Of a stretch of 64,000 bases of DNA, positions 1-64,000 are shown in pieces. The DNA is from Roseivirga thermotolerans (GTDB taxonomy: Bacteria; Bacteroidota; Bacteroidia; Cytophagales; Cyclobacteriaceae). The stretch is from the NCBI RefSeq assembly GCF_014653175.1, contig NZ_BNAG01000001.1:1302001-1366000 (forward strand), written 5' to 3'. The notes under the pieces are model-generated. The model was given only the letters and a program-made list of their open reading frames with translations. It searched no databases and was not told the origin of the DNA. Within the stretch, counting starts at the first letter, position 1. Each line of letters starts with the position of its first letter. A program made the position numbers and the translations under genes.

Positions 1-1
1 G

Positions 2-688
2 CAGAACATTGCCCAAAAAACCACTGCCGAACAATTGGCTACAGTGGCTTCATCGGGCGAAATTAAAGAACTTACCTTGCCCGATGGCACCTCGGTGAAG
101 CTCAATGCCTTTTCTACTGTATCATACGATGAAGATTTTGGCAAAACCAACAGGAATATTTCTCTCACCGGTGCGGCTAATTTTGATGTGGTGAGGAATG
201 AATCGTTGCCTTTTGTTATTTCTACCGAAAACAGTGAGGTAGAAGTTTTGGGTACCAGCTTTGAAGTTAGAGCCTATGAGGCAGAAGCGGTAGAGGTCAA
301 TGTATCTTCCGGAAAAGTGGGCTTTAGGTCTAAGAAGGCCAAAGGAGAAGAGCAGGTATTAGAAGCCGGAGAAAAAGCCGTGCTTTCGGCCGATGGAACC
401 AAAATGGTTCGGGACAAGGTGCGGAATAAAAACTACGCGGCCTGGTGGACAAGAGAGCTTATTTTTGAAAACGCACGCATGAGCGAAGTGGCCAGAGACC
501 TCGAAAAAACCTATTGGGTGAAAATAGAAGTGGCAGAAGATATTCGCGATTGCCGGATTTCTCAAAATGTAAAAGATAAGTCGTTGGATGAAGCGCTTGA
601 AATACTAGAAGCCACCTTCCCCTCTATGACTATTTCCAGAGTTAAAGAAAATCGTATAAAATTAGATGGTGTTGGCTGTACTCATTAA
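2..688 (+). CDS. FecR-family anti-sigma regulator, 5' end cut by the window
   Basis: The frame is open from base 2, so the true start and the inner-membrane segment lie outside the window. What remains is the periplasmic FecR domain (about the first 100 residues, beta-rich with the LPDGTSVKLNAFSTV block typical of the family) followed by a DUF4974-like C-terminal domain containing LIFENARMSEVARDLEKTY. In this family the protein senses an outer-membrane partner and controls an ECF sigma factor, which would be expected just upstream. The next gene begins 8 bases downstream and carries an STN domain, the usual FecR-interacting module, so the two are very likely one signalling unit. The TTG at 35 is internal, not a start. 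Family assignment is confident; the signal sensed is unknown. Confidence 0.85.
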   Translation, partial: QNIAQKTTAEQLATVASSGEIKELTLPDGTSVKLNAFSTVSYDEDFGKTNRNISLTGAANFDVVRNESLPFVISTENSEVEVLGTSFEVRAYEAEAVEVNVSSGKVGFRSKKAKGEEQVLEAGEKAVLSADGTKMVRDKVRNKNYAAWWTRELIFENARMSEVARDLEKTYWVKIEVAEDIRDCRISQNVKDKSLDEALEILEATFPSMTISRVKENRIKLDGVGCTH

Positions 689-696
689 ATTGGTAC

Positions 697-2169
697 ATGC
701 ATCGAAACATCATTGTTTCCCTACTTTTATTCGTTGCTATTAAAATTACTGCTCAAGACAATCAGAATTCTGTTCTTGACCACAAGCTTTCTATTGAGTT
801 CGATGATGTGTCACTTCCCAATGCCCTGCGGCAACTCAACCGGGAGGTAAGCCTCAGCTTTTCCTATAACAGCAATATTATTCCGCGAGATACCCGCATT
901 ACAGAAAGGTATGAGAACGTTTCTTTGAGGCTCTTGTTAGACGATTTGCTTTCAAAGGGGAACTTGTATTACCGCGAAGTACAAGGCACAATAATTATTC
1001 TCAAACGCATTTATAGCGAACGAAAAATTCAGGGAAAGGTGGTTGATGTTGAAACTCAGGAGCCATTGCCCTTTGCCAATGTGTTTATCGATAACAGTAC
1101 CCTCGGGGTGGCTACTGATTTAGATGGCAATTTTGTGATTGAGAATATACCTGATATCGGGTTTAACCTTGTGGTGTCTTATGTTGGCTATGAGTCAAAA
1201 TCTATTCCTTTTAATTACAAGCAGGAGGTTGAAGATCGCAGGTTCATTATTGAAATGAAGATAGACCCAATTGCTCTGGAAAGTATACAGGTAATAGGCA
1301 AAGCGCGAAGGCGAAAGACCCGTGAGGCGCGCAGACTCTTCAAACGATTCGAAGAAGAGTTTCTGGGAAAGTCTGAAAACGCCAAAAGTTGTGTGATTGT
1401 TAATCCCGAAGTTTTGGAGTTTGAAATACTCGACAGTTTGGATAACTACCGAGTGACTGCCGAAGACATGCTTTTTGTCGAAAATAGGGCCCTTGGGTTT
1501 AGGGTTAGTTATTTGCTCGAAGAGTTCAGGTTTGAAAATGGTTTGAAGATGAACATTGGCAAAGCTCAGTTTAAGGAGCTGGAGCCTAAGTCGCGCAGGC
1601 AATATCGCAACTGGGAAGAAGCCCGGGAGAAAGCCTATAAGGGTTCTGTGCAGCATTTCCTCAATGCCCTAATTACGGGAAAGCTCGACCAGGAAGGTTT
1701 TAAGATCAACGTCATAAACTACGACTCTGTCACTTCAGAGTATACCACCCCCCTTAATCCGGCTCCGGTGAGTGAGATTATTCAGGTAGAAAAAACAGAC
1801 AAAGAATACCTATACACATTAAAGGCCCGGCAAGATATTGAAGTGACTTATACCGGAGAATATGAAGACGATGAGTATAAAAAGCTCTACCGTAGTTCCA
1901 GTAAAAGCGGAAACTACAAGTACACAGACAAAAAAGCCCGCACCTCTATTGAGTTTTCGAACGGACAAAGCCTAACCAGTTACCAGGTGTTTGGAATGGA
2001 TCTGGAAGATGTAGAGCTTTTTCAAAAGTCCATTATCTTTTTCAATAATCATGAAACTCCAATTGGCTTTCCCGGCCAGTTTTTGAGGCCAAGGGATGTT
2101 ACTTTTGGTGGTTGGTGGCGATGGGGAGCATTTTCTGACTGGCTTCCGCTCAACTACCGCCCCAATTAA
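697..2169 (+). CDS. STN + carboxypeptidase-like regulatory domain protein without a TonB barrel
   Basis: 490 residues with a Sec signal peptide (about 1-19), an STN domain (about 25-90) and a CarboxypepD_reg-like beta-sandwich (about 105-190), then an alpha/beta region of 300 residues with a highly basic stretch at about 200-220. The last region resembles a family of Bacteroidota proteins of unknown function carrying the block FLGKSENAKSC. TonB-dependent transducers use the same STN plus beta-sandwich head ahead of a plug and barrel, but neither is present and the protein ends in a hydrophilic W/R-rich tail. It follows the FecR gene by 8 bp, so its STN domain may signal to that protein. Exact role unknown. 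Confidence 0.75.
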   Translation: MHRNIIVSLLLFVAIKITAQDNQNSVLDHKLSIEFDDVSLPNALRQLNREVSLSFSYNSNIIPRDTRITERYENVSLRLLLDDLLSKGNLYYREVQGTIIILKRIYSERKIQGKVVDVETQEPLPFANVFIDNSTLGVATDLDGNFVIENIPDIGFNLVVSYVGYESKSIPFNYKQEVEDRRFIIEMKIDPIALESIQVIGKARRRKTREARRLFKRFEEEFLGKSENAKSCVIVNPEVLEFEILDSLDNYRVTAEDMLFVENRALGFRVSYLLEEFRFENGLKMNIGKAQFKELEPKSRRQYRNWEEAREKAYKGSVQHFLNALITGKLDQEGFKINVINYDSVTSEYTTPLNPAPVSEIIQVEKTDKEYLYTLKARQDIEVTYTGEYEDDEYKKLYRSSSKSGNYKYTDKKARTSIEFSNGQSLTSYQVFGMDLEDVELFQKSIIFFNNHETPIGFPGQFLRPRDVTFGGWWRWGAFSDWLPLNYRPN

Positions 2170-2260
2170 TGGCGAATGCCTACTAATTAATTGATGCCTG
2201 ACTAATTATAACCAACGCATTGATTTATTAATGAGGTACTTTGCAGAGCCTAAATATCAA

Positions 2261-4372
2261 CTAGCTGAATATATTGTAAGTGGCCAGTGCAGCCAGGTAG
2301 GCTACCGCACTCATGTATATGGTTTGAATAAATGGCCATTTCCACCCTTTCGTTTCTCTATACACCACGGCCAGCGTACTCATGCACTGCATGGCGAAGG
2401 CATAAAATACCATTAGGCTAAAGCCAAGTGCCGGAGTGTACATTTTTTCACCGGTTCTGGGATTAATCTCTTTGGCGAGTTTTTCTTTTATAGTGAGCTC
2501 GTCTTCCTCATCGGCTCCAATACTGTAAATAGTTGAAATGGTACCTACAAAGACTTCTCTGGCGGCAAAAGAAGTGATAAGCGCTATGCCAATCTTCCAG
2601 TCATAGCCAAGAGGTTTTATGGCAGGCTCTATCAGTTTTCCGAACCTTCCGGCATAAGAGTGCTCAAGCTTATAGGCACTCAGGGCGTTTTCGAACTCCT
2701 CTTCCGTAGCCGATTCAGGAAGTTCACGAAGCACAAACTCTTCTGCATTATTAAATCGTTCTCCCGGTCCGTACGATGCTAACACCCACAGAATGATTGA
2801 GATGGCCACAATTACCTTTCCGGCCTCAAAAACAAAGGTGGTAGATTTTTCATAAATCGTAAGGCCTACGTTTTTCCATTTAGGGAGCTTATAGCCCGGC
2901 AGTTCCATAATAAAGTAACTGCGCTCTCTAGATTTCAGAATGAATTTCATAACCCATGCCGAAAGTATGGCGGCTAGCAAGCCAAGCAGGTACAGAGAGG
3001 TGAGCACAAGTCCTTGCAAATTTATGAACCCGAGAACATCTTTTTGCGGTACCACAAGGGCTATGAGTAATGTGTATACCGGCAGTCTGGCCGAACAACT
3101 CATAAAGGGTGTAACAAAGATGGTAATGAGTCGATCTTTCCAGCTTTCAATGTTTCGTGTGGCCATAATGGCCGGGATGGCACAGGCCATGCCGGAGACC
3201 AACGGAACAACACTTTTTCCGTTAAGGCCAAAGCTTCTCATTATCCGATCCATTAGAAATACAGCCCGAGACATATAGCCCGACTCTTCTAAGAGCGAAA
3301 TAAACCCGAACAACAGGGCTATTTGAGGGATGAACACAACTACTCCGGCAAGCCCGGCAATAATTCCATCCGTAATGAGGTCGTTAATAACTCCGGCCGG
3401 CAGGGCTTCTTTTACCCATGTAGACAAGTCGGCCATGGAGGTTTCAATAAGAGCCATAGGCCACTCTGCCCAGGCAAAAATGGCCTGAAAAATGAGCAGT
3501 AGAATGGCAGCGAAAATTGCGTAACCGAATACCTTGTGTGTAACTATCTTATCGATACGCTGAGTTAGGCTAAGTTCATTGGCCTGCTCAGTTTTAATAT
3601 TTCTATCTACAATTTCTGATATGAGGGCATAGCGACCAAGAACCTCTTGCGACTGTGTGGGTACGTCATAAAAGCCATTATTGCGCTTAATTTCCTCAAT
3701 TTCTTCGCGTTGTGCCTCGGTAAGAAAGCTCAGTCGTACATTTTGCTGAGCATACTGGTAGGCTCTGTAGTCTTCATTGAGATTAAAAACACTTTTAATT
3801 TCCTCAATGGTTTGCTCGGCTAGGTCTTTAACGGGATAAAAGGGTTTTTTGGGTGTTTTTAGTTCTTGAACGAGTACGTTCTTGAGTGTTTCTATGCCCA
3901 CTCCCGATCTTGAATTGGTAGGCACTATTTTCACCCCTAAATCAATGGCCAATGAGCGGAGGTCAAACTTGAGCTTGCGTCTTTCGGCAAGGTCCATCAT
4001 GTTTAACACCAGCACACACGGAATATTCAGATCCCTGATTTGGGTAAAGAGCAGTAGGTTCCTTTTTAAGTTAGAGGCATCGGCCACAACAATGATGACA
4101 TCCGGATGCTGTGGATGATCCTGATCGAGTAGAACCTCCTGAACAATCTGTTCATCAAGTGTTTTCGGGTAAATACTGTAAGTGCCGGGAAGGTCGGTGA
4201 GTTCGGCAATTCTGCCATCAGGCAGTTTGAGCATGCCCGATTTTTTGTCTACTGTAACGCCCGGGAAGTTTCCTGTTTTTTGCTTGAGACCAGTCAGCAA
4301 ATTGAAAAGGGTAGTTTTTCCAGAGTTTGGATTTCCAACAAGCGCTATTTTCAGGTCTTTCTTAGCTGCCAT
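2261..4372 (-). CDS. feoB: Ferrous iron transporter FeoB
   Basis: 703 residues, normal length for FeoB. The N-terminal G domain has GNPNSGKT (13-20), DLPG and NMMD, and is followed by a helical regulatory segment. The C-terminal half is a polytopic membrane domain with two gate repeats; the first contains LEESGYMSRAVFLMDR and a cysteine-containing MACAIPA block, as in other FeoB proteins. It imports Fe(II) across the inner membrane under low oxygen or low iron. It lies 5 bp downstream of feoA, so the two form an operon. The gene ends convergently with the STN gene, 91 bp away. Assignment is secure. Confidence 0.97.
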   Translation of the reverse strand: MAAKKDLKIALVGNPNSGKTTLFNLLTGLKQKTGNFPGVTVDKKSGMLKLPDGRIAELTDLPGTYSIYPKTLDEQIVQEVLLDQDHPQHPDVIIVVADASNLKRNLLLFTQIRDLNIPCVLVLNMMDLAERRKLKFDLRSLAIDLGVKIVPTNSRSGVGIETLKNVLVQELKTPKKPFYPVKDLAEQTIEEIKSVFNLNEDYRAYQYAQQNVRLSFLTEAQREEIEEIKRNNGFYDVPTQSQEVLGRYALISEIVDRNIKTEQANELSLTQRIDKIVTHKVFGYAIFAAILLLIFQAIFAWAEWPMALIETSMADLSTWVKEALPAGVINDLITDGIIAGLAGVVVFIPQIALLFGFISLLEESGYMSRAVFLMDRIMRSFGLNGKSVVPLVSGMACAIPAIMATRNIESWKDRLITIFVTPFMSCSARLPVYTLLIALVVPQKDVLGFINLQGLVLTSLYLLGLLAAILSAWVMKFILKSRERSYFIMELPGYKLPKWKNVGLTIYEKSTTFVFEAGKVIVAISIILWVLASYGPGERFNNAEEFVLRELPESATEEEFENALSAYKLEHSYAGRFGKLIEPAIKPLGYDWKIGIALITSFAAREVFVGTISTIYSIGADEEDELTIKEKLAKEINPRTGEKMYTPALGFSLMVFYAFAMQCMSTLAVVYRETKGWKWPFIQTIYMSAVAYLAALATYNIFS

Positions 4373-4377
4373 GTTTG

Positions 4378-4599
4378 CTAGCCTTCAATCAATATACTTG
4401 AGGCCTCTGTTCGTCTTAGTGAAAGTTGATACCCGGCCACACCAATGGCTATTGGACCACCCCAGGGGGCAGTTAGTTCCAACGAGATTTCAGTGCCCGG
4501 CAAACAGCCCATTTCCATCAGCTTTACCGATAGTACCTCATCAGTAAAACCTTTGATAACGGCTTTTTCATGAAGTTTTAAATGGGTAACGTTTCTCAA
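4378..4599 (-). CDS. feoA: FeoA-domain protein, cytosolic partner of FeoB
   Basis: A short SH3-like FeoA protein with LKLHEKAVIKGF, the LMEMGCLPG turn and a closing LRRTEAS-IL strand. The frame stays open to a TTG at 4632, but I prefer the TTG at 4599. It gives 73 residues, the usual FeoA length, with the normal spacing from the start to the first conserved block. The upstream TTG would also lie inside a possible -7 promoter element (TAACTTG, 19 nt from a TTTG). FeoA modulates FeoB, which starts 5 bp downstream. Function is confident; the start is an inference. Confidence 0.9.
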   Translation of the reverse strand: MRNVTHLKLHEKAVIKGFTDEVLSVKLMEMGCLPGTEISLELTAPWGGPIAIGVAGYQLSLRRTEASSILIEG

Positions 4600-4669
4600 G
4601 ACTTTATTTAGATTAATTATAAAGAGCGGCAAGTTAGCTGCGAAAAACGGTTTAACAAAACCTTTAATA

Positions 4670-5995
4670 CTATTTGTCAGGGCTTAAAATCCATTCGGAA
4701 TGTTTAAGTGGTTGCCAGGGCATTTTGGCCAGATCTACCTCCGGATCAATAAGCTGAACGAGCGGTTCTTTGTTTAGGCTCACAAAAGCTTCGGCTCTTA
4801 TTTCAACATCGCCAAAACCCTCCTTCTCGTATTTTTTATGCAAGTAGCGTGCAAACTGCCATATCATGTCCGGATGCCCAGGCAAAGAGGCCGACTGCTG
4901 GGCGGTAAGGTGTTGTTTAGGGTTAACTATCCAACTCGAGTCGGCCTGAGGAGAGTATACAGTATAGTTGGTATAGCCTGATTTATAACGGAGCATCATG
5001 CGCCAGGCAAGCCGATGCCCTTCTTCAGTGTAGAACACATCGCCTTTGTACAGATGGTGTCTAACAGGTAGGTAAATTTGATGCGCAAAGTAGACTACAA
5101 AAAGGGCCACCAGGCCAATGCAACTGGGAGTGAGCGATGGAAGGCTTTTCTCTGTGGTGATAATAGGCTTCTTTTTAAAGAAGATGCGTCTTATGGTTTC
5201 CGGCTCAAAGAAGAAGACCATGAGGGCGATCATGAGGTAGGGAAAAATGCCAATGTGGAACACTAAGGAGTTGAATAAGTTAAAAACGATGGCTAGTACA
5301 AATGCTGCTTTTCGGGTCTTTTTCCAGAGCAACAAGTAAACAATACAGGCATCGAACAAAATACCACCATAAATTACCAATTGCTGAAGCCAGTCTTTTT
5401 GAAGCCAGGGGCCAATTAACCAGCGGTTTCTTTTGCCAAGAAAATTCATGGCTATGAAGTCTGCGTTGAGCCAACCAGGATACAGCTTATGAGCAGCTGC
5501 AAAAGTGAAGACTATCCACAATTGAACAATAAAAATGGTAATGCACCACCTGGGGCATGTGGTAGATACTACCGAATTCCACCGTTTTGCATCTCTTGAA
5601 GCATAGGCATGAGCCGGCACTATAAGCATGAACAGGCTCAGGAGTATAAGGAGGTAATAGTGGTTGTTGTAATGCGATTTTTGCATCCAATACACCAAAG
5701 TCCAAAGAATCGTAAAGAGTCCTACCCCCATTCGATAGTAGTAGCCAAACATAATCATCAGACCACAAACGGACATGGCATAAAAATAAACGTACATCCA
5801 CGGTCCGTCAGGAGGTTGCAGCCATTCCATGCCTATTAATGTAAAATTAAATTCAGGCTCTATGAGGGCTCTCTTTACCCATCCGGTAAGTGTAGCTACA
5901 AAGCACTCCAAAAAGACCAGCGCTCCAAAACAAATTCTGAATAGAATAAGCGGTGAATTATCTACAGGTTGAAATTGTGATTTTAGCCAGTTCAA
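4670..5995 (-). CDS. HTTM-domain (vitamin K-dependent gamma-carboxylase-like) membrane protein
   Basis: 441 residues with several hydrophobic helices over the first 300 residues and the HTTM opening pattern (NWLKSQFQPVDNSPLILFRICFG), followed by a soluble C-terminal region of about 140 residues. Bacterial HTTM proteins resemble the membrane part of gamma-glutamyl carboxylase; most have no demonstrated reaction. The start is a TTG: the frame is closed by TAA only five codons upstream and no ATG lies nearby. It precedes feoA on the same strand with a 70-bp gap that may hold the feo promoter. Family is likely; substrate unknown. Confidence 0.8.
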   Translation of the reverse strand: MNWLKSQFQPVDNSPLILFRICFGALVFLECFVATLTGWVKRALIEPEFNFTLIGMEWLQPPDGPWMYVYFYAMSVCGLMIMFGYYYRMGVGLFTILWTLVYWMQKSHYNNHYYLLILLSLFMLIVPAHAYASRDAKRWNSVVSTTCPRWCITIFIVQLWIVFTFAAAHKLYPGWLNADFIAMNFLGKRNRWLIGPWLQKDWLQQLVIYGGILFDACIVYLLLWKKTRKAAFVLAIVFNLFNSLVFHIGIFPYLMIALMVFFFEPETIRRIFFKKKPIITTEKSLPSLTPSCIGLVALFVVYFAHQIYLPVRHHLYKGDVFYTEEGHRLAWRMMLRYKSGYTNYTVYSPQADSSWIVNPKQHLTAQQSASLPGHPDMIWQFARYLHKKYEKEGFGDVEIRAEAFVSLNKEPLVQLIDPEVDLAKMPWQPLKHSEWILSPDK

Positions 5996-6037
5996 TGCTA
6001 AGTTGAATTATTGAAGTCAAGTTAAGGTTAAAGTGGT

Positions 6038-6193
6038 ATGGCTAAAAGTAAAATGAAGGCTTTGAGCAAAAAGTTAAAAGAAAAAGAGAAGGAAAGTAAG
6101 GTAAAGCACTATACTGCCGATAATGACTCTCTGGATTTTGGTGGGTTGCCTAAGGATAGGGATCTGAAAAAGAATATAGGCTGCGGGGGCTAG
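6038..6193 (+). CDS. Small conserved basic protein ending in Gly-Cys-Gly-Gly (51 aa)
   Basis: A complete 51-codon frame from ATG 6038 to TAG 6191-6193. It has a Lys/Glu-rich N-terminal half of charged, helix-forming character, then DSLDFGGLPKDRDLKKNIG and a final CGG. I recall similar tiny proteins in other Bacteroidota with the same DFGGLP-RDLKKN-GCG ending, which argues for a real gene, but I cannot confirm this without a search. It is divergent from the HTTM gene (42 bp between starts) and abuts the murF-alr stop codon with no gap. Function unknown; the terminal cysteine could bind metal or be modified. Confidence 0.7.
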   Translation: MAKSKMKALSKKLKEKEKESKVKHYTADNDSLDFGGLPKDRDLKKNIGCGG

Positions 6194-8620
6194 TTATTCC
6201 GAATAGAACACACGCTTTACACGGCTACTCACGTTGGTCAGTATTTCGTAAGGGATGGTGTGTGCCCATTCGGCTAGTTGGCTCACGGTAGGTTCGTTTC
6301 CAAACACAATCACCTCGTCTCCTTCTTTAGCTTCTATGGCCGTCACGTCAATCATGGTCATGTCCATGCATACATTGCCTATAGTGGGGGCTGGTTGTCC
6401 CTTAATGCAAACAAAAGCCTTGCCCTGGCTGAAGGCTCTCAAATAGCCATCAGCATAACCTATGGCAATTACTGCAACAACCATGTCTTTTTCAGCTTTG
6501 CCTTGCCTGCCATAGCCTATGGTTTCACCGGCTTTCACCTTTCTTATTTGTGAGATTATAGTTTTTAATACTGCAGGGCGTTGCAGGTGGTTTTGGTATT
6601 TATGATTAACCTCCACCCCGTGTAATCCAATGCCAAGTCGAACCATATCGAGCTGATGCTCAGGAAAACGTGTAATACCCCCTGAGTTGAGAATATGCCA
6701 AAGCGGTTTGTAGTTCAAAAGCGCTGACAGCTCAGAGGCCATTTGCTTGAAACTTTCAATCTGTGTTAGGGTAAAATGGTTGTGCTCATCTTCATCGGAG
6801 GCGGCCAAATGAGAGAATATGCTGTTTACCCGAATGCCCGGATTATAGCGCAGATATTCTTTCAGACTTTCCAGGTCGGTTTGGTTAAAGCCCAGGCGAT
6901 TCATTCCGGTGTTTAGAATGAGGTGAACTTCTAGTTCTTTTTGAAAAGCATTGTAGGCCTCATGAAACTCACGAAGCAGGGACAATGAATATATTTCAGG
7001 TTCCAGCTTATACCTTATCATATTGAAGGCATCGTCCACATTGGGATTCATTACCATTATAGGACTTTTGATGCCGTCTTTGCGCAAAGCTATACCCTCA
7101 TCGGCATAAGCCACCGCCAGGTAGTCTACCTTATTGTATTCCAGAAGACGCGCCACTTCACTGCTGCCCGACCCATAGGCAAATGCCTTAATTACTGCCA
7201 TGATTTTGGTGCGAGGCTTTAGTAGCGAACGGTAAAAGTTAAGATTGTGCCGAATGGCATCCAGATTGATTTCGAGAACTGTGTGGTGCACTTTCTCTGT
7301 GAGCACTCGAGATACTCTTTCTAATGCAAACTGACGAGCCCCCTTGATCAAGATGAGATGATCTTTCAGGTCTTCCAGGTCGTCCGACTCCAGAAGTGCT
7401 TCAGTGTTGTTGTAAAACCTTGCTTCCATATGAAAGGCTTTATGTGCCTCCTTTAGCTGAGGGCCAACGGCAAACAGTTTTTCAATTCCCTTGGCCATTA
7501 GAAGCTCATTGAGACTTTCCAGGTCGGCCTTCCCAATGTTGGACTGTATGAAGTCTGAAAGAATTAGTGCCTTTTTGTGGAACATGTGTTGCTGCTCCAT
7601 AAAGCTTAAGGCTTTACCCAAGCCTGCCAGATCGTTGTTATAGGTGTCGTCAATAATCTGATTGCCCCTTACACCGCGTTTTAGTTCCAGACGCATTTTC
7701 ACGGGCTTTATCTTGTTAAGCCCTTCCTGAATTTTATGCAAGGGGGTTTGGCAATAGAGCGCAGCAATTATACAGTGTGTAAGGTTTTGCATGGAGGCTT
7801 CATCTGTAATGGACGTGCTAAAGGTTAGCCGCTGTCCATTCCATTGAACTGACAATTGACCCGGACTATGGCTTACTTCAATCTCGGCCCGACCTTTTCT
7901 GGACCACGCCAGTTTATGCCCGGCAAACACTTTGTCGATTACTGCAGCAAGTTCTTGCTGATCAGCCTCGTAGATCAATACATTACTCCTTTTAAAGAGT
8001 TTGAGCTTTTCACGAATTTTTTCTCCTATAGAATTGAAATTCTCCTCATGAGCAGGTCCAATATTGGTGAAAATACCGAGGGTAGGAGCAATCATGAGTT
8101 CCAGACTATCCATTTCTCCGGGTTTAGAAATACCTGCTTCAAAAATGCCCAGGTCAAACCGATTGGAGAGTGGCCACACGGAGAGTGCTACGCCCAACTG
8201 AGAGTTATAACTTTTAGGATTGGACAGTGTATATTGGGTTGGTGCCAATATGGCGGTAAGCCATTCTTTGACAATGGTTTTGCCGTTGCTGCCTGTTATA
8301 CCAATTACCGTTTGCTTAAAGGCACTTCTTTGGTAAATGGCGAGTTGTTGAAGGGCTCGGAGACAAGATTCAACCCGTACCACATTGGCATGATCTGGCA
8401 GTTCCACTTCTTCATCGACCAGAAAGTGCCGGGTGCCTTGTGCTGCCAGACCCGAAATAAACTGATGTCCGTTGGTATGCTGCCCTCTTAAGGCTACAAA
8501 TAGCTCGGTCTCTCTAAAAGTGGCCTGCCGACTGTCAAAACAAATGGTTTCGAAAGTGGGGGTTGTGGTTTTAGACAACAACGTGCCACCAGTGATTGCT
8601 ACCAGTTGATCTATTTCCAA
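6194..8620 (-). CDS. murF-alr: Bifunctional MurF ligase / alanine racemase
   Basis: 808 residues joining two cell-wall enzymes. Residues 1 to about 435 are MurF (UDP-MurNAc-tripeptide:D-Ala-D-Ala ligase) with the ATP loop GITGSNGKT at 107-115. Residues about 445-808 are a PLP-dependent alanine racemase with the lysine block AVIKAFAYGSG, the catalytic tyrosine block IGYGRQG and the GNVCMDM motif. The fusion makes D-Ala and consumes D-Ala-D-Ala in one polypeptide and is common in Bacteroidota. The base after the P-loop threonine encodes Ile where Thr is more usual. The start is TTG 8620, 11 bp after the CsaA-like gene. No ATG is available nearby. Confidence 0.95.
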   Translation of the reverse strand: MEIDQLVAITGGTLLSKTTTPTFETICFDSRQATFRETELFVALRGQHTNGHQFISGLAAQGTRHFLVDEEVELPDHANVVRVESCLRALQQLAIYQRSAFKQTVIGITGSNGKTIVKEWLTAILAPTQYTLSNPKSYNSQLGVALSVWPLSNRFDLGIFEAGISKPGEMDSLELMIAPTLGIFTNIGPAHEENFNSIGEKIREKLKLFKRSNVLIYEADQQELAAVIDKVFAGHKLAWSRKGRAEIEVSHSPGQLSVQWNGQRLTFSTSITDEASMQNLTHCIIAALYCQTPLHKIQEGLNKIKPVKMRLELKRGVRGNQIIDDTYNNDLAGLGKALSFMEQQHMFHKKALILSDFIQSNIGKADLESLNELLMAKGIEKLFAVGPQLKEAHKAFHMEARFYNNTEALLESDDLEDLKDHLILIKGARQFALERVSRVLTEKVHHTVLEINLDAIRHNLNFYRSLLKPRTKIMAVIKAFAYGSGSSEVARLLEYNKVDYLAVAYADEGIALRKDGIKSPIMVMNPNVDDAFNMIRYKLEPEIYSLSLLREFHEAYNAFQKELEVHLILNTGMNRLGFNQTDLESLKEYLRYNPGIRVNSIFSHLAASDEDEHNHFTLTQIESFKQMASELSALLNYKPLWHILNSGGITRFPEHQLDMVRLGIGLHGVEVNHKYQNHLQRPAVLKTIISQIRKVKAGETIGYGRQGKAEKDMVVAVIAIGYADGYLRAFSQGKAFVCIKGQPAPTIGNVCMDMTMIDVTAIEAKEGDEVIVFGNEPTVSQLAEWAHTIPYEILTNVSSRVKRVFYSE

Positions 8621-8631
8621 TGGCTACAGGT

Positions 8632-8970
8632 TTAAAAGAGTTTTGCCCCGTTCGGAACAGGTACGTCAGGAGCACAAAGTACTACATTTCCATCCGAGTC
8701 AGGAAAGCCGGTAACTAAAACTTCAGAGATCATTTTTCCAATTTGCTTGGGAGGAAAGTTAACCACCGCCAGCACTTGTCGACCAATTAATTCTTCTGGA
8801 GTGTATCGTTCCGTAATCTGTGCGCTCGTCTTTTTATGACCGATTTCTTCTCCAAAATCTACGACCAGCTTATAGGCCTTTTTACGAGCCGAATCGTTTA
8901 TTTCGGCCGAAATAACAGTACCTACACGTATTTCCACTTTCTCAAAATCGTGCCATTCAATAAGGTTCAT
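8632..8970 (-). CDS. CsaA-like tRNA-binding (EMAP/OB-fold) protein
   Basis: 112 residues from ATG 8970 (the frame extends five codons further to a TTG, which I reject). The whole protein is one tRNA-binding OB fold: DFEKVEIRVGTVI at the N-terminus, ITERYTPEELIGRQVLAVVNFPPKQIG in the middle and a final pattern of VPVPNGAKLF. This matches the CsaA / C-terminal MetRS class, proposed as tRNA-binding or secretion chaperone. It lies 11 bp upstream of murF-alr on the same strand and is probably co-transcribed with it. Family is confident; cellular role is not. Confidence 0.88.
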   Translation of the reverse strand: MNLIEWHDFEKVEIRVGTVISAEINDSARKKAYKLVVDFGEEIGHKKTSAQITERYTPEELIGRQVLAVVNFPPKQIGKMISEVLVTGFPDSDGNVVLCAPDVPVPNGAKLF

Positions 8971-9085
8971 ATGACTTACAAACAAAAAAGGTTTGACAAT
9001 TGGTGTAATTCGATAAACAAAATTATTTGCCTAACGTTAAGCTAGTTACAATTTTTGATTAATTTAGGCGTCCAGTATTTAAAGT

Positions 9086-9448
9086 ATGGCTCAAAAGATA
9101 TCAGTTTTTACTCTCTGTTTACTAGGAATTGCTTTCCTCAACCAGGCTGCTTTGGCTCAGGAAGAGGGAGGTTCAGTAGATAAAACCGAAAATGTACAAG
9201 TGTCTCCCGTAGATTCTTTAAGCACTATGGAACGGGGAGAACAAGAATCTGTATCTGAGCCAGTCACTACACCTTTCAATATTCCTTCCAACGAATTGAG
9301 AAAGACGAAACCCCAGCCCGTGAATAAAGTGAATACTGGCGATAAAACAACTCCTGAGGGACAGGTAAAACCAAAGGAAAATAAACAAGAGGTTTCCTTT
9401 AACATCATCTACTACCTGATCTATAAGTTCAAACAGGTCGATAACTAG
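9086..9448 (+). CDS. Small secreted protein of unknown function
   Basis: 120 residues with a clear Sec signal peptide (about 1-24, ending AALAQ). The mature part is low in complexity and rich in Thr, Pro, Lys and Glu, consistent with a disordered periplasmic or surface linker, and it ends in a short amphipathic stretch (SFNIIYYLIYKFKQVDN). I recognise no domain. The gene is divergent from the CsaA gene and lies 82 bp upstream of the TonB receptor, which has its own promoter. No function can be assigned. Confidence 0.6.
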   Translation: MAQKISVFTLCLLGIAFLNQAALAQEEGGSVDKTENVQVSPVDSLSTMERGEQESVSEPVTTPFNIPSNELRKTKPQPVNKVNTGDKTTPEGQVKPKENKQEVSFNIIYYLIYKFKQVDN

Positions 9449-9493
9449 ACTTCTTTTCTTTTACCAACCATTCAAGTAATTACTTTCTTTGTT

Positions 9494-9526
9494 TTTGCAA
9501 TAGTGTTGCAATGCTGTATACCTTTG
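9494..9526 (+). promoter_or_regulatory. Promoter of the TonB receptor with a TTGCAA-N5-TTGCAA operator
   Basis: A TTTG at 9494-9497 and an exact TAnnTTTG match (TACCTTTG, 9519-9526) fit the Bacteroidota -33/-7 promoter pattern with a 21-nt spacer. Between them lies TTGCAA at 9495-9500 and again at 9506-9511, a 17-bp palindrome-like site where a repressor would block the polymerase. The -7 box ends only 4 bp before the ATG, so the 5' leader would be extremely short or the message leaderless. Regulator identity is an inference (Zur- or Fur-like). Confidence 0.5.
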
Positions 9527-9530
9527 CCGC

Positions 9531-11909
9531 ATGATTCAGCGGTCGCTTTATAGTCTGATCTTCTTTTTATCTGCATTGGCCCTTATGGCTCAGGAGAACT
9601 GCTCCTATTCACTCAAGGGAAAAGTAAAGGCCGCTATAACCGATGAAACTATACCGTTTGCTACGGTCATACTCAAAGGCAACACAGAACTCTCGCAAGT
9701 ATCTACAAGCAACGGTAGCTTTAATTTTTCAGGCCTGTGTTCTTCAGAGGTTATTCTTACTGTACGATTCGTTGGTTTCCAGACTTACTCCGATACATTG
9801 ACCCTAAGTTCGGGAGGTAATACCGTTGAAGTATTGCTTCAGGAGAATGTACATGAACTAGAAGAGGTACTGGTGATAGAAGAGGGGGTTGAAGAGGTAG
9901 CTACAATTGCCCGGGCGGAAGTAAACGCGAAGGCTCTTGAGAAATTAGGAGGAGAGTCGTTGGGTAAAAGCCTTTCAGGCCTATCAGGAGTGAATATGTT
10001 GCAATCGGGTCCCACCATTGCCAAGCCGGTAATTCATGGGTTACACAGCAACCGAATACTAATTCTTAACAACGGTATCCGCCAGGAGGGACAGCAGTGG
10101 GGGCAGGAACACGCTCCTGAAATCGACCCGTTTGTGGCAAATAACCTGAGGTTGATAAAAGGAGCAGCGGCTGTTAAATATGGTTCCGATGCCATTGGAG
10201 GAGTTATTCTTGTTAATCCGGCCGAGCTGCCCCGAAGCGAAGGATTGTCAGGAAAGGCAAGTATGGTTGGTGCGAGCAATAACGGAATGTATGCTGGCTC
10301 TATGCTTGTTGAAGGAGGGCTGAAAGGGCTCAGAGGTTTTGGGTGGCGTTTTCAGGGCACTTACAAACGGGCTGGCGATGCCAGCGCACCTCAATACAGA
10401 CTTACTAATACGGGAACCCTTGAAAGAAATTTTTCGCTTGGTGCAGGGTATCATACCGATGCTTTGGGGGCAGAGCTATTCTATAGCAGTTTCGATGCTG
10501 AAATTGGCATTTTGAGGAGTGCTCACATTGGCAATCTCACCGATCTTGAGCGGGCCATAGGACGAGATAGGCCTCTTTTTGTGGAGGATTTCAGTTATAC
10601 GATAAATAATCCTTATCAGGCCGTAAATCATCAGTTGCTTAAGGCCAATGGGCATATGACCCTCGAGAATATTGGTGAGCTATCAGCTCAATATGGGTTA
10701 CAAATTAATAGAAGAGAGGAGTTCGATATTCGTAGGGCAGGGCGTTCTACAATTCCTGCCCTTGCACTCGATTTATATACGCATACCATCGACCTGGACT
10801 TTGATATGTTGCCTCAGGGAAGCTGGAAATGGGATGTGGGAGCAAGTTTTATGTATCAGAACAATGAAAATGATCCTGAAACAGGGATTAGACCACTTAT
10901 TCCGGATTTTGAAAACTGGACTGCCGGAGCACATGTAATCTCGCGGTTCATTCAAACCAACTACGAATTAGAAGCCGGGGCAAGGTATGACTTTAGACAT
11001 TACCTCATCAAACGGTTCGATCGAAACAACAATCTGTTAAAGCCGGAGTTCGATTTTAGCAACCTCACAGGCTCGGTGGGAGCACTGTTTTTCCTTTCCA
11101 ATAATCTTCAGCTAAGAACCAACATTGGCACAGCCTGGAGAGCACCTCATGTCAACGAACTATATAGCGAGGGGCTTCATCATGGTGCAGCGGCTGTAGA
11201 AGAAGGGAATCCCGAGCTTGAGAGTGAAAAATCAGTAAAATGGATAACCAGTCTGGAAAAGAATACGGAGAAGCTCGCTTTTAATTTTTCAGGATATATC
11301 AACCTGATTACAGACTATATTTATCTAAGGCCAGAAGATGTGGCTCTGACCATACGTGGTGCTTTCCCTGTGTTTCGATACAGGCAAACCGATGCGCTTC
11401 TTACCGGAATAGATGCAGATGTTAGCTATAAAATTAGTGACCGGCTGGAGAACAAAAGCAAACTCTCCGTTATTTATGCTCAAGACCAGCGCCTGCGATC
11501 GCCACTTATAAATATTCCGGCCAATTCCGTATCAACTGCTTTGGAGTACGCTCTTAATTTAAAGGGCTTTGAGTCTTCTCATATAGGCTTTGAACTGGCC
11601 TTTACAGATAGACAGAGAAATGCACCCCGAGTGGTTTCAATTGCTGAAATTTTGGAGGCTAATGAAAGCGATTCGGACTTGTTTGCGTCAGATCAATCGG
11701 TTTTCGATATTCTGGATGTACCCGGAGCGTATGCCCTCGTAAACCTGGAGGCAGGTTTGGAAAAAAGGCTTAGAAATTCAGCACTTCGCGTCAACCTGGC
11801 GGTTACCAATCTTTTTAATGTGGAATATAGAGATTATTTGAACCGGTTCAGGTACTATTCGGCTGAGATGGGGCGCAACATTACCCTGCGGTTGAATTAC
11901 GAGTTTTGA
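9531..11909 (+). CDS. TonB-dependent outer-membrane receptor, possibly for metal (zinc) uptake
   Basis: 792 residues: signal peptide (1-20), CarboxypepD_reg-like domain (about 27-105), plug (about 120-230, with HGLHSNRILILNNGIRQEG and IKGAAAVKYGSDAIGGVI) and a 22-strand-type barrel ending in the aromatic LRLNYEF. Extracellular segments contain His/Asp/Glu-rich patches (GQEHAPEID, EGLHHGAAAVEEG) that remind me of ZnuD-type zinc receptors. The palindrome in its promoter fits metal-dependent repression. Substrate is therefore a guess; the receptor class is secure. It converges with the HisA-like gene through a shared hairpin. Confidence 0.9.
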   Translation: MIQRSLYSLIFFLSALALMAQENCSYSLKGKVKAAITDETIPFATVILKGNTELSQVSTSNGSFNFSGLCSSEVILTVRFVGFQTYSDTLTLSSGGNTVEVLLQENVHELEEVLVIEEGVEEVATIARAEVNAKALEKLGGESLGKSLSGLSGVNMLQSGPTIAKPVIHGLHSNRILILNNGIRQEGQQWGQEHAPEIDPFVANNLRLIKGAAAVKYGSDAIGGVILVNPAELPRSEGLSGKASMVGASNNGMYAGSMLVEGGLKGLRGFGWRFQGTYKRAGDASAPQYRLTNTGTLERNFSLGAGYHTDALGAELFYSSFDAEIGILRSAHIGNLTDLERAIGRDRPLFVEDFSYTINNPYQAVNHQLLKANGHMTLENIGELSAQYGLQINRREEFDIRRAGRSTIPALALDLYTHTIDLDFDMLPQGSWKWDVGASFMYQNNENDPETGIRPLIPDFENWTAGAHVISRFIQTNYELEAGARYDFRHYLIKRFDRNNNLLKPEFDFSNLTGSVGALFFLSNNLQLRTNIGTAWRAPHVNELYSEGLHHGAAAVEEGNPELESEKSVKWITSLEKNTEKLAFNFSGYINLITDYIYLRPEDVALTIRGAFPVFRYRQTDALLTGIDADVSYKISDRLENKSKLSVIYAQDQRLRSPLINIPANSVSTALEYALNLKGFESSHIGFELAFTDRQRNAPRVVSIAEILEANESDSDLFASDQSVFDILDVPGAYALVNLEAGLEKRLRNSALRVNLAVTNLFNVEYRDYLNRFRYYSAEMGRNITLRLNYEF

Positions 11910-11926
11910 GTTAGAACCAGAAAGAA

Positions 11927-11953
11927 AAAGCCTACTTCAGCAGGCTTTCAATG
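11927..11953 (-). terminator. Hairpin terminator of the HisA-like gene (possibly bidirectional)
   Basis: AAAGCCT at 11927-11933 pairs with AGGCTTT at 11942-11948 around an 8-nt loop. On the minus strand the stem runs into a T tract, and the TAG of the HisA-like gene lies inside the stem. The receptor gene on the plus strand ends 17 bp before it. Confidence 0.65.
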
Positions 11954-12654
11954 TCTTTGAGCGTCAGGTTACCCTCGTAGTATGCCCTTCCGAAAATAAC
12001 GCCTTTCACTCCAATATCTTCCAGTTTCTTGATGTCATCTACAGAGCGAACCCCGCCACTGGCTAAGAGGTGTACGTTGGGGAAGGTTTTAACCAGATGT
12101 TTGTAAAGGTCAAAGTTAGGGCCCTCTTCAATACCGTCTTTGTTCACGTCAGAACACTTCACGTATTTAATACCCCTCATGTAGAAGTAGTCTATATGCT
12201 CTTCTACATCGGTATTGGTTGCTGTTTGCCAGCCTCTGATGGTTATTTTACCATCTTTGGCATCGGCTCCAAGTGTAATTTTCTCGCGGCCATAAGACAT
12301 AAGCCATGAAGAAAACAACTCTCGCTTGTTTATAGCTACTGAAGAGGCGGTTACTGAGGTAGCTCCGTGTTCGTAGGCTTTCGAAATGTCACCGTCAGTT
12401 CTTATACCCCCACTGAAATCTACCTTCAGGTCGGTATAGCCCGCAATCATTTGCAGTATGTGGTAGTTAATAGGAGAGCCCTGGCGTGCGCCATCAAGGT
12501 CTACAATATGAATTTTCTGGATGCCATAATCTTCAAATTGTTTTGCAATATCTACAGGGCTATCCTGATACACAGTTTCTCTTGAATAATCGCCCTGCTT
12601 TAATCGGGTAAGCTTTCCGTTTATTATAGATATTGATGGTATAATCTGAATCAT
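11932..12654 (-). CDS. HisA-like TIM-barrel protein missing the first catalytic aspartate
   Basis: 240 residues, the full length of phosphoribosylformimino-AICAR-P isomerase (HisA), with both phosphate-binding halves (GGIRTDGD and ASGGVRSVDD). However, the catalytic base Asp8 of HisA, in the family block P-A-I-D, is serine here (residue 9, codon at 12628-12630). The block around the second catalytic aspartate, GADAKDGKI, is intact, and the SDVNKDG loop has Ile where the phosphate-loop Thr normally sits. No other histidine gene is nearby. It is either an alternative HisA or a paralogue with a different sugar-phosphate substrate. Automated annotation would probably call it hisA; I withhold the symbol. 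Confidence 0.85.
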   Translation of the reverse strand: MIQIIPSISIINGKLTRLKQGDYSRETVYQDSPVDIAKQFEDYGIQKIHIVDLDGARQGSPINYHILQMIAGYTDLKVDFSGGIRTDGDISKAYEHGATSVTASSVAINKRELFSSWLMSYGREKITLGADAKDGKITIRGWQTATNTDVEEHIDYFYMRGIKYVKCSDVNKDGIEEGPNFDLYKHLVKTFPNVHLLASGGVRSVDDIKKLEDIGVKGVIFGRAYYEGNLTLKDIESLLK

Positions 12655-12792
12655 GGTTATTGAGCACTTTAAAAGCGGCTAAAACTAGTAATTTTTTAAC
12701 CAGAAAAATGAAGCCCAACTTTAATTATTTATTAAAAGCCGGTTGAATAAACTAGTAAAAAATACAGCTTCCTGCAAGCTTTATGCTATGAA

Positions 12793-13500
12793 TCAGTTGG
12801 TTAATTGGGCATTGGTAATGAGTTTGAATCCAGAGCCGTGCAGTGTCATGATCTGTACAGAAGGGTCTGCCTTTAGGTGCTTTCGCAATTTGGCAATATA
12901 TACGTCCATGCTTCGTGCATTAAAGTAGGAGTCGTCTCGCCATATTATTTTTAGTGCCGTACTTCGGTCCAACGGCTGGTTTAAGTGAAGGCAAAGTAGT
13001 CTTAGAAGCTCCGATTCTTTAGAGGTAAGTTTGGTTTGGTCATTTCCATGCATGAGCAGCTGCTTATCATAGTCGAAGTGAAATGAGCCAAAGTGAAACT
13101 CCTTCTGATCAGAAATTTGAGGGTTCTTTTCTGCTGTTCTTCTCAAAATTGCCTGAATTCGCAATAGCAATTCTTCCATGCTGAAAGGCTTGGTAATGTA
13201 ATCATCGGCCCCAATTTTGAACCCTTCGATTGTATCTTCTTTCATTGATTTGGCCGTGAGAAAAATAATAGGGGTTACCGAATCATTTTTCCGTATTTCC
13301 TTAGCCATAGAAAAGCCATCTTTTTTGGGCAGCATAATATCGAAAAGGCACAAATCGAAGGCCTCTTTTTTAAACGTTGAGAGACCTTCTTCTCCATCTC
13401 TGCAAAGTTTGGTTTCGTACCCTTTTAGGGTAAGATATTCGTTGAGAATCTGCCCCAGATTGGGGTCGTCTTCAACCAGCAAAATTTTAAAACTAGCCAT
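12793..13500 (-). CDS. OmpR-family response regulator
   Basis: 235 residues from ATG 13500: receiver domain (acidic pair in LLVEDDPNLG, phospho-acceptor Asp in LFDIMLPKKDG, Lys in ITKPFSMEEL) and a winged-helix OmpR/PhoB DNA-binding domain. The ATG lies inside the last codons of the kinase gene (8-bp overlap), so I prefer it to the TTG at 13548. It would be phosphorylated by that kinase and bind DNA; the divergent T9SS-cargo gene upstream of the kinase is a plausible target. Confidence 0.92.
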   Translation of the reverse strand: MASFKILLVEDDPNLGQILNEYLTLKGYETKLCRDGEEGLSTFKKEAFDLCLFDIMLPKKDGFSMAKEIRKNDSVTPIIFLTAKSMKEDTIEGFKIGADDYITKPFSMEELLLRIQAILRRTAEKNPQISDQKEFHFGSFHFDYDKQLLMHGNDQTKLTSKESELLRLLCLHLNQPLDRSTALKIIWRDDSYFNARSMDVYIAKLRKHLKADPSVQIMTLHGSGFKLITNAQLTN

Positions 13501-15082
13501 GAGCAAACGGTAAAAATACTTTGAATGTGCTTCCTTTTCCGGGTTCACTCTTTACACTTACTGAACCCTGGTGCATATCTACAATGTTTTTGACATACGA
13601 AAGGCCTAACCCAAAGCCCTTTACATCGTGAACGTTTCCTGTAGATACACGATAAAACTTGTCGAATATTTTCTGAGTGGCCTCCTTAGACATGCCAATT
13701 CCTTTGTCAGATATTTTAATGATCACTCCTGTAGAAATACTTTCTGTGCGAATGTGAATTTCCGGAGCATCGGGCGAGTACTTATTGGCATTGTCCAACA
13801 GGTTATAAATTATGTTGGTGAGGTGCACCCTGTCCGCCTCAATCACTGAATTGGAAGCGAGTAATTGGCTGGTTATGGTACCTCCCCTTTTTTCTACCAA
13901 TATGGTAATGTTCACCAAGGCCTTTTCTATAATGTCGTGAACATCTGAAAGCTCAAATTTGAGCCTAAAGTCTTTTTTATCCAGGCTGGCAATTTGAAGT
14001 ACCTTTTCAACCTGCATTCCCAGGCGCTTATTCTCATCTCGGATTACCTGTACATAACGGTCAATAATGGCCTTGTTGCTTTTAATATCATCATCTTGCA
14101 AAGCTTCTGTAGCCAAAGACACTGTTGCAATAGGAGTTTTAAACTCATGGGTCATATTATTAATGAAGTCGTTCTTGATATCCGAAAGCTTCTTTTGCCG
14201 CAGTATTACCATAATGGCATAGGCAAAACAGCCTACCACAATAAACATGAGTAGGCCTGAGGCCGAAAGCGGCAAGAGGGCCTGTTTTAAAAGGTAGTTG
14301 CGTTCGTTAGGAAAATCAATGGCCAGAAAATAGTCTTTCACCTCCAGATCCATGGGGAACAGATTGGCCTTTAAAGGAGAAGATTTTATGCTTTCGGCAT
14401 CTTCTTTAACATTGGCATTCAAGAGCTTAAGCTCGTCTTTGGCGCGGTCTATAATGCCATAGTTATACTCCAGGTCAATACCACGGTTGGTTAGTTCCCT
14501 GCGCAGCAGAGTGTCCAGGTCGGCAGGGTTTACACGCTCAAAAAGATTGTTGCTTCCCATTAGATGTTCCAGCCAACTCTGTTTGAGCATGTCCATGCGC
14601 TGGTTCATTTGGCGTTCCATGAGCAAACGCTGGCCATTATCAGTAGGAGGCATGGGGCCATAGCCCATGGGAGGTTGGTTTACAAAAGCATTAAAATTGA
14701 AAGAAAAAAGAATTTCGCCCGCTTGTTCGTTTACCTCAACCTGTAACATGCTGTTAAACACCTCTTCTATGTTTTGAACCTGGGCATTGCCAGCCCGCTC
14801 ATAGGCGTTGTTGTTGGCAAATCTGTTAAGGGTGTCTCTCAGAGCTTCCAATCGGTTTTGCTGAATAGGCATTATGCGATTGGCATCGCGCTGCAGAAAA
14901 TTATAGTCGTTTTGTATGGCCAGTTTGTAGGTCACTTCGTTGAGCGCATCGTTAACCGCTTTGGTAAAACGCTCCTTATTCACTGCGCTTACCTCATTGA
15001 TCCAGTAAAACTGGAACCCTATGAGCCCGAGCAGTGCTACACTCAACAAACCAATCAACCAACGAATCTTTCTCTGAGTCAC
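13493..15082 (-). CDS. Membrane sensor histidine kinase
   Basis: 529 residues starting at GTG 15082. One membrane helix at about 9-29 and a second at about 268-290 enclose a periplasmic sensor of some 235 residues that is rich in Gln, Asn and Met and contains the segment QPPMGYGPMPPTD. The cytoplasmic part has HisKA (MTHEFKTPIATVSLATEA) and HATPase domains (NLLDNANKYSPD, DKGIGM, GFGLGLSYVKN). It overlaps its response regulator by 8 bp. No known input domain is recognised. The gene is divergent from the acidic secreted protein at 15209. Confidence 0.92.
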   Translation of the reverse strand: MTQRKIRWLIGLLSVALLGLIGFQFYWINEVSAVNKERFTKAVNDALNEVTYKLAIQNDYNFLQRDANRIMPIQQNRLEALRDTLNRFANNNAYERAGNAQVQNIEEVFNSMLQVEVNEQAGEILFSFNFNAFVNQPPMGYGPMPPTDNGQRLLMERQMNQRMDMLKQSWLEHLMGSNNLFERVNPADLDTLLRRELTNRGIDLEYNYGIIDRAKDELKLLNANVKEDAESIKSSPLKANLFPMDLEVKDYFLAIDFPNERNYLLKQALLPLSASGLLMFIVVGCFAYAIMVILRQKKLSDIKNDFINNMTHEFKTPIATVSLATEALQDDDIKSNKAIIDRYVQVIRDENKRLGMQVEKVLQIASLDKKDFRLKFELSDVHDIIEKALVNITILVEKRGGTITSQLLASNSVIEADRVHLTNIIYNLLDNANKYSPDAPEIHIRTESISTGVIIKISDKGIGMSKEATQKIFDKFYRVSTGNVHDVKGFGLGLSYVKNIVDMHQGSVSVKSEPGKGSTFKVFLPFAHG

Positions 15083-15208
15083 GCGACTAAATTACGGCTA
15101 AATAACAGGCCTAAAGTGCTGCTTAACAATTATTAACATCGTTTAACCGGCCTTTAACAACGTTTTGCAGCTCTGCCCAGTAATTTAGCATAGTCAAAAC
15201 AAGAAACT

Positions 15209-16213
15209 ATGAAAAGGTCAATTTTCCACCATTTAAAGTTACTGCTGGGTATGTTTGCCCTGTTGCTGGTTGTGGGCTGCAATCAGGCAGTGCAGGCTCA
15301 GAATGAACAGATAAAAGAGAGCCAGTCTGTTTCAATATCTACTACCGAAGAGGGAAAAATCAAGCTGAAAGTAGTGCAAAAGAGGGGCGATGATGAAACT
15401 ACTTTTGAAAAGACATACGATTCTTATGAGGCCATGCAAAACGACCCCGATTTGGAAAAATACGGCATTAATAAAAATGCATTAGGCTTTACCGGAAGCA
15501 TGGGCAAACCTCAATTCTTTTTCCACAATGGGCCGGCTCAGGGTTTTTGGAACGATGATGATTTCTCCATGGCTCCTTTTAGAGAAATGGAAGAGCGAAT
15601 GAGAGAAATGATGGAGCAGTTCGGCCACAGAGGTTTTGCTTTTGGGTTCGATGATGATGACTTCATGAATATGGACTCATTGGTGCAGCGCTTTAGTTTT
15701 AAAAATGACAATGGCCGGTTTTTCTTCAACGGGAAGGAAATTACCGATATGGACTCGCTAAAAGAGGTTATGAAAGACAAGTTTAAAAACTTTCATTTCG
15801 ATTTCGATTTTGGCGATTGGGAAGACGATTCTTTTGGAGCTTGGGGCTTTAGCCATGACGATGATGACGTAAGAGTAATTACACGAGCCAAAGTAATGGT
15901 GAAGTCGGCTAGTGAAGAAGATAAAAAAGTGGTAGGAACCGAAAACATGGAAGCACTGGAGTTGAGGGACATTAGTTTCTACCCCAATCCAAGCGATGGC
16001 CGCTTCGATGTTGAACTAAAAACGAAAGCCGATTCCCCCATTCAGGTGATAATTGTAGATGACAATGGCAATGAAGTCTTTAACAGAGTCGGCCGTCCGC
16101 AGGCCGGAGAATATAAATTCAACGTAGACCTAACGCACGAAGGCAAAGGCATTTACGTTATGAAATTGATTCAAAACGACAAAGCGCTTACCAAGCGAGT
16201 GGTAATCGAGTAA
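15209..16213 (+). CDS. Acidic secreted protein with T9SS type A sorting domain
   Basis: 334 residues. A signal peptide with a possible lipobox-like VVGCN is followed by a long central region with runs of Asp, Phe and Met (for example FGFDDDDFMNMD and FHFDFDFGDWEDD) that looks low-complexity and strongly acidic. The last 80 residues form a type IX secretion C-terminal domain (ISFYPNPSDGRFDVEL through KGIYVMKL and KRVVIE). It would be exported through T9SS to the surface or medium. The acidic repeats might bind divalent cations; this is inference. It starts 126 bp from the divergent sensor kinase gene and is followed by a strong terminator. Confidence 0.8.
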   Translation: MKRSIFHHLKLLLGMFALLLVVGCNQAVQAQNEQIKESQSVSISTTEEGKIKLKVVQKRGDDETTFEKTYDSYEAMQNDPDLEKYGINKNALGFTGSMGKPQFFFHNGPAQGFWNDDDFSMAPFREMEERMREMMEQFGHRGFAFGFDDDDFMNMDSLVQRFSFKNDNGRFFFNGKEITDMDSLKEVMKDKFKNFHFDFDFGDWEDDSFGAWGFSHDDDDVRVITRAKVMVKSASEEDKKVVGTENMEALELRDISFYPNPSDGRFDVELKTKADSPIQVIIVDDNGNEVFNRVGRPQAGEYKFNVDLTHEGKGIYVMKLIQNDKALTKRVVIE

Positions 16214-16239
16214 ATTTTAGTTTTAGTTGAGTATTTCGA

Positions 16240-16270
16240 AGAGGAAGCCGGTCAAGCTTCCTCTTTTTAT
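16240..16270 (+). terminator. Rho-independent terminator after the T9SS cargo gene
   Basis: AGAGGAAGC at 16240-16248 pairs perfectly with GCTTCCTCT at 16256-16264, giving a 9-bp stem and a 7-nt loop followed by a T-rich tract. It lies 27 bp after the stop codon. Confidence 0.8.
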
Positions 16271-16306
16271 TTTATGGCTCTATATTTGGCGCTCAATTAG
16301 AAAATT

Positions 16307-17539
16307 ATGGAATTAGTGAATGGCCGATACAATATTCAAGGGATTGACTTAGAGTCTCTTGCTGAAGAGTTTGGCACACCCGTATATGTGTATGATGCGG
16401 CCAAGATAAAATCGCAGTTCGATCGTCTTTCCGGAGCTTTTCCTCAGGTAGACCTCCGAATTAAATATGCCTGTAAATCGCTTACTAATATTTCCATACT
16501 TAAGCTATTGAAGAGTTATGGTTCTGAGTTAGACTGTGTATCGGTTCAAGAAGTAAAATTGGGTTTAAAGGCAGGTTTTAGCCCTGAGCAAATATTATAT
16601 ACCCCAAACTGTGTTTCGTTTGAAGAGATCCAGCAAGCGGTAGAACTGGGGGTGATGATAAACCTCGACAATATCTCGCTTCTTGAGCAATTCGGAAACA
16701 AGTACCATAATACGGTTCCCGTTTGCATTCGCCTCAATCCTCATATAATGGCCGGAGGCAACAAGAAAATCAGTACGGGACATGCCGATTCCAAATTCGG
16801 TATATCTATCTACCAAATAGCTCACATTCTCAAGGTGGTTTCTACCTACAACATCGATGTGGTAGGGCTGCACATGCATACAGGTTCCGATATTTTAGAC
16901 GCGGAGGTGTTTCTAAGAGGAGCCGAAATTCTTTTCGATGCGGCCAAAAACTTCGATGCCCTTCGGTTTATAGACTTTGGTAGCGGTTTTAAAGTAGCCT
17001 ACAAAGAAGGAGATATTACAACCGACATAGAGGAAGTGGGGGCAAAGCTGTCTTCGGCTTTTGTGCAGTTTTGCGAGACCTATGGTAAAAAACTCGAAAT
17101 GTGGTTTGAGCCCGGTAAATTTCTGGTAAGCGAGGCCGGTGTTTTTCTGGTGCGGACCAATGTGGTTAAAACAACTCCCGCCACAGTTTTTGCGGGCGTA
17201 GATTCAGGATTAAACCACCTCATCCGCCCCATGATGTACGATGCCTACCATGAGATTGTAAACATTTCGAACACCTCTGGCACAAAACGTGTATACACTG
17301 TGGTTGGCTACATTTGCGAGACCGATACTTTTGGTTTAGACAGAAAATTGAGTGAAGTAAAAGAAGGAGATATTCTGGCCTTTAAGAATGCCGGAGCCTA
17401 TGGCTTTAGCATGGCTTCTAACTATAATTCACGCCTGAGACCGGCCGAAGTATTGGTGTATAACGGCAAGGCCCACCTGATTAGGCAAAGAGAAACCTTC
17501 GATGATATTCTGCGAAATCAGGTAGAGATAGATATCTAA
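16307..17539 (+). CDS. lysA: Diaminopimelate decarboxylase
   Basis: 410 residues of fold-type III PLP enzyme. It makes L-lysine from meso-diaminopimelate, the last step of lysine synthesis. The PLP lysine is K57 in IKYACKSLTN (the usual family block is YAxKAN). Other blocks are HMHTGSDI, IDFGSGF, FEPGKFLV, YICETDTFG and GAYGFSMASNYNSRLRP. The C-E-T/D pattern in the ICETDTFG block supports decarboxylase rather than racemase activity. It stands alone, with its ATG 18 bp after an exact TATATTTG box (16281-16288) that may be its -7 element. Close relatives include carboxynorspermidine decarboxylases, but the overall match is to LysA. Confidence 0.92.
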   Translation: MELVNGRYNIQGIDLESLAEEFGTPVYVYDAAKIKSQFDRLSGAFPQVDLRIKYACKSLTNISILKLLKSYGSELDCVSVQEVKLGLKAGFSPEQILYTPNCVSFEEIQQAVELGVMINLDNISLLEQFGNKYHNTVPVCIRLNPHIMAGGNKKISTGHADSKFGISIYQIAHILKVVSTYNIDVVGLHMHTGSDILDAEVFLRGAEILFDAAKNFDALRFIDFGSGFKVAYKEGDITTDIEEVGAKLSSAFVQFCETYGKKLEMWFEPGKFLVSEAGVFLVRTNVVKTTPATVFAGVDSGLNHLIRPMMYDAYHEIVNISNTSGTKRVYTVVGYICETDTFGLDRKLSEVKEGDILAFKNAGAYGFSMASNYNSRLRPAEVLVYNGKAHLIRQRETFDDILRNQVEIDI

Positions 17540-17653
17540 TTTCAGGGCTTCAGAAGTCGGTTTTTCGACTTGCTAAGCCAATTAATTACCCGTTTTGCAA
17601 CGTGAAAATTGCGAAACTTCATTAGTTTAGAAAATTCAAGAAGAAACGCGCTT

Positions 17654-18082
17654 ATGAACACTAAGAAAATGACTTTACTAGCCCTGTTTGGAGGGTTTTT
17701 GTTAGCCTCTTTCTCATTTAAGTCAGTCGACCAGAGCGATGCACTGAAAAAAAGTATGGCAGCCGGAAAGACTACATACGATGCCGTATGTTTGGCCTGC
17801 CATATGGACAAAGGCCAGGGAATTCCTAATGTTTTTCCTCCTTTGGCCAAGTCTGACTACCTGATGAAAGATGTAGACCGCAACATTAAAAACCTTATTC
17901 AGGGCTTGAGCGGAGAAATAACCGTAAACGGTAAAAAGTACAATCAGGTAATGCCTGCCTCTGGCTTAGACGATGAGGATATAGCCAATGTATTGAACTA
18001 CGTGATGAACTCGTGGGGCAATAAAGCTGAGAAGATGGTGACTAAAGAGCAGGTAGCCAAAGTAAGAGCAAGTCTCAAATAA
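17654..18082 (+). CDS. Secreted mono-haem cytochrome c
   Basis: 142 residues from ATG 17654 (the frame extends upstream to a TTG at 17609, rejected because the signal peptide begins at the ATG). A signal peptide of about 24 residues is followed by a class I cytochrome c fold with haem motif CLACH at 46-50 and a probable axial Met at residue 100 in QVMPASGL. The protein would carry electrons in the periplasm. Neighbours are unrelated, so the partner oxidase or reductase cannot be named. Assignment as cytochrome c is secure. Confidence 0.92.
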   Translation: MNTKKMTLLALFGGFLLASFSFKSVDQSDALKKSMAAGKTTYDAVCLACHMDKGQGIPNVFPPLAKSDYLMKDVDRNIKNLIQGLSGEITVNGKKYNQVMPASGLDDEDIANVLNYVMNSWGNKAEKMVTKEQVAKVRASLK

Positions 18083-18152
18083 GCAAGTATCCGAAAAATA
18101 ATCGGTCGAGAAAGCAGTTAACACTTTGAAACCTGTAGTGCATTTTTGCTTA

Positions 18153-19085
18153 ATGAATCAGTGGATGAGAAGTATGACTGCTTTTTTGTTTGTATTGCTG
18201 TTTTGTGCTCACGGATGTAAAAGTCCGGAAAATGATACCAATCCGCAATTCAGCGATCAGGAAGTGTCCAATGCCTTTGGCCGGGCTCAGGAACAAGCCC
18301 AGATTCAGATTCCTCAGTTAGACGAAGCTTCTGGGCTGGTCAATAGCCGATCCAATCCGTTTTACTTTTGGTCTCACAACGATAGCGGAGGAAACCCTCA
18401 GTTTTTTCTGTTTACTCAGACAGGAGCCGATTCCAGTCGGCTTATTCTTAACGGGGCTCAAAATGTTGATTGGGAAGATATGGCCATTGGCCCGGGTCCT
18501 GTAGATCAGGTAAATTATTTATATGCCGCTGATATTGGCGATAACCGTGCGGTTCGGGCCAATTGCGTTATTTACAGAGTGCCTGAGCCGGACCTTACGG
18601 TGGCCGATATACCCGCTACCTATACAGTAAATGCAACAGATTACGAAACCATAACCTATCGGTATGCCGATGGTGCCAGAGACGCAGAAGCTTTGTTTGT
18701 GGATCCGGCCACACGAGATATTTACATTGTCACCAAACGAGAACCCAGTGTAATTGTCTATCGCCTGCCTTACCCTCAAAGCCTTAGCTCAGAAAATGTT
18801 GCTGAACGTGTTGCGGTCATTCCTTTCACTTTTGTTACGGCAGCCGATCTTTCGGCCGATGGAACCGAGCTCTTGCTCAAAAATTATGAAAACGTATACT
18901 ATTGGAAGCGATCAGCAACAGAAAGTATACAGGAGATGTTAAGCAAAACCCCTCTTAGGTTAAACTATACCAGAGAGCCCCAGGGAGAAGCTATTGCCTG
19001 GGACTCCAGCCACAATGCCTATTATACCATTAGCGAAGCCAACGGTTCCTCACCCGTAGTTTTGTTTCGTTATAACAGAAATTGA
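18153..19085 (+). CDS. Lipoprotein with a beta-propeller-like repeat structure
   Basis: About 310 residues from ATG 18153; ATGs at 18165 or 18174 are also possible. The lipobox is FCAHGC. The mature protein contains repeated short beta-strand blocks (LDEASGLVNSRSNPFYFWSHNDSGG, quoted here in part, and GARDAEALFVDPATRDIYIVTKRE) typical of six- or seven-bladed propellers found in secreted esterase- or integrin-like proteins. No catalytic residues are evident. The same EASGL / HNDSG opening recurs in many bacterial secreted proteins of unknown role. It ends 6 bp before the convergent LytTR gene. Confidence 0.65.
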   Translation: MNQWMRSMTAFLFVLLFCAHGCKSPENDTNPQFSDQEVSNAFGRAQEQAQIQIPQLDEASGLVNSRSNPFYFWSHNDSGGNPQFFLFTQTGADSSRLILNGAQNVDWEDMAIGPGPVDQVNYLYAADIGDNRAVRANCVIYRVPEPDLTVADIPATYTVNATDYETITYRYADGARDAEALFVDPATRDIYIVTKREPSVIVYRLPYPQSLSSENVAERVAVIPFTFVTAADLSADGTELLLKNYENVYYWKRSATESIQEMLSKTPLRLNYTREPQGEAIAWDSSHNAYYTISEANGSSPVVLFRYNRN

Positions 19086-19091
19086 GCTGCT

Positions 19092-19859
19092 CTAGCTGGC
19101 GCTAATGGTGTTCAGTGTTGCGGTAAAGGCATTGTAATACGACCTGCCAATTGGAATTTTCTTATTGCCCAGATACACATAGCTGGTATCGATGGCCGTA
19201 ACCGAGTCTACCAATACCACAAACGATTTGTGTACACGCAAAAACCGGTCTTTTGGCAGTCTGTCGGTAATTTCCTTTAGCGACTTGCGTATGGTAAAAT
19301 CTCTGCCGTCTTTGGCATGAATCGTAATGTGGTTTCCATCGGCTTCAATCCATTCCAAATCCTCATATTTCACCTTCTCCAACAAGCTTTTCTTCTTAAT
19401 AAAGATGGAGTCGTTGTTATAAGTAGTTGGGTTGTTTTCGGGTAGTCGCTCACCCTGAATACTCGCCAGGCGATTTTTGTTGAACAAGGCCACTTCTATG
19501 GCGGCATAAACATCGTCTTTTGTAAAAGGTTTTACAATGAAGCCTAAAGGCTGAGTCTGTTTTGCACGACTAACGGTTTCTTTGTCAGAATAAGAAGTGA
19601 TATAAACAAAAGGAACTTTATACTGCTCTTTAATAATACCGCCTAGTTCAATACCATCTTGGTCACCCTTAATTTTAACATCGAGCAAGATCAAATCAGG
19701 TCGGGAACTTTTAATCGCTTTAATGGCCTGATTGGCCGAATTGGCTATTTCTGTATTCTCATAGCCAAAGATGCCTAGCATCTCTTGAAGATTTTCAGCA
19801 ATGAATGGCTCGTCCTCAACGATCAATATTTTGGGACTGTTCTGGTAATCGCTGTCCAT
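19092..19859 (-). CDS. LytTR-family response regulator
   Basis: 255 residues. The receiver domain has its phospho-acceptor at D60 (LILLDVKIKG) and conserved Thr/Lys in YITSYSDKE and FIVKPF. A linker leads to a LytTR DNA-binding domain (about 145-255, with EWIEADGNHITIHAKDG and FLRVHKSFVV). It is divergent from the multi-PAS kinase at 19974, with 114 bp between them that include a TACTA-AAA-TAGTA palindrome at 19918-19930. Pairing with that kinase is an inference from position; LytTR regulators more often pair with LytS-type kinases. Confidence 0.92.
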   Translation of the reverse strand: MDSDYQNSPKILIVEDEPFIAENLQEMLGIFGYENTEIANSANQAIKAIKSSRPDLILLDVKIKGDQDGIELGGIIKEQYKVPFVYITSYSDKETVSRAKQTQPLGFIVKPFTKDDVYAAIEVALFNKNRLASIQGERLPENNPTTYNNDSIFIKKKSLLEKVKYEDLEWIEADGNHITIHAKDGRDFTIRKSLKEITDRLPKDRFLRVHKSFVVLVDSVTAIDTSYVYLGNKKIPIGRSYYNAFTATLNTISAS

Positions 19860-19973
19860 GATGTCAGTTATTTGGTTAGGTGAATATCTTAAATATCGAG
19901 GTTAATTGGTCGAAAACTACTAAAATAGTAACTTAAAATTATCCAAAATACGCCCTTCTTAAGCGCTCAAGTG

Positions 19974-22900
19974 ATGGAAAACATTTTAAAAGATGTTACG
20001 AACGAATTAATAGATGTAAAAAGCAGATCGGTTGAGCTTCAGTCTGTTATCAATAACTTGACTGAGGCAATTTGGTCAATAGACCTCACTTCTGAGCCTT
20101 ATGAAATCATCTATCACAATAATCCAATCGAACGATTTGGTAACCCTGATGAACTGGATCCGCCACCCCGAACCATGGAAGAATGGCAGCAATGTATACA
20201 TCCCGATGATCGGGAACGAGTGCTGGAAGAGGTGGTCAATGCGCTTAGTTCAGGCAATGCGAGCTACTCCTATAGGGCCCTTCGTAAAAAAGATCAGTTT
20301 CGTTATTTCCGCGACCGGATCAGTGTGCTTTATGAAAATGAGAAACCTGTTCGGCTTGATGGAATAACCATAGACATAGACCATATAAGGCGTTCCAGGC
20401 TCAATCTGGAGCTTAGTCAGCAGCGATTAAAAGCAATTGTAGATGCACTGCCCGACCCGGTTTTTATTTCTACAAAAGAAGATGGTCAGGTCATTTTTGC
20501 CAATGAAGTGCTTTTTAAGGTTTATGAGATGTCTCCCATAGATTTTCTGGGCAAAAAGGTAATTCAGTTTTACCAGAACTTTGAGGGTCGGAAGTCTTAT
20601 ATAGAACGATTACAGAACGAAGGCCATATTCAGGGGCATGAACTTGTGTTGCGCAACAAAAAGGGCGAATCGTTTTGGGTAAGTGCTTCCACCATGCCAC
20701 TCGATTTTCAGAATCAGGAGTGCTTTATTACCATTCTACAAGACATTACCGATCGTAAAAATCTTGAAAAACAGCTTCAGGAGAGTAATGAGCGATATCA
20801 GTTGGCGGTTGAAGGAACCAATGATGCTATTTGGGAATATGACTTCCACACCAAGAAGTCTTACCTTTCTCCTCAGTTTTGGGAAGGTATGGGGCTGCCT
20901 CCGGAAGAAAACCCACTGGATGATCAGCTGATAGCCAAATACCTTCACGAAGTAGACCGAAAGGAATTCATTGTGGTGCTCAACCAGCACCTGGAAGAGA
21001 AGAAGGAAAAACTAACACTGGAGTTCAGGCTTTCAGGAGCCGAAAACAAAATAATCTGGGCCCTTTTTAAGGCTGGCATTATTTACAGCGACAAGGGAGT
21101 TCCCCTTAGAGCTGTGGGTTCTCTTTCCAACATTACCTCCCTCAAGGAGGCTCAAACCAAACTGAGAGAAAGCGAAGCGAAGTATAAGCTTATATCAGAA
21201 AATTCGAGCGATTGTATATGCCTTCAGGAGCTCAATGGGCGCTTTGTTTTTGTGTCGCCTTCATCGAAAGACGTCCTGGGTTACACTCCGGGCGAACTAG
21301 CTAGTATGAGGCTAAGAGATATTATTACCGAAGAATATTTACATAAGGTGTCAGACACCATGCTGGGCGTAATTCAAGGTAAGCTAAAAACCGTTTCCAT
21401 AACTTTTCAGGCCAGGCACAAAAATGGCAGCCTCGAATGGCTGGAAACTGTTGGAGGAGCTATTCTGGACGACCAGGGCGAGCCTATGTTTTTACAAACA
21501 AGCACAAGAAATGTAACGGACAGGGTAGAAGCTCAACGACAGCTAAAGGAAAGCGAGGAGCGCTACAAGCTTATTACCGAAAACTCCAACGACATTGTGA
21601 CGCTCATGGATGTTGAAGGTAACTACGTGTTTATTACTCCTTCTATTAAGGAAGCAATGGGCTGGGAGGTAGATGAGGTAATTGGTCAGAATACACGCAA
21701 CTTTGTGCATCCGGAAGACCTGCCCGATATTGAAAAAGGCTTTTTAGAAACCCTTGAGAAGAAGATCAAGGAAAGAACGATGATCTTCCGATACAAGCAC
21801 AAGAATGGCAGCTGGCGATGGATGAAAGCCACAGGCGGAATTATTCTGGATGAGCATCAGAACCCCATCTACTTTAGAGCCAATAAAATTGACATCACAG
21901 ACAAGAAGCTTACAGAAGAGCGCCTAAAGGCGAAAGAAGAGCAGTATAAGCTAGTGTCTGAAAATTCTGCCGATGTTATTTGCTTACATAAGCTCGATGC
22001 TACTTTTACTTTTGTATCGCCCTCTTGTTCAAGGCTGTTGGGCTATTCCGTAGAAGAAAAAATGGAGCTTACCCTAGCAGACCTTATTCACCCTGATGAT
22101 TATAAGCGAGCCATTGAGGTGTTCGAAGAAACCGCAAAAAACAAGCGCAAGAATACCATTACGCAGTATCGTTACAAGAAAAAGAATGGAGAGTATTTCT
22201 GGGCAGGAGTTTCAATGAGTGCGGTCCTGAATAGCGATCAGGAAACACAATTTGTACTTACCTCTACAAGAGACATTACGGAAATTGTGAACGTAATAGA
22301 AAAGGAGCGACAGCTCAACAAGCTTAAGTCGAGCTTTATTTCCATGGCATCTCACGAGTTTAGAACACCCCTCACCACCATTCAGTCCAGCAACGAGCTC
22401 ATAAGCATGTATCTGGAAAACAAGGCAGAAATAAACGATAACCGTCTGGTGAAACACGTGAGTCGAATTCGTACAGAACTGGATCGCCTCAATGCTCTTT
22501 TGAAGGACGTGTTTACCCTGGGTAGGCTGGATGTTGGAAAAACCCAACTGAAAAAAGACATTACTTCGCTAACGGGAATTGTTCGCCAAGTAATACTGGA
22601 GTGTCAGGTGCAGTTTAAAGACCGCAAGGTGCAATTGAAAATTGAGGGGCAGGAAAGACAGCTATTACTAGATAGCCAACTCATTTCTCATGCCATATCC
22701 AACCTCATTAACAACGCCCTTAAATATTCGGGGAATAAAAAAGATCCGGAAGTTATCATCATTTACGAACCTGATTCGGTACAGCTAAAGGTCAAAGACT
22801 ACGGAATAGGAATTCCTAAGAAAGATCAGGCCAGCTTGTTCGAGTCGTTCTCAAGAGCCTCCAACGTGGGCGATATTGACGGCACCGGTTTGGGGCTGGT

Positions 22901-23000
22901 AATAGTCAAACAATTTATTGAGATGCATGGTGGTACCATTTCCTTTCAGTCGGAAGTACACAAAGGAACTACCTTTACCATTGCCATTCCCAATGTTTAG
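19974..23000 (+). CDS. Soluble hybrid-less histidine kinase with about six PAS domains
   Basis: 1008 residues from ATG 19974 (a GTG directly precedes it). There is no membrane segment, so the protein is cytosolic. About six tandem PAS/PAC units of 120-130 residues occupy residues 25-775. Units four to six share the opening YKLI/V-SENS-D, showing recent duplication. HisKA follows (SMASHEFRTPLTTIQSSNEL), then HATPase (NNALKYSG, DYGIGIPKKDQ, GTGLGLVIVKQFIEMHGG). No receiver domain is present. PAS units may bind haem, flavin or small ligands, but no diagnostic ligand residue is clear. It ends directly against the phosphoesterase gene. Confidence 0.92.
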   Translation: MENILKDVTNELIDVKSRSVELQSVINNLTEAIWSIDLTSEPYEIIYHNNPIERFGNPDELDPPPRTMEEWQQCIHPDDRERVLEEVVNALSSGNASYSYRALRKKDQFRYFRDRISVLYENEKPVRLDGITIDIDHIRRSRLNLELSQQRLKAIVDALPDPVFISTKEDGQVIFANEVLFKVYEMSPIDFLGKKVIQFYQNFEGRKSYIERLQNEGHIQGHELVLRNKKGESFWVSASTMPLDFQNQECFITILQDITDRKNLEKQLQESNERYQLAVEGTNDAIWEYDFHTKKSYLSPQFWEGMGLPPEENPLDDQLIAKYLHEVDRKEFIVVLNQHLEEKKEKLTLEFRLSGAENKIIWALFKAGIIYSDKGVPLRAVGSLSNITSLKEAQTKLRESEAKYKLISENSSDCICLQELNGRFVFVSPSSKDVLGYTPGELASMRLRDIITEEYLHKVSDTMLGVIQGKLKTVSITFQARHKNGSLEWLETVGGAILDDQGEPMFLQTSTRNVTDRVEAQRQLKESEERYKLITENSNDIVTLMDVEGNYVFITPSIKEAMGWEVDEVIGQNTRNFVHPEDLPDIEKGFLETLEKKIKERTMIFRYKHKNGSWRWMKATGGIILDEHQNPIYFRANKIDITDKKLTEERLKAKEEQYKLVSENSADVICLHKLDATFTFVSPSCSRLLGYSVEEKMELTLADLIHPDDYKRAIEVFEETAKNKRKNTITQYRYKKKNGEYFWAGVSMSAVLNSDQETQFVLTSTRDITEIVNVIEKERQLNKLKSSFISMASHEFRTPLTTIQSSNELISMYLENKAEINDNRLVKHVSRIRTELDRLNALLKDVFTLGRLDVGKTQLKKDITSLTGIVRQVILECQVQFKDRKVQLKIEGQERQLLLDSQLISHAISNLINNALKYSGNKKDPEVIIIYEPDSVQLKVKDYGIGIPKKDQASLFESFSRASNVGDIDGTGLGLVIVKQFIEMHGGTISFQSEVHKGTTFTIAIPNV

Positions 23001-26000
23001 TTAAAAGTAAAAACCGAGCCTGAAGAGAGGCAAAAGAGTTTCTTCAGATTTCGCCAGTAGAATGTTTACAGCAAAACGGCCGAATGGAGTAAGGTATACC
23101 CCTCCACCATAGCCATGATGCCATTGGTTGGAGTTTTCTCCGCTTACCCATACCCTGCCCAAATCGTTGAAAAACAGAAGACCAACTCTGGCCGGCAGAA
23201 AGTAATTCCTCCACTCTAGTAAATCTATTCTTAGGTCTAGCTGATGGTAGAAGCTGCTTTCACCCGCAAAGCGGTATCTTCTATACCCTCTCAGGGTATT
23301 GAAGCCATCGAGATAACTGGCCTGGAAAAACTCAAAATCGCCAAACGATTTGTGGTAGCCTACACGGGTAGCCATTGAGGTGCGCCCGAAGCCATCCATA
23401 ATCCAACGAAATGTAAGGTCGGAGCGCCAGCGCGCACTGTTTGCAGATAGTTCGTTTAGCCCGTTGTCATACAGCAGTTCGGTGTTAAAAGTGATGCCCC
23501 GCTTGGCAAAAACGGCATCGTCTCGGGTATCCAGATAAAAGCCCAGGTTAGCCCCTAAATAAGTTCTGTGATTTTCCAGTAGACTTGGATCAAGTCCATT
23601 TTCTGCAAAGTTGGAGATAAAACGGTTGTCATTCTTTTCAATCTCCACGTCCCAAAACCTAAGGCCTACCTTAAAATGAGCCTTTGACCCTACCTGAAAG
23701 CTTAGGGCCGGGTTGATAAAATAGGATTCGTAGCGGGTGCGGTAGTAGGTTAGGGGTTGGTCTTTGTCGTAGGTCGACTCATTGCCCAAACCAAAGAAGT
23801 TGTTCACAAAGTTAGGGGCCTTTATTTCCATATCGAGCAACAGGTTGGCTTTGCCCAGAGCATCAACCCATTCACCGCTGTAGTCCAGGCTATATGAGCT
23901 GGTGGCCAGCGCATAGCTGGCCAGCAAAGTGTGCTTTGCAGCAAAAGGCTCCTTGCGAAAGCCATCACTCTTATACATAAACCCACCTCCAAGAAAAATA
24001 CCATCGTCCGGGTTATAGTTGAATCCAACAAGTGGCATTAGCACGTCAAAGTCGAACTCCTCCATATTGTAGTGGTTTATGAGCGGATCCTTATCGCTGG
24101 TCAGGTCTTTGGTTTCTTTGCTGGGGTCCAGGATTGTATTGAGGGACTTGTCGTAAACCACAGTGTGTTTTTTTAGTCCTTTTACCCGGCTTTTGTCTAC
24201 TACCATATCTTCTCCATCTCCGCCAATGATTCGTACAACTATACTTTCGTTTACATTGCCCGACAGTTCAAACTCATCTTCCTGGTCGAAACCAAAAAGT
24301 CGTATTTCTTCAGTTTCTGAAGTCTTAAATGTACGTTGATAGAGCAACTGATCCCGGTTGCCCTTATCAGATATTTTATACACTTCTACCTGGGTTTCTT
24401 CATCGCTAAGGCGTTTTACTATAAACCACTCTCTCTTGTCGCTGCCCAGTACGTTCACCGTTTTCGACAAAAATTTGTAGTAGTCAGCGGCATATTCATG
24501 AAGCCGGTCTCTGCGGTTTTTGAGCTTTCGTATAATCTCCTCGCCATGCAGGTCGAAGATTTGCTTTGGCCAAACTTTGAATGCTTGTTCAATCACTTCA
24601 TCTGTGAGGGCTGCTTGTAGTTCTTTGGCCTGATTCACCCAGTCTTCTTCAGAAGGTTCCGTCATAAAGTACCTGTCGAACCACCGAATTCTATAAAAGC
24701 CGTAGGCAGGGGTATAGTCTATTTCATCATGAAAACCCCTTAGTGCAGGCTGAGCCCATTTGGAAGCGGCCAGTTTCTTAAAGACACCCTCACCGGCAAA
24801 GAATACCACATCGCGATCGCGGGGTATTGGTTTATACAGCTTCTTATCGTCTTTCAGGTCATATTCAACCCATCTCCATTGGTCATCGTGCCTGTCCCAA
24901 TCGCCTAGCCACATGTCGAAGAGCCTGTTTCGCACCACAAATACCTGATCGACCTTTTCATCATTGTCGTCTCTGAGTTTTTCGTACAGGTCTATGCTCG
25001 ACTCTACATCGTCTCCGGCTCCAAAAAAGGATTCTTCAATGTGTTCTTTATTGGCGCGTTCTTCAAAAATGGCCATAGTGTTGGCAAAGTCTTCGCGGTA
25101 TATGCCAAAACGGGGATCGTCCGGTATAAAATAAACCTTAGGATTGGCGTGGAATATTCCTGCAGCTTCGGCCAGGGGCGGAATTACAAATGGTGCATAG
25201 GGGTGAGAAGAGGAGATGCCATCTTGAACAATACTTTTTATGAAGGTGCGTCTTAGTTCGGGAGGCAAGGTCAAAGCAGGGTTTTTGTCCATAGATCGTA
25301 AGACATACTGTTTGCCGTCTTGAGCCTCCAGTCTCAGAGAGGTGGTTTGGTGTCCGCCTCCCTTTTTTAATATTCTCAATCCTCCTTTTACACTGCCAAT
25401 ATCAAAAACCGGCAACTCAATTGGTGTGGCCCATTCCTGCCGGTAGTTTTCTCCAAAGAGTGCTTCGTGCAGAGCACTACGGTTGTGGTATTTTAAGCTA
25501 GCGGCAAATACAGTGTCTTTATCCTTGAATTGATCGGTATCGAACTCGGCCAATAAGTCTTTGGGCGAGGGCTGCCATTCTCGTTCGGAGAGAGTGGCCT
25601 CATATAATGTTTTTGCTTCACCGTTTTCAGGGGTAATGAACCGGAGTACGACTTTGCCGTTGTGCAGGTAGTCTATTCGTGCAAACCCCATGGTGTTTTG
25701 GGCAAACAAGGCATCGCCTTTCTGTTTTACATGAGCATTGTTTTTAGCACCTGAACCGCTTACTACAAAGTGCATTCCTTCTTTTGCAATGTGTTCAAGG
25801 GCGTGTTCATGGCCTGCTGCATGTATAACATCGGGGTGTTGTTGCATGAGTTGCACCAGCCCATCGCGAAACTGCTTGTAAATGGGGTGGGTATTGTCTT
25901 GAATATTGCCAAACACTTTGCGATAGAGCGGATAAATTGAGCCCAGCCCCGGTAAGGGGAGGTAAAAATTCTTGAGTCGTTTGGAGGCCGTAAGCGGAAA

Positions 26001-26681
26001 TAGGTGGTCTTTAAGGCTGAACACTCCTCCATGAATACCATAGGTATACATAGGGTGATGAGAGACCACCACCAGCTTCTTGTGAGTATTTCTCCTAATA
26101 ATATCCTGAAGTTGTTCTCCGGCCTCGGCCAAAGACGATACGCCACAGTCGTTGCTGTTTTCGGGCTTTTTGCCCTTATGAAGAAACCACTGAGTGTCTA
26201 TGGCTACAAGTGTAATGCCCTCGGAGAGATTAATCTCTACAGGGCCGGGGCAACCATTGGGAGGCAGCCAGATATTAGTGTTGTTAAGCGCCTTTTCTAC
26301 ATACCGCTGCTGAATTTTAAGCTATTCCAACCCATAATCTTTTCCCTGAGCCCAATCGTGGTTGCCGGGAATAAAGATGGTTGTGCCTGCAAAGCCCTTT
26401 ACAGCGTTAATTTGTCCATCAATGGCCTTCTCCGCTTCGGCACGAAGCGGATGGTCGGCCGGAGGCATGCCCTTTGGGTATATGTTATCGCCCAGAAAAA
26501 CTACTCCTGCATTTTCTCCTGCTGCCGTTAGCTCTTGTCTGAGCAAGGTGAGTACCGGGTTTTCATATGGTTCTCCCGCATCGCCAATTAGAAATAAGGA
26601 ATATCGCGGAGGTTGACTTTGAAAAGCACTGGCGGTAAAACCAGCCAGCAAAAAAAATAGAATGAGCAGTGGCCTCGACAT
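23001..26681 (-). pseudogene. Metallophosphoesterase fused to an outer-membrane barrel, interrupted by one in-frame TAG
   Basis: The frame from ATG 26681 to the stop at 23001 is continuous except for a single TAG at 26322-26324. Before it lie a signal peptide and the calcineurin-like motifs GDAGE, GDNIYP and GNHDW. Directly after it, in the same frame, come the family block NGCPGPVEINL, then SHHPMYTYG and GHEH, a middle domain and a C-terminal BamA/TamA-like barrel (last 370 residues) ending FRLGFYF. Full length would be 1226 residues. The codon after GLE is probably a mutated CAG (Gln). As read, the gene yields only a 119-residue fragment, unless the stop is a sequencing error or is read through. 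A TTG at 26132 could restart translation without a signal peptide. Confidence 0.8.
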
Positions 26682-26790
26682 GAATTTTGTTTTGGTGGCA
26701 ACAGAAATGTACATCTAAAGGTTCTATTGGCTGCGCTAATTTAAAGATAAACAGGTCTTATTAACTTTTACAGCCGAAAGAGGCCCTGCG

Positions 26791-27627
26791 TTAATTGCCG
26801 TTATTCAGTTTAAACCAAAGCAACGTGCCTCCATCGCCCTCAACTTCATTGGAAATGAACAAGTCGCCATTGGGGGCAAAGGCAATTCCTTCCGGTTGAG
26901 GGAAAAGACTTCTTTTCAGTTCAGTTAGATTCTTGGGTTTTCCATCTGTGCCAAAGACCATAAGAGCCCTTTTGTGTGCAGAGAGTACATAAGCCTCTCC
27001 GGTGAGTGGGTGAATGGCTATGCCCGAAGGATGAAACTTAAAGTCTTTGCCCACTACCTGTTCTAGTTGCTTATGACTCACCGAATAAATAGGGAGCTTG
27101 ATGAACTTCTCCTCCTTTAGATCGAAGCCGTAAATAGCCTTCCCTTTCACTTTTACTTTATCCACATCGCCATCGTCTTTTAAGGCAATGAGCAGCAAAT
27201 GTTTTTGGGCATCGTAGCCCAAGCCTTCTACATTATTGCCTACATGAAAAGGAGTGCTTATTTCTTCCACAACCCCTTCTAAGCCCACATGAAAACGGTA
27301 TAGTTTGCCATTGCTTTTAATCACATAAATGTGATCTCCTATGCGCTCAATTCCTTCAAAATCGCCATCACCTCCAAAACGCACACGTTGTACAACTTTT
27401 CTTTTTTCCAGGTCAAACACATACATTCTGCCATTCTCATCGTTGTGCATAGCAAGTTGACCCGGGGCATAGTAGGTGAGTCCGGAAACCTCTTCCAAAT
27501 AGTCTGGGAGCCTGTATACGGCTGTTGGAGAATCTAAGGAATAGGGTGGTTTTTGATGTTTTTGAGCCCAAATGGAGGTTCCCAAACTTAGGAAAAGGAG
27601 AATGACAAAGCAGAGTTTAGTTGGCAT
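26791..27627 (-). CDS. Secreted SdiA-regulated-like beta-propeller protein
   Basis: 278 residues with a Sec signal peptide (about 1-21). Repeated blade-like segments follow: YLEEVSGLTYYAPGQLAMHNDENGR, quoted in part as EEVSGL and HNDENG; then GDFEGIERIGDHIYVIKSNG, NVEGLGYDAQKHLLLIALKD and PSGIAIHPLTGEAYVLSA. This is the pattern of the SdiA-regulated/PhyB-like propeller family. It resembles the lipoprotein at 18153 in overall architecture. It is divergent from the HD/Pycsar gene, with 99 bp between starts. A phosphodiesterase- or ligand-binding role is possible; no active site is seen. Confidence 0.7.
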   Translation of the reverse strand: MPTKLCFVILLFLSLGTSIWAQKHQKPPYSLDSPTAVYRLPDYLEEVSGLTYYAPGQLAMHNDENGRMYVFDLEKRKVVQRVRFGGDGDFEGIERIGDHIYVIKSNGKLYRFHVGLEGVVEEISTPFHVGNNVEGLGYDAQKHLLLIALKDDGDVDKVKVKGKAIYGFDLKEEKFIKLPIYSVSHKQLEQVVGKDFKFHPSGIAIHPLTGEAYVLSAHKRALMVFGTDGKPKNLTELKRSLFPQPEGIAFAPNGDLFISNEVEGDGGTLLWFKLNNGN

Positions 27628-27726
27628 GACGATGGAACAAAAATAAGCTTTTGATCATTCCTAATAAGTGTTGATTTTCAGGTAAATTCAGACAGAGCAC
27701 ATATATTTAGTTCATAATCCGAAAAA

Positions 27727-28944
27727 GTGGCAGAATCGCTCATAGCTAAAGTTCAATCGTATTGTAAGGAGTTGCTCGAAAGAGAGCTTCCTGAAAAGTT
27801 TGTTTATCATAACTACAATCATACAGAACGAGTGGTAGATGCCGCCCGAATGATTGGGCGTGAGTCAGGGCTGAATGAGAAGGAGCTGGAGACGGTAACC
27901 ATTGCTGCCTGGTTTCATGATGTGGGGTATACGCATGGCTGCGATTACCACGAAGCCACCAGTGCCAAGTTGGCTCGTTCATTTTTGGAAAAAGAGAAGG
28001 TAGAGGCTGCAAGAATAGAGGCTATTGAGGGCTGTATAATGGCTACACGCATTCCTCAATCTCCTAAAAACCTGATGGAAGAAGTGCTTTGTGATGCCGA
28101 TTTGCACCATTTGGCTTGTACTGACTATGAAATGATGTCGGAGCGTATGCACCGGGAGATTGAACACGTAAAAGGCAAAGAGATTGACCCTTCTTTGTGG
28201 AACGAGATGAATTACAACTTCTTCAAAGACCATGAGTATTTTACTGAATTTGCCAAAAAACACCTGCAACCCATAAAAGAAGAAAACCTGCAACAGATAA
28301 AGAAAGCCAAAAAGGGAGAGTCTGACAGTAAGTATGTGAAGAAGCTCGAAAAAAAGCTGGCTAAACTGGAGAAGAAGGCCGAACAAAAGCCGGATAGGGG
28401 TATTGAAACGATGTTTAGGACTACCTCTAAAAACCATTTGGAATTGAGTGCTATGGCCGATAATAAGGCCAATATCATGATTTCAGTCAATACCATTATT
28501 CTGTCGGTGGTGGTTTCAGTACTCATCAGAAAACTATATGAATATCCGAACCTGGTAATTCCTACCATTGTGCTTATTGTGGTTTGTCTTACCACCATAG
28601 TATTGGCCATTTTGGCTACACGGCCAAATGTATCTTCAGGTGTTTTTACCGATGCAGAGGTTTTGAGCAAGCGTACTAACCTTCTTTTCTTTGGTAACTT
28701 TCATAAGATGGATCTGGATCGATACGAGTGGGGTATGCGCGAAATGATGAAGGATGGAGATTACCTCTATGGTAGCCTTATCAAAGACATTTATTTTTTG
28801 GGTGTGGTGCTGGGTAAGAAGTACAAATTGCTACGGGCATGCTATACCTTTTTTATGATTGGCTTTGTTATTTCAATCATAGCCTTTGTATGTGCCATGC
28901 TTCTCTTTCCTCCACAAGAACAAACCGGCTTCTATACCTTTTAG
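27727..28944 (+). CDS. HD-domain phosphohydrolase fused to a Pycsar-effector-like membrane domain
   Basis: 405 residues from GTG 27727. Residues 1-170 are an HD phosphohydrolase with metal ligands H32 (YNHTERV), H64-D65 (AAWFHDVGY) and D125 (LCDADLHHL). A Lys/Glu-rich coiled-coil linker (about 180-222) leads to residues 230-405, which match my memory of the DUF5706/PycTM family. These begin at HLELSAMADNKANIMISVN, followed by membrane helices at about 254-272 and 279-297, and a further one at 372-394. PycTM proteins are the membrane-acting effectors of Pycsar antiphage immunity, triggered by cCMP or cUMP. No pyrimidine cyclase is encoded nearby. The HD domain could hydrolyse a nucleotide signal. 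The ABC permease starts 35 bp downstream. Confidence 0.82.
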   Translation: MAESLIAKVQSYCKELLERELPEKFVYHNYNHTERVVDAARMIGRESGLNEKELETVTIAAWFHDVGYTHGCDYHEATSAKLARSFLEKEKVEAARIEAIEGCIMATRIPQSPKNLMEEVLCDADLHHLACTDYEMMSERMHREIEHVKGKEIDPSLWNEMNYNFFKDHEYFTEFAKKHLQPIKEENLQQIKKAKKGESDSKYVKKLEKKLAKLEKKAEQKPDRGIETMFRTTSKNHLELSAMADNKANIMISVNTIILSVVVSVLIRKLYEYPNLVIPTIVLIVVCLTTIVLAILATRPNVSSGVFTDAEVLSKRTNLLFFGNFHKMDLDRYEWGMREMMKDGDYLYGSLIKDIYFLGVVLGKKYKLLRACYTFFMIGFVISIIAFVCAMLLFPPQEQTGFYTF

Positions 28945-28979
28945 CTTGATTTTCTTGAACTTACTGGCTAAATAGGTTC

Positions 28980-31388
28980 ATGTTAAAGAGTTATTTTCTG
29001 GTAGCCTTGCGTACCATACGCAAGCACCCGGGTTATGCCGGGGTCAATATTTTTGGACTTACTCTCGGTATTTCATCCTTCTTATTCATTCTCCTAATTG
29101 TTCGGTTTGAGCTTAGCTTTGATAAATTCCATAGTCATTCCGACAGCATTTACCGAATAAACAATGAATTAAGGCTAAGCAGTGGTAACTACAAGTATCC
29201 TACATGCCCTTCGGCCGTAGCACCTGCCCTTACCAGTCAGTTGCCGGAAGTGTTGGATTTTACACGTTTAAGTGGAGGAGGTCAGCAATTAGTTATTGAA
29301 GTAGGAACTGAGCTTTTTAAGGAAGATGATTCCTTCTTTGCCGACCCGAACTTTCTGGAGTTTTTCAATTTTGAGCTGCAACAGGGAAGACCGGCCGATG
29401 TACTCAATGCTCCCAACCGAGTGGTACTCACGGAGGCGGCCGCCATAAAGTATTTCGGCACTACTCAGGCTGTAGGGAGAACTCTGAAAGTAAAAGGCCA
29501 AAATGAGACAGAATATGAAGTATCGGGCATACTAAAGAATCTTCCGGGCAATACTCATATTCAGTTGGATATGGTGTTTTCCAATCTTACCCTTCGCCAA
29601 ATGAACAATGGCAACATACTCAATAGTTGGGGTAATGATGGGTTTTATTCTTACATAAGACTTGCCAGGCCAGAAGACGTAACAATCGTTTCTAATAAAC
29701 TAGAAGAGCTGAAGATAGCCAATGTGGAGGAGGCCAGGCAGCACATGTTTAACCCTGATTTTACGGCTCTGGAAGATATTCATCTCAGCTCCAACTTGCG
29801 CAATGAGATTGCTGTGAATGGTAGCATGGATTTTGTCTATATATTTTCGGCCGTAGGCTTGTTTGTACTCATCATTGCCGGAATCAACTATATGAATCTG
29901 GCAACGGCCCGGTCGGCCCGAAGAGCCCAGGAGGTAGGTATAAGAAAAGTTTTAGGAGCCTATAAAAAACAGCTTATCGCTCAGTTTTTGGGCGAGTCGC
30001 TTGTTCTTTCGGTGATCTCCGCGCTCTTGTCTCTGCTCATTGTAGGGCTGTTACTGGGCTGGTTTGCCAATTTGGTTAACAGGCCGGTTAGTACGGATAT
30101 GCTCTATCAACCGGAGGTAGTGTTAATTTTAGTGGCCATAGTGCTCATTATTGGTCTGGGTTCAGGGAGCTATCCGGCCCTTTTTCTCTCAGCTTTTAAG
30201 CCCGTAGTAGTACTCAAGGGTAAGCTTGTTCCGGGCATGGGCAGCTCCGGCTTTTTTAGAAAAGCACTGGTCGTATTTCAGTTTGTTATTTCCATTGTCA
30301 TGATTATTGGTACGGCCATCGTTTACAAACAACTCAACTTCCTTACAAGTAAACCTTTGGGTTTTCAGAAAGAACATGTGCTAATGGTTTCCAATACCAA
30401 CCAGGCTATTACCCCAAAGCTTGAGGCATTTAAGAATGAACTAATTAAAAGTCCCGATGTGGAGGCCGTTACGGCCACTTTTTCTAAACCCGGTGGCCTT
30501 CGGCCTATAGTTTTTGTGAAATCAGAAACGGTTTCGGAAGAAGTTGATGGACTCAATCTGGCCGGTATCAATATTGACCTTAACTACCTTGAAGTAATGG
30601 AGATAGAGCTTCTGGAAGGCCGCAATTTCGATCCGTCCATTCCAACCGATTCAACAGAGGCTATTATTATCAACAAAAGAGCTTCGCGAGAGCTCAATAT
30701 GGAGAATGATGCTGTGGGAAGGTTTATCGATGTACAAAATTTTGGTGGTCAGTGGCAGCGTAAACAGATCATTGGAGTAATCGATGATATTAATTTTGAA
30801 CCCTTGCAAAGAGGTACGGAGTCTTGCTTTTACGCTTATTTCTTTCCCAATTTTCAGTACGTTTTTGTAAAACTCAGGCCAGAGGCCTCTGGTCAGGTAA
30901 TCGAACACGTTCGGTCGGTTTGGTCATCCATGGCTCCTTCCCAACCTTTCGAATATTCGTTTCTGGCCGATGACCTGAATACGTACTATGAAAATGAGAA
31001 AGAGCTGGGGCAATTGGTGATTTTCTTTGCCGCCCTAGCCATTGGAATAGCTTGCCTGGGGTTGTTTGGCTTGGCCTCCTACAGCACCGAACAACGCATA
31101 AAAGAGATTGGTGTACGAAAAGTGTTAGGGGCCTCAATTGGACAGGTGTTGTACCTGCTATCGCGCGATTTTGCTTTGCTCATTGTTGTGGCTTTTGTTA
31201 TTGCTGCGCCTGCGGCATACTACCTAACCGGTTGGTGGTTGCAGAATTTCGCTTTTGCTATAACGCCTTCGATAATTACTTTTTTGTTGGCAGGTCTGGT
31301 GGCTATGTGTATTGCTCTGCTCACCGTAAGTTATAAAACCTATCAGGCCGCGCGCTCAAACCCTGTTCGGGCCCTTCGGTCAGAATAG
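28980..31388 (+). CDS. MacB/FtsX-type ABC transporter permease (802 aa)
   Basis: 802 residues with two tandem units, each a MacB-PCD-like periplasmic domain followed by an FtsX membrane domain. The first unit opens FLVALRTIRKHPGYAGVNIFGL, and the coupling helices read EVGIRKVLGAYKKQ and EIGVRKVLGASIGQ. It is the membrane half of an exporter or mechanotransmitter that handles substrates in the periplasm. The matching ATPase lies 137 bp downstream. The gene follows the HD/Pycsar gene by 35 bp and may share its transcript. It is paralogous to the 802-residue protein at 43632. Substrate unknown. Confidence 0.92.
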   Translation: MLKSYFLVALRTIRKHPGYAGVNIFGLTLGISSFLFILLIVRFELSFDKFHSHSDSIYRINNELRLSSGNYKYPTCPSAVAPALTSQLPEVLDFTRLSGGGQQLVIEVGTELFKEDDSFFADPNFLEFFNFELQQGRPADVLNAPNRVVLTEAAAIKYFGTTQAVGRTLKVKGQNETEYEVSGILKNLPGNTHIQLDMVFSNLTLRQMNNGNILNSWGNDGFYSYIRLARPEDVTIVSNKLEELKIANVEEARQHMFNPDFTALEDIHLSSNLRNEIAVNGSMDFVYIFSAVGLFVLIIAGINYMNLATARSARRAQEVGIRKVLGAYKKQLIAQFLGESLVLSVISALLSLLIVGLLLGWFANLVNRPVSTDMLYQPEVVLILVAIVLIIGLGSGSYPALFLSAFKPVVVLKGKLVPGMGSSGFFRKALVVFQFVISIVMIIGTAIVYKQLNFLTSKPLGFQKEHVLMVSNTNQAITPKLEAFKNELIKSPDVEAVTATFSKPGGLRPIVFVKSETVSEEVDGLNLAGINIDLNYLEVMEIELLEGRNFDPSIPTDSTEAIIINKRASRELNMENDAVGRFIDVQNFGGQWQRKQIIGVIDDINFEPLQRGTESCFYAYFFPNFQYVFVKLRPEASGQVIEHVRSVWSSMAPSQPFEYSFLADDLNTYYENEKELGQLVIFFAALAIGIACLGLFGLASYSTEQRIKEIGVRKVLGASIGQVLYLLSRDFALLIVVAFVIAAPAAYYLTGWWLQNFAFAITPSIITFLLAGLVAMCIALLTVSYKTYQAARSNPVRALRSE

Positions 31389-31525
31389 CGTGTCAATAAT
31401 GAACAAATGTGGCCGATATTGTACACTTTGTAGAGCTGATGAAGCTGCCAAATGGCTAAAATCAATATATTCGCTATTGGCATATCAATTGTTAAACCCA
31501 TTAGGTCAAAACTTAAACTAATCAG

Positions 31526-32200
31526 ATGATAAAACTTCGCGACATCGACAAGTTCGTTGATTCAAAATACCAGAGAACCTTCATACTTAAAGGCATAGAT
31601 TTAGATATAGAACAGGGTGAATTTGTAACCATAATGGGCCCTTCTGGGGCGGGTAAGTCCACTCTTATGAACATTATTGGAATGTTGGATGAGCCATCAC
31701 AGGGAGAGTATTACTTCTTCGATGAACCTATTCACCGCATGAAGGAGCGCAAGCGTAGCGATTTACATAAGCATCATATTGGATTTGTCTTTCAGGCCTA
31801 TCACCTTATTGACGAACTCACTGTTTACGAAAACATTGAAACCCCGCTCTTATACAAAGGAGTAAAGAGCAAGGAGCGTAAAAGCTTGGTGGCCGAAATG
31901 CTCGATCGCTTTCAAATGGTTGCCAAGAAAGATCTCTTTCCGGAGCAGCTTTCCGGTGGTCAGCAGCAGTTGGTAGGGGTGGCAAGAGCCCTCATTGGGC
32001 AACCTAAATTGCTTTTGGCCGATGAGCCCACCGGAAACTTACATTCCGATCAGGCAGAAGAAATCATGAAGCTTTTTCAAAAGCTCAATCAGGAGGGAAT
32101 GACTATTGTTCAGGTGACCCACTCCAAAGAGAATGCCGCCTATGGCAAGCGTACCATCAATTTAGTCGATGGAGCTATCGATAAAGACGATAGACACTAA
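31526..32200 (+). CDS. LolD/MacB-family ABC transporter ATPase
   Basis: 224 residues with Walker A GPSGAGKST, the Q-loop in GFVFQAYHL, the signature LSGGQQQ and Walker B LLLADEPTGNL. The residues after the signature (LVGVARAL) deviate from the common RVAIARAL, although the ATP-contacting residues are kept. It would drive the FtsX-type permease encoded upstream, and possibly the one at 43632, which has no ATPase beside it. It is followed by a long hairpin at 32231-32300. Confidence 0.93.
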   Translation: MIKLRDIDKFVDSKYQRTFILKGIDLDIEQGEFVTIMGPSGAGKSTLMNIIGMLDEPSQGEYYFFDEPIHRMKERKRSDLHKHHIGFVFQAYHLIDELTVYENIETPLLYKGVKSKERKSLVAEMLDRFQMVAKKDLFPEQLSGGQQQLVGVARALIGQPKLLLADEPTGNLHSDQAEEIMKLFQKLNQEGMTIVQVTHSKENAAYGKRTINLVDGAIDKDDRH

Positions 32201-32230
32201 AAGGCTTTTCTTAAATTCAAGGGGCTGTTT

Positions 32231-32301
32231 TAAAGGCTGTTATACGCAAAGGCTCACAGAGATATAGCATAGGCAGGCTTTGAGACAGCCTTTTATTTTT
32301 G
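32231..32301 (+). terminator. Possible terminator between the ABC ATPase gene and crtW
   Basis: AAGGCTGT near 32231-32239 can pair with ACAGCCTT at 32286-32293, with a second weaker helix inside (AAAGGCT with the GGCAGGCTTT region). A T-rich stretch follows. The distal side overlaps the crtW stop codon. The loop is long, so termination strength is uncertain. Confidence 0.4.
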
Positions 32302-32994
32302 CCTGGCCGCATAGTTTTCTTTAACCTTCCAGAGCATCCACCAAGGTGTGCCGGGTGAAGCATGGTGCTCATAATGATAGCCAAAAAAATAACAGCTAAT
32401 AAACGCCCACACATGGTTTAGTCGCTGACTTCCCGATTTGTGAGGGTTTTCGGGAGCGTGTTCACCCCGGTGGGGCAGGTAGGTGCCAAAGTAGAAAAGC
32501 TGCAGGGTGGAAAGCACAGCCGGGAGCATCCAGTATACTATCAGCCTATCGGCAGGAATCCATAGCTTTAGTACATTGAACGAAATAGCCATGAGTACAA
32601 TCTGTTGCCATGAAATGTACTGCCTCAAAAAGCTGAAGTACCAGGCAAGAAAACCTCCCCTGTGGTAATCAGGGTCTTGGTCTGTAGCTACATGTCGGTG
32701 GTGTAAGTGGTGTTTTGGAAACAGTCTGTTGTAGAAATTATAGCTAAACAGTAATGCGCTAAGGTGACCGATAAAGTGATTTATTCTACTGTTTTTGGCC
32801 ACTGTTCCGTGCATGGCATCATGGGCTGTAATAAAAAGGCCGGTATAGAGATGTGTGAGAATGGCTATCAGCAAATAGGTGATGAGTGCACGTGAATTTA
32901 CCGGTTGTTGCAAAGCCCAGGTCAGCACACCAAACCAAAGCGCTATAATGATTAGCGCCACGTATATGCCCCTATTGCTTTTGGGTGTGACCAT
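32293..32994 (-). CDS. crtW: Beta-carotene ketolase-like fatty-acid-desaturase-fold enzyme (CrtW type)
   Basis: 233 residues, membrane-bound di-iron oxygenase. All histidine clusters are present: HDAMHG, HHLHHRHV, HRGEH and YHYEHH, between four hydrophobic helices. CrtW adds a 4-keto group to beta-ionone rings. It is the last gene of the carotenoid cluster, 16 bp after ispH, which supports a role in pigment synthesis rather than lipid desaturation. Length and motif spacing fit CrtW. The exact substrate (beta-carotene or a monocyclic carotenoid) is inference. Confidence 0.88.
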   Translation of the reverse strand: MVTPKSNRGIYVALIIIALWFGVLTWALQQPVNSRALITYLLIAILTHLYTGLFITAHDAMHGTVAKNSRINHFIGHLSALLFSYNFYNRLFPKHHLHHRHVATDQDPDYHRGGFLAWYFSFLRQYISWQQIVLMAISFNVLKLWIPADRLIVYWMLPAVLSTLQLFYFGTYLPHRGEHAPENPHKSGSQRLNHVWAFISCYFFGYHYEHHASPGTPWWMLWKVKENYAARQK

Positions 32995-33010
32995 AACCTA
33001 AAGTTAGTAA

Positions 33011-33856
33011 TTATAGCTTTTCTAAGTGGTTTTTAACCTCTTCCATAAGCCACATGGGGGTAGAGGTGGCTCCGCAAATTCCTACAGTCTCGTTTTGAGC
33101 AAACCACTCGGTTTTTACATCGCTTATTGACGATACAAAGTGGGTACGCTGGTTTTGCTCGGCACATATCTTATACAAAACCTTTCCGTTGGAAGATTTG
33201 GTGCCACTCACAAATACAATTACATCGAATTTTTTGGCAAACTCCCGTAGCTCTTTGTCGCGGTTAGAAACCTGCCGGCAAATGGTGTCGTTGGATTTCA
33301 CGGCTATACCATTGGTTTCAAGCACCTGATTTATCTCGTAAAACTTATGGGTACTTTTAGTGGTCTGAGAATAGAGGGTAATCTCCTTCGGGAGTGCTGC
33401 TAAGTCTAGTTCTTCCAGGTCTTGAAAAACCACTGCCTCGTTGTTGGTCTGGCCTAGAAGCCCTACTACTTCAGCATGACCATGCTTACCGTAGATATAA
33501 ATTTTTTCCTCCTTGTCGTAGCTGGTTTTAATTCGGTTTTGAAGTTTGAGTACTACCGGGCACGATGCATCGATGAGCTCAAGATTGTTTTGCATGGCCA
33601 GTTGGTAAGTGCTTGGGGGTTCTCCGTGAGCGCGGATAAGTACTTTGGCATTTCGCAACGATAATAGCTGCGTATGGTCAATAATCCGAAGTCCCTTTTG
33701 CTCTAATCGTTTTACCTCTTCATCGTTATGAACAATGTCGCCCAGGCAGTAGAGTTGACCTTCTTCATCCAGAATTTCTTCGGCCATTTCTATGGCATAC
33801 ACTACCCCAAAGCAGAAGCCGGAATTAATGTCTATATCCACGCTGAGGTTGAACAT
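33011..33856 (-). CDS. ispH: 4-hydroxy-3-methylbut-2-enyl diphosphate reductase
   Basis: 281 residues with the three iron-sulfur cysteines in GFCFGVV, DASCPVV and GICGATSTP, plus the substrate-binding RAHGEP and GKHGHAEV motifs. IspH is the last step of the MEP pathway and yields IPP and DMAPP, the precursors of carotenoids and quinones. It sits between crtB (71 bp upstream) and crtW (16 bp downstream), so an essential housekeeping enzyme is embedded in the pigment operon and may be boosted with it. Assignment is secure. Confidence 0.95.
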   Translation of the reverse strand: MFNLSVDIDINSGFCFGVVYAIEMAEEILDEEGQLYCLGDIVHNDEEVKRLEQKGLRIIDHTQLLSLRNAKVLIRAHGEPPSTYQLAMQNNLELIDASCPVVLKLQNRIKTSYDKEEKIYIYGKHGHAEVVGLLGQTNNEAVVFQDLEELDLAALPKEITLYSQTTKSTHKFYEINQVLETNGIAVKSNDTICRQVSNRDKELREFAKKFDVIVFVSGTKSSNGKVLYKICAEQNQRTHFVSSISDVKTEWFAQNETVGICGATSTPMWLMEEVKNHLEKL

Positions 33857-33927
33857 AATACATAAACTTAGAAGGGGTTCTTATGTTTGAAAATGTGGGG
33901 TGCTTAAGAAAGATTTTTTTGTAGGGC

Positions 33928-34761
33928 CTAGATGGCGTGAATGCGGTGCCTGAAATATATGCCCAGTAGCATGGTAAGCTTGCGGGTGTCGGGTATGCGA
34001 ATTCGCTCTTCCTTAATGCGCTGCGGAGGACAGGCTTTTATTTTCTTGAAGAGTTTAAGGTAATATCTATAGGCCAGGTAAACCCCAAGCCTTGCTTCTG
34101 CGGGTAGCTTTCTGATTCCCGCCAGCGCTTCGTCAAAATCGTGTTGAATGTCTGCTTCTATGGCTTCTTTGGCCGATAGGCTAAAGTCGTTAAAGTTGAC
34201 TCCCGGAAAGTAAACGCGACCACGTTCTTCATAGTCGCTTTTGATGTCGCGAATAAAATTAACCTTCTGAAATGCTGCTCCCAATTTTTTGGCGGGGGGT
34301 ACCAACTCCTCATACAGGTGATTGTTGCCATTGCAGAATACTTTCAGACACATGAGTCCAACTACTTCGGCAGAACCATAAATGTATTCTTCGTAGCCTT
34401 CCTGATTGTAACTTGTTTCGCTAAGATCCAGGCGCATAGAATGCAAAAAGGCTTTAATGAGCTGATGGTCTATTTGGTATTGGTTCACAACCAGCTGAAA
34501 GGCATGTAACACTGGGTTTAGACTTATCTTTTCAGAAATGGCCTCAAAGGTATCATGCTCGAATTTATCTAGTAGGGCCAGTTTATCTTTAGAGTGAAAA
34601 GTATCCACTATTTCATCGGCATACCTCACAAAGCCATAAATGGCATAAATAGGAAAGTGGAGCTTTTTGTGCAGGGTTCTAATGCCCAGGGTAAACGAAG
34701 TGCTGTAGCGCTGAGTAATCAGCTTGCTGCACTCCAGTGTGGTTTGATCAAATAGCTCCAT
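33928..34761 (-). CDS. crtB: Phytoene synthase
   Basis: 277 residues of the squalene/phytoene synthase family, with aspartate-rich motifs YADEIVD and VNFIRDIKSDYEERGRVYFP. It condenses two geranylgeranyl diphosphates into phytoene, the first committed carotenoid step. It lies 32 bp after crtI on the same strand and 71 bp before ispH. The combination with crtI, crtZ and crtW makes phytoene synthase much more likely than squalene synthase. Confidence 0.95.
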   Translation of the reverse strand: MELFDQTTLECSKLITQRYSTSFTLGIRTLHKKLHFPIYAIYGFVRYADEIVDTFHSKDKLALLDKFEHDTFEAISEKISLNPVLHAFQLVVNQYQIDHQLIKAFLHSMRLDLSETSYNQEGYEEYIYGSAEVVGLMCLKVFCNGNNHLYEELVPPAKKLGAAFQKVNFIRDIKSDYEERGRVYFPGVNFNDFSLSAKEAIEADIQHDFDEALAGIRKLPAEARLGVYLAYRYYLKLFKKIKACPPQRIKEERIRIPDTRKLTMLLGIYFRHRIHAI

Positions 34762-34793
34762 AATTAAAGATAACTAAATATGAGGTAAGAGGT

Positions 34794-36269
34794 TTATGAA
34801 AAATCTTTGGCCACCTCATTGGCTACTACAATTCCTGAAATCAGGCTGGGAGGTACTCCGGGACCGGGTACTGTTAGCTGACCGGTGTAGTAAAGATTCT
34901 TGAGGTGTTTATTTTTGAGTGCCGGTTTTAATATGGCTGTCTGCCGCAACGTATTGGCCAGTCCATAAGCATTGCCTTTGAAGGAGTGGTAGTCGTTTAC
35001 AAAGTCGGTATGGGCAAAGCTCCTCTTATAAACGATGTGCTCGGCTAAGGTTTGGCCACAGTAGTCTTCCATTCGTTTCAGGATTAGTTCAAAATAGTGC
35101 TCCCTTATGGTGTCGGTGTCTTGCAGCCCGGGGGCTACGGGAATAAGGAGAAACAAGTTTTCACAGCCTTCCGGGGCAACGGTTTCATCGGTTTTAGAAG
35201 TAACCGAAGCATAGAACAGTGGTTTTTCTGGCCACTGTGGGTTGGTGTATATGTGATGGGCGTGGGGAGAGAAATCCGTATCGAAAAAAAGGTTGTGGTG
35301 CAAAAGCCCTTCGAGCTTTTTGTCGAGCCCAACATAGTAGAGTAAAGAGGATGGAGCGAGAACACGCTTGTCCCAGTACTTATCGGAGTAATTTCTTGTG
35401 GAATCGTTGAGCAGTTGAGTATCTACATGGTGATAGTCTGCCCCGGCAACAACCACGTCTGCCTGAAAATTACCTTTGTTGGTTTCTACATGAGTTATTT
35501 TTTGTCCGTGACTAACAATGGAGGTCACCTCATAATCGGTTTTTATTTCAACACCAAGTTCGGAGGCTAAGCTGCCCAGGGCTTCCACAATCTTATACAT
35601 ACCACCTTTTGGGTACCATGTGCCTAAGGCCATGTCGGCATAGTTCATCAGGCTGTAGAGCGCTGGAGTATTTTGCGGTAAAGCACCTAAGAAGAGTACC
35701 GGAAACTCCATAAGCTGAACCAACTTTGGATGCTTAAAGTATTTTCTGACATGCCGGGCCATGGACTGAAACACATCCATTCTTACCACATCAAAAAGTA
35801 GTTTCAAGCTGGCAAATTCTTTCAACGATCGGCCCGGTTTGTATACCAGTTGGTTAATTCCCACTTCGTACTTATAGGCTGCCTGCCTCAGAAATGCTTC
35901 CAGCCGATCTCCCGCACCTTCTTCCAGAGAGTCGAACAATTTTTTAAGCGCGTCCATTTTTGCAGGTATAGGCATGGCTTGACCACCTTCGTAAATTACC
36001 TGGTAGGAAGGGTCGAGTCTTATCAGCTCGTAATAATCGGAAACTGACTTGCCAAACCGATTGAAGAAGGACTCGAACACATCGGGCATCCAGTACCAAC
36101 TGGGGCCCATATCAAAAGTAAAGCCCGACTCGGTAAATTGTCGGGCTCTTCCTCCAATGGAGTTATTTTTTTCTAGAATAGTAACACTAAAACCTTTGTC
36201 GGCCAGATTAATGGCGGCAGACAGTCCGGCAAAACCAGAACCTATAACCAGTGCCTTTTTCCGATTCAT
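34794..36269 (-). CDS. crtI: Phytoene desaturase
   Basis: 491 residues. The N-terminal dinucleotide-binding motif is GSGFAGLSAAINLADKG with the following E residue and GGRA. The C-terminal FAD block is YYTGQLTVPGPGVPPSLISG, as in CrtI proteins. It introduces four double bonds to turn phytoene into lycopene. CrtD-type 3,4-desaturases are close relatives, but position next to crtB favours CrtI. It starts 16 bp after the ECF sigma factor stop, so the sigma gene and the crt genes are one transcription unit. Confidence 0.95.
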   Translation of the reverse strand: MNRKKALVIGSGFAGLSAAINLADKGFSVTILEKNNSIGGRARQFTESGFTFDMGPSWYWMPDVFESFFNRFGKSVSDYYELIRLDPSYQVIYEGGQAMPIPAKMDALKKLFDSLEEGAGDRLEAFLRQAAYKYEVGINQLVYKPGRSLKEFASLKLLFDVVRMDVFQSMARHVRKYFKHPKLVQLMEFPVLFLGALPQNTPALYSLMNYADMALGTWYPKGGMYKIVEALGSLASELGVEIKTDYEVTSIVSHGQKITHVETNKGNFQADVVVAGADYHHVDTQLLNDSTRNYSDKYWDKRVLAPSSLLYYVGLDKKLEGLLHHNLFFDTDFSPHAHHIYTNPQWPEKPLFYASVTSKTDETVAPEGCENLFLLIPVAPGLQDTDTIREHYFELILKRMEDYCGQTLAEHIVYKRSFAHTDFVNDYHSFKGNAYGLANTLRQTAILKPALKNKHLKNLYYTGQLTVPGPGVPPSLISGIVVANEVAKDFS

Positions 36270-36285
36270 TTAGGCTAAACTAGCA

Positions 36286-36792
36286 CTAGCCTCTATATGT
36301 TCTAAGTTTTTCTTTCAATTGCTTTCTGGCAATATGAATTCTATTCTTTACCGTACCAATAGGAATTTCGAGTCTATCGGCAATCTCATGATACTTAAAC
36401 CCTCTGAAATACATCATAAAAGGAGTTTTATACACATCGTCCAGCGAATCTATCGCATGGTTAATGTCTTTCAGTGCAAAATTTCCGTAGGCTCCATTTT
36501 CAATTTTAGTATTGCTAGAGTTAATAAAATGAAGATTGTCGGTAGTGTCAATAAAGGTGCCTCTTCTTACCATTCGTTGGTAATTGGTAATAAAGGTGTT
36601 TTTCATGATGGTATATAACCATGCCTTCAGATTGGTGCCTTCAGAAAATTTCTCCCTGTTCTTGTAGGCCTTCATGAGTGTTTCCTGAAGCAAGTCGTTC
36701 GCATCTTCAGAATCCTTTGTGAGCTTTAGTGCAAATGGTTTTAAGGACTTGGTCATTTGCGTAATGGTGTAACTATATTCCAGAGCAGTCAT
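36286..36792 (-). CDS. ECF sigma factor heading the carotenoid operon
   Basis: 168 residues from ATG 36792; the frame runs on to a TTG at 36837, which falls at the predicted transcription start and inside a repeat, so I reject it. Region 2 holds DANDLLQETLMKAYKNREKF and LKAWLYTIMKNTF. Region 4 holds DDVYKTPFMMYFRGFKYHEIADRLEIPIGTVKNRIHIARKQL. No anti-sigma gene adjoins it, so its activity is probably set by transcription through the repeats upstream. By analogy with Streptomyces LitS, it may drive further carotenoid promoters. Family is secure; regulon is inferred. Confidence 0.92.
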   Translation of the reverse strand: MTALEYSYTITQMTKSLKPFALKLTKDSEDANDLLQETLMKAYKNREKFSEGTNLKAWLYTIMKNTFITNYQRMVRRGTFIDTTDNLHFINSSNTKIENGAYGNFALKDINHAIDSLDDVYKTPFMMYFRGFKYHEIADRLEIPIGTVKNRIHIARKQLKEKLRTYRG

Positions 36793-37232
36793 AGTGTTTG
36801 CTTTAATGTTGAACAAATATTGTAAAACGTTAAACAAAAGTCAAGTATATTTTGTGGAAATATTTATTTCAAACGTTAAACAAAAAAATACGTTACACTC
36901 GTTTTGATTAAAATTTGGTTCAGTATTGCCATGAATCATTAAACACTTTGTGTTTAAGGGTATGTACATATAAATATTTTTAGAATGCCGTAAGCCGCAC
37001 TTTACATCCTGAGTGCCACAGTTTATATACGGTGTAGGGAAGTGTTAGAGATTGAGGTAACTCAAAACTTTTACCAAAGGGGTGGTATCTATCTTATAGA
37101 AGTAAACCAACAACATGAGTTACAAGCTTTGACTTAAGAGCGTCTTATAAGAGCCGTTTGTGAAGACACAAATAATGTCTAAACGTATGTTATACGATTT
37201 AACTAGCTAACCCTCTAAAAATATTGGAGAAA
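36793..37232 (-). promoter_or_regulatory. 440-bp regulatory region of the carotenoid operon with direct repeats
   Basis: No convincing gene is present. On the minus strand TTTG (36870-36873) and TATACTTG (36842-36849), 20 nt apart, form a Bacteroidota -33/-7 promoter that would start near 36836. Two perfect 15-bp copies of AAACGTTAAACAAAA (plus-strand reading) lie at 36825-36839 and 36871-36885, covering the start site and the -33 element. A looser copy (TAATGTTGAACAAAT) is at 36804-36818. Further upstream, TTAAACAC and GTGTTTAA face each other at 36939-36957, and CGTAT-GTT-ATACG lies at 37184-37196. These look like operators, most simply for the CarH/LitR-like regulator encoded just upstream. 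Confidence 0.6.
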
Positions 37233-38135
37233 CTATCGGCTAACTGAGTGTCCCTGCTGCTCTTCTATGAATTCAAGCAAATGATTGGGGTTGGCTATCT
37301 GAACAATATTTTCTTTCAATTCCAAATCTTGTCCAATTACCTGGCTGCCGGCCACCAATATGGGGGTATCCGAAAAATTATCGGCCAGATTGGCCAGGTA
37401 TTCTTCCGTAGAAATGTTTCGGTCTTTGGTGGTCATAATGGTGAGAAGGTAGTCAGGTTTATAGGCGTTGAAGGCCACTTGTAAATCTTGGAAAGGCATA
37501 TTTTGACCAAGGTAGACCACGCGATTGCCTCGAGCACGAATAAGGTAGTTGGCAAACAAAAGACTTAGTTCATGCAGTTCGCCTTCGGGCAGAAAGAGCA
37601 TATACTTCTTGGCTTCTTCATCATAGGTTTCGTATTGCCCGTCTATGGCTACGATTACTTTTTGCCGAATGAGATTAGAAATAAAGTGCTCTTGAGCCGG
37701 GTTGATGGAATCGGTGATCCACATGATTCCTATTTTGGTGAGGAATGGATAAATTATATTGAGCATGGTGCGCTCAAAACCAATTTTAAGTGTATTGGAT
37801 GAAATTATTTTTTCGAACCGTTGTTCGTCAAGGTCTATCATGGCCAGAGTGAGGCCATAAATCTGATCGGCAAAACTGGTGGCCTTGTCGGCAATTTCCA
37901 AAACGGTTTCATGCATCTCCTCTTTGCTCATTTGAGCGATTTTGGAAATTTTGAATCCGTTATCTTTCAACAAAGACACGTTCAATATCAATTTCAGATC
38001 GTCCTGATCGTAAAATCTGATATTTGTATCTGTTCTTTTCGGGTTGATGAGCCCATATCGTTGCTCCCAAATTCTGAGCGTATGCGCTTTAATTCCCGAA
38101 AGGTGTTCTAAATCTTTAATCGAATAATTTGCCAA
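37233..38135 (-). CDS. CarH/LitR-type MerR regulator with B12-binding domain (probable photoreceptor)
   Basis: 300 residues from TTG 38135, 4 bp after the crtZ stop. Residues 1-70 are a MerR helix-turn-helix (LRIWEQRYGLINPKRT). Residues 85-160 form the four-helix bundle with W139-x9-E149-H150, the motif that caps adenosylcobalamin in CarH. Residues 177-295 are a Rossmann-like cobalamin-binding domain with the presumed lower ligand H188 in EGELHELS. The Gly normally three residues after that His is Ser191. In the family, dark AdoCbl-bound tetramers repress carotenoid genes and light breaks the Co-C bond. Its place inside the crt cluster fits that role. Confidence 0.87.
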   Translation of the reverse strand: MANYSIKDLEHLSGIKAHTLRIWEQRYGLINPKRTDTNIRFYDQDDLKLILNVSLLKDNGFKISKIAQMSKEEMHETVLEIADKATSFADQIYGLTLAMIDLDEQRFEKIISSNTLKIGFERTMLNIIYPFLTKIGIMWITDSINPAQEHFISNLIRQKVIVAIDGQYETYDEEAKKYMLFLPEGELHELSLLFANYLIRARGNRVVYLGQNMPFQDLQVAFNAYKPDYLLTIMTTKDRNISTEEYLANLADNFSDTPILVAGSQVIGQDLELKENIVQIANPNHLLEFIEEQQGHSVSR

Positions 38136-38139
38136 TCCC

Positions 38140-38589
38140 CTACTCTTTATTTCCTTCTTCCTTCAAAAACCTTCTCGGCACGACAAATAAGCCGAAAGAC
38201 ACAGCATTTTCTTTCTGTGTTTGATGATGGGCCTTATGGGCTTCTGCTATAGCTTTGAGGTATTTGTTTTTGGGTTTGTCGAACCATTTTAACCTTCGAT
38301 GTATAAGTACATCGTGAAGCAAAAAGTACGACATTCCATAAAGACTAATACCGCAGCCAATCCAAAAACGATAGTCTAGCTGTTCTACTCCCAGAAGAAT
38401 GAGCGCAATGGCCGTACCTCCGAAGATGCAAGTAAACACATCGTTGAGTTCAAAGAATCCTTTGCCATGGGTGTGGTGAGTTTTGTGAATATTCCAAAGT
38501 ACACCGTGCATCAAATATTTATGAATTACCCATGAAAAGGCTTCCATCAAACAAAAACCCATTAATGTCCATAGAACTGCGTTCCACAT
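38140..38589 (-). CDS. crtZ: Beta-carotene hydroxylase
   Basis: 149 residues of the membrane fatty-acid hydroxylase superfamily with the di-iron histidine pattern of CrtZ: HKYLMHG, HKTHHTHG, HDVLIHRR and HKAHH. Four hydrophobic stretches separate them. It adds 3-hydroxyl groups to beta-ionone rings. It follows the CruF-like gene by 42 bp and precedes the CarH-like gene by 4 bp. Assignment is confident. Confidence 0.93.
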   Translation of the reverse strand: MWNAVLWTLMGFCLMEAFSWVIHKYLMHGVLWNIHKTHHTHGKGFFELNDVFTCIFGGTAIALILLGVEQLDYRFWIGCGISLYGMSYFLLHDVLIHRRLKWFDKPKNKYLKAIAEAHKAHHQTQKENAVSFGLFVVPRRFLKEEGNKE

Positions 38590-38631
38590 TTGCTTTTCAA
38601 ACTCTATGTATTATCAATTGTTTTAAACCCT

Positions 38632-39282
38632 TCAAATTAAATTGAGCACGGCAAAGAAACCGGCTAGTATAAATAAAAGCTTAATAGCCAGAGGATTGTT
38701 TGACCGGGGAGCAAGAAAATTAAAGAGGTATTGAAGCCCAAGGCTCAGCACAAACCAGCCCACGTAGTTGGTCATTGGAATTTCGCTGCCTTTCCATTGC
38801 CAGAAGTCGTAGGTAATGGCCACAGGTTCTATGAGTAGGTCTAGCAGAGTCATTATAAGGGCTCCGAGCAGTGCCGCCACATGCAGCGACTTGGTGAGCT
38901 TTTTGGACAGCATGCCTGCACAGTATACCAGTACCACCCAGTTTAATCCAATGGCAAGAGGAACGTCCAGCAATTTCCAGCCCAGAGTGTTTCCGTATGT
39001 GTAGTGGCCGAATAATAGGCCTGTTTTTACGCCCACAACCTCGGCAAAAAAGCCAATTCCAAAGGTGAGAATTATGAACAGGAAGTAGCCCCTTTTCTTT
39101 TGTTCTTCGAAGTGGAGCACAATGGCAGCCGTAGCCAGCAGATTGAAAGGGGTAAGGCTCTGGAAAAGCGATTGTGTGCCTTGAAAGTATAGTCCTACTG
39201 CACCGGCCAGGTGCATGGCCACCAAAAGCCACAAGGCATTTTTTTGATTGACAAAAGGAAGTTGGTCTATCTTGGCAAGCAT
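38632..39282 (-). CDS. cruF: Carotenoid 1,2-hydratase-like membrane protein (CruF family)
   Basis: 216 residues with six or seven hydrophobic segments. It carries the CruF/DUF422 signature FAEVVGVKTGLLFGHYTYGNTLG and the DLLIEPVAITYDFWQW block. CruF hydrates the psi end of a carotenoid to give a tertiary hydroxyl at C1'. Together with CrtZ and CrtW acting on a beta ring, this suits a monocyclic product such as flexixanthin. It is the first gene of the minus-strand cluster, with its ATG at 39282 and 75 bp to the divergent small gene. The alternative, an archaeal-type C50 hydratase role, is less likely here. Confidence 0.82.
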   Translation of the reverse strand: MLAKIDQLPFVNQKNALWLLVAMHLAGAVGLYFQGTQSLFQSLTPFNLLATAAIVLHFEEQKKRGYFLFIILTFGIGFFAEVVGVKTGLLFGHYTYGNTLGWKLLDVPLAIGLNWVVLVYCAGMLSKKLTKSLHVAALLGALIMTLLDLLIEPVAITYDFWQWKGSEIPMTNYVGWFVLSLGLQYLFNFLAPRSNNPLAIKLLFILAGFFAVLNLI

Positions 39283-39357
39283 AGGGAGAGAAACTCGGTT
39301 GGCTTAAAAAATGTTTGCTCAAAAATAAAGGTTAATTTTGAGGCCAAAGGACAAAAA

Positions 39358-39660
39358 ATGATTCTATATAACGTTACAGTAGCGATCGATAAAAAAGTGG
39401 AGAAGGAGTGGGTAAAATGGATGAAAGACATTCACATACCGGAAGTGCTGGCTACCAACCAGTTTTTAGATCATAAGTTCTTTAAGGTGCTCAATACGGA
39501 CGATCCGGAATCTTCTTCTTACAGTATTCAATACTTTGCTGAGCATATGAACAACGTACAGATGTATCTGTCAATGTTTGCCCCTGAACTTCAGCAGAAG
39601 CATCACTTACAGTTCCCTAATCAGTTTGCGGCCTTTAGAACCTTGCTCGAAACGGTTTAA
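39358..39660 (+). CDS. DUF4286-like small protein
   Basis: 100 residues from ATG 39358. The frame extends upstream into the CruF gene region, but the homologous part starts at MILYNVTVAIDKKVEKEW. The pattern MILYNVT...W..WM...HIPE resembles the dimeric alpha/beta-barrel DUF4286 family of unknown function, widespread in Bacteroidota. It overlaps the convergent GNAT gene by 4 bp. No function is known to me. Confidence 0.78.
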   Translation: MILYNVTVAIDKKVEKEWVKWMKDIHIPEVLATNQFLDHKFFKVLNTDDPESSSYSIQYFAEHMNNVQMYLSMFAPELQQKHHLQFPNQFAAFRTLLETV

Positions 39661-40118
39661 TAGTTGGCTATTTGTTTGGCAGTTAGCGTGCAGTTAATCC
39701 ACTCACCGTCTAAGTGAGCGCCTAGCTTTTTGTAGAAGTTAATGGCTGGTTCGTTCCAGTCCAGCACTTGCCACCTGACTTGCTTCGATCCGGTTTGTCG
39801 AGCTTCTTCCACAATGGCATCGAGAAGCTTTTGACCATAGCCCTTTCCACGGTGCGATTCTTTAACCACCAGATCTTCCAGGTATATGGCTTTGCCCTTC
39901 CAGGTAGAATAACGAAAGTAGTAAAGTGCCAGGCCCACAATTTGTTCATTTTCCGTTGCCACTAAAAATTGGAAAACCGGCTCTTCTCCAAACCCGTCTT
40001 CTTCCAGTTGTTCAAGGGTTATTTCTACTTCATGAAGCGCCTTTTCATAAACGGCTAGTTCTTTTATGAGCTCAAGTACAGACGGCAGGTCTGATTTTAC
40101 ACCTTTTCGAATTTTCAT
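39657..40118 (-). CDS. GNAT acetyltransferase, SpeG/diamine-acetyltransferase-like
   Basis: 153 residues covering one GNAT fold. The acetyl-CoA loop is VVKESHRGKGYGQKLL, preceded by the strand YLEDLVV. The opening KIRKGVKSDLPSVLELIKELAVYE and the closing WNEPAINFYKKLGAHLDGEW match the spermidine/spermine N1-acetyltransferase-like subgroup. Substrate could be a polyamine or an amino acid; the sequence alone does not decide. It ends 4 bp inside the convergent DUF4286-like gene. Confidence 0.88.
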   Translation of the reverse strand: MKIRKGVKSDLPSVLELIKELAVYEKALHEVEITLEQLEEDGFGEEPVFQFLVATENEQIVGLALYYFRYSTWKGKAIYLEDLVVKESHRGKGYGQKLLDAIVEEARQTGSKQVRWQVLDWNEPAINFYKKLGAHLDGEWINCTLTAKQIANY

Positions 40119-40203
40119 AGAGGCAAGTTAAGCCATGAGTTTGAGGCCTCCTAGCCAAACGACTCTTTAGGGTTGACGAGGCTTTGCAAGTGGGAGGGTA
40201 TAA

Positions 40204-40237
40204 AAAAGCAGGTCCTTATATATAAAGACCTGCTTTT
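40204..40237 (-). terminator. Rho-independent terminator of serS
   Basis: AAAAGCAGGTC (40204-40214) pairs perfectly with GACCTGCTTTT (40227-40237) over 11 bp with a 12-nt AT-rich loop. On the minus strand it is followed by a further T run and lies 20 bp after the serS stop. Confidence 0.85.
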
Positions 40238-40257
40238 CATGAGTTTTTATGGTGTCA

Positions 40258-41529
40258 TTAAATTCGTTCGAAACCGGTGTACATATGCAGAACCTCCGGA
40301 ATGGCGATGCCATTTTCATCTTGGTTATTTTCCAAAATGGCTGCCATAATTCTCGGCAGAGCCATGGCACTACCATTTAAGGTGTGCAAAAGAATCGACT
40401 TTTTGTTTTCGTCTTTGTAGCGCAGTTTAAGACGGTTGGCCTGATAAGTTTCAAAGTTAGACACAGAGCTAACTTCCAACCATTTTTCCTGAGCGGCTGA
40501 GTATACCTCAAAGTCATATGTTAGAGCAGAGGTAAAGCCCATATCGCCTCCACAAAGTTTCAGAATTCGGTAGGGCAGGTTGAGGCTATTCAGTAGGTGC
40601 TCTACATGTGCACACATTTCGTTCAGCGCCTGATAAGACTCCTCAGGTTTTCTAATCTGAACAATTTCTACCTTGTCGAACTGGTGTAGCCGGTTCAAGC
40701 CCCTTACATGTGCCCCCCAGCTACCGGCTTCTCGCCTAAAGCAGGGTGTAAAACCAACGTTCTTCACCGGTAATTCGCTTTCGTTTAAAATCACATCGCG
40801 GTAAAGGTTGGTAATGGGCACTTCTGCCGTTGGAATCAGATATAGGTTTTCGGCCTGTACATGATACATCTGTCCTTCTTTGTCGGGCAACTGGCCGGTG
40901 CCGTATCCGCTGGCTTCATTTACCACTATGGGTGGTTGCACTTCGGCATAGCCTGCTTTTACAGCTTCATCGAGAAAATAATTGACCAGGGCTCTTTGTA
41001 AACGGGCACCCTTGCCCTTGTATACAGGAAAACCCGCACCGGCAATTTTTACCCCCAGGTCAAAGTCTATGATGTCGTATTTTTTAATGAGATCCCAATG
41101 GGGGACTGCCTGTCCGTGCAATTGCGGAATTTCGCCTGCCTTTTTAATCTCTTCATTGTCATCGGCCGAAGTACCGGCAGGAACCGATTCGTGCGGTACG
41201 TTTGGAATGTTGTACAACTTATGAGTGAGTTCCGACTGAATTTCATTCAGCCGATCGGCAAGTTCTTTGTTCAGTTGCTTGAGTTCTGCAGTACGTGTTT
41301 TTATTTGTTCTGCTTCTTCTTTTCTGCCTTGCTTCATAAGCGCCCCAATTTGTTTGGCTATGGTATTGGCTTCGGCCAAATTGGAGTCTAATTCCTGCTG
41401 TGTCTTTTTGCGCGATTCGTCTAACTGAATCACTTCGTTCAACAAGGCTGTGGCGTTATTGATGTTCCTTTTCTTAAGGCCGGCCACATATTTCTCTTTT
41501 TCAGCAAGAATGTTATTTACCTGAAGCAT
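40258..41529 (-). CDS. serS: Seryl-tRNA synthetase
   Basis: 423 residues, standard length. The N-terminal antiparallel coiled coil (about 30-100) grips the tRNA-Ser variable arm. The class II core has motif 2 in CFRREAGSWGAHVRGLNRLHQFDKVE and motif 3 in LNGSAMALPRIMAAILENNQ. It charges tRNA-Ser (and tRNA-Sec where present) with serine. It is divergent from rho with 241 bp between starts and is followed by a strong hairpin. Assignment is secure. Confidence 0.97.
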   Translation of the reverse strand: MLQVNNILAEKEKYVAGLKKRNINNATALLNEVIQLDESRKKTQQELDSNLAEANTIAKQIGALMKQGRKEEAEQIKTRTAELKQLNKELADRLNEIQSELTHKLYNIPNVPHESVPAGTSADDNEEIKKAGEIPQLHGQAVPHWDLIKKYDIIDFDLGVKIAGAGFPVYKGKGARLQRALVNYFLDEAVKAGYAEVQPPIVVNEASGYGTGQLPDKEGQMYHVQAENLYLIPTAEVPITNLYRDVILNESELPVKNVGFTPCFRREAGSWGAHVRGLNRLHQFDKVEIVQIRKPEESYQALNEMCAHVEHLLNSLNLPYRILKLCGGDMGFTSALTYDFEVYSAAQEKWLEVSSVSNFETYQANRLKLRYKDENKKSILLHTLNGSAMALPRIMAAILENNQDENGIAIPEVLHMYTGFERI

Positions 41530-41628
41530 TAGTTTTTGAATTTGGGCGCTAAATTATCTATTTCGCCTGAATAAAAAGCCCAAAAACGGCCATAAAAGCT
41601 GCAAAACGAATAAAAACAATGGCTAAAT

Positions 41629-41659
41629 TTTGAGAGTTTAAATGTTTGGTCTAATATTG
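41629..41659 (+). promoter_or_regulatory. Probable rho promoter with a long 5' leader
   Basis: TTTG at 41629-41632 and TAATATTG at 41652-41659, separated by 19 nt, fit the Bacteroidota -33/-7 pattern with one mismatch. Transcription would start near 41665, giving a leader of about 105 nt before the rho ATG. Long leaders that permit autoregulation by Rho are known in other bacteria. The rest of the serS-rho intergenic region shows no other feature. Confidence 0.5.
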
Positions 41660-41770
41660 CGTTGTCCTTAGATGATCGGATGCTTTCCAACAATCATCTC
41701 TAACTACAAATCATTTAACCGAAATCATTTTTAAAATCCTCAGATTCGAGGGTTCCCAATAAATTCATTT

Positions 41771-43375
41771 ATGTATAACATCGAAGAACTGAAGCTCAGA
41801 CTTCTTTCAGAGCTGAAAGAAATTGCTGAAAATCTTGGTGTAAAGAACTTCAAAAAGCTGAACAAGCAAGATCTCATCTACGCTATCCTCGATCAGCAGG
41901 CGATTACACCAGACGAAAAACTGCCCAAGAAGGCAGACTCCGACACCGGAGCCGACTCCCCTAAAGATGAGAAAACCACACAAGAAAAGGAATCTAAACC
42001 AGAGCCGCGCGAAAGGCGACCCAAGTCGGACAACAAGTCTGGCAGAAGGCCACGCAGAGAAAATGTGACGGATACTGCCGCAGCCAGCAACCCGAAAGAG
42101 GAAGCTCCTACCGAGGAAAAGAAAGAGGTTTCGAAAGAGAAGAGTGCTGAAAACCAGCCTGAAAAAGCAGAGAAAACCGAGCAGAACGAAAAAACGGAAC
42201 GTTCGGAGAAAAAAGAAAACAAGCGCAAAAAGCAAGAGTACAATCAAAACATTAAAGATTTTGATGGCCTGATTGAAAATGAAGGTGTACTTGAAATGAT
42301 GCAGGATGGCTACGGTTTCCTCAGGTCTTCAGATTATAACTACCTGGCCAGCCCGGATGATATTTATGTTTCTCCTTCCCAAATTAAGCTGTTTGGCCTG
42401 AAAACCGGTGATACGGTGAAAGGACAGATTAGACCACCAAAAGAAGGTGAAAAGTATTTTGCCTTACTGCGTGTTGAGTCTGTAAACGGAAAAACCACAG
42501 AGGAAATCAGAGACAGAGTACCGTTTGAATACCTGACTCCACTTTTCCCTGAAGAACAGCTTAAGTTGAGCACCAAGCCAAGCCTTATGTCTACCCGTAT
42601 TTTGGACATGTTTGCTCCAATTGGTAAAGGACAAAGGGGAATGATTGTGGCTCAGCCCAAAACGGGTAAAACCGTATTGCTGAAGGAGATAGCCAATGCT
42701 ATAGCAGAAAATCACCCGGAGTGCTACCTCATTATTTTGCTTATTGATGAGCGTCCGGAAGAAGTAACAGATATGGCCAGAAGCGTGAAAGCAGAGGTAA
42801 TATCTTCTACTTTCGATGAGCAGGCCGAGAGACACGTGAAGGTGTCGAACATAGTACTGGAAAAGGCTAAGCGTATGGTAGAGTGTGGACATGATGTAGT
42901 TATTCTACTCGACTCCATTACCCGCCTGGCTCGTGCTTACAATACTGTGGTGCCTTCTTCAGGAAAAATTCTTTCCGGTGGTGTAGATGCCAACGCATTG
43001 CACAAGCCTAAGCGTTTCTTCGGAGCAGCCAGAAATGTAGAAAATGGTGGCTCGCTATCTATCATAGCCACTGCACTTATTGAGACTGGTTCAAAAATGG
43101 ATGAGGTGATCTTTGAAGAATTCAAGGGTACCGGTAACATGGAACTTCAGCTCGATAGAAAACTGGCGAACAAACGAGTATACCCGGCTATCGATGTTCC
43201 GGCATCGGGTACCAGAAGAGAAGATCTGCTTATGAGCAAAGAAGAATTGCAACGCGTATGGATACTTCGCAAGTTTATGGCCGACATGAACTCTGTAGAA
43301 GCCATGGAGTTCTTGCTCGACAGAATGAAAGGTACTCGCGACAACAACGAGTTCCTGATTTCAATGAACGGATAA
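41771..43375 (+). CDS. rho: Transcription termination factor Rho with a charged N-terminal insert
   Basis: 534 residues, about 115 longer than E. coli Rho. Residues 1-45 form the Rho_N helical domain. Residues 50-155 are a Lys/Glu/Arg/Ser-rich disordered insert typical of Bacteroidota Rho. Next come the RNA-binding OB fold (about 165-240, with [11 protein letters not shown]) and the RecA-like motor with P-loop [20 protein letters not shown] (Walker B region) and the arginine finger region SGTRREDLL. It is a hexameric RNA helicase ending transcription. A very long hairpin follows the gene. Confidence 0.97.
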
Positions 43376-43397
43376 GATAAATAATTCGAAATACACG

Positions 43398-43500
43398 AAG
43401 CTGTCTGGAAGGCACTTCTCATTTACTCCCTAAGTAATGGAGACTAACCAGAATCTCTGGAGTAAATAATGAGAAATCTTTTAGACAGCTTTCTTTTTTC
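43398..43500 (+). terminator. Long imperfect hairpin terminator after rho
   Basis: AAGCTGTCT (43398-43406) pairs perfectly with AGACAGCTT (43483-43491). Inside, TTCTCAT-TTTACTCC (43416-43429) pairs with GGAGTAAA-ATGAGAA (43459-43475) with a small bulge. A run of T follows at 43491-43499. This is an intrinsic terminator of unusual length (about 95 nt) placed after the gene for the alternative termination factor. Confidence 0.75.
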
Positions 43501-43631
43501 ACTACCGTGCTGGAAGTGGCTTTGAGCTACGGTGGTTCAAGGTTTTAATATCCATTCTTTTAGTTCGTAGTGTAACGAATTCACCCTTCGCCAGTCTTTT
43601 AAGCATACGTTTCTCTCAAACCCGGAGCCGT

Positions 43632-46040
43632 ATGCTTACAAACTACCTAAAAATTGCTTTCAGGTCACTGCTTAAGAACAGGGCCTACTCTTTCTTAAAT
43701 ATTTTTGGGCTAACCATTGGTATTACCTGTTCATTTCTCATATACCTCTATGTGCAGGATGAACTGACTTTTGATAGCCAACATACCAAAGCAGACCGTA
43801 TTTTCCGGGTTGCCTGTGAATACTCACTTCCCAACAATGGAGGTACGGAAAAGTGGGCGGTTATGTCAGACTGGGTGCCGCAGTATTTTGTCAAAGATTA
43901 CCCGGAAGTGTTAAAAGCAGTAAGATTTAGAAAGAGCCAGAATGTGGTGGTTGAGCGGCCGGAAGGTGTGGAGCGGTTCTACGAAGAGGTAGTATATGCC
44001 GACTCTGCTGTATTCAGCGTTTTCGATTTTCCTTTGTTAAAGGGCGATTCTCGCACGGCTCTCAATGAACCCTTTACGGTAGTGATCTCAGAGCACATAG
44101 CCCAGAAGTATTTTGGCAGTACCGATCCTATGGGCAAGGTGTTGAGCCTCCCCGACTTTAACACCCAACTTACAGTTAAAGGTATTTTGGCTCCAATTCC
44201 TCACAACTCTCATCTAAAGTTCCATGTGCTAGCCTCTTTTGAAACTCTAAGAGCTACCAATAGAACCTCTGAAAACAACTGGTGGAATTTTAGCACTTAT
44301 GTGTATTTGGAAACCCAAAAAGGGACAGACCCTGAGGATTTGGAGAATAAAATAAAACGCATTTCTGCCAAGTATATACTGGATCAGGAAGAGAGTTCGG
44401 GCTATAGGCAAGAGTACTATCTAATGCCGCTGAAGGATATTCACCTGAAGAGCAGTTTTAGGGCAGAGTTTGCTCCGGGAGGCAACATGAACAATGTGAG
44501 GATATTCGCCCTCATTGGTCTGTTCATACTGCTTATTGCCTGCATTAATTTTATGAACCTTGCCACCGCGCGTTCGGTAAAAAGAGCCAAAGAAGTGGGA
44601 GTACGAAAGGTGGTGGGAGCCTATAAGAAGCATTTGATTGTTCAGTTTTTGAATGAGTCGGTGGTGCTTTCTTTTCTGGCTATGGTGCTTTCGGTGGCTC
44701 TTATACTTTTGGCTTTACCCTTGCTCAACGATTTTACTAATAAACAGCTTGTTTTCAATCCACTGTCAGATCCGGGGCCGGCAGTAATTCTTCTGGGCAT
44801 CACCATGCTTGTGGGTTTGCTGGCCGGTAGTTATCCTGCTCTGGTGCTTTCTTCTTTCAAGCCTGTTGAAACGCTCAAAGGAAGCTTTCAGAATTCTTCA
44901 AAAGGGGCAATGCTCAGAAAATTTTTGGTAGTCTTTCAGTTCGTAATCTCTATTGCGCTCATTATTTCTACCTATGTGGTTTTTAACCAATTACAATACA
45001 TGCGTCAATTGGAACTGGGTTTTCAAAAGGAGCGAATGATATACCTACCTACTCGTTTTGGACAGGGTACAGCTGAGAAATTTGCTGTGTTGCGCGATGA
45101 GCTAAAACAAACGGCTGCGGTAAAGGGCACTGCCCTGTCTAGCAATGTGCCCGGTGTAGAGCTTGGTAACAATGTTGTGAGACTGGGGTGGGACAATAAT
45201 GCCGAATGGAGCGACATGCGCTTTTTGGCGGTTGACTATGATTTCATTGACCTGTACGGTCTGAAAATGGCCGCAGGCAGGGGCTTCGATCGATCCTTTC
45301 CCAGCGATGAAACGGAAGGGTTCATTCTCAATGAGTCAGGGGTAAAACGGCTAGGCTTCGACTCGCCTCAAGCCGCCCTGGGCAAACCTTTGCGCTGGCA
45401 GAACCGCCAAGGTAGGGTAATTGGAGTTGTTAGAGACTTTTACTTCATGTCAGTTCAGCAAGAGGTGGAACCTTTTATAATGGTAATGCTGGCCGACCGA
45501 ACACCCGGTTATCTGTCGGTAAATGTAGCCACCGATGGGTTTGGTCAGGTGGTAAATGAAATTGAGGCCAGGTTTAATGAAATAATGCCAGACCGGATTT
45601 TTGAATACTATTTTCTTGATCAGGATTTTGATGAGCAATATAAGGCGGAAGCCAATTTCAGTCGCATATTTACTGTTTTCTCTTTTGTGGCCATATGGAT
45701 TGCCTGCATGGGGCTCTATGGTTTGGCTTCCTACACTGCCGAGCAAAAGATGAAGGAGATTGGTGTTCGAAAAGTGTTGGGAGCTACCGTGGCCGGAATT
45801 GTGGCACTGCTATCAGGGGCATTTATAAAGCTGGTAGTAATAGCCTTTGTACTGGCCTCGCCATTGGCCTATTTTGCTATGGATAACTGGTTGGCGGGTT
45901 TTGCCGAACGTATTTCGATAGGAGCAATCGCTTTTATAATTAGCTTGGTTTTTGCGTTACTAATCACCTTGCTCACCATTAGCTATCAGTCCATCAGGGC
46001 TGCAAGAGCCAACCCCATAAAATCATTGAGGTACGAATAA
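43632..46040 (+). CDS. MacB/FtsX-type ABC transporter permease (802 aa), second copy
   Basis: 802 residues, the same length and architecture as the protein at 28980: two MacB-PCD/FtsX units with coupling motifs EVGVRKVVGAYKKH and EIGVRKVLGATVAG. Sequence identity looks moderate and is highest near the membrane helices. Unlike the other copy it has no ATPase gene beside it, so it must borrow one from elsewhere (for example that at 31526). It would work in export or periplasmic signalling. Substrate unknown. Confidence 0.92.
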   Translation: MLTNYLKIAFRSLLKNRAYSFLNIFGLTIGITCSFLIYLYVQDELTFDSQHTKADRIFRVACEYSLPNNGGTEKWAVMSDWVPQYFVKDYPEVLKAVRFRKSQNVVVERPEGVERFYEEVVYADSAVFSVFDFPLLKGDSRTALNEPFTVVISEHIAQKYFGSTDPMGKVLSLPDFNTQLTVKGILAPIPHNSHLKFHVLASFETLRATNRTSENNWWNFSTYVYLETQKGTDPEDLENKIKRISAKYILDQEESSGYRQEYYLMPLKDIHLKSSFRAEFAPGGNMNNVRIFALIGLFILLIACINFMNLATARSVKRAKEVGVRKVVGAYKKHLIVQFLNESVVLSFLAMVLSVALILLALPLLNDFTNKQLVFNPLSDPGPAVILLGITMLVGLLAGSYPALVLSSFKPVETLKGSFQNSSKGAMLRKFLVVFQFVISIALIISTYVVFNQLQYMRQLELGFQKERMIYLPTRFGQGTAEKFAVLRDELKQTAAVKGTALSSNVPGVELGNNVVRLGWDNNAEWSDMRFLAVDYDFIDLYGLKMAAGRGFDRSFPSDETEGFILNESGVKRLGFDSPQAALGKPLRWQNRQGRVIGVVRDFYFMSVQQEVEPFIMVMLADRTPGYLSVNVATDGFGQVVNEIEARFNEIMPDRIFEYYFLDQDFDEQYKAEANFSRIFTVFSFVAIWIACMGLYGLASYTAEQKMKEIGVRKVLGATVAGIVALLSGAFIKLVVIAFVLASPLAYFAMDNWLAGFAERISIGAIAFIISLVFALLITLLTISYQSIRAARANPIKSLRYE

Positions 46041-46061
46041 GGAGAAGGTTTCTGTGAGGTA

Positions 46062-46101
46062 TTGTCAGTTGAAATCCTATATCTTTAATTTTGGATTTCA
46101 A
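46062..46101 (+). promoter_or_regulatory. Promoter of the arginase-like gene inside a perfect inverted repeat
   Basis: TTGAAATCC (46069-46077) and GGATTTCAA (46093-46101) form a perfect 9-bp inverted repeat with a 15-nt spacer. The spacer and right arm contain TAATTTTG (46086-46093), an exact match to the TAnnTTTG -7 box; a TTG at 46062-46064 lies 21 nt upstream of it. The repeat could be an operator or a hairpin at the 5' end of the message. Confidence 0.45.
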
Positions 46102-46109
46102 CAGAGCCT

Positions 46110-47246
46110 ATGAACCTACAACTCTTCTTTAAAGCCCCTCCAGAAATTAATGGTTTGCATGAGTCTGCACTGGGCAATAGCATTAAGCAGCTAAATGACC
46201 CTGGCTTAGATATTACCAAAACAGACATTGCCATTGTGGGCCTCACCGACAATCGAGGTACTCGGGTAAACGTGGGAGTTAGCAGTGCAGCCGATCGGAT
46301 TAGAGAAAAGTTTTACCGGCTAAAGCGAAGCAGCAATACCTACAGGTTGGCCGATCTGGGGAATCTTCAGAATGGAGAAAATCATGAAGACACGGCCGAA
46401 CGACTGCGCGAGGTTTGTGAACATTTGCTGGCCGCTAAAGTGATTCCTATAATTATAGGAGGTACCCATGATTTTGCTCTGCCGCAGTACCTGGCCTACG
46501 AAAGTAAGAAGGATCTAATATCGGTACTCAACGTAGACGCCAAGCTGGATGTGGAAGAGGAAGGCGATGCTAACGAGACCTTTCTTTCACGGCTAATTAC
46601 CCATCAGCCCAACTTTATGTTTAGCTACAATCACTTGGCACACCAAAGCTATCTGGTGGAGGCAGGAGCCTTAACGGCCTTAGATAAACTCTATTTTGAG
46701 GCCTTGAGACTGGGCGAGCTACGCGAAAAATTCGCACATGCAGAACCCATTGTGCGCATGGCCAATATGATGACTTTCGATATTACGGCCATTAGGGCGG
46801 CCGATGCTACAGGCAACGCAGCCGCACAACCCTTTGGCCTTACCGGTGAAGAGGCCTGCCAGCTGATGTGGTATGCCGGCATGAATGAGAAAATGAGCTC
46901 CGTAAGTATAGCCGAATATAACCCCGACCTGGACGATCAACACTATTCTACGGGAGCCATAATCAGTACCATGATTTGGTACTTTATAGAAGGCTTTTAT
47001 AACCGAAAAGATACAGGCCAATTTAACTCAGACCAGTACACCAAGTACACGGTGAGCTTTGAGGGTACTGACGATACCATGACCTTCTTTAAAAGTAAGC
47101 TCACCGAAAAGTGGTGGATGCTGGTGAATTATGGTGAAAACTTTATGGACAGGGCTTACATTCCTTGTTCATACGAAGACTATACTACCGCAACACATGG
47201 CGATTTTCCTGAGCGCTGGATAAAAGCTCAGGGCAAACTTATTTAA
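46110..47246 (+). CDS. Arginase/formimidoylglutamase-fold protein with altered metal ligands
   Basis: 378 residues of the ureohydrolase fold. Compared with the six Mn ligands of arginase, the His in GGTHD is kept. The D-x-H-x-D motif reads DAKLD (His to Lys), and the D-x-D motif reads FDITAI (second Asp to Thr). Two of six ligands are therefore lost. Such proteins are common in Bacteroidota and are labelled formimidoylglutamase or arginase by homology. Catalysis by the canonical bi-manganese mechanism is doubtful; a single-metal or non-catalytic role is possible. Strong terminator downstream. No histidine- or arginine-degrading genes are adjacent. Confidence 0.85.
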   Translation: MNLQLFFKAPPEINGLHESALGNSIKQLNDPGLDITKTDIAIVGLTDNRGTRVNVGVSSAADRIREKFYRLKRSSNTYRLADLGNLQNGENHEDTAERLREVCEHLLAAKVIPIIIGGTHDFALPQYLAYESKKDLISVLNVDAKLDVEEEGDANETFLSRLITHQPNFMFSYNHLAHQSYLVEAGALTALDKLYFEALRLGELREKFAHAEPIVRMANMMTFDITAIRAADATGNAAAQPFGLTGEEACQLMWYAGMNEKMSSVSIAEYNPDLDDQHYSTGAIISTMIWYFIEGFYNRKDTGQFNSDQYTKYTVSFEGTDDTMTFFKSKLTEKWWMLVNYGENFMDRAYIPCSYEDYTTATHGDFPERWIKAQGKLI

Positions 47247-47274
47247 ACCACACCATACAGATAGTTCAAAAGGC

Positions 47275-47310
47275 GGCCTCCCCACCATCCATGGAGAGGC
47301 CTGTTTTTTT
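47275..47310 (+). terminator. Rho-independent terminator after the arginase-like gene
   Basis: GGCCTC at 47275-47280 pairs with GAGGCC at 47296-47301, extended by TCC/GGA pairing inside, followed by seven T residues after a TG. It lies 28 bp after the stop codon. Confidence 0.75.
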
Positions 47311-47352
47311 GGATTGCCGACAATCCAAAAACCTCAACTGTTACACCAAAGA

Positions 47353-48549
47353 TCAATGACGGCTGAAGTATTCTTTCAGGTATTGTTTTGCCGCTTCGGT
47401 TTTCATGTAGCCCGCAGCTGCCGATATGCCTCGAGGTGGATTGGAGGCATTTTCTAATTTATTAAAGGTGGCTTCATACATGGCTTTCTCGTACTCTTCG
47501 AACTTACCATCTTCTACATACCACTCAAAAACGCTTACCTCAGAGGCTACCCAGGGCAGATTGCCGCTATTCTCAATAATCTTTTGATAGTTTTCCAGCT
47601 GCACATCCATGTAGGTGTTTGTAGTTTCTGCATCGAAGGGAGGAAATATGGCGAACTCCAGTTCATCGAAACCTGTATATGACATTCTGTTCCAGAATTT
47701 TCGTTCGGTCATCTGATAGTTAGTGTACAAATGGGCTACCACTATGCCTCTATAATGGGTCTTTACGGTAGATAGTATGCGATCTTTAACTTCGTTGGCA
47801 AAGATCAATATTTCATCTTCAGTGGCTCCGGCTAAAAATCCATCGTCATAAATACCCCCGACTTGTGTAATGAACAGTTCAAACTCTATGGGCCATGGAA
47901 TGTATTTCTCAGCCTTCATGAGTTCTGCAGCTTTGGCTTCGGCCTCTTTTTCAGGGAGGTAACGGTCTGCAAACCAGGTTTCGAATTCTGCTTTGGTTTT
48001 GAATACAGGCATGTCTATGAAAGGAGGATAAAAATTGACCAGAATGGTGGGCAGACCCAATTCTTTTTCGCGTAAGAAAAGCACGGTAGTTGCCCTGAGT
48101 TTAGCATCCAGAATGTCTAACGGATACGGTACTACAATTTCGCCACCGTTGGGGCCATCAAATGGAGGAACTGAGGTAAAGAGCGCGCTAGATTCATTAG
48201 CTCCAAAATTTTCAACCAGCTCTGCGTGGTGGCGCATCAGGTTGGTCATGTAATCGAATTGCGGATCGTTGAAAGGGTTTTCCTTCCCATCCGGATCGGC
48301 CCAGAAGAGTGCCCTTTTCTCAAATGAGGGCAGAGGAAGCCTCTCGGCTTTATCCGTAAATCGTTTCAGTACCTCCCAACTGGGAATAGTATCTGTTATT
48401 TTTCTCAGAATGGTCGTTAGGGAAGCGGTATCATAGAAGTTGGCTGGAAAGTCTTCTACAGGAATTTCAGGAATAATGTCTTCTTTTTCGGTACAACTCA
48501 AAGCCAGGGCCACTAGGCCGGCCAGTAGAAATTTGAATGTCTTTTTCAT
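47353..48549 (-). CDS. Lipoprotein of unknown function (398 aa)
   Basis: A lipoprotein signal peptide with lipobox LALSC (C19) is followed by about 380 residues rich in aromatic and acidic residues. I recognise no family. The middle and C-terminal parts show alternating strand/helix blocks (GIVVAHLYTNYQ, TGFDELEFAIFPPFDA, NLPWVASEVSVFEWYV) that would suit a TIM barrel of the glycosidase superfamily, with Glu in ASEVSVF where a nucleophile might sit. This is only a structural guess. It stands alone, downstream of the LytTR regulator on the same strand (115 bp). Confidence 0.6.
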   Translation of the reverse strand: MKKTFKFLLAGLVALALSCTEKEDIIPEIPVEDFPANFYDTASLTTILRKITDTIPSWEVLKRFTDKAERLPLPSFEKRALFWADPDGKENPFNDPQFDYMTNLMRHHAELVENFGANESSALFTSVPPFDGPNGGEIVVPYPLDILDAKLRATTVLFLREKELGLPTILVNFYPPFIDMPVFKTKAEFETWFADRYLPEKEAEAKAAELMKAEKYIPWPIEFELFITQVGGIYDDGFLAGATEDEILIFANEVKDRILSTVKTHYRGIVVAHLYTNYQMTERKFWNRMSYTGFDELEFAIFPPFDAETTNTYMDVQLENYQKIIENSGNLPWVASEVSVFEWYVEDGKFEEYEKAMYEATFNKLENASNPPRGISAAAGYMKTEAAKQYLKEYFSRH

Positions 48550-48664
48550 GGTTGGATGGATTTAATGATGCATCCAAGGTGGGCATTTTGATGGTGCGTG
48601 TTTTCGAAATGTCAGCCAGTGACAGGTTTCTGTAAGCCAATGAAGCTTTGAAGTAAGCCGAAGT

Positions 48665-49387
48665 TTAATATCGCTTTAGTTGAGCATAGAGATTCTCTTT
48701 AAAGGTTCGGCCCAATGGAATTTCATTGCCCCCAACCACTACTGTTTGTTCCTTTTCATTGATGCTTTCTATGTGGTTGCGATTCACTACAAAAGCACGG
48801 TGTATTTGTATGAACAAGCTTGAGTTGAGCTCTCTGACCATGGCCTTTACAGTATGTCGGGAAACCAGCTGATGCGTAGAGGTTACAATTTTGCAGTAAT
48901 TGTCTCCGGCTGCTTCCAGCCACAGAATATCCTTGAGCCATACTTTTTGTAGTTTGTTGCCCGATTTTACAAAAAGCGATTCCTGATCGGTGGTTTGCGG
49001 TAAGGCGGTCGGGCCGGTGCGAGAGTTAAGTGCCAGGGTAATTGCGGCTTTTAGATTGTGGGTGTCAATAGGTTTTACCAGGTAAGATACAGGAGCCGAC
49101 TGAGCCGCTTCAGATATGGTTTCAGTGTCGTTGTAAGATGTAGTGAAAATAACAGGCGGGCCTCCTGACTCGGCCAGTTTTTTGGCCAGACTAATGCCAT
49201 TGTGTTTGCCGGGTAGTGAGATGTCCATCAGTACCACATCGGGATGTGCCTTTTCGATGGCGCTAAGGGCCATGTCGGCATGAGCGCACTCACCAGCTAA
49301 CCGAAAGCCTGCTTCTTCTATGCTCAACTTGGTGTTTTCGGCATGGATTAGCTCATCTTCTACCACAAATACGGTCACCTCAGGCAT
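48665..49387 (-). CDS. LytTR-family response regulator
   Basis: 240 residues: receiver domain (acidic VVEDELIHAENT, phospho-acceptor Asp in VVLMDISLPG, YLVKPIDTHN) and a C-terminal LytTR DNA-binding domain (ILWLEAAGDNYCKI, IQIHRAFVVNRNHI). Its ATG lies inside the last codons of the TPR kinase gene (8-bp overlap), so the two are translationally coupled and form a pair. Targets unknown; the lipoprotein 115 bp downstream may be in the same transcript. Confidence 0.93.
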   Translation of the reverse strand: MPEVTVFVVEDELIHAENTKLSIEEAGFRLAGECAHADMALSAIEKAHPDVVLMDISLPGKHNGISLAKKLAESGGPPVIFTTSYNDTETISEAAQSAPVSYLVKPIDTHNLKAAITLALNSRTGPTALPQTTDQESLFVKSGNKLQKVWLKDILWLEAAGDNYCKIVTSTHQLVSRHTVKAMVRELNSSLFIQIHRAFVVNRNHIESINEKEQTVVVGGNEIPLGRTFKENLYAQLKRY

Positions 49388-51404
49388 GTTTTAAATATAC
49401 TAAAAAGGTGCTTCCCTCATAGGGTTCGGATCTTACGGCTACTTTACCCCCATTCATTCGTACAAACTCATGGGCCAAATGCAAGCCTAAACCGGTTCCC
49501 TTCTCATTCTGTGTTCCCCTTCTTATTTTTTGCTCGTTTATGGAGAATAACTCGGCCTGCATAGGAGCGGGTATGCCTATGCCCGAGTCTTGAACACCTA
49601 GAACCACCCAGTTCTCTTCAATGGTTGAAAAAAGCTGTATGCGGCCTTGCTCGGTAAACTTAATGGCATTGGCCAGCAGGTTGCGCATTACTACAAAAAG
49701 GCTCCCCCGGTCGGCCATCACTTTATGATTATCATCTATGGTGCTATGGATTGAGAGCCCTTTGGCCAACGCCTGAGGCTCGTAGATTTGAATAAGTTCA
49801 AGGGCTACCGCTTTGAGCGAAAGCGGCTGTGGTTTAGGTTCATAGCCGTGTAGCTGATCAATAGACCATTGCAGCAGGTTGTCTAACAAATGACCGATGT
49901 TGTGTGCACTCTTGTCTAGTTCCTTACTCAGAGTTTCCAGTTTGTGAGTGTCTTTGCCGGCCATATAGTGTTTCATAAGTCGGCCAGAGCTTTGAAAGGC
50001 GCTGATATGGCTGCGGAGGTCGTGCGAAATAATGGCAAAGAATCGGTCTTTGGTTTTATTCAACCGTTCTAGCTCCGCGTTTTCCTGGTTCAGTTGTTTT
50101 TTACTCAGCGCAATTTTTCGATAGAAGTAGATAATGAGGGCGGCTAGAATAAGCGCACTGGCGAGCAGAGCAAGCAGAAGGTTGTGCTCTGAGTTTGCCT
50201 TTTCCAAAGCCAGGGTTTGAAGTGCTTTTTCTTGGTTGAGCTGAAGAATCTGAGCTTCTCGCTTTTCTGCTTCATATTGGGCGCTGAGCTTTTCAATTTG
50301 CTCTGCTCTTTCCAAAGAGTAGAGGTCTTTGTCTGTCTGTTGAAATAGCAGTGAATATTCATAGGCCTTAGTATAGTTGCCAACTGCTGCATAGGCCTCA
50401 TAGAGGTTTTTATAACTGCCGGCCATTAGTGCTTTTGTGTTTAGCCTCTGCCCAATGGATAGTGCTTTGGCAGAAGTTTCTATGGCTTCACCAAACCGGT
50501 TCATTTTTAAGTAACCAAGCCCCAAATACATCAGAGCCAATCCCTCCGATTGCTCGTTGCCTATTTCCTTGTTCACTTCTGTGGCGCGTTTGGCATAAGT
50601 CATTAGCTCATTCCTGTTGTTTAACTCTGCATAGCACAAAGCCATATTGTTGTAGAGTTTGCCAAGAGAAAACAAGTCGTTTTGGCCGGCAAAAACCGGT
50701 TCTATACTTTTAAAATAGAGCAATGCCTGTTCATAGTTTTTTCGGGTGAGAGCCAGATTACCTAAGCCATTTTGCGCTTTGGCAGCGTTGAGGCTGTCTT
50801 TAACCATTCGGGCTTCATTGAGAGCCAGGGTAAAGTACTTAGCAGCCTGAGAGGTATCGCTTTGGTTGTCGTAGGTAATGGCCACATTGAGCAATGTGGA
50901 AGCCAGGTCGACCTCTTTTGAATCAATAGCTCCCCGAGCCACCAGATCTTCTTTAATTCGAACGGACTGCAAAAAATTTTGACTGGACAGAAGCCAGTCT
51001 TCAGCATACAGAAAGTTAACCCCCAGGTTGTTTAGTGTGTATGCCATGTTGAGTGAGTCGCCAATACGGGTATAGTAATCTAGGTTTTGTTGCATGTAGT
51101 TAGCGGCTTGCTCAAAGTCTCCTTTTATGGTATAGGCTATACCCAGGTATTGGACTCCCGTACTTTTATGTTTTGGGTTTGCTAGTGTTTCACCCAGTGC
51201 CATTACCTGCTCTGCATAAAAAATGGCCGAGTCTACTTTGGAGTAGACATATCGGCCAAAAAGTTGCTTGGCGGTATTGAGCTTAATGGTGTCGTTGGGA
51301 GCCTTTTCGAAGGCGATGCGCAGTTGTTGAATACTCTGTGCCGAAAGGTTTGGAGAAAAGCTTGCTGCAAATCCAAAAAAAATAATCAGGAGTGAAGCTC
51401 TCAT
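49380..51404 (-). CDS. TPR-containing sensor histidine kinase
   Basis: 674 residues. A signal peptide (about 1-22) leads to a periplasmic region with about seven tetratricopeptide repeats (residues 35-370). A coiled coil, one membrane helix (about 408-427), HisKA (FFAIISHDLRSHISAF) and HATPase (NLLANAIKFTE, VLGVQDSGIGIP, GTGLGLHLAHEFVRMNGG) follow. TPR-type kinases paired with LytTR regulators are common in Bacteroidota; the repeats probably bind a peptide or protein. Overlaps its regulator by 8 bp. Confidence 0.92.
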   Translation of the reverse strand: MRASLLIIFFGFAASFSPNLSAQSIQQLRIAFEKAPNDTIKLNTAKQLFGRYVYSKVDSAIFYAEQVMALGETLANPKHKSTGVQYLGIAYTIKGDFEQAANYMQQNLDYYTRIGDSLNMAYTLNNLGVNFLYAEDWLLSSQNFLQSVRIKEDLVARGAIDSKEVDLASTLLNVAITYDNQSDTSQAAKYFTLALNEARMVKDSLNAAKAQNGLGNLALTRKNYEQALLYFKSIEPVFAGQNDLFSLGKLYNNMALCYAELNNRNELMTYAKRATEVNKEIGNEQSEGLALMYLGLGYLKMNRFGEAIETSAKALSIGQRLNTKALMAGSYKNLYEAYAAVGNYTKAYEYSLLFQQTDKDLYSLERAEQIEKLSAQYEAEKREAQILQLNQEKALQTLALEKANSEHNLLLALLASALILAALIIYFYRKIALSKKQLNQENAELERLNKTKDRFFAIISHDLRSHISAFQSSGRLMKHYMAGKDTHKLETLSKELDKSAHNIGHLLDNLLQWSIDQLHGYEPKPQPLSLKAVALELIQIYEPQALAKGLSIHSTIDDNHKVMADRGSLFVVMRNLLANAIKFTEQGRIQLFSTIEENWVVLGVQDSGIGIPAPMQAELFSINEQKIRRGTQNEKGTGLGLHLAHEFVRMNGGKVAVRSEPYEGSTFLVYLKHA

Positions 51405-51653
51405 GGTTAAAAAATGCCCTATCTAAAGTACAGATTTATTGGCTAATAACAGTGATAATGAAAAAGCCCTGGTCACCGTATGTGGCAGGGCTTTTCGCTG
51501 GGTCATTAAAATAAATGGTTTTTTAACGCTTTATGTAAACTCAATCAACTATGAATGTATATCTCTTCAGATATTGTTAATACTCTCTTTACAGAATATA
51601 CCCTATGTGGATTCTGATTTTTTTAGAACTTTCTGAAGCAAAACATACTGATA
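51405..51653. promoter_or_regulatory. Divergent intergenic region with a terminator-like hairpin and an 18-codon frame
   Basis: This 249-bp stretch separates the TPR kinase (minus) and the PHP lipoprotein (plus). AAAAGCCCTG (51462-51471) pairs perfectly with CAGGGCTTTT (51486-51495); on the minus strand the stem is followed by a T run, 58 bp before the kinase start. The plus strand carries a short frame, MKKPWSPYVAGLFAGSLK, at 51458-51514. The 12-bp string TGATAATGAAAA occurs at its start (51453-51464) and again at the PHP gene start (51648-51659). It may be an attenuator, a small RNA end or a gene remnant. Confidence 0.4.
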
Positions 51654-52841
51654 ATGAAAACTTTATTTAAGTATTGTGCCTCTCTAATACTCTTTGGCTT
51701 ACTCTCTTGCCAAAATGAAGAGCAAAAGTGGTTTAAAGGAAATTTACATACGCATACCTATTGGAGTGATGGTGATGCATTTCCTGAGATGGTCTTGGAC
51801 TGGTATAAATCCAATGGTTATGATTTTGTGAGTCTTACTGACCATAATATTTTACAACAAGGCGAAAAATGGAAGAAGATTCCTAAAAGCCATATCTATC
51901 AACAGGCGTTCGATGATTATCTGTCGGCTTATGGAACCGACTGGGTAGAGTATTCCAGAGATTCTGCCGGACTGATGGTGAGACTAAAAACAGAAGAAGA
52001 GTACTTGCCGCTTTTTCAAGACAAAGACTTTTTAATTATGCGAGGGCTGGAAATCACCGATAGTTACAATGGCAAGCCTTTGCACATGAATGCCACAAAT
52101 GTAAAGAACCTGATAGAACCAAGGCATGGCAATAGTGTGGCCGAAGTGCTGCAAAATAATATCAATGCTGTGCTGGAGCAGAGAGAGGCAACCGGTCAGC
52201 CAATAATGCCTCATATTAACCATCCCAATTTTGGTTGGGCTATTTCACTCGAAGATATGATTGCCCTCAAAGGGGAGCGCTTCTTTGAAGTGTTTAACGG
52301 GCATCCTTCAGTAAATAACTATGGCGATTCAATTCGCCTGAGTACAGAGCAAATGTGGGATGCCATTAACATAGCTTATCTGGAAAGAGGGCAACCCATA
52401 ATGTATGGTATTGCTACAGACGATAGCCACTACTACCATCAGTTTGGCCCGCAGTTTAGCAATAGCGGTAGAGGTTGGGTAATGGTTGAGGCCCGTGAAC
52501 TTAACGGCAATGCAATTGTAGAGGCTATGGAAGAGGGTAAATTCTATGCATCTACCGGAGTTAAACTGAGCAACTATCGGGTAAAAGAGGGTACCATTTC
52601 GCTGACCATTGAAGCAGAAGAAGGAGTCACCTACAAAACGTCTCTGATTGGGGTGAGAAAAGGCAGGAAGAAAGCGGAGGTTTTGGCCATTAAGGGAGGA
52701 GCGGAAGTGCAGTTGGCCATTCCTAATGATGTGCTCTTTGTGCGCACCAAAATCGTGTCTTCCCGACTCAAAGAAAACCCTTTCGAAGAAGGAGACTTTG
52801 AAACGGCCTGGACCCAGCCTGTGGTACCACAGGGCCGGTAG
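51654..52841 (+). CDS. PHP-domain phosphoesterase lipoprotein
   Basis: 395 residues with lipobox LLSC (C19). The PHP metal-binding motifs are all visible: NLHTHTYWSDG (His32, His34), VSLTDHNI, MRGLEITD, PHINHPNF and ATDDSHYYHQ. PHP proteins hydrolyse phosphomonoesters or nucleic acid ends with two or three metals; this exported version presumably works at the outer membrane on an unknown phosphate ester. The C-terminal 100 residues are a beta-sandwich-like extension. A palindrome follows the gene. Confidence 0.85.
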   Translation: MKTLFKYCASLILFGLLSCQNEEQKWFKGNLHTHTYWSDGDAFPEMVLDWYKSNGYDFVSLTDHNILQQGEKWKKIPKSHIYQQAFDDYLSAYGTDWVEYSRDSAGLMVRLKTEEEYLPLFQDKDFLIMRGLEITDSYNGKPLHMNATNVKNLIEPRHGNSVAEVLQNNINAVLEQREATGQPIMPHINHPNFGWAISLEDMIALKGERFFEVFNGHPSVNNYGDSIRLSTEQMWDAINIAYLERGQPIMYGIATDDSHYYHQFGPQFSNSGRGWVMVEARELNGNAIVEAMEEGKFYASTGVKLSNYRVKEGTISLTIEAEEGVTYKTSLIGVRKGRKKAEVLAIKGGAEVQLAIPNDVLFVRTKIVSSRLKENPFEEGDFETAWTQPVVPQGR

Positions 52842-52859
52842 TGTTAAAGGCATTATCTA

Positions 52860-52887
52860 TTCAGGTGCCTCTTAAGAGGCACCTGAA
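52860..52887. terminator. Perfect 28-bp palindrome between convergent genes
   Basis: TTCAGGTGCCTCTT (52860-52873) is followed directly by its exact reverse complement, so a 12-bp stem with a minimal loop can form on either strand. It is centred between the PHP gene stop (52841) and the DinB-family stop (52907). It is probably a bidirectional transcription end, although the T tract is weak on both sides. Confidence 0.5.
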
Positions 52888-52906
52888 CTAATTGGAGTAT
52901 TTGACC

Positions 52907-53410
52907 TTATCTTTCCCAAAAGAAAGGTGGCGCAATTCCGAGCGACCTCAAGTAAACATAGCCCTGAGCCCTGTGGTGTATCTCATTGTCGATAAAGTAA
53001 AATAACGTGTCGTAGTTGGCATTTTCATACTGACCAAAAGCGATTTCTACCTTCTGAAATCGTTCAGGAGCTATGGTGGGCCACGTTTTGTCGATCAGCG
53101 CTGTTACCTTATCCCACCGCTCTAGCAGGCCTTCTTTGGTTTGGGGCATTGTTTTGGTGTGGTCGAACTCTTCTACCTTTTCCCAGTTTCCGGTGGCTAA
53201 GCTTTTCACGCCAGGCTCAGCAATGTCAATCATTTCCATTACCATATGGGCGAAGGGTCGCATTCCACCAATGGAATGAGAAAAGAGCTTGTCTTCCGGA
53301 AAGGCTTCTATCACTCTTCTGGTTAGGTTTCTGTGACCTTGCCAGTGCCTTAGCATTACATCGGTTGAAACAAACATTTGTTCTTTGGAGGTTAGGGGTT
53401 GTGTTTCCAT
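52907..53410 (-). CDS. DinB-family metal-binding protein
   Basis: 167 residues of a four-helix DinB/YfiT-like bundle. Likely metal ligands are His in MLRHWQGHRN, His in PFAHMVMEM and the pair in NEIHHRAQGYVYLR. Members include thiol-dependent S-transferases and stress-induced proteins; the reaction here is unknown. The ATG at 53410 is followed upstream by 297 bp without a gene. That stretch shows only a GGCTTAGGC direct repeat (53530 and 53548) and a weak AGGGTTTT/AAAACCCT hairpin near 53673-53695. Confidence 0.85.
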   Translation of the reverse strand: METQPLTSKEQMFVSTDVMLRHWQGHRNLTRRVIEAFPEDKLFSHSIGGMRPFAHMVMEMIDIAEPGVKSLATGNWEKVEEFDHTKTMPQTKEGLLERWDKVTALIDKTWPTIAPERFQKVEIAFGQYENANYDTLFYFIDNEIHHRAQGYVYLRSLGIAPPFFWER

Positions 53411-53707
53411 TTCTTTAGTGTTTAAAAAAAGTATGAATGAATTGATGGTGCCAAGTAAACAGGCTCCTGTGACAGCCCTATGTCAGTAGAGATTAATAAG
53501 GCTACTTTTTTTAGTGATTTATTAAATAAGGCTTAGGCCTCTGTTTTGGCTTAGGCATAGTGATCAATGCCGTTGGGGTTTGAATTGCTCCTTCCCGTGA
53601 AAGATTGTTTTTCTTATCTCCATCAAACTCTCTTGTCGAGCACTGCACATTGCTGCATGGCTGATAGGCTCAGGGGTTTTTCTGAAAACCCTGAAGGGTT
53701 AGCTTAA

Positions 53708-54103
53708 TTACCGAAAAGGGAACTTCTTGAATGAAACCAGACCCGATGGATTTTTTTCATAATGGGCGATCGCCTGCTGGTTGTAGGACGAGCTGAAATA
53801 TGGGGCCGAACCGTTAAGTGTTGTAGGAACATCTTGTCCTTCTAAAAAGAAGAACACCTCGGTAGTGCCGAGTTTTGAGTGTGGCTGAAAGTTGCCATAC
53901 GCTTCCAGATCTGTCCAGTTGGTGTCGTTAACAGCAACTACATACACACGCCTGACAGGGCCGGTATTGTTCTCGTTTCTATAGCGCGCTACCTCTCTGA
54001 AGTTTGTATCGAGATGGCTTACTCCTTTTTGGCTAAAAGTCTTCCACATCATTAAAATGAGGATTGTGCCAACAGCTAATCCAATAAGGCGCTTTGCTTT
54101 CAT
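53708..54103 (-). CDS. Short membrane-anchored protein of unknown function
   Basis: 131 residues with an N-terminal membrane anchor or uncleaved signal (about 6-23, GLAVGTILILMMW), then a soluble domain with no motif I know. Last gene of the MoxR operon, 3 bp after the preceding gene, which implies co-translation. Function unknown. Confidence 0.65.
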   Translation of the reverse strand: MKAKRLIGLAVGTILILMMWKTFSQKGVSHLDTNFREVARYRNENNTGPVRRVYVVAVNDTNWTDLEAYGNFQPHSKLGTTEVFFFLEGQDVPTTLNGSAPYFSSSYNQQAIAHYEKNPSGLVSFKKFPFR

Positions 54104-54106
54104 AGT

Positions 54107-54616
54107 CTAATTGGAGAATAAGTAAAACCAGTCTTTTTTAAAGCTATCGAGGCGTAGATTATATTCTTGCAAGTAGAAAAAAAGAAGGATGACAAACAGG
54201 AGTAGGGCTAAGAATATGAAGTTGGCAATGTTGGCTCTGTGTTTCCACTTCAAGAGTGTTTTTGAGTCGTCCGGCTCTTTGTTCCACCAGAATGTAAAAA
54301 AGCAAATGAGTAAAAACTCTTGGTCTCTACCCATATGATTTCCATCGACCGTTGGGTCTTTTATATCAGGATGCTTCTTTCTTAGCTTTTCAATATCAGC
54401 TGTAGACTGGCCTAGATACCGTTGTTTTAAAGCGTCAGTTCCTGTGACATTGGGGTGGTAAAATGGAGATTGGGCTTTTTTATAAATCCACATGTGCAGA
54501 AAGATGCGGAATGCCGCAAATACCCAGAATATAGTGGTCCACAAACCCTGAGTCTGAAATAGAAATCTATCGCCAGCAGACATACGTTCGTAGTAGCTAA
54601 GCAGAGACTCGGTCAT
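54107..54616 (-). CDS. Membrane protein of unknown function in the MoxR operon
   Basis: 169 residues with two hydrophobic segments (about 26-45 and 128-150) flanking a polar middle with KKHPDIKDPTVDGNHMGRD. It overlaps the DUF58 gene by 4 bp and precedes the 131-residue gene by 3 bp. I recognise no family. The tight packing suggests a functional link to the MoxR complex. Confidence 0.65.
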   Translation of the reverse strand: MTESLLSYYERMSAGDRFLFQTQGLWTTIFWVFAAFRIFLHMWIYKKAQSPFYHPNVTGTDALKQRYLGQSTADIEKLRKKHPDIKDPTVDGNHMGRDQEFLLICFFTFWWNKEPDDSKTLLKWKHRANIANFIFLALLLFVILLFFYLQEYNLRLDSFKKDWFYLFSN

Positions 54617-55944
54617 ATCAGCCCTCTCGATTTAAGCTCAAGGTACTTATTAATAGTATTCACACTTAGCTGTTCTGGTGGTGTTAGAATGCTGTGGATT
54701 CCGTGCCGTTGCAGCTCTTTGGCAATCAGGCGTTTTTCCAGAAGTAGTTGTTCGGCAATACCCTTTGTATATACTTCTTCCAAATCACTGGCCTTACTTT
54801 TGGTCAACTTGGTTACTTCTGTGTTTTCGAAAAATATGCAAACCAGCAGGTGATGTTGTCTAATGCGTTTTAGGTAGGGAAGTTGGCGGTGCAAAGCCGA
54901 TAGCGACTCAAAATTGGTATAGAGCAATATGAGGCTGCGCTGAGTGACCTTCCGTTTAATATTGGCATATAGTTGCCCAAAATCTGATTCTTTATAGGCT
55001 GTTTTTTGTTTGTAGAGGTGTTCCAGAATAAGGTTTAATTGCATGTTTCTGGAAGAAGCCGGCAAAATGGAGTTCACCTTGTGTTGAAAGGTGATGATGC
55101 CTGCTTTATCTCCTTTTTTGAGGGCAATGTTAGAAATTACCAATGAGGCATTGATGGCATAATCCAGCAAGCTGAGCCCTTCAAAAGGCATTTGCATTAC
55201 CCGACCTTTGTCTATCACCGAATAGACCTGCTGCGACCGCTCATCCTGATATTGGTTAACCATTAATGCCGCTTTGCGAGCCGTAGCTTTCCAGTTCACC
55301 TTTCTGTAGTCGTCTCCCGAAACATAGTTTTTGATTTGCTCAAACTCCATGTTGTTTCCAATGCGCCTGATCTTTTTTACCCCAAAGGCCTGGAGCTGGT
55401 TAGACAAAGCCAAAAGCTCGTATTTGCGCATTTGTACGAATGATGGATAAACACTCACTGTTTTCTCAGTACCCAGTATGTAGCGTCTTTTTAATAAACC
55501 AATAGGCGTATTTACCAACAGGTTGATATTCCCGAAGTGATACTCCCCCCGTTTTGTGGGCCTTATGGAATAGTTAAACTCCTTAACTTCTCCGGTTTTT
55601 AAGGTGGTAGAAAATTGCTGATCTCTTATTTGCAGCTGCTCAGGTAGTTCATCGTACAGGGCAATACCCACCGGATTGGCGTAGTGGTTTTCCACCCAAA
55701 CAGATACCTGATTTTCATCTCCGTTAGAGAATTTTTCGGCACAATGGCGTTCGGCCGAGAGGCCCTTTTTTGTAAGAAACAGCCAGCAATAATCTATAAT
55801 TAAGAGTGCCAGGGAGAAATATAACAACAGGTCGGCTATTATACTCACCGCGGGAAGAAGGTAGGCAAATATATAGGAGAACACCAGCACAAAAGCCAGC
55901 GTGTGAAAGCGGGGTGAAAAATATAGAGCCTTGAACAAGCGCAT
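54613..55944 (-). CDS. DUF58-domain protein (VWA-like partner of MoxR)
   Basis: 443 residues: two membrane helices near the N-terminus (about 12-52), a beta-sandwich-like section, the DUF58 signature SGDDYRKVNWKATARKAALMVNQYQ and a degenerate von Willebrand A-like fold. DUF58 proteins are companions of MoxR AAA ATPases, thought to deliver chaperone or metal-insertion activity to targets. Its start codon shares a base with the MoxR stop (55944), showing coupled translation. Family secure, target unknown. Confidence 0.92.
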   Translation of the reverse strand: MRLFKALYFSPRFHTLAFVLVFSYIFAYLLPAVSIIADLLLYFSLALLIIDYCWLFLTKKGLSAERHCAEKFSNGDENQVSVWVENHYANPVGIALYDELPEQLQIRDQQFSTTLKTGEVKEFNYSIRPTKRGEYHFGNINLLVNTPIGLLKRRYILGTEKTVSVYPSFVQMRKYELLALSNQLQAFGVKKIRRIGNNMEFEQIKNYVSGDDYRKVNWKATARKAALMVNQYQDERSQQVYSVIDKGRVMQMPFEGLSLLDYAINASLVISNIALKKGDKAGIITFQHKVNSILPASSRNMQLNLILEHLYKQKTAYKESDFGQLYANIKRKVTQRSLILLYTNFESLSALHRQLPYLKRIRQHHLLVCIFFENTEVTKLTKSKASDLEEVYTKGIAEQLLLEKRLIAKELQRHGIHSILTPPEQLSVNTINKYLELKSRGLI

Positions 55945-56921
55945 TAGCGAGGTACTTCTACTTTGGCCACCAACTGATTGATTACCTCATCTACCGAACT
56001 GCCTTCCATTTCTTTTTCTGGCGTAAGTTGTATGCGGTGCTTAAGCACAGGAGCCGCCAAAAACTTAATGTCGTCAGGGGTTACGAAATCGCGACCGTTG
56101 ATGGCAGCAAAAGCACGGGCGCCATTGAGCAGTGCGAGTGATGCACGGGGCGAGGCTCCCAAGTATATAGACTGATCGTTGCGGGTGTGATTTACAATCT
56201 GAGCGATGTATGAGAGCAGTTTCTCATCTACCAGAATCTGATGAATTGTTTGCCGATAGGCTTTGATCTCTTCGGCATTAAGCACCGGCTCAATTTGGCT
56301 TAGCTCATCTCCTTTTCGGTTGGCATGCCTTAGAAGTATTTCTGTTTCCTCTTCCAGGTTAGGGTAGTTAATTTCTATTTTAAAGAGAAACCTGTCGAGC
56401 TGAGCTTCAGGCAGGCGATAGGTGCCTTCTTGTTCTACGGGGTTTTGGGTAGCCAAAACCATATATGGAGCCGCCATACGATAGGTTGTACCATCTACCG
56501 ACACTTGTTTTTCTTCCATTACCTCAAAAAGTGCAGCCTGGGTTTTGGCCGGGGCCCGGTTAATTTCATCGATGAGCACTATGTTGGAGAAAATAGGGCC
56601 TTTCTTAAATTCGAACTCAGAGCTCTTCAGGTTAAAAACACTTGTGCCGAGCACATCAGATGGCATGAGGTCTGGAGTGAACTGAACCCTCGAAAAGTCT
56701 ACCGATATACAGCGAGCCACAAGTTTGGAGGCCAGAGTTTTGGCCACACCCGGCACACCTTCCAGCAAAATATGACCATCGGCCAAAATGGCTGTAATAA
56801 TAAGATCGACCATTTTCTGTTGCCCAACAATGACTTTGCCTATCTGTTCGCGGATTTTCTCCACTCCGGTTTTCAATGGCGCCAGGTCTATTCTGCTTTC
56901 GAAAGATTCTTGATTCTCCAT
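55944..56921 (-). CDS. MoxR-family AAA+ ATPase
   Basis: 325 residues: Walker A EGVPGVAKT (54-62), Walker B and following residues VLIDEINRAPAKTQAALFEVMEE, sensor region VLATQNPVEQEGTYRLPEAQLDRF, and a C-terminal lid. MoxR ATPases act as chaperones for VWA-domain proteins, in methanol dehydrogenase activation and in stress and envelope pathways. Here it lies between a DUF4350 gene (1 bp apart) and the DUF58 gene (overlapping by one base). Assignment is secure. Confidence 0.95.
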   Translation of the reverse strand: MENQESFESRIDLAPLKTGVEKIREQIGKVIVGQQKMVDLIITAILADGHILLEGVPGVAKTLASKLVARCISVDFSRVQFTPDLMPSDVLGTSVFNLKSSEFEFKKGPIFSNIVLIDEINRAPAKTQAALFEVMEEKQVSVDGTTYRMAAPYMVLATQNPVEQEGTYRLPEAQLDRFLFKIEINYPNLEEETEILLRHANRKGDELSQIEPVLNAEEIKAYRQTIHQILVDEKLLSYIAQIVNHTRNDQSIYLGASPRASLALLNGARAFAAINGRDFVTPDDIKFLAAPVLKHRIQLTPEKEMEGSSVDEVINQLVAKVEVPR

Positions 56922-56922
56922 A

Positions 56923-58119
56923 TTATTCTATTCCGTAAAATTCGTTCAATGTGTTTTCAATTTTCATCAGGTGCTCATTAGAAACACTTGCACCTGTTTC
57001 AACTTGCTTAAATAGTTCTACCAGTCGCTGACATACCTTCAGGTCTGCACCGCTTTTTTGGGCTAGTAGTTCTATAAATTCAGCGTTCCAAAGGGGGCGT
57101 AAATTGTACCTTCGGTATATATAGTCTACCCAGTATTTCATCCGCTTTTCGGCCAGTTTTCTATGGTCTCTTTGCCTGTAGTAGAGCCTGCCCAGGGTTT
57201 GGGTAAATTCAAGCGATGTGTTTTGCAGGGTGCCAATAACAGGGATAAGTCTTTGCTTACGCTTTGTACCAAAGAGCAGAAACAGCAAAAAGCCAATGAG
57301 CATTATGTAAGTAGCTGCACGAAGGTTTTCGTCTCTTAAAAGTACCCTTAGCGGTGTGGAGCTTTCCAGCCTGCCCAAATGATAATATTCGTTGTGTACC
57401 ACCGGGATATTTTCGGGGAAATAATTGAGCAAGTGCTCGGTAAATTTGTAGGCTTGGTCATCCATCACCATGTAATTGGTAAAGGCCAATGGAGTAGAGC
57501 ATAGCAAAATACTTCCTTCGCCAACCTTCCATCGAATCAATACAGGATTCCCCTGGGCATCTTCAGCCAGAACTTCCAGGTTGCTGTCTTCTACCTCGGT
57601 GAAATAACCCGTGGCAGCCAGTGAGGGTACGGTAATCGATTTTTTGCTTTGCGTGAAAGTTATAGAGTCTGAATGCTGCTGTCCAAGAATTTGCTCTACA
57701 CTGGAAGAATTGAGCGTCCGTACACGGATGGTCTCCCAGGTAGAAATATTCAGGCTGTCGGCCAGTGCGCCCCCAAAATTATAGGCTGCCACAAGAATGG
57801 TAAAGCCCTGTTGCGCATGGCGCACCATAGCGTTAAAGTCGTTTTCATCGGTTGAGAATGACTGAGTCACAATCAGCAGGTTTTCTCCCAGAGTGTCTGT
57901 TTCTACCAACTCATACACGGTTCGGAATACGGAGGGTACAGGTTTACCCATAAAAAGATCGGGCATAAGCTCATGCACCAACTCGGCTCCGAATGGGTTT
58001 TTATCGCGGTGATGGAAAGTGGTAGTCCAATCTGTGGCCTGCTTTTGTGCGAGCTGATACAGCACAAAAATGGCAATAGCGGCTGCCGTAAATATGAGGT
58101 AGGCTCTATCCTTTTTCAT
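56923..58119 (-). CDS. DUF4350-like membrane protein
   Basis: 398 residues with one membrane helix at the N-terminus (about 6-23), a large outer domain of about 250 residues, a second helix (about 285-303) and a soluble C-terminal tail of about 95 residues. DUF4350 domains are often found next to MoxR and DUF58 genes and have a glutamine-amidotransferase-like fold without known activity. It overlaps the DUF4129 gene by 14 bp. Specific function unknown. Confidence 0.78.
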   Translation of the reverse strand: MKKDRAYLIFTAAAIAIFVLYQLAQKQATDWTTTFHHRDKNPFGAELVHELMPDLFMGKPVPSVFRTVYELVETDTLGENLLIVTQSFSTDENDFNAMVRHAQQGFTILVAAYNFGGALADSLNISTWETIRVRTLNSSSVEQILGQQHSDSITFTQSKKSITVPSLAATGYFTEVEDSNLEVLAEDAQGNPVLIRWKVGEGSILLCSTPLAFTNYMVMDDQAYKFTEHLLNYFPENIPVVHNEYYHLGRLESSTPLRVLLRDENLRAATYIMLIGFLLFLLFGTKRKQRLIPVIGTLQNTSLEFTQTLGRLYYRQRDHRKLAEKRMKYWVDYIYRRYNLRPLWNAEFIELLAQKSGADLKVCQRLVELFKQVETGASVSNEHLMKIENTLNEFYGIE

Positions 58120-58807
58120 GCCTCACATTTAGAGGGTCAACAATGGCTTTGCAGTAAGCCTCGGCTTTTTGTACATGCAGCTCAGAGGCATCGAAATGAC
58201 CATACCAGGTATAGTCAAAAATAAAGCTCAGTCTCTCAAAATCGCTGGCCAGTGGCCTTTCTTTAAGCTCATAAAGGTATTCCATGTTGGTTTTCCCTTT
58301 ACGAACCGATACGATTTCCTGTTCCCAGAGAAATTTTAGTGATTTAAGGTAAATGAGCCGGATACTAAGGCGCCAATCGTTTTGGTTTTTTGCTTGTGCA
58401 ATGGCAGCATCAAAATCTACTTCGTGGAGCTGTGTTTCGTCTACCTCAAGTTTTACATTGGGCTTTGATGCCCTGAAAACTCCGGAAATCTCTGTGCCGG
58501 TAAGTTTTACAATGAGGAACACAAAGGCAACGAGTAAAAGAATTTTTATAAATAGATTAATGAGGCTGCCGGTATTTTTGGAGGCAACCAAACTGAAAAA
58601 CCAAGCCTTGAGCCGGTTCCAAAAGCGTTGAAAGGCCCCTTCCGCAATAGGGTCGGCCACCTCATAGCTGTGTTCTTCTTGCAACTGTAGCCTTTTTTCA
58701 GTGTCGAACGTACGCACTGAATCTCCACTTTGTGCCGCAAGAGGAGCACCAGCTAAAAGAATAAGTATTAAAGAATAGATCAGTCGATTAATAATGTTCA
58801 TCATCAT
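58106..58807 (-). CDS. DUF4129-like membrane protein
   Basis: 233 residues from ATG 58807 (three ATGs in a row; a TTG at 58834 lies further upstream). A signal peptide (about 4-25) leads to a short outer segment, a membrane helix near residue 85-105 and a C-terminal domain with SFIFDYTWYGHFDAS typical of DUF4129. It overlaps both neighbours: 20 bp with the six-helix membrane gene before it and 14 bp with the DUF4350 gene after it. Component of the MoxR operon; role unknown. Confidence 0.78.
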   Translation of the reverse strand: MMMNIINRLIYSLILILLAGAPLAAQSGDSVRTFDTEKRLQLQEEHSYEVADPIAEGAFQRFWNRLKAWFFSLVASKNTGSLINLFIKILLLVAFVFLIVKLTGTEISGVFRASKPNVKLEVDETQLHEVDFDAAIAQAKNQNDWRLSIRLIYLKSLKFLWEQEIVSVRKGKTNMEYLYELKERPLASDFERLSFIFDYTWYGHFDASELHVQKAEAYCKAIVDPLNVRHEKG

Positions 58808-59687
58808 CGGCCGCAGCCTTGTCCATCCCCTCAATTTGACTCATGAGCCCACGCGACTCCCTTCGTTCTACCAGGTTGAAATACTGAAATGCAATGGCAA
58901 TATAAGACAAGGAATAGAGCAGTATAGAACCAAAAGTTTCAAACACTGAAAAAAGTATACTTAAGGCTTGCTCACCGGTGGTCATTTGAGTAACGGCAGA
59001 TAAATCGCCATCAGAAAAAGTGGTGGTAATCGCCTTTACACTGAACAGTAAGGTTCTGGGTAAGCCAAAGAAGAGGCTAATCACATAGCCGATTATTCCC
59101 ATTACGATTACCAGACCAAATGTGCTCCACCATTTTCCTTTAATAAGGGTAAAAGCTCTACTGAAGGTGTCTATTGGGTTGTTTTCTTCAAAGAGTATAA
59201 TGGCAGAACCCAGGCTGAGCACAATGCCTATGTAAATGGCTGGCAAAACAAGAAAGAACATAGCTATAATTATGGCTATGTACATAAGAATGTTAAAGCC
59301 CAGCAGATTAAAGAACTTGCTGCCCAAATTTTTAAGCACCATAGCTGCCGATATTTCATTGGGAGCGTGGTTTTGGTAGGCTTTCATGTAGCTAAAAGTA
59401 ATGATTGGGACCAGCGTGGCCGTAACGAGTGTACTCAGCAGAATAAGCCCGTAGAGTTTGAAAAAGTCTAAAATCATACTAGCCGTTACATCTTCCGGAC
59501 TGAACCCGAGAAAGCCAATGCTCAATTGGTTGGTAAGTATGTTAGTGAGTAAAAGTATAGGGCCGGCTATCATCAGTTGAATCTTGATGTAGGGCCATGC
59601 ATTTTCTCTTAAAAAGGTAAAGGTTGCGTTTATTTTGTCGCTGAATTGCCTCTTTTTATAAAACTCAATTTGAGGTGAATACGCCAT
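58788..59687 (-). CDS. Six-helix membrane protein of the MoxR operon
   Basis: 299 residues with about six membrane helices, reminiscent of the glycerophosphoryl diester phosphodiesterase membrane domain / DUF975 group. The block FEENNPIDTFSRAFTLIKGKWW is typical of this group, but there is no catalytic domain. It overlaps the SpoIIM-like gene by 23 bp and the DUF4129 gene by 20 bp. In related operons such proteins are called DUF4013 or YciC-like; I cannot decide which name applies. A role in membrane organisation is possible. Confidence 0.7.
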   Translation of the reverse strand: MAYSPQIEFYKKRQFSDKINATFTFLRENAWPYIKIQLMIAGPILLLTNILTNQLSIGFLGFSPEDVTASMILDFFKLYGLILLSTLVTATLVPIITFSYMKAYQNHAPNEISAAMVLKNLGSKFFNLLGFNILMYIAIIIAMFFLVLPAIYIGIVLSLGSAIILFEENNPIDTFSRAFTLIKGKWWSTFGLVIVMGIIGYVISLFFGLPRTLLFSVKAITTTFSDGDLSAVTQMTTGEQALSILFSVFETFGSILLYSLSYIAIAFQYFNLVERRESRGLMSQIEGMDKAAADDDEHY

Positions 59688-60633
59688 TTTTATAAAGTTT
59701 TCTAGGGTAAAGAATAATGTAATATACCATTGAAATTAACGACAACACAATAATGGTTGCTTTAAGCACATTAGGCATACCAAAAAGCCGGGTAACGAAC
59801 GACTCCAGAAAGCCGGCAATAATGAATAATGGCACTAAGCCCAGCACTACCTTGGCCCCCTTTAGGGCGCCTTGACGCAAAGAGTGTAGCCTGGGCAAGG
59901 TACCGGGAAACATCCACGAATTGCCCATTATTAGCCCAGCTCCTCCGGCCATTATTATGGAAATAATCTCTATTGTGCCATGTATCCAAATGGTGAGTAC
60001 GGAAGTAAGCAAAAGCCCTTTAGAGTAAAAGAAGTACTGAAAAGACCCCAACATTACACCATTTCTGAACAGCAAATAAACGGTGCCTACTGAACAGGCA
60101 ATACCAAAAGCAAAGGCTACAAAAGACACCCGAATGTTATTGAATGTGATGGCAAAAAACATATCGGTTTGGGCCATAGAGCCATAAATACCCATAGGTT
60201 CGCCTTTTTCTATATTGTCAAGCGTGAGATTAACGTAGGTGTCTCCTAAGATTAAGCGAACAAAGCTTTGATCTTGAGCAGCCGAAAACGCTCCTATAAT
60301 GCAAGAAACCAGAAAAAAGAGGAAGGAGGCCATGAACTCTTTTCTGTGAGCCCAAAAGATTTCGGGCAGTTCATATTTCCAGAAACGGACAAAACGGTTT
60401 TTGCGCTCTTTTCTATTTCGGTAGATGTCCTGATGAACCTTGGTTGAGAGGTTGTTCAGGTAGGAGGTAACATCTGATTTGGGGTAATGCGTGCGGGCAA
60501 AGGCCAGGTCATCGGTAAGCTGAATGAACAATGAGGCTAGTTCATCCGGATCCTTTTTTTCCTTAGACGAAATCAGGCTTTCGAACTTTTCCCATTTACT
60601 TATATTTGCCTTCACAAAAACCGATTCCCTCAT
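59665..60633 (-). CDS. SpoIIM / DUF95-family membrane protein
   Basis: 322 residues from ATG 60633, giving the family opening MRESVFVKANISKWEKFE; the frame continues to a GTG at 60705, which would overlap the divergent RDD gene. A helical cytosolic domain (1-95) precedes five membrane helices with GNSWMFPGTLPRLHSLRQGALKGAK, a SpoIIM/DUF95-type block. In non-sporulating bacteria these proteins accompany RDD and MoxR genes. Function unknown. It heads the eight-gene minus-strand operon. Confidence 0.88.
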   Translation of the reverse strand: MRESVFVKANISKWEKFESLISSKEKKDPDELASLFIQLTDDLAFARTHYPKSDVTSYLNNLSTKVHQDIYRNRKERKNRFVRFWKYELPEIFWAHRKEFMASFLFFLVSCIIGAFSAAQDQSFVRLILGDTYVNLTLDNIEKGEPMGIYGSMAQTDMFFAITFNNIRVSFVAFAFGIACSVGTVYLLFRNGVMLGSFQYFFYSKGLLLTSVLTIWIHGTIEIISIIMAGGAGLIMGNSWMFPGTLPRLHSLRQGALKGAKVVLGLVPLFIIAGFLESFVTRLFGMPNVLKATIIVLSLISMVYYIILYPRKLYKNGVFTSN

Positions 60634-60677
60634 TACAGATTCGTATTTAAGCCAAAAATTATTCAATAAAGATTCAT

Positions 60678-61385
60678 ATGCAAGCAGTAAGTATTCAAAC
60701 CTCACAAAACATTCAGCTTGACTATGAATTGGCAGGTATAGGTGAGCGTATTTTGGCGTTCGTTATCGACATACTCATTATTCTTAGTATCAATTTGGTG
60801 TTGAGTTTTATATTCTCCAAAACCGGTATAGAGAGTATAGCCCTGAATGTCATTATCTACATTATTTCATACCTCTATAGGTTTATCTGCGAGGCCACTT
60901 GCAACGGACAGACTGTGGGTAAAATGGCCCTGAGTATTAAGGTGGTTAAAATCGATGGTAGCTCCCCGTCATTACCGTCTTACTTTTTGAGAATGGTAAT
61001 GGAGGTGTTCGATTTTTTTATTGTGGGCTTGGCTGTGGTACTGATTATTCTCACTCGCAAGGGGCAGCGGCTGGGCGATTTAGTGGCCGGCACCACCGTA
61101 GTGAAAATGCGGAAAGTTTCGGCCACGAATGTGCAGAACAAAGCCATTATGGACAAAGTAGATGAAAGCTATGAGCCGGTTTTCTTTGAGGCCAGTCACC
61201 TGAGGGACCACGAAGTAAGGCTCATTAAGGCCGCACTTAAGGCTTTTAGAGAAGATGCGAATCCCGTGCCCATAGAAAGGCTGGAAGAAAAGCTAAAAGA
61301 GAAGTACAATATTCATAGCGAACTACCTACCGTTAAGTTTCTTTATACGCTGCTGCGTGACCATACCTACTACATGACTCGCTGA
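60678..61385 (+). CDS. RDD-family membrane protein
   Basis: 235 residues with an RDD domain: AGIGERILAFVIDILIILS, the second block NGQTVGKMALSIKVVKIDGS and RKGQRLGDLVAGTTVVK, spanning three or four helices (about 20-150). A soluble helical C-terminal tail of about 90 residues follows. Some RDD proteins act in ion exchange; most are unassigned. It is divergent from the SpoIIM-like gene (45 bp), a pairing conserved in many bacteria, and is 1 bp upstream of the cytochrome b5-like gene. Confidence 0.9.
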   Translation: MQAVSIQTSQNIQLDYELAGIGERILAFVIDILIILSINLVLSFIFSKTGIESIALNVIIYIISYLYRFICEATCNGQTVGKMALSIKVVKIDGSSPSLPSYFLRMVMEVFDFFIVGLAVVLIILTRKGQRLGDLVAGTTVVKMRKVSATNVQNKAIMDKVDESYEPVFFEASHLRDHEVRLIKAALKAFREDANPVPIERLEEKLKEKYNIHSELPTVKFLYTLLRDHTYYMTR

Positions 61386-61386
61386 T

Positions 61387-61623
61387 ATGCCTCTGAAATC
61401 ATATACCAAGGCACAATTGGCGCTTAGAAATGGCCAGGACAAACCAGAGGTTTGGGTGGCCTATAAGGGCCAAATCTATGACGTGAGCGATTCCCGGCTT
61501 TGGAAAACCGGCAAACACTATGAGCACTGGGCCGGTCAGGATTTGACAGATGAGTTGCCAGATGCCCCTCACACGGATAAGGTGTTTGAGCGGTTTGAGC
61601 TTGTTGGTGTATTAGTAGATTAG
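61387..61623 (+). CDS. Small cytochrome b5-like haem/steroid-binding domain protein
   Basis: 78 residues, the whole of a short cytochrome b5-like fold: VWVAYKGQIYDVSDSRLWKTGKH, HWAGQDLTDEL and DAPHTDKVFERFELVGVL. It belongs to the brief prokaryotic version of the haem-binding domain and may bind haem with His residues in the GKHYEHWAG and APHTDK segments. It begins 1 bp after the RDD gene, so both are in one transcript. The 208 bp that follow hold no recognisable element. Confidence 0.85.
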   Translation: MPLKSYTKAQLALRNGQDKPEVWVAYKGQIYDVSDSRLWKTGKHYEHWAGQDLTDELPDAPHTDKVFERFELVGVLVD

Positions 61624-61831
61624 TTGATCATTCAACGGGCCGTTGGACAACGATGCAATAGTGCTAACAACTATTGACCGATCTTCATTGGTGATTAATT
61701 TGTTGTCAGCACCTAAGAGGACGCCTAGGACTTACTACGAGATACAAATTCTGATGACTATAACGCATGCCTCCGGCTGAGAAAGGAGCACTGACTCTTA
61801 TACGATCAATAAATAACGAATAACCAATCAG

Positions 61832-62611
61832 CTATTTACCGCCATTAGCTGATAAGTCGGCCAGGCAGTTAGCATCCAGATCTGGTGGGCTGCTCATGCC
61901 TAACAAATCGCTGAGGCCGGAAGTACTTTCAACCGAGAAATACATCAGGCAGTCTTCTGCAGTACAGTGAGCACCATTGGCACTGTCGTGATGATTGGTT
62001 TGCATAGGGCTGCCGTTGTTAACCAGGCCTAAAAGATGACCTACCTCGTGAGCCAGTACGGTAGAAGTAAGGAGTGAAGTGGAAACCTGACCTACTCCAC
62101 CGGAGACCTCTTCTATTCGTTTCTGGAATAGAACTATTGAAGTGTTTCGGTGAGCAACGCCAAGCACATTGTTGTTTTGGTCGTAGCTACCATCGGCCAG
62201 ATATATGTAAACGGCCATCTTAGAACCGTTGGTAAATTGGGTGCGCTTTTCATCTTCCATAGCGCGTAGCTCTGAAATACTGTAGCTGCTTTGGCCGGGA
62301 GCTTCTACCTCAGTAACGTTTACGGTTATTCCGGCAGGTTTATTGAGCCGGTTGTTTAGAAAGTTTTGCAAATAATTGATGCTCTGACCAGGAGGCGCGT
62401 AGCCGGCTGCATACTGTACCTCTACTACCAGAAAGTTGTAGTTTTCTGCCGAGAGCAAATCATTGGCTGAACTACCTACCGGACCAATATTTTTTGCATT
62501 ATCCGGTTCATTGCCTCCCGAAGGATTGGCATCGTCACTTTTACTACACTGGGTAAAAAGCAGGCATAAAGTGCCAAGAAGTACAATCTGTAAACTCTTT
62601 ATCTTTCGCAT
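61832..62611 (-). CDS. Metzincin-like zinc metalloprotease lipoprotein
   Basis: 259 residues with a lipoprotein signal (LLFTQC, Cys about 22). The zinc motif is HEVGHLLGLVN: both His ligands and the catalytic Glu are present, but the third metzincin ligand, usually His or Asp, is Asn. Nearby NHHDSANGAHC could provide the third ligand. Related predicted membrane metalloproteases of Bacteroidota share this LGLVNNG pattern. The N-terminal third after the signal is Ser/Asn-rich and disordered. It would be a periplasmic or surface peptidase of unknown substrate. Confidence 0.78.
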   Translation of the reverse strand: MRKIKSLQIVLLGTLCLLFTQCSKSDDANPSGGNEPDNAKNIGPVGSSANDLLSAENYNFLVVEVQYAAGYAPPGQSINYLQNFLNNRLNKPAGITVNVTEVEAPGQSSYSISELRAMEDEKRTQFTNGSKMAVYIYLADGSYDQNNNVLGVAHRNTSIVLFQKRIEEVSGGVGQVSTSLLTSTVLAHEVGHLLGLVNNGSPMQTNHHDSANGAHCTAEDCLMYFSVESTSGLSDLLGMSSPPDLDANCLADLSANGGK

Positions 62612-62705
62612 AATTACAAAACGGCCAAAAACGGTGGTTGTTTATACCTTTGAGGCTTCAATTTTCGCTAAAATGTTGCTTTCTCCAAAAAAGGAGGTCT
62701 TGTTT

Positions 62706-63170
62706 CTATGCCTTACCAAATAACTTTTTAGCCTCCCGGTCAATAAATACTTTACCCACCAATGCTGTAGATGTAGAGGCAATAGCAACTGCCCACCAAA
62801 AGTGTTGTCCGTTGAGAAGTCTGGTGCCTGTTTCGGCCCAAAAAGCGCAATAGAGCCCCACCACTGACCAGCTCATGAAGTAGAAGTGCCTGGGGTACCA
62901 ATTTTTGTGTTTTTTGGTAATAGCTGGTACAATACCTGCCACAAGAGTTGCCAAACTAATGAGCGCAAAAAGATGAAAGAGAGAAGGTCTATTGCCAAAG
63001 TTGTAAATGAAAAAAGCAGAACCATTGAGAAGCAACATGCTGGTTACATATATATATCCCCATTGTTTATGCCTTTTTGTGCCTTTGCGCATAAAAATTA
63101 CTGTGGCCCCGGTGGCCATGGCCAAAAAGGCCATAGCCGTATGGAAGAGGCCAATTGTTGAATGAATCAT
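62706..63170 (-). CDS. DUF2306-like four-helix membrane protein
   Basis: 154 residues with four hydrophobic helices and conserved His residues at helix ends (HSTIGLFHTAMAF, KGTKRHKQWGYIYVTSM, KHKNWYPRHFYFMSW). This pattern resembles the DUF2306 family of predicted membrane proteins, possibly haem- or quinone-linked, but no reaction is known. It lies 158 bp after the gene at 63329 on the same strand. That gap contains CCTGCC/GGCAGG (63281-63299), a short hairpin. Confidence 0.72.
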   Translation of the reverse strand: MIHSTIGLFHTAMAFLAMATGATVIFMRKGTKRHKQWGYIYVTSMLLLNGSAFFIYNFGNRPSLFHLFALISLATLVAGIVPAITKKHKNWYPRHFYFMSWSVVGLYCAFWAETGTRLLNGQHFWWAVAIASTSTALVGKVFIDREAKKLFGKA

Positions 63171-63328
63171 ATCTGAGTTTTTATATTAATTTCTGTAAGG
63201 AGTAAGTGATTAAGGAGGAAATGAAAAACCCTAAACCCTGAAAGGAGGACCTCCCTGGTTATCAACTTTCATCATTCATGCCTGCCTTTTGGAGGCAGGT
63301 TTCAGAGTCAGGGCCAATGTTGCATTGC

Positions 63329-63880
63329 CTATTTTACTCTCTTTAGCTGCATTTCCATGGTAGGGTACCAGGTACTGCCATCCATAGAGAAAGCGCCTTT
63401 TTCGGTCCAGGTGTCACCTTCGATGGTTATTACATAGCGTACCTCGCCCTGCGGAACTTTGAACCCCCAAACAAACTCACCTTTATCATTAAACTCCCCT
63501 TTGGCCATGGTAGAGTGTCCTTGCATTACCAGAGAGTGAAAATCGTAGTGTCCGGCATCGGCATTGTAGTAAACCATGGCCATAGCATGGTGCCCCAGAG
63601 TGCCGTTGGAAGAGCCCTTACCTTCAACAATCAGTGCCATGCCATCCAGCCGCTGCTCAACTTTCTCTACTACGGTGAAGGTGATTTTCTGCCTGGTTTG
63701 TTGGTCCATCTGCCAACCTTCCCCTTTCCATTCACCTACCCAACCGGATAGTTTTTGCATTTCATCTTTTGAAATGCGGGCGTTTTGAGCTTGAGTCTTC
63801 TGACTAATCAAGGAAGCTGCAACAATCATCATCCCTAGGATGAAGTGCTGCATGGAATGGAGTAATGGAGTTGTTTTCAT
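63329..63880 (-). CDS. Secreted lipocalin-like protein, DUF1579-type
   Basis: 183 residues with a Sec signal peptide (about 1-31, ending KTQAQ). The mature protein is all-beta, opening SGWVGEWKGEGWQMDQ and containing YYNADAGHYDFHSLVMQG, in line with small calycin-type folds that bind ligands. I recall this family only as hypothetical in Bacteroidota. No catalytic residues are apparent. It is transcribed on the same strand as the probable winged-helix gene whose end lies 51 bp upstream. Confidence 0.65.
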   Translation of the reverse strand: MKTTPLLHSMQHFILGMMIVAASLISQKTQAQNARISKDEMQKLSGWVGEWKGEGWQMDQQTRQKITFTVVEKVEQRLDGMALIVEGKGSSNGTLGHHAMAMVYYNADAGHYDFHSLVMQGHSTMAKGEFNDKGEFVWGFKVPQGEVRYVITIEGDTWTEKGAFSMDGSTWYPTMEMQLKRVK

Positions 63881-63930
63881 GATTTTATTCTTAAACTGGT
63901 TTATATTATAAACTAACTATTTAAAATTTT

Positions 63931-64000
63931 TTAAGGCTTGAGGTATTGTTGAATATTCTTCACGTAGTTCTCGAACGCATCGACACCCGTTTGGGTAATC
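63931..64000 (-). CDS. C-terminal end of a probable winged-helix transcription regulator (partial)
   Basis: Only 22 residues are visible before the TAA at 63931-63933: ITQTGVDAFENYVKNIQQYL followed by KP. The T-x-x-G-x-x-A-F/L-x-x-Y pattern is typical for the wing and final helix of MarR/ArsR-like HTH_27 regulators. The rest lies beyond the window, so the assignment is tentative. It may be in one transcript with the secreted protein at 63329. Confidence 0.5.
   Translation of the reverse strand, partial: ITQTGVDAFENYVKNIQQYLKP

Follow-up and report, generated by a model that had tools for sequence, protein, structure and literature searches.

The window, a stretch of 64,000 nucleotides from the genome of Roseivirga thermotolerans, carries a group of carotenoid genes in which a 440-bp gap (36793-37232) lies between the gene of a CarH-like regulator and an operon led by an ECF sigma factor gene, both on the minus strand (Table 1). 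An earlier note on this DNA had described two perfect 15-bp direct repeats within the gap, and the 15-mer AAACGTTAAACAAAA is indeed found there in two exact copies. A direct exact repeat of at least 15 bases arose in only 1 of 2,000 dinucleotide shuffles of the gap. The 11-base core, ACGTTAAACAA, occurs three times in the 4.2-Mb genome, two of these in the gap, and a backward-read control also gave three; the closeness of the two copies, rather than their count, is therefore unusual.

Table 1. Genes, operator boxes and promoter elements at the carotenoid locus (positions in the window)
Feature	Positions	Strand	Content or basis
Desaturase-family gene, closest to beta-carotene ketolase CrtW but below cut-off	32293..32994	-	
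ispH/lytB	33011..33856	-	PF02401; NCBIfam cut-off reached
crtB-like phytoene synthase gene	33928..34761	-	PF00494, E 3e-44
crtI-type phytoene desaturase gene	34794..36269	-	NCBIfam CrtID, 776 bits (cut-off 640)
ECF sigma factor gene, first of the operon	36286..36792	-	PF04542 and PF08281; ATG at 36792
Proximal box	36805..36838	-	F2 TTTGTTTAA at 36830-36838 and R2 TTCAACATT at 36805-36813; starts 25 bp apart; conserved in relatives
Inferred -7 element AATATTTG	36814..36821	-	Comparative alignment; one mismatch to TAnnTTTG
Proximal 15-bp repeat of the earlier note	36825..36839	-	Holds left arm F2
Inferred -33 element CTTG	36842..36845	-	Comparative alignment
Distal box	36851..36884	-	F1 TTTGTTTAA at 36876-36884 and R1 TTCCACAAA at 36851-36859
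Distal 15-bp repeat of the earlier note	36871..36885	-	Holds left arm F1
CarH-like MerR/B12 regulator gene; product the proposed box binder	37233..38135	-	PF13411, PF02607; CarH chains best in PDB (sequence and fold)
Fatty-acid-hydroxylase-family gene adjoining the regulator, carotenoid hydroxylase-like by context	38140..38589	-	PF04116
Carotenoid biosynthesis protein gene, CruF-like, below cut-off	38632..39282	-	PF04240, TIGR03460

Two inverted-repeat boxes and their half-site

The unit conserved in related genomes is a 34-bp inverted-repeat box, TTTGTTTAA-N16-TTAAACAAA (arms F and R), which occurs in duplicate before the ECF-sigma/crtI/crtB operon, the two boxes lying about 44 bp apart in relatives and 46 bp apart in the window. 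The search for the repeat upstream of ECF/crtI genes in relatives, as proposed in the earlier note, recovered the left arms as parts of inverted boxes. The 15-bp repeats thus exist but make up half of the element, and we rejected them as the functional unit since the inverted box is what relatives conserve. Across 130 regions upstream of ECF genes, distances between arms peak at 25 bp for F-R (130 counts), at 19 for R-F, and at 44 for both F-F and R-R; further peaks at 4-5 (F-R) and 20-21 (F-F) arise because the TTTG of the -7 element abuts R2. The full layout F1-R1-F2-R2 with a score of at least 28 of 36 was found at 92 of the 130 loci, in none of the 390 shuffles and in none of the 129 far-upstream stretches, and the window itself scores 30 with spacings of 25/46/25. 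Score thresholds (14.5-16 for a single box, 28 for the double box) were chosen after the data had been seen, and controls were counted at several of them. Reversed sequences matched in 104 of the 130 regions and are uninformative as a control because the reversed motif resembles the motif; shuffles and far-upstream stretches were used instead, 21 of the 129 latter containing any single arm. The distal box is the sole exact match to TTTGTTTAA-N16-TTNNACAAA in the window's genome. It is eroded in three of five congeners (G192, G149 and G057) that retain the proximal box, so the latter probably matters more than the distal one.

Each arm reduces to TnnACA, and all four arms of the window match this half-site. 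T, A and C never vary across the 92 loci, and the last A persists in 82-92 of them; the nn positions do vary, above all in R1 (A 76, C 14, G 1, T 1 at position 7; A 49, G 27, C 12, T 4 at position 8). Loci were selected equally on nine bases, so selection is not the reason for this variation. TnnACA is also the half-site of CarH operators (PMC9304148), and is thus common to the window's boxes and the operators of known CarH proteins. The operator could be of the known CarH kind, built of tandem 11-bp direct repeats of which some are too degenerate for detection: the F-F and R-R distances of 44 bp equal 4 x 11, and CarH operators with degenerate repeats have been described (PMC9304148). A full TnnACA on the same strand at 11 or 22 bp from an arm, however, occurs in just 0-14% of boxes in four sets (of 14, 26, 37 and 83 boxes, whose arms score high partly by selection). 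We rejected tandem 11-bp repeats for this reason, and consider such an operator the least probable of the arrangements weighed here.

Two further features named in the earlier note are present in the gap. A looser copy lies 21 bp from the proximal repeat (TGAACA at 36810 against TAAACA at 36831, plus strand) and corresponds to the -7/right-arm region. The inverted pair further upstream, TTAAACAC-TTT-GTGTTTAA at 36939-36957, has perfect 8-bp inverted arms with outward-facing half-sites; by eye it was not found in the roughly 170 bp upstream of the ECF gene in five congeners, and was excluded from the operator model.

A predicted promoter overlapped by the proximal box

Alignment of 81 loci on R2 revealed a common order of elements: TTtG, a spacer containing F2, TAnnTTTG, one base, and then R2. 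TAnnTTTG is perfect in 51 of the 81, and is preceded by [TC]TTG at a distance of 19 bases in 42 loci and of 20 bases in 8. By comparison with these columns, the promoter of the window would consist of CTTG and AATATTTG at the positions given in Table 1, and transcription should start within R2. The main promoter of Bacteroidota has the flavobacterial consensus TTG + TAnnTTTG (PMC3587595); the promoter under the operator is of that type, a likeness in promoter class and not in regulatory system. The operator overlaps these comparatively inferred promoter elements of the carotenoid genes, as CarH operators do.

The earlier note had placed a promoter, TTTG-N20-TATACTTG, between and across its direct repeats, with the downstream repeat on the start site. 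Those strings are present on the minus strand (TTTG at 36870-36873, TATACTTG at 36842-36849), and a second, upstream promoter could lie there. The columns conserved in relatives, however, place the promoter one unit (about 28 bp) downstream: the earlier -7 element falls on the -33 element, and the proximal repeat, instead of covering the start site, lies in the spacer with F2. We accordingly rejected the earlier position for the main promoter. With the direct repeats being the left arms of boxes, a layout in which they flank that promoter has a very slim chance of being correct.

The CarH-like regulator and its linkage to the box

The product of the regulator gene resembles CarH, with specific departures in its cobalamin-binding part. 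Its MerR DNA-binding domain matches PF13411 at E 1.8e-16, and its recognition helix, RIWEQRY, is one residue off RxWERRY; among 37 aligned regulators R21, W23, E24 and R26 are invariant and Y27 nearly so. Wx9EH is found in 112 of 113 ECF-adjacent regulators (W139, E149 and H150 in the window), and the lower axial histidine motif, D/ExH, is likewise kept (E186 in 37/37 proteins, H188 in 36/37). The classic B12 motif, D/ExHx2G/P-x41-SxT/V-x22-27-GG (PMC9304148), is incomplete in the window, where the aligned places read ExHx2S, IxT and AG, with Gly191 replaced by Ser, Ser233 by Ile and the first Gly of GG by Ala. The window regulator has no match to PF02310, and the NCBIfam CarH equivalog is its top-scoring family at 88.5 bits against a cut-off of 400. 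A predicted model (mean pLDDT 86.6, pTM 0.76) nonetheless has the fold of a CarH protomer: CarH chains fill the first 12 places among the Foldseek matches (E 3.4e-14 to 8.6e-12), with a TM of 0.5-0.6 and an rmsd of 10-16 A over the whole chain and about 3.4-4.9 A for cobalamin-domain chains. By both sequence and predicted fold, the closest solved structure is CarH of Thermus thermophilus. Given the incomplete B12 motif, we call the protein CarH-like rather than filing it as a proven CarH. A paralogous MerR/B12-type regulator, 46% identical, is encoded elsewhere in the window's genome (G000:C1:461524-462426, L039), and its 3.9-kb locus has no box scoring 15.5 or more.

Cobalamin binding by the regulator is probable from these residues. 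It is rather unlikely, in our estimate, that the regulator binds the boxes independently of cobalamin or senses differently, in the manner of CarA or of class II LitR, with another signal or a partner protein. The three substitutions in the B12 signature and the missing PF02310 match speak for such a regulator, as does the residue after the Trp of Wx9EH: this position, His132 of T. thermophilus CarH and there the upper ligand of the light state, is Gln in 96 of 112 proteins and Ile in the window, so that one would not expect two His ligands in a light state. A class II LitR, moreover, is the effector of a LOV photoreceptor (PMC9758184). Against it stand the near-universal retention of Wx9EH, which contacts the adenosyl group, and of the ligand His; an intact Wx9EH separates CarH from the B12-independent CarA (PMC9304148).

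We then considered whether the box follows the regulator gene across genomes. In 146 of 196 genomes of the family the ECF protein had a match at E 1e-40 or better, and 147 ECF loci in 141 genomes, among the matches listed and including second copies in some genomes, were examined. A co-directional regulator gene lies upstream at 113 of the 147 (median distance from match end to ECF start, 244 bp). A box scoring at least 14.5 is present at 111 of these 113 loci and at 19 of the 34 without an adjacent regulator (Fisher p 1.6e-9, relatedness ignored); at a score of at least 15, the counts are 106/113 and 19/34. Background at 14.5 was 7 of 581 control 200-bp stretches further upstream and 20 of 735 shuffles. 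Among the 34 loci lacking an adjacent regulator, 28 have a regulator match elsewhere (17 with a box) and six have none at E 1e-40 (two with a box). Individual genomes follow the same association: G142 has neither detected regulator nor box, and its congeners G036 (score 16), G107 (17) and G186 (a weak 14.5) carry both; in G010 the regulator is followed by the box and then by crtI, and no box stands at the detached ECF gene. Outside the family, a regulator match was found in 118 of 198 genomes, and among the best-scoring 27 loci a box of at least 15 was found at 10 of 11 regulator-ECF loci (the exception, G388, scores 13.0), these boxes spanning seven families (f38, f30, f21, f47, f28, f11 and f56). 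The 16 of those 27 loci without a following ECF gene had no box, which counts against our preferred explanation.

Other observations also count against it, and would favor a different conserved DNA-binding protein as the reader of the boxes. G013 and G069 have an adjacent regulator and no box at 14.5; in genus g50 (G049, G113 and G147; L299, L300 and L301) the regulator is unlinked, and no box stands either at the ECF gene or next to the regulator. Conversely, G008 and G089 have the box with no regulator detected, although these two box-only genomes are just 83 and 82% complete. The absence of the box in g50 could reflect either lost control or changed recognition. Since the box is linked to the regulator gene and its half-site is TnnACA, another binding protein is very unlikely; the box also accompanies the regulator in other families and when crtI is the gene that comes next.

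We therefore favor the explanation that the element is the dark operator of the adjacent CarH-like, probably B12-dependent MerR repressor, composed of two inverted TnnACA boxes, and consider it likely. Computation provides the box, its conservation and spacing, the TnnACA pattern, the linkage to the regulator gene and the other genes neighbouring the box; from these we infer the binder, its oligomeric form, the roles of cobalamin and light, and repression as the effect. The proximal box would extend over the -7 element, the spacer between it and the -33 element, and the inferred start, with the distal box immediately upstream. In the dark, cobalamin-loaded regulator, probably a tetramer or a pair of dimers, would sit on all four half-sites and bar RNA polymerase from the promoter; in light the complex would be broken, and the ECF sigma factor gene, crtI and crtB would be switched on. 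The earlier note's multimeric repressor over the carotenoid promoter, supplied by the CarH-like neighbour, survives here as a multi-site operator tied to the CarH-like gene by conservation, linkage and half-site, with its geometry revised to two inverted boxes, four half-sites and a promoter about 28 bp downstream.

Box sites at other genes and known systems

In relatives, the same protein may act on the single boxes that precede pterin-synthase and rhodopsin genes. The exact box TTTGTTTAA-N16-TTNNACAAA is found in 101 of 196 family genomes (backward-read control, 13). Among 20 non-ECF sites, hand-picked from the matches listed rather than drawn at random, 13 lie directly before a gene of the 6-pyruvoyl-tetrahydropterin-synthase family, and at 12 of the 13 an L,D-transpeptidase-like gene flanks the site on its other side, further away; four lie between a bacteriorhodopsin-like gene and gyrB (L178:2515, L180:2470, L182:2520 and L190:2517); and one precedes crtI. 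We take these bacteriorhodopsin-like genes, judging by a motif, to be of the proton-pump type, and the boxes between them and gyrB are candidates for control of the pump by light and B12. Two single boxes, one between a gene without Pfam matches and a flavin-reductase-like gene and the other preceding a fasciclin gene (L194:2546 and L196:2502), mark possible further targets.

Upstream regions of rhodopsin and pterin-synthase genes are enriched in the box. A box of at least 15 was found in 40 of 44 rhodopsin upstream regions (the 44 loci taken from 67 matches in 63 genomes), against 0 of 74 control stretches and 3 of 880 base shuffles. For pterin synthase, with matches in 193 genomes, the corresponding counts are 29 of 36, 0 of 66 and 2 of 720, in a set biased to close relatives because it comprises the 30 loci nearest to the query and six of the window's genus. 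Outside the family, where 59 of 295 genomes had a rhodopsin match, 11 of the best-scoring 28 loci, from seven families, carry a box of at least 16 and 17 do not (controls, 0/26).

The window's genome has no bacteriorhodopsin-like gene at E 1e-25. Its second box (L257, G000:C3:834653-834686), TTTGTTGAA-N16-TTGAACAAT, stands before a pterin-synthase gene, with nn changed and T + ACA kept. A stricter box pattern had no match in this genome, and a looser one returned the window box together with C1:1139885, C3:834653, C4:671411 and C5:51847; of the four further places we accept only that on C3 as real, because two matches were also obtained with the backward control. Within the genus, the pterin-synthase box is present in four of six genomes (scores 15-16), again with differing nn and T + ACA kept, and its absence from G171 and G192 counts against our preferred explanation. 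Light-responsive control of pterin genes has been described for class II LitR regulators of Pseudomonas (PMC9758184). Rhodopsin expression has been reported as constitutive in Dokdonia PRO95 (PMC3587595), so that light control need not hold everywhere.

Taken together, these sites suggest a light-box regulon of Bacteroidia in which a CarH-like B12 photoreceptor, on inverted TnnACA pairs, would co-repress carotenoid, pterin and rhodopsin pump genes in the dark, gating rhodopsin light harvesting by light and B12 supply; we regard the case for and against it as evenly balanced. If true, the pigment and light-energy state of these heterotrophs would depend in part on B12 availability. The boxes in any case provide an exact, testable operator for a widespread regulator of Bacteroidota, with CarH-type half-sites in a different geometry. 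Systems of this kind are known; the layout of the operator and the link to rhodopsin appear to be new. Literature on CarH with Bacteroidota, ECF sigma factors or proteorhodopsin, covered mostly as titles and abstracts and thinly for subscription journals, yielded no such operator or regulon and no CarH-rhodopsin link, and 'Bacteroid' is not mentioned in the available text of an account of LitR classes (PMC9758184).

The nearest relatives among known systems are the CarH proteins of T. thermophilus and Bacillus megaterium (class I LitR), whose operators are tandem 11-bp direct repeats, nnnnTnnACAn (PMC9304148). They share with the window's system a MerR domain followed by a cap and a Rossmann module, Wx9EH, the ligand His, the TnnACA half-site and the overlap with a carotenoid promoter. 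Here, in contrast, the half-sites form inverted pairs 25 bp apart in two boxes 44-46 bp apart, with no tandem 11-bp repeats; the classic B12 motif is present only in part, Gln mostly follows the Trp of Wx9EH, and boxes also precede rhodopsin and pterin genes. Class II LitR of Pseudomonas (PplR, PmlR2) recognizes T(G/A)TACA and has phrB, cryB and folE in its regulon (PMC9758184), resembling the present system in TnnACA-type sites and pterin genes; it differs in that its B12-binding part is reduced to a four-helix domain and PmlR2 serves a LOV photoreceptor. The CarA/CarH operator at Pcrt of Myxococcus xanthus, about 55 bp long, was described as two inverted repeats and subsequently interpreted as three DRs and two drs (PMC9304148). 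There too, the promoter of a carotenoid operon carries a neighbouring pair of inverted repeats, and CarA has been shown to bind as two dimers. Sequence and spacing differ, and at Pcrt one repeat lies upstream of the -35 element and the other overlaps it, whereas the proximal box described here would cover the spacer, the -7 element and the inferred start.
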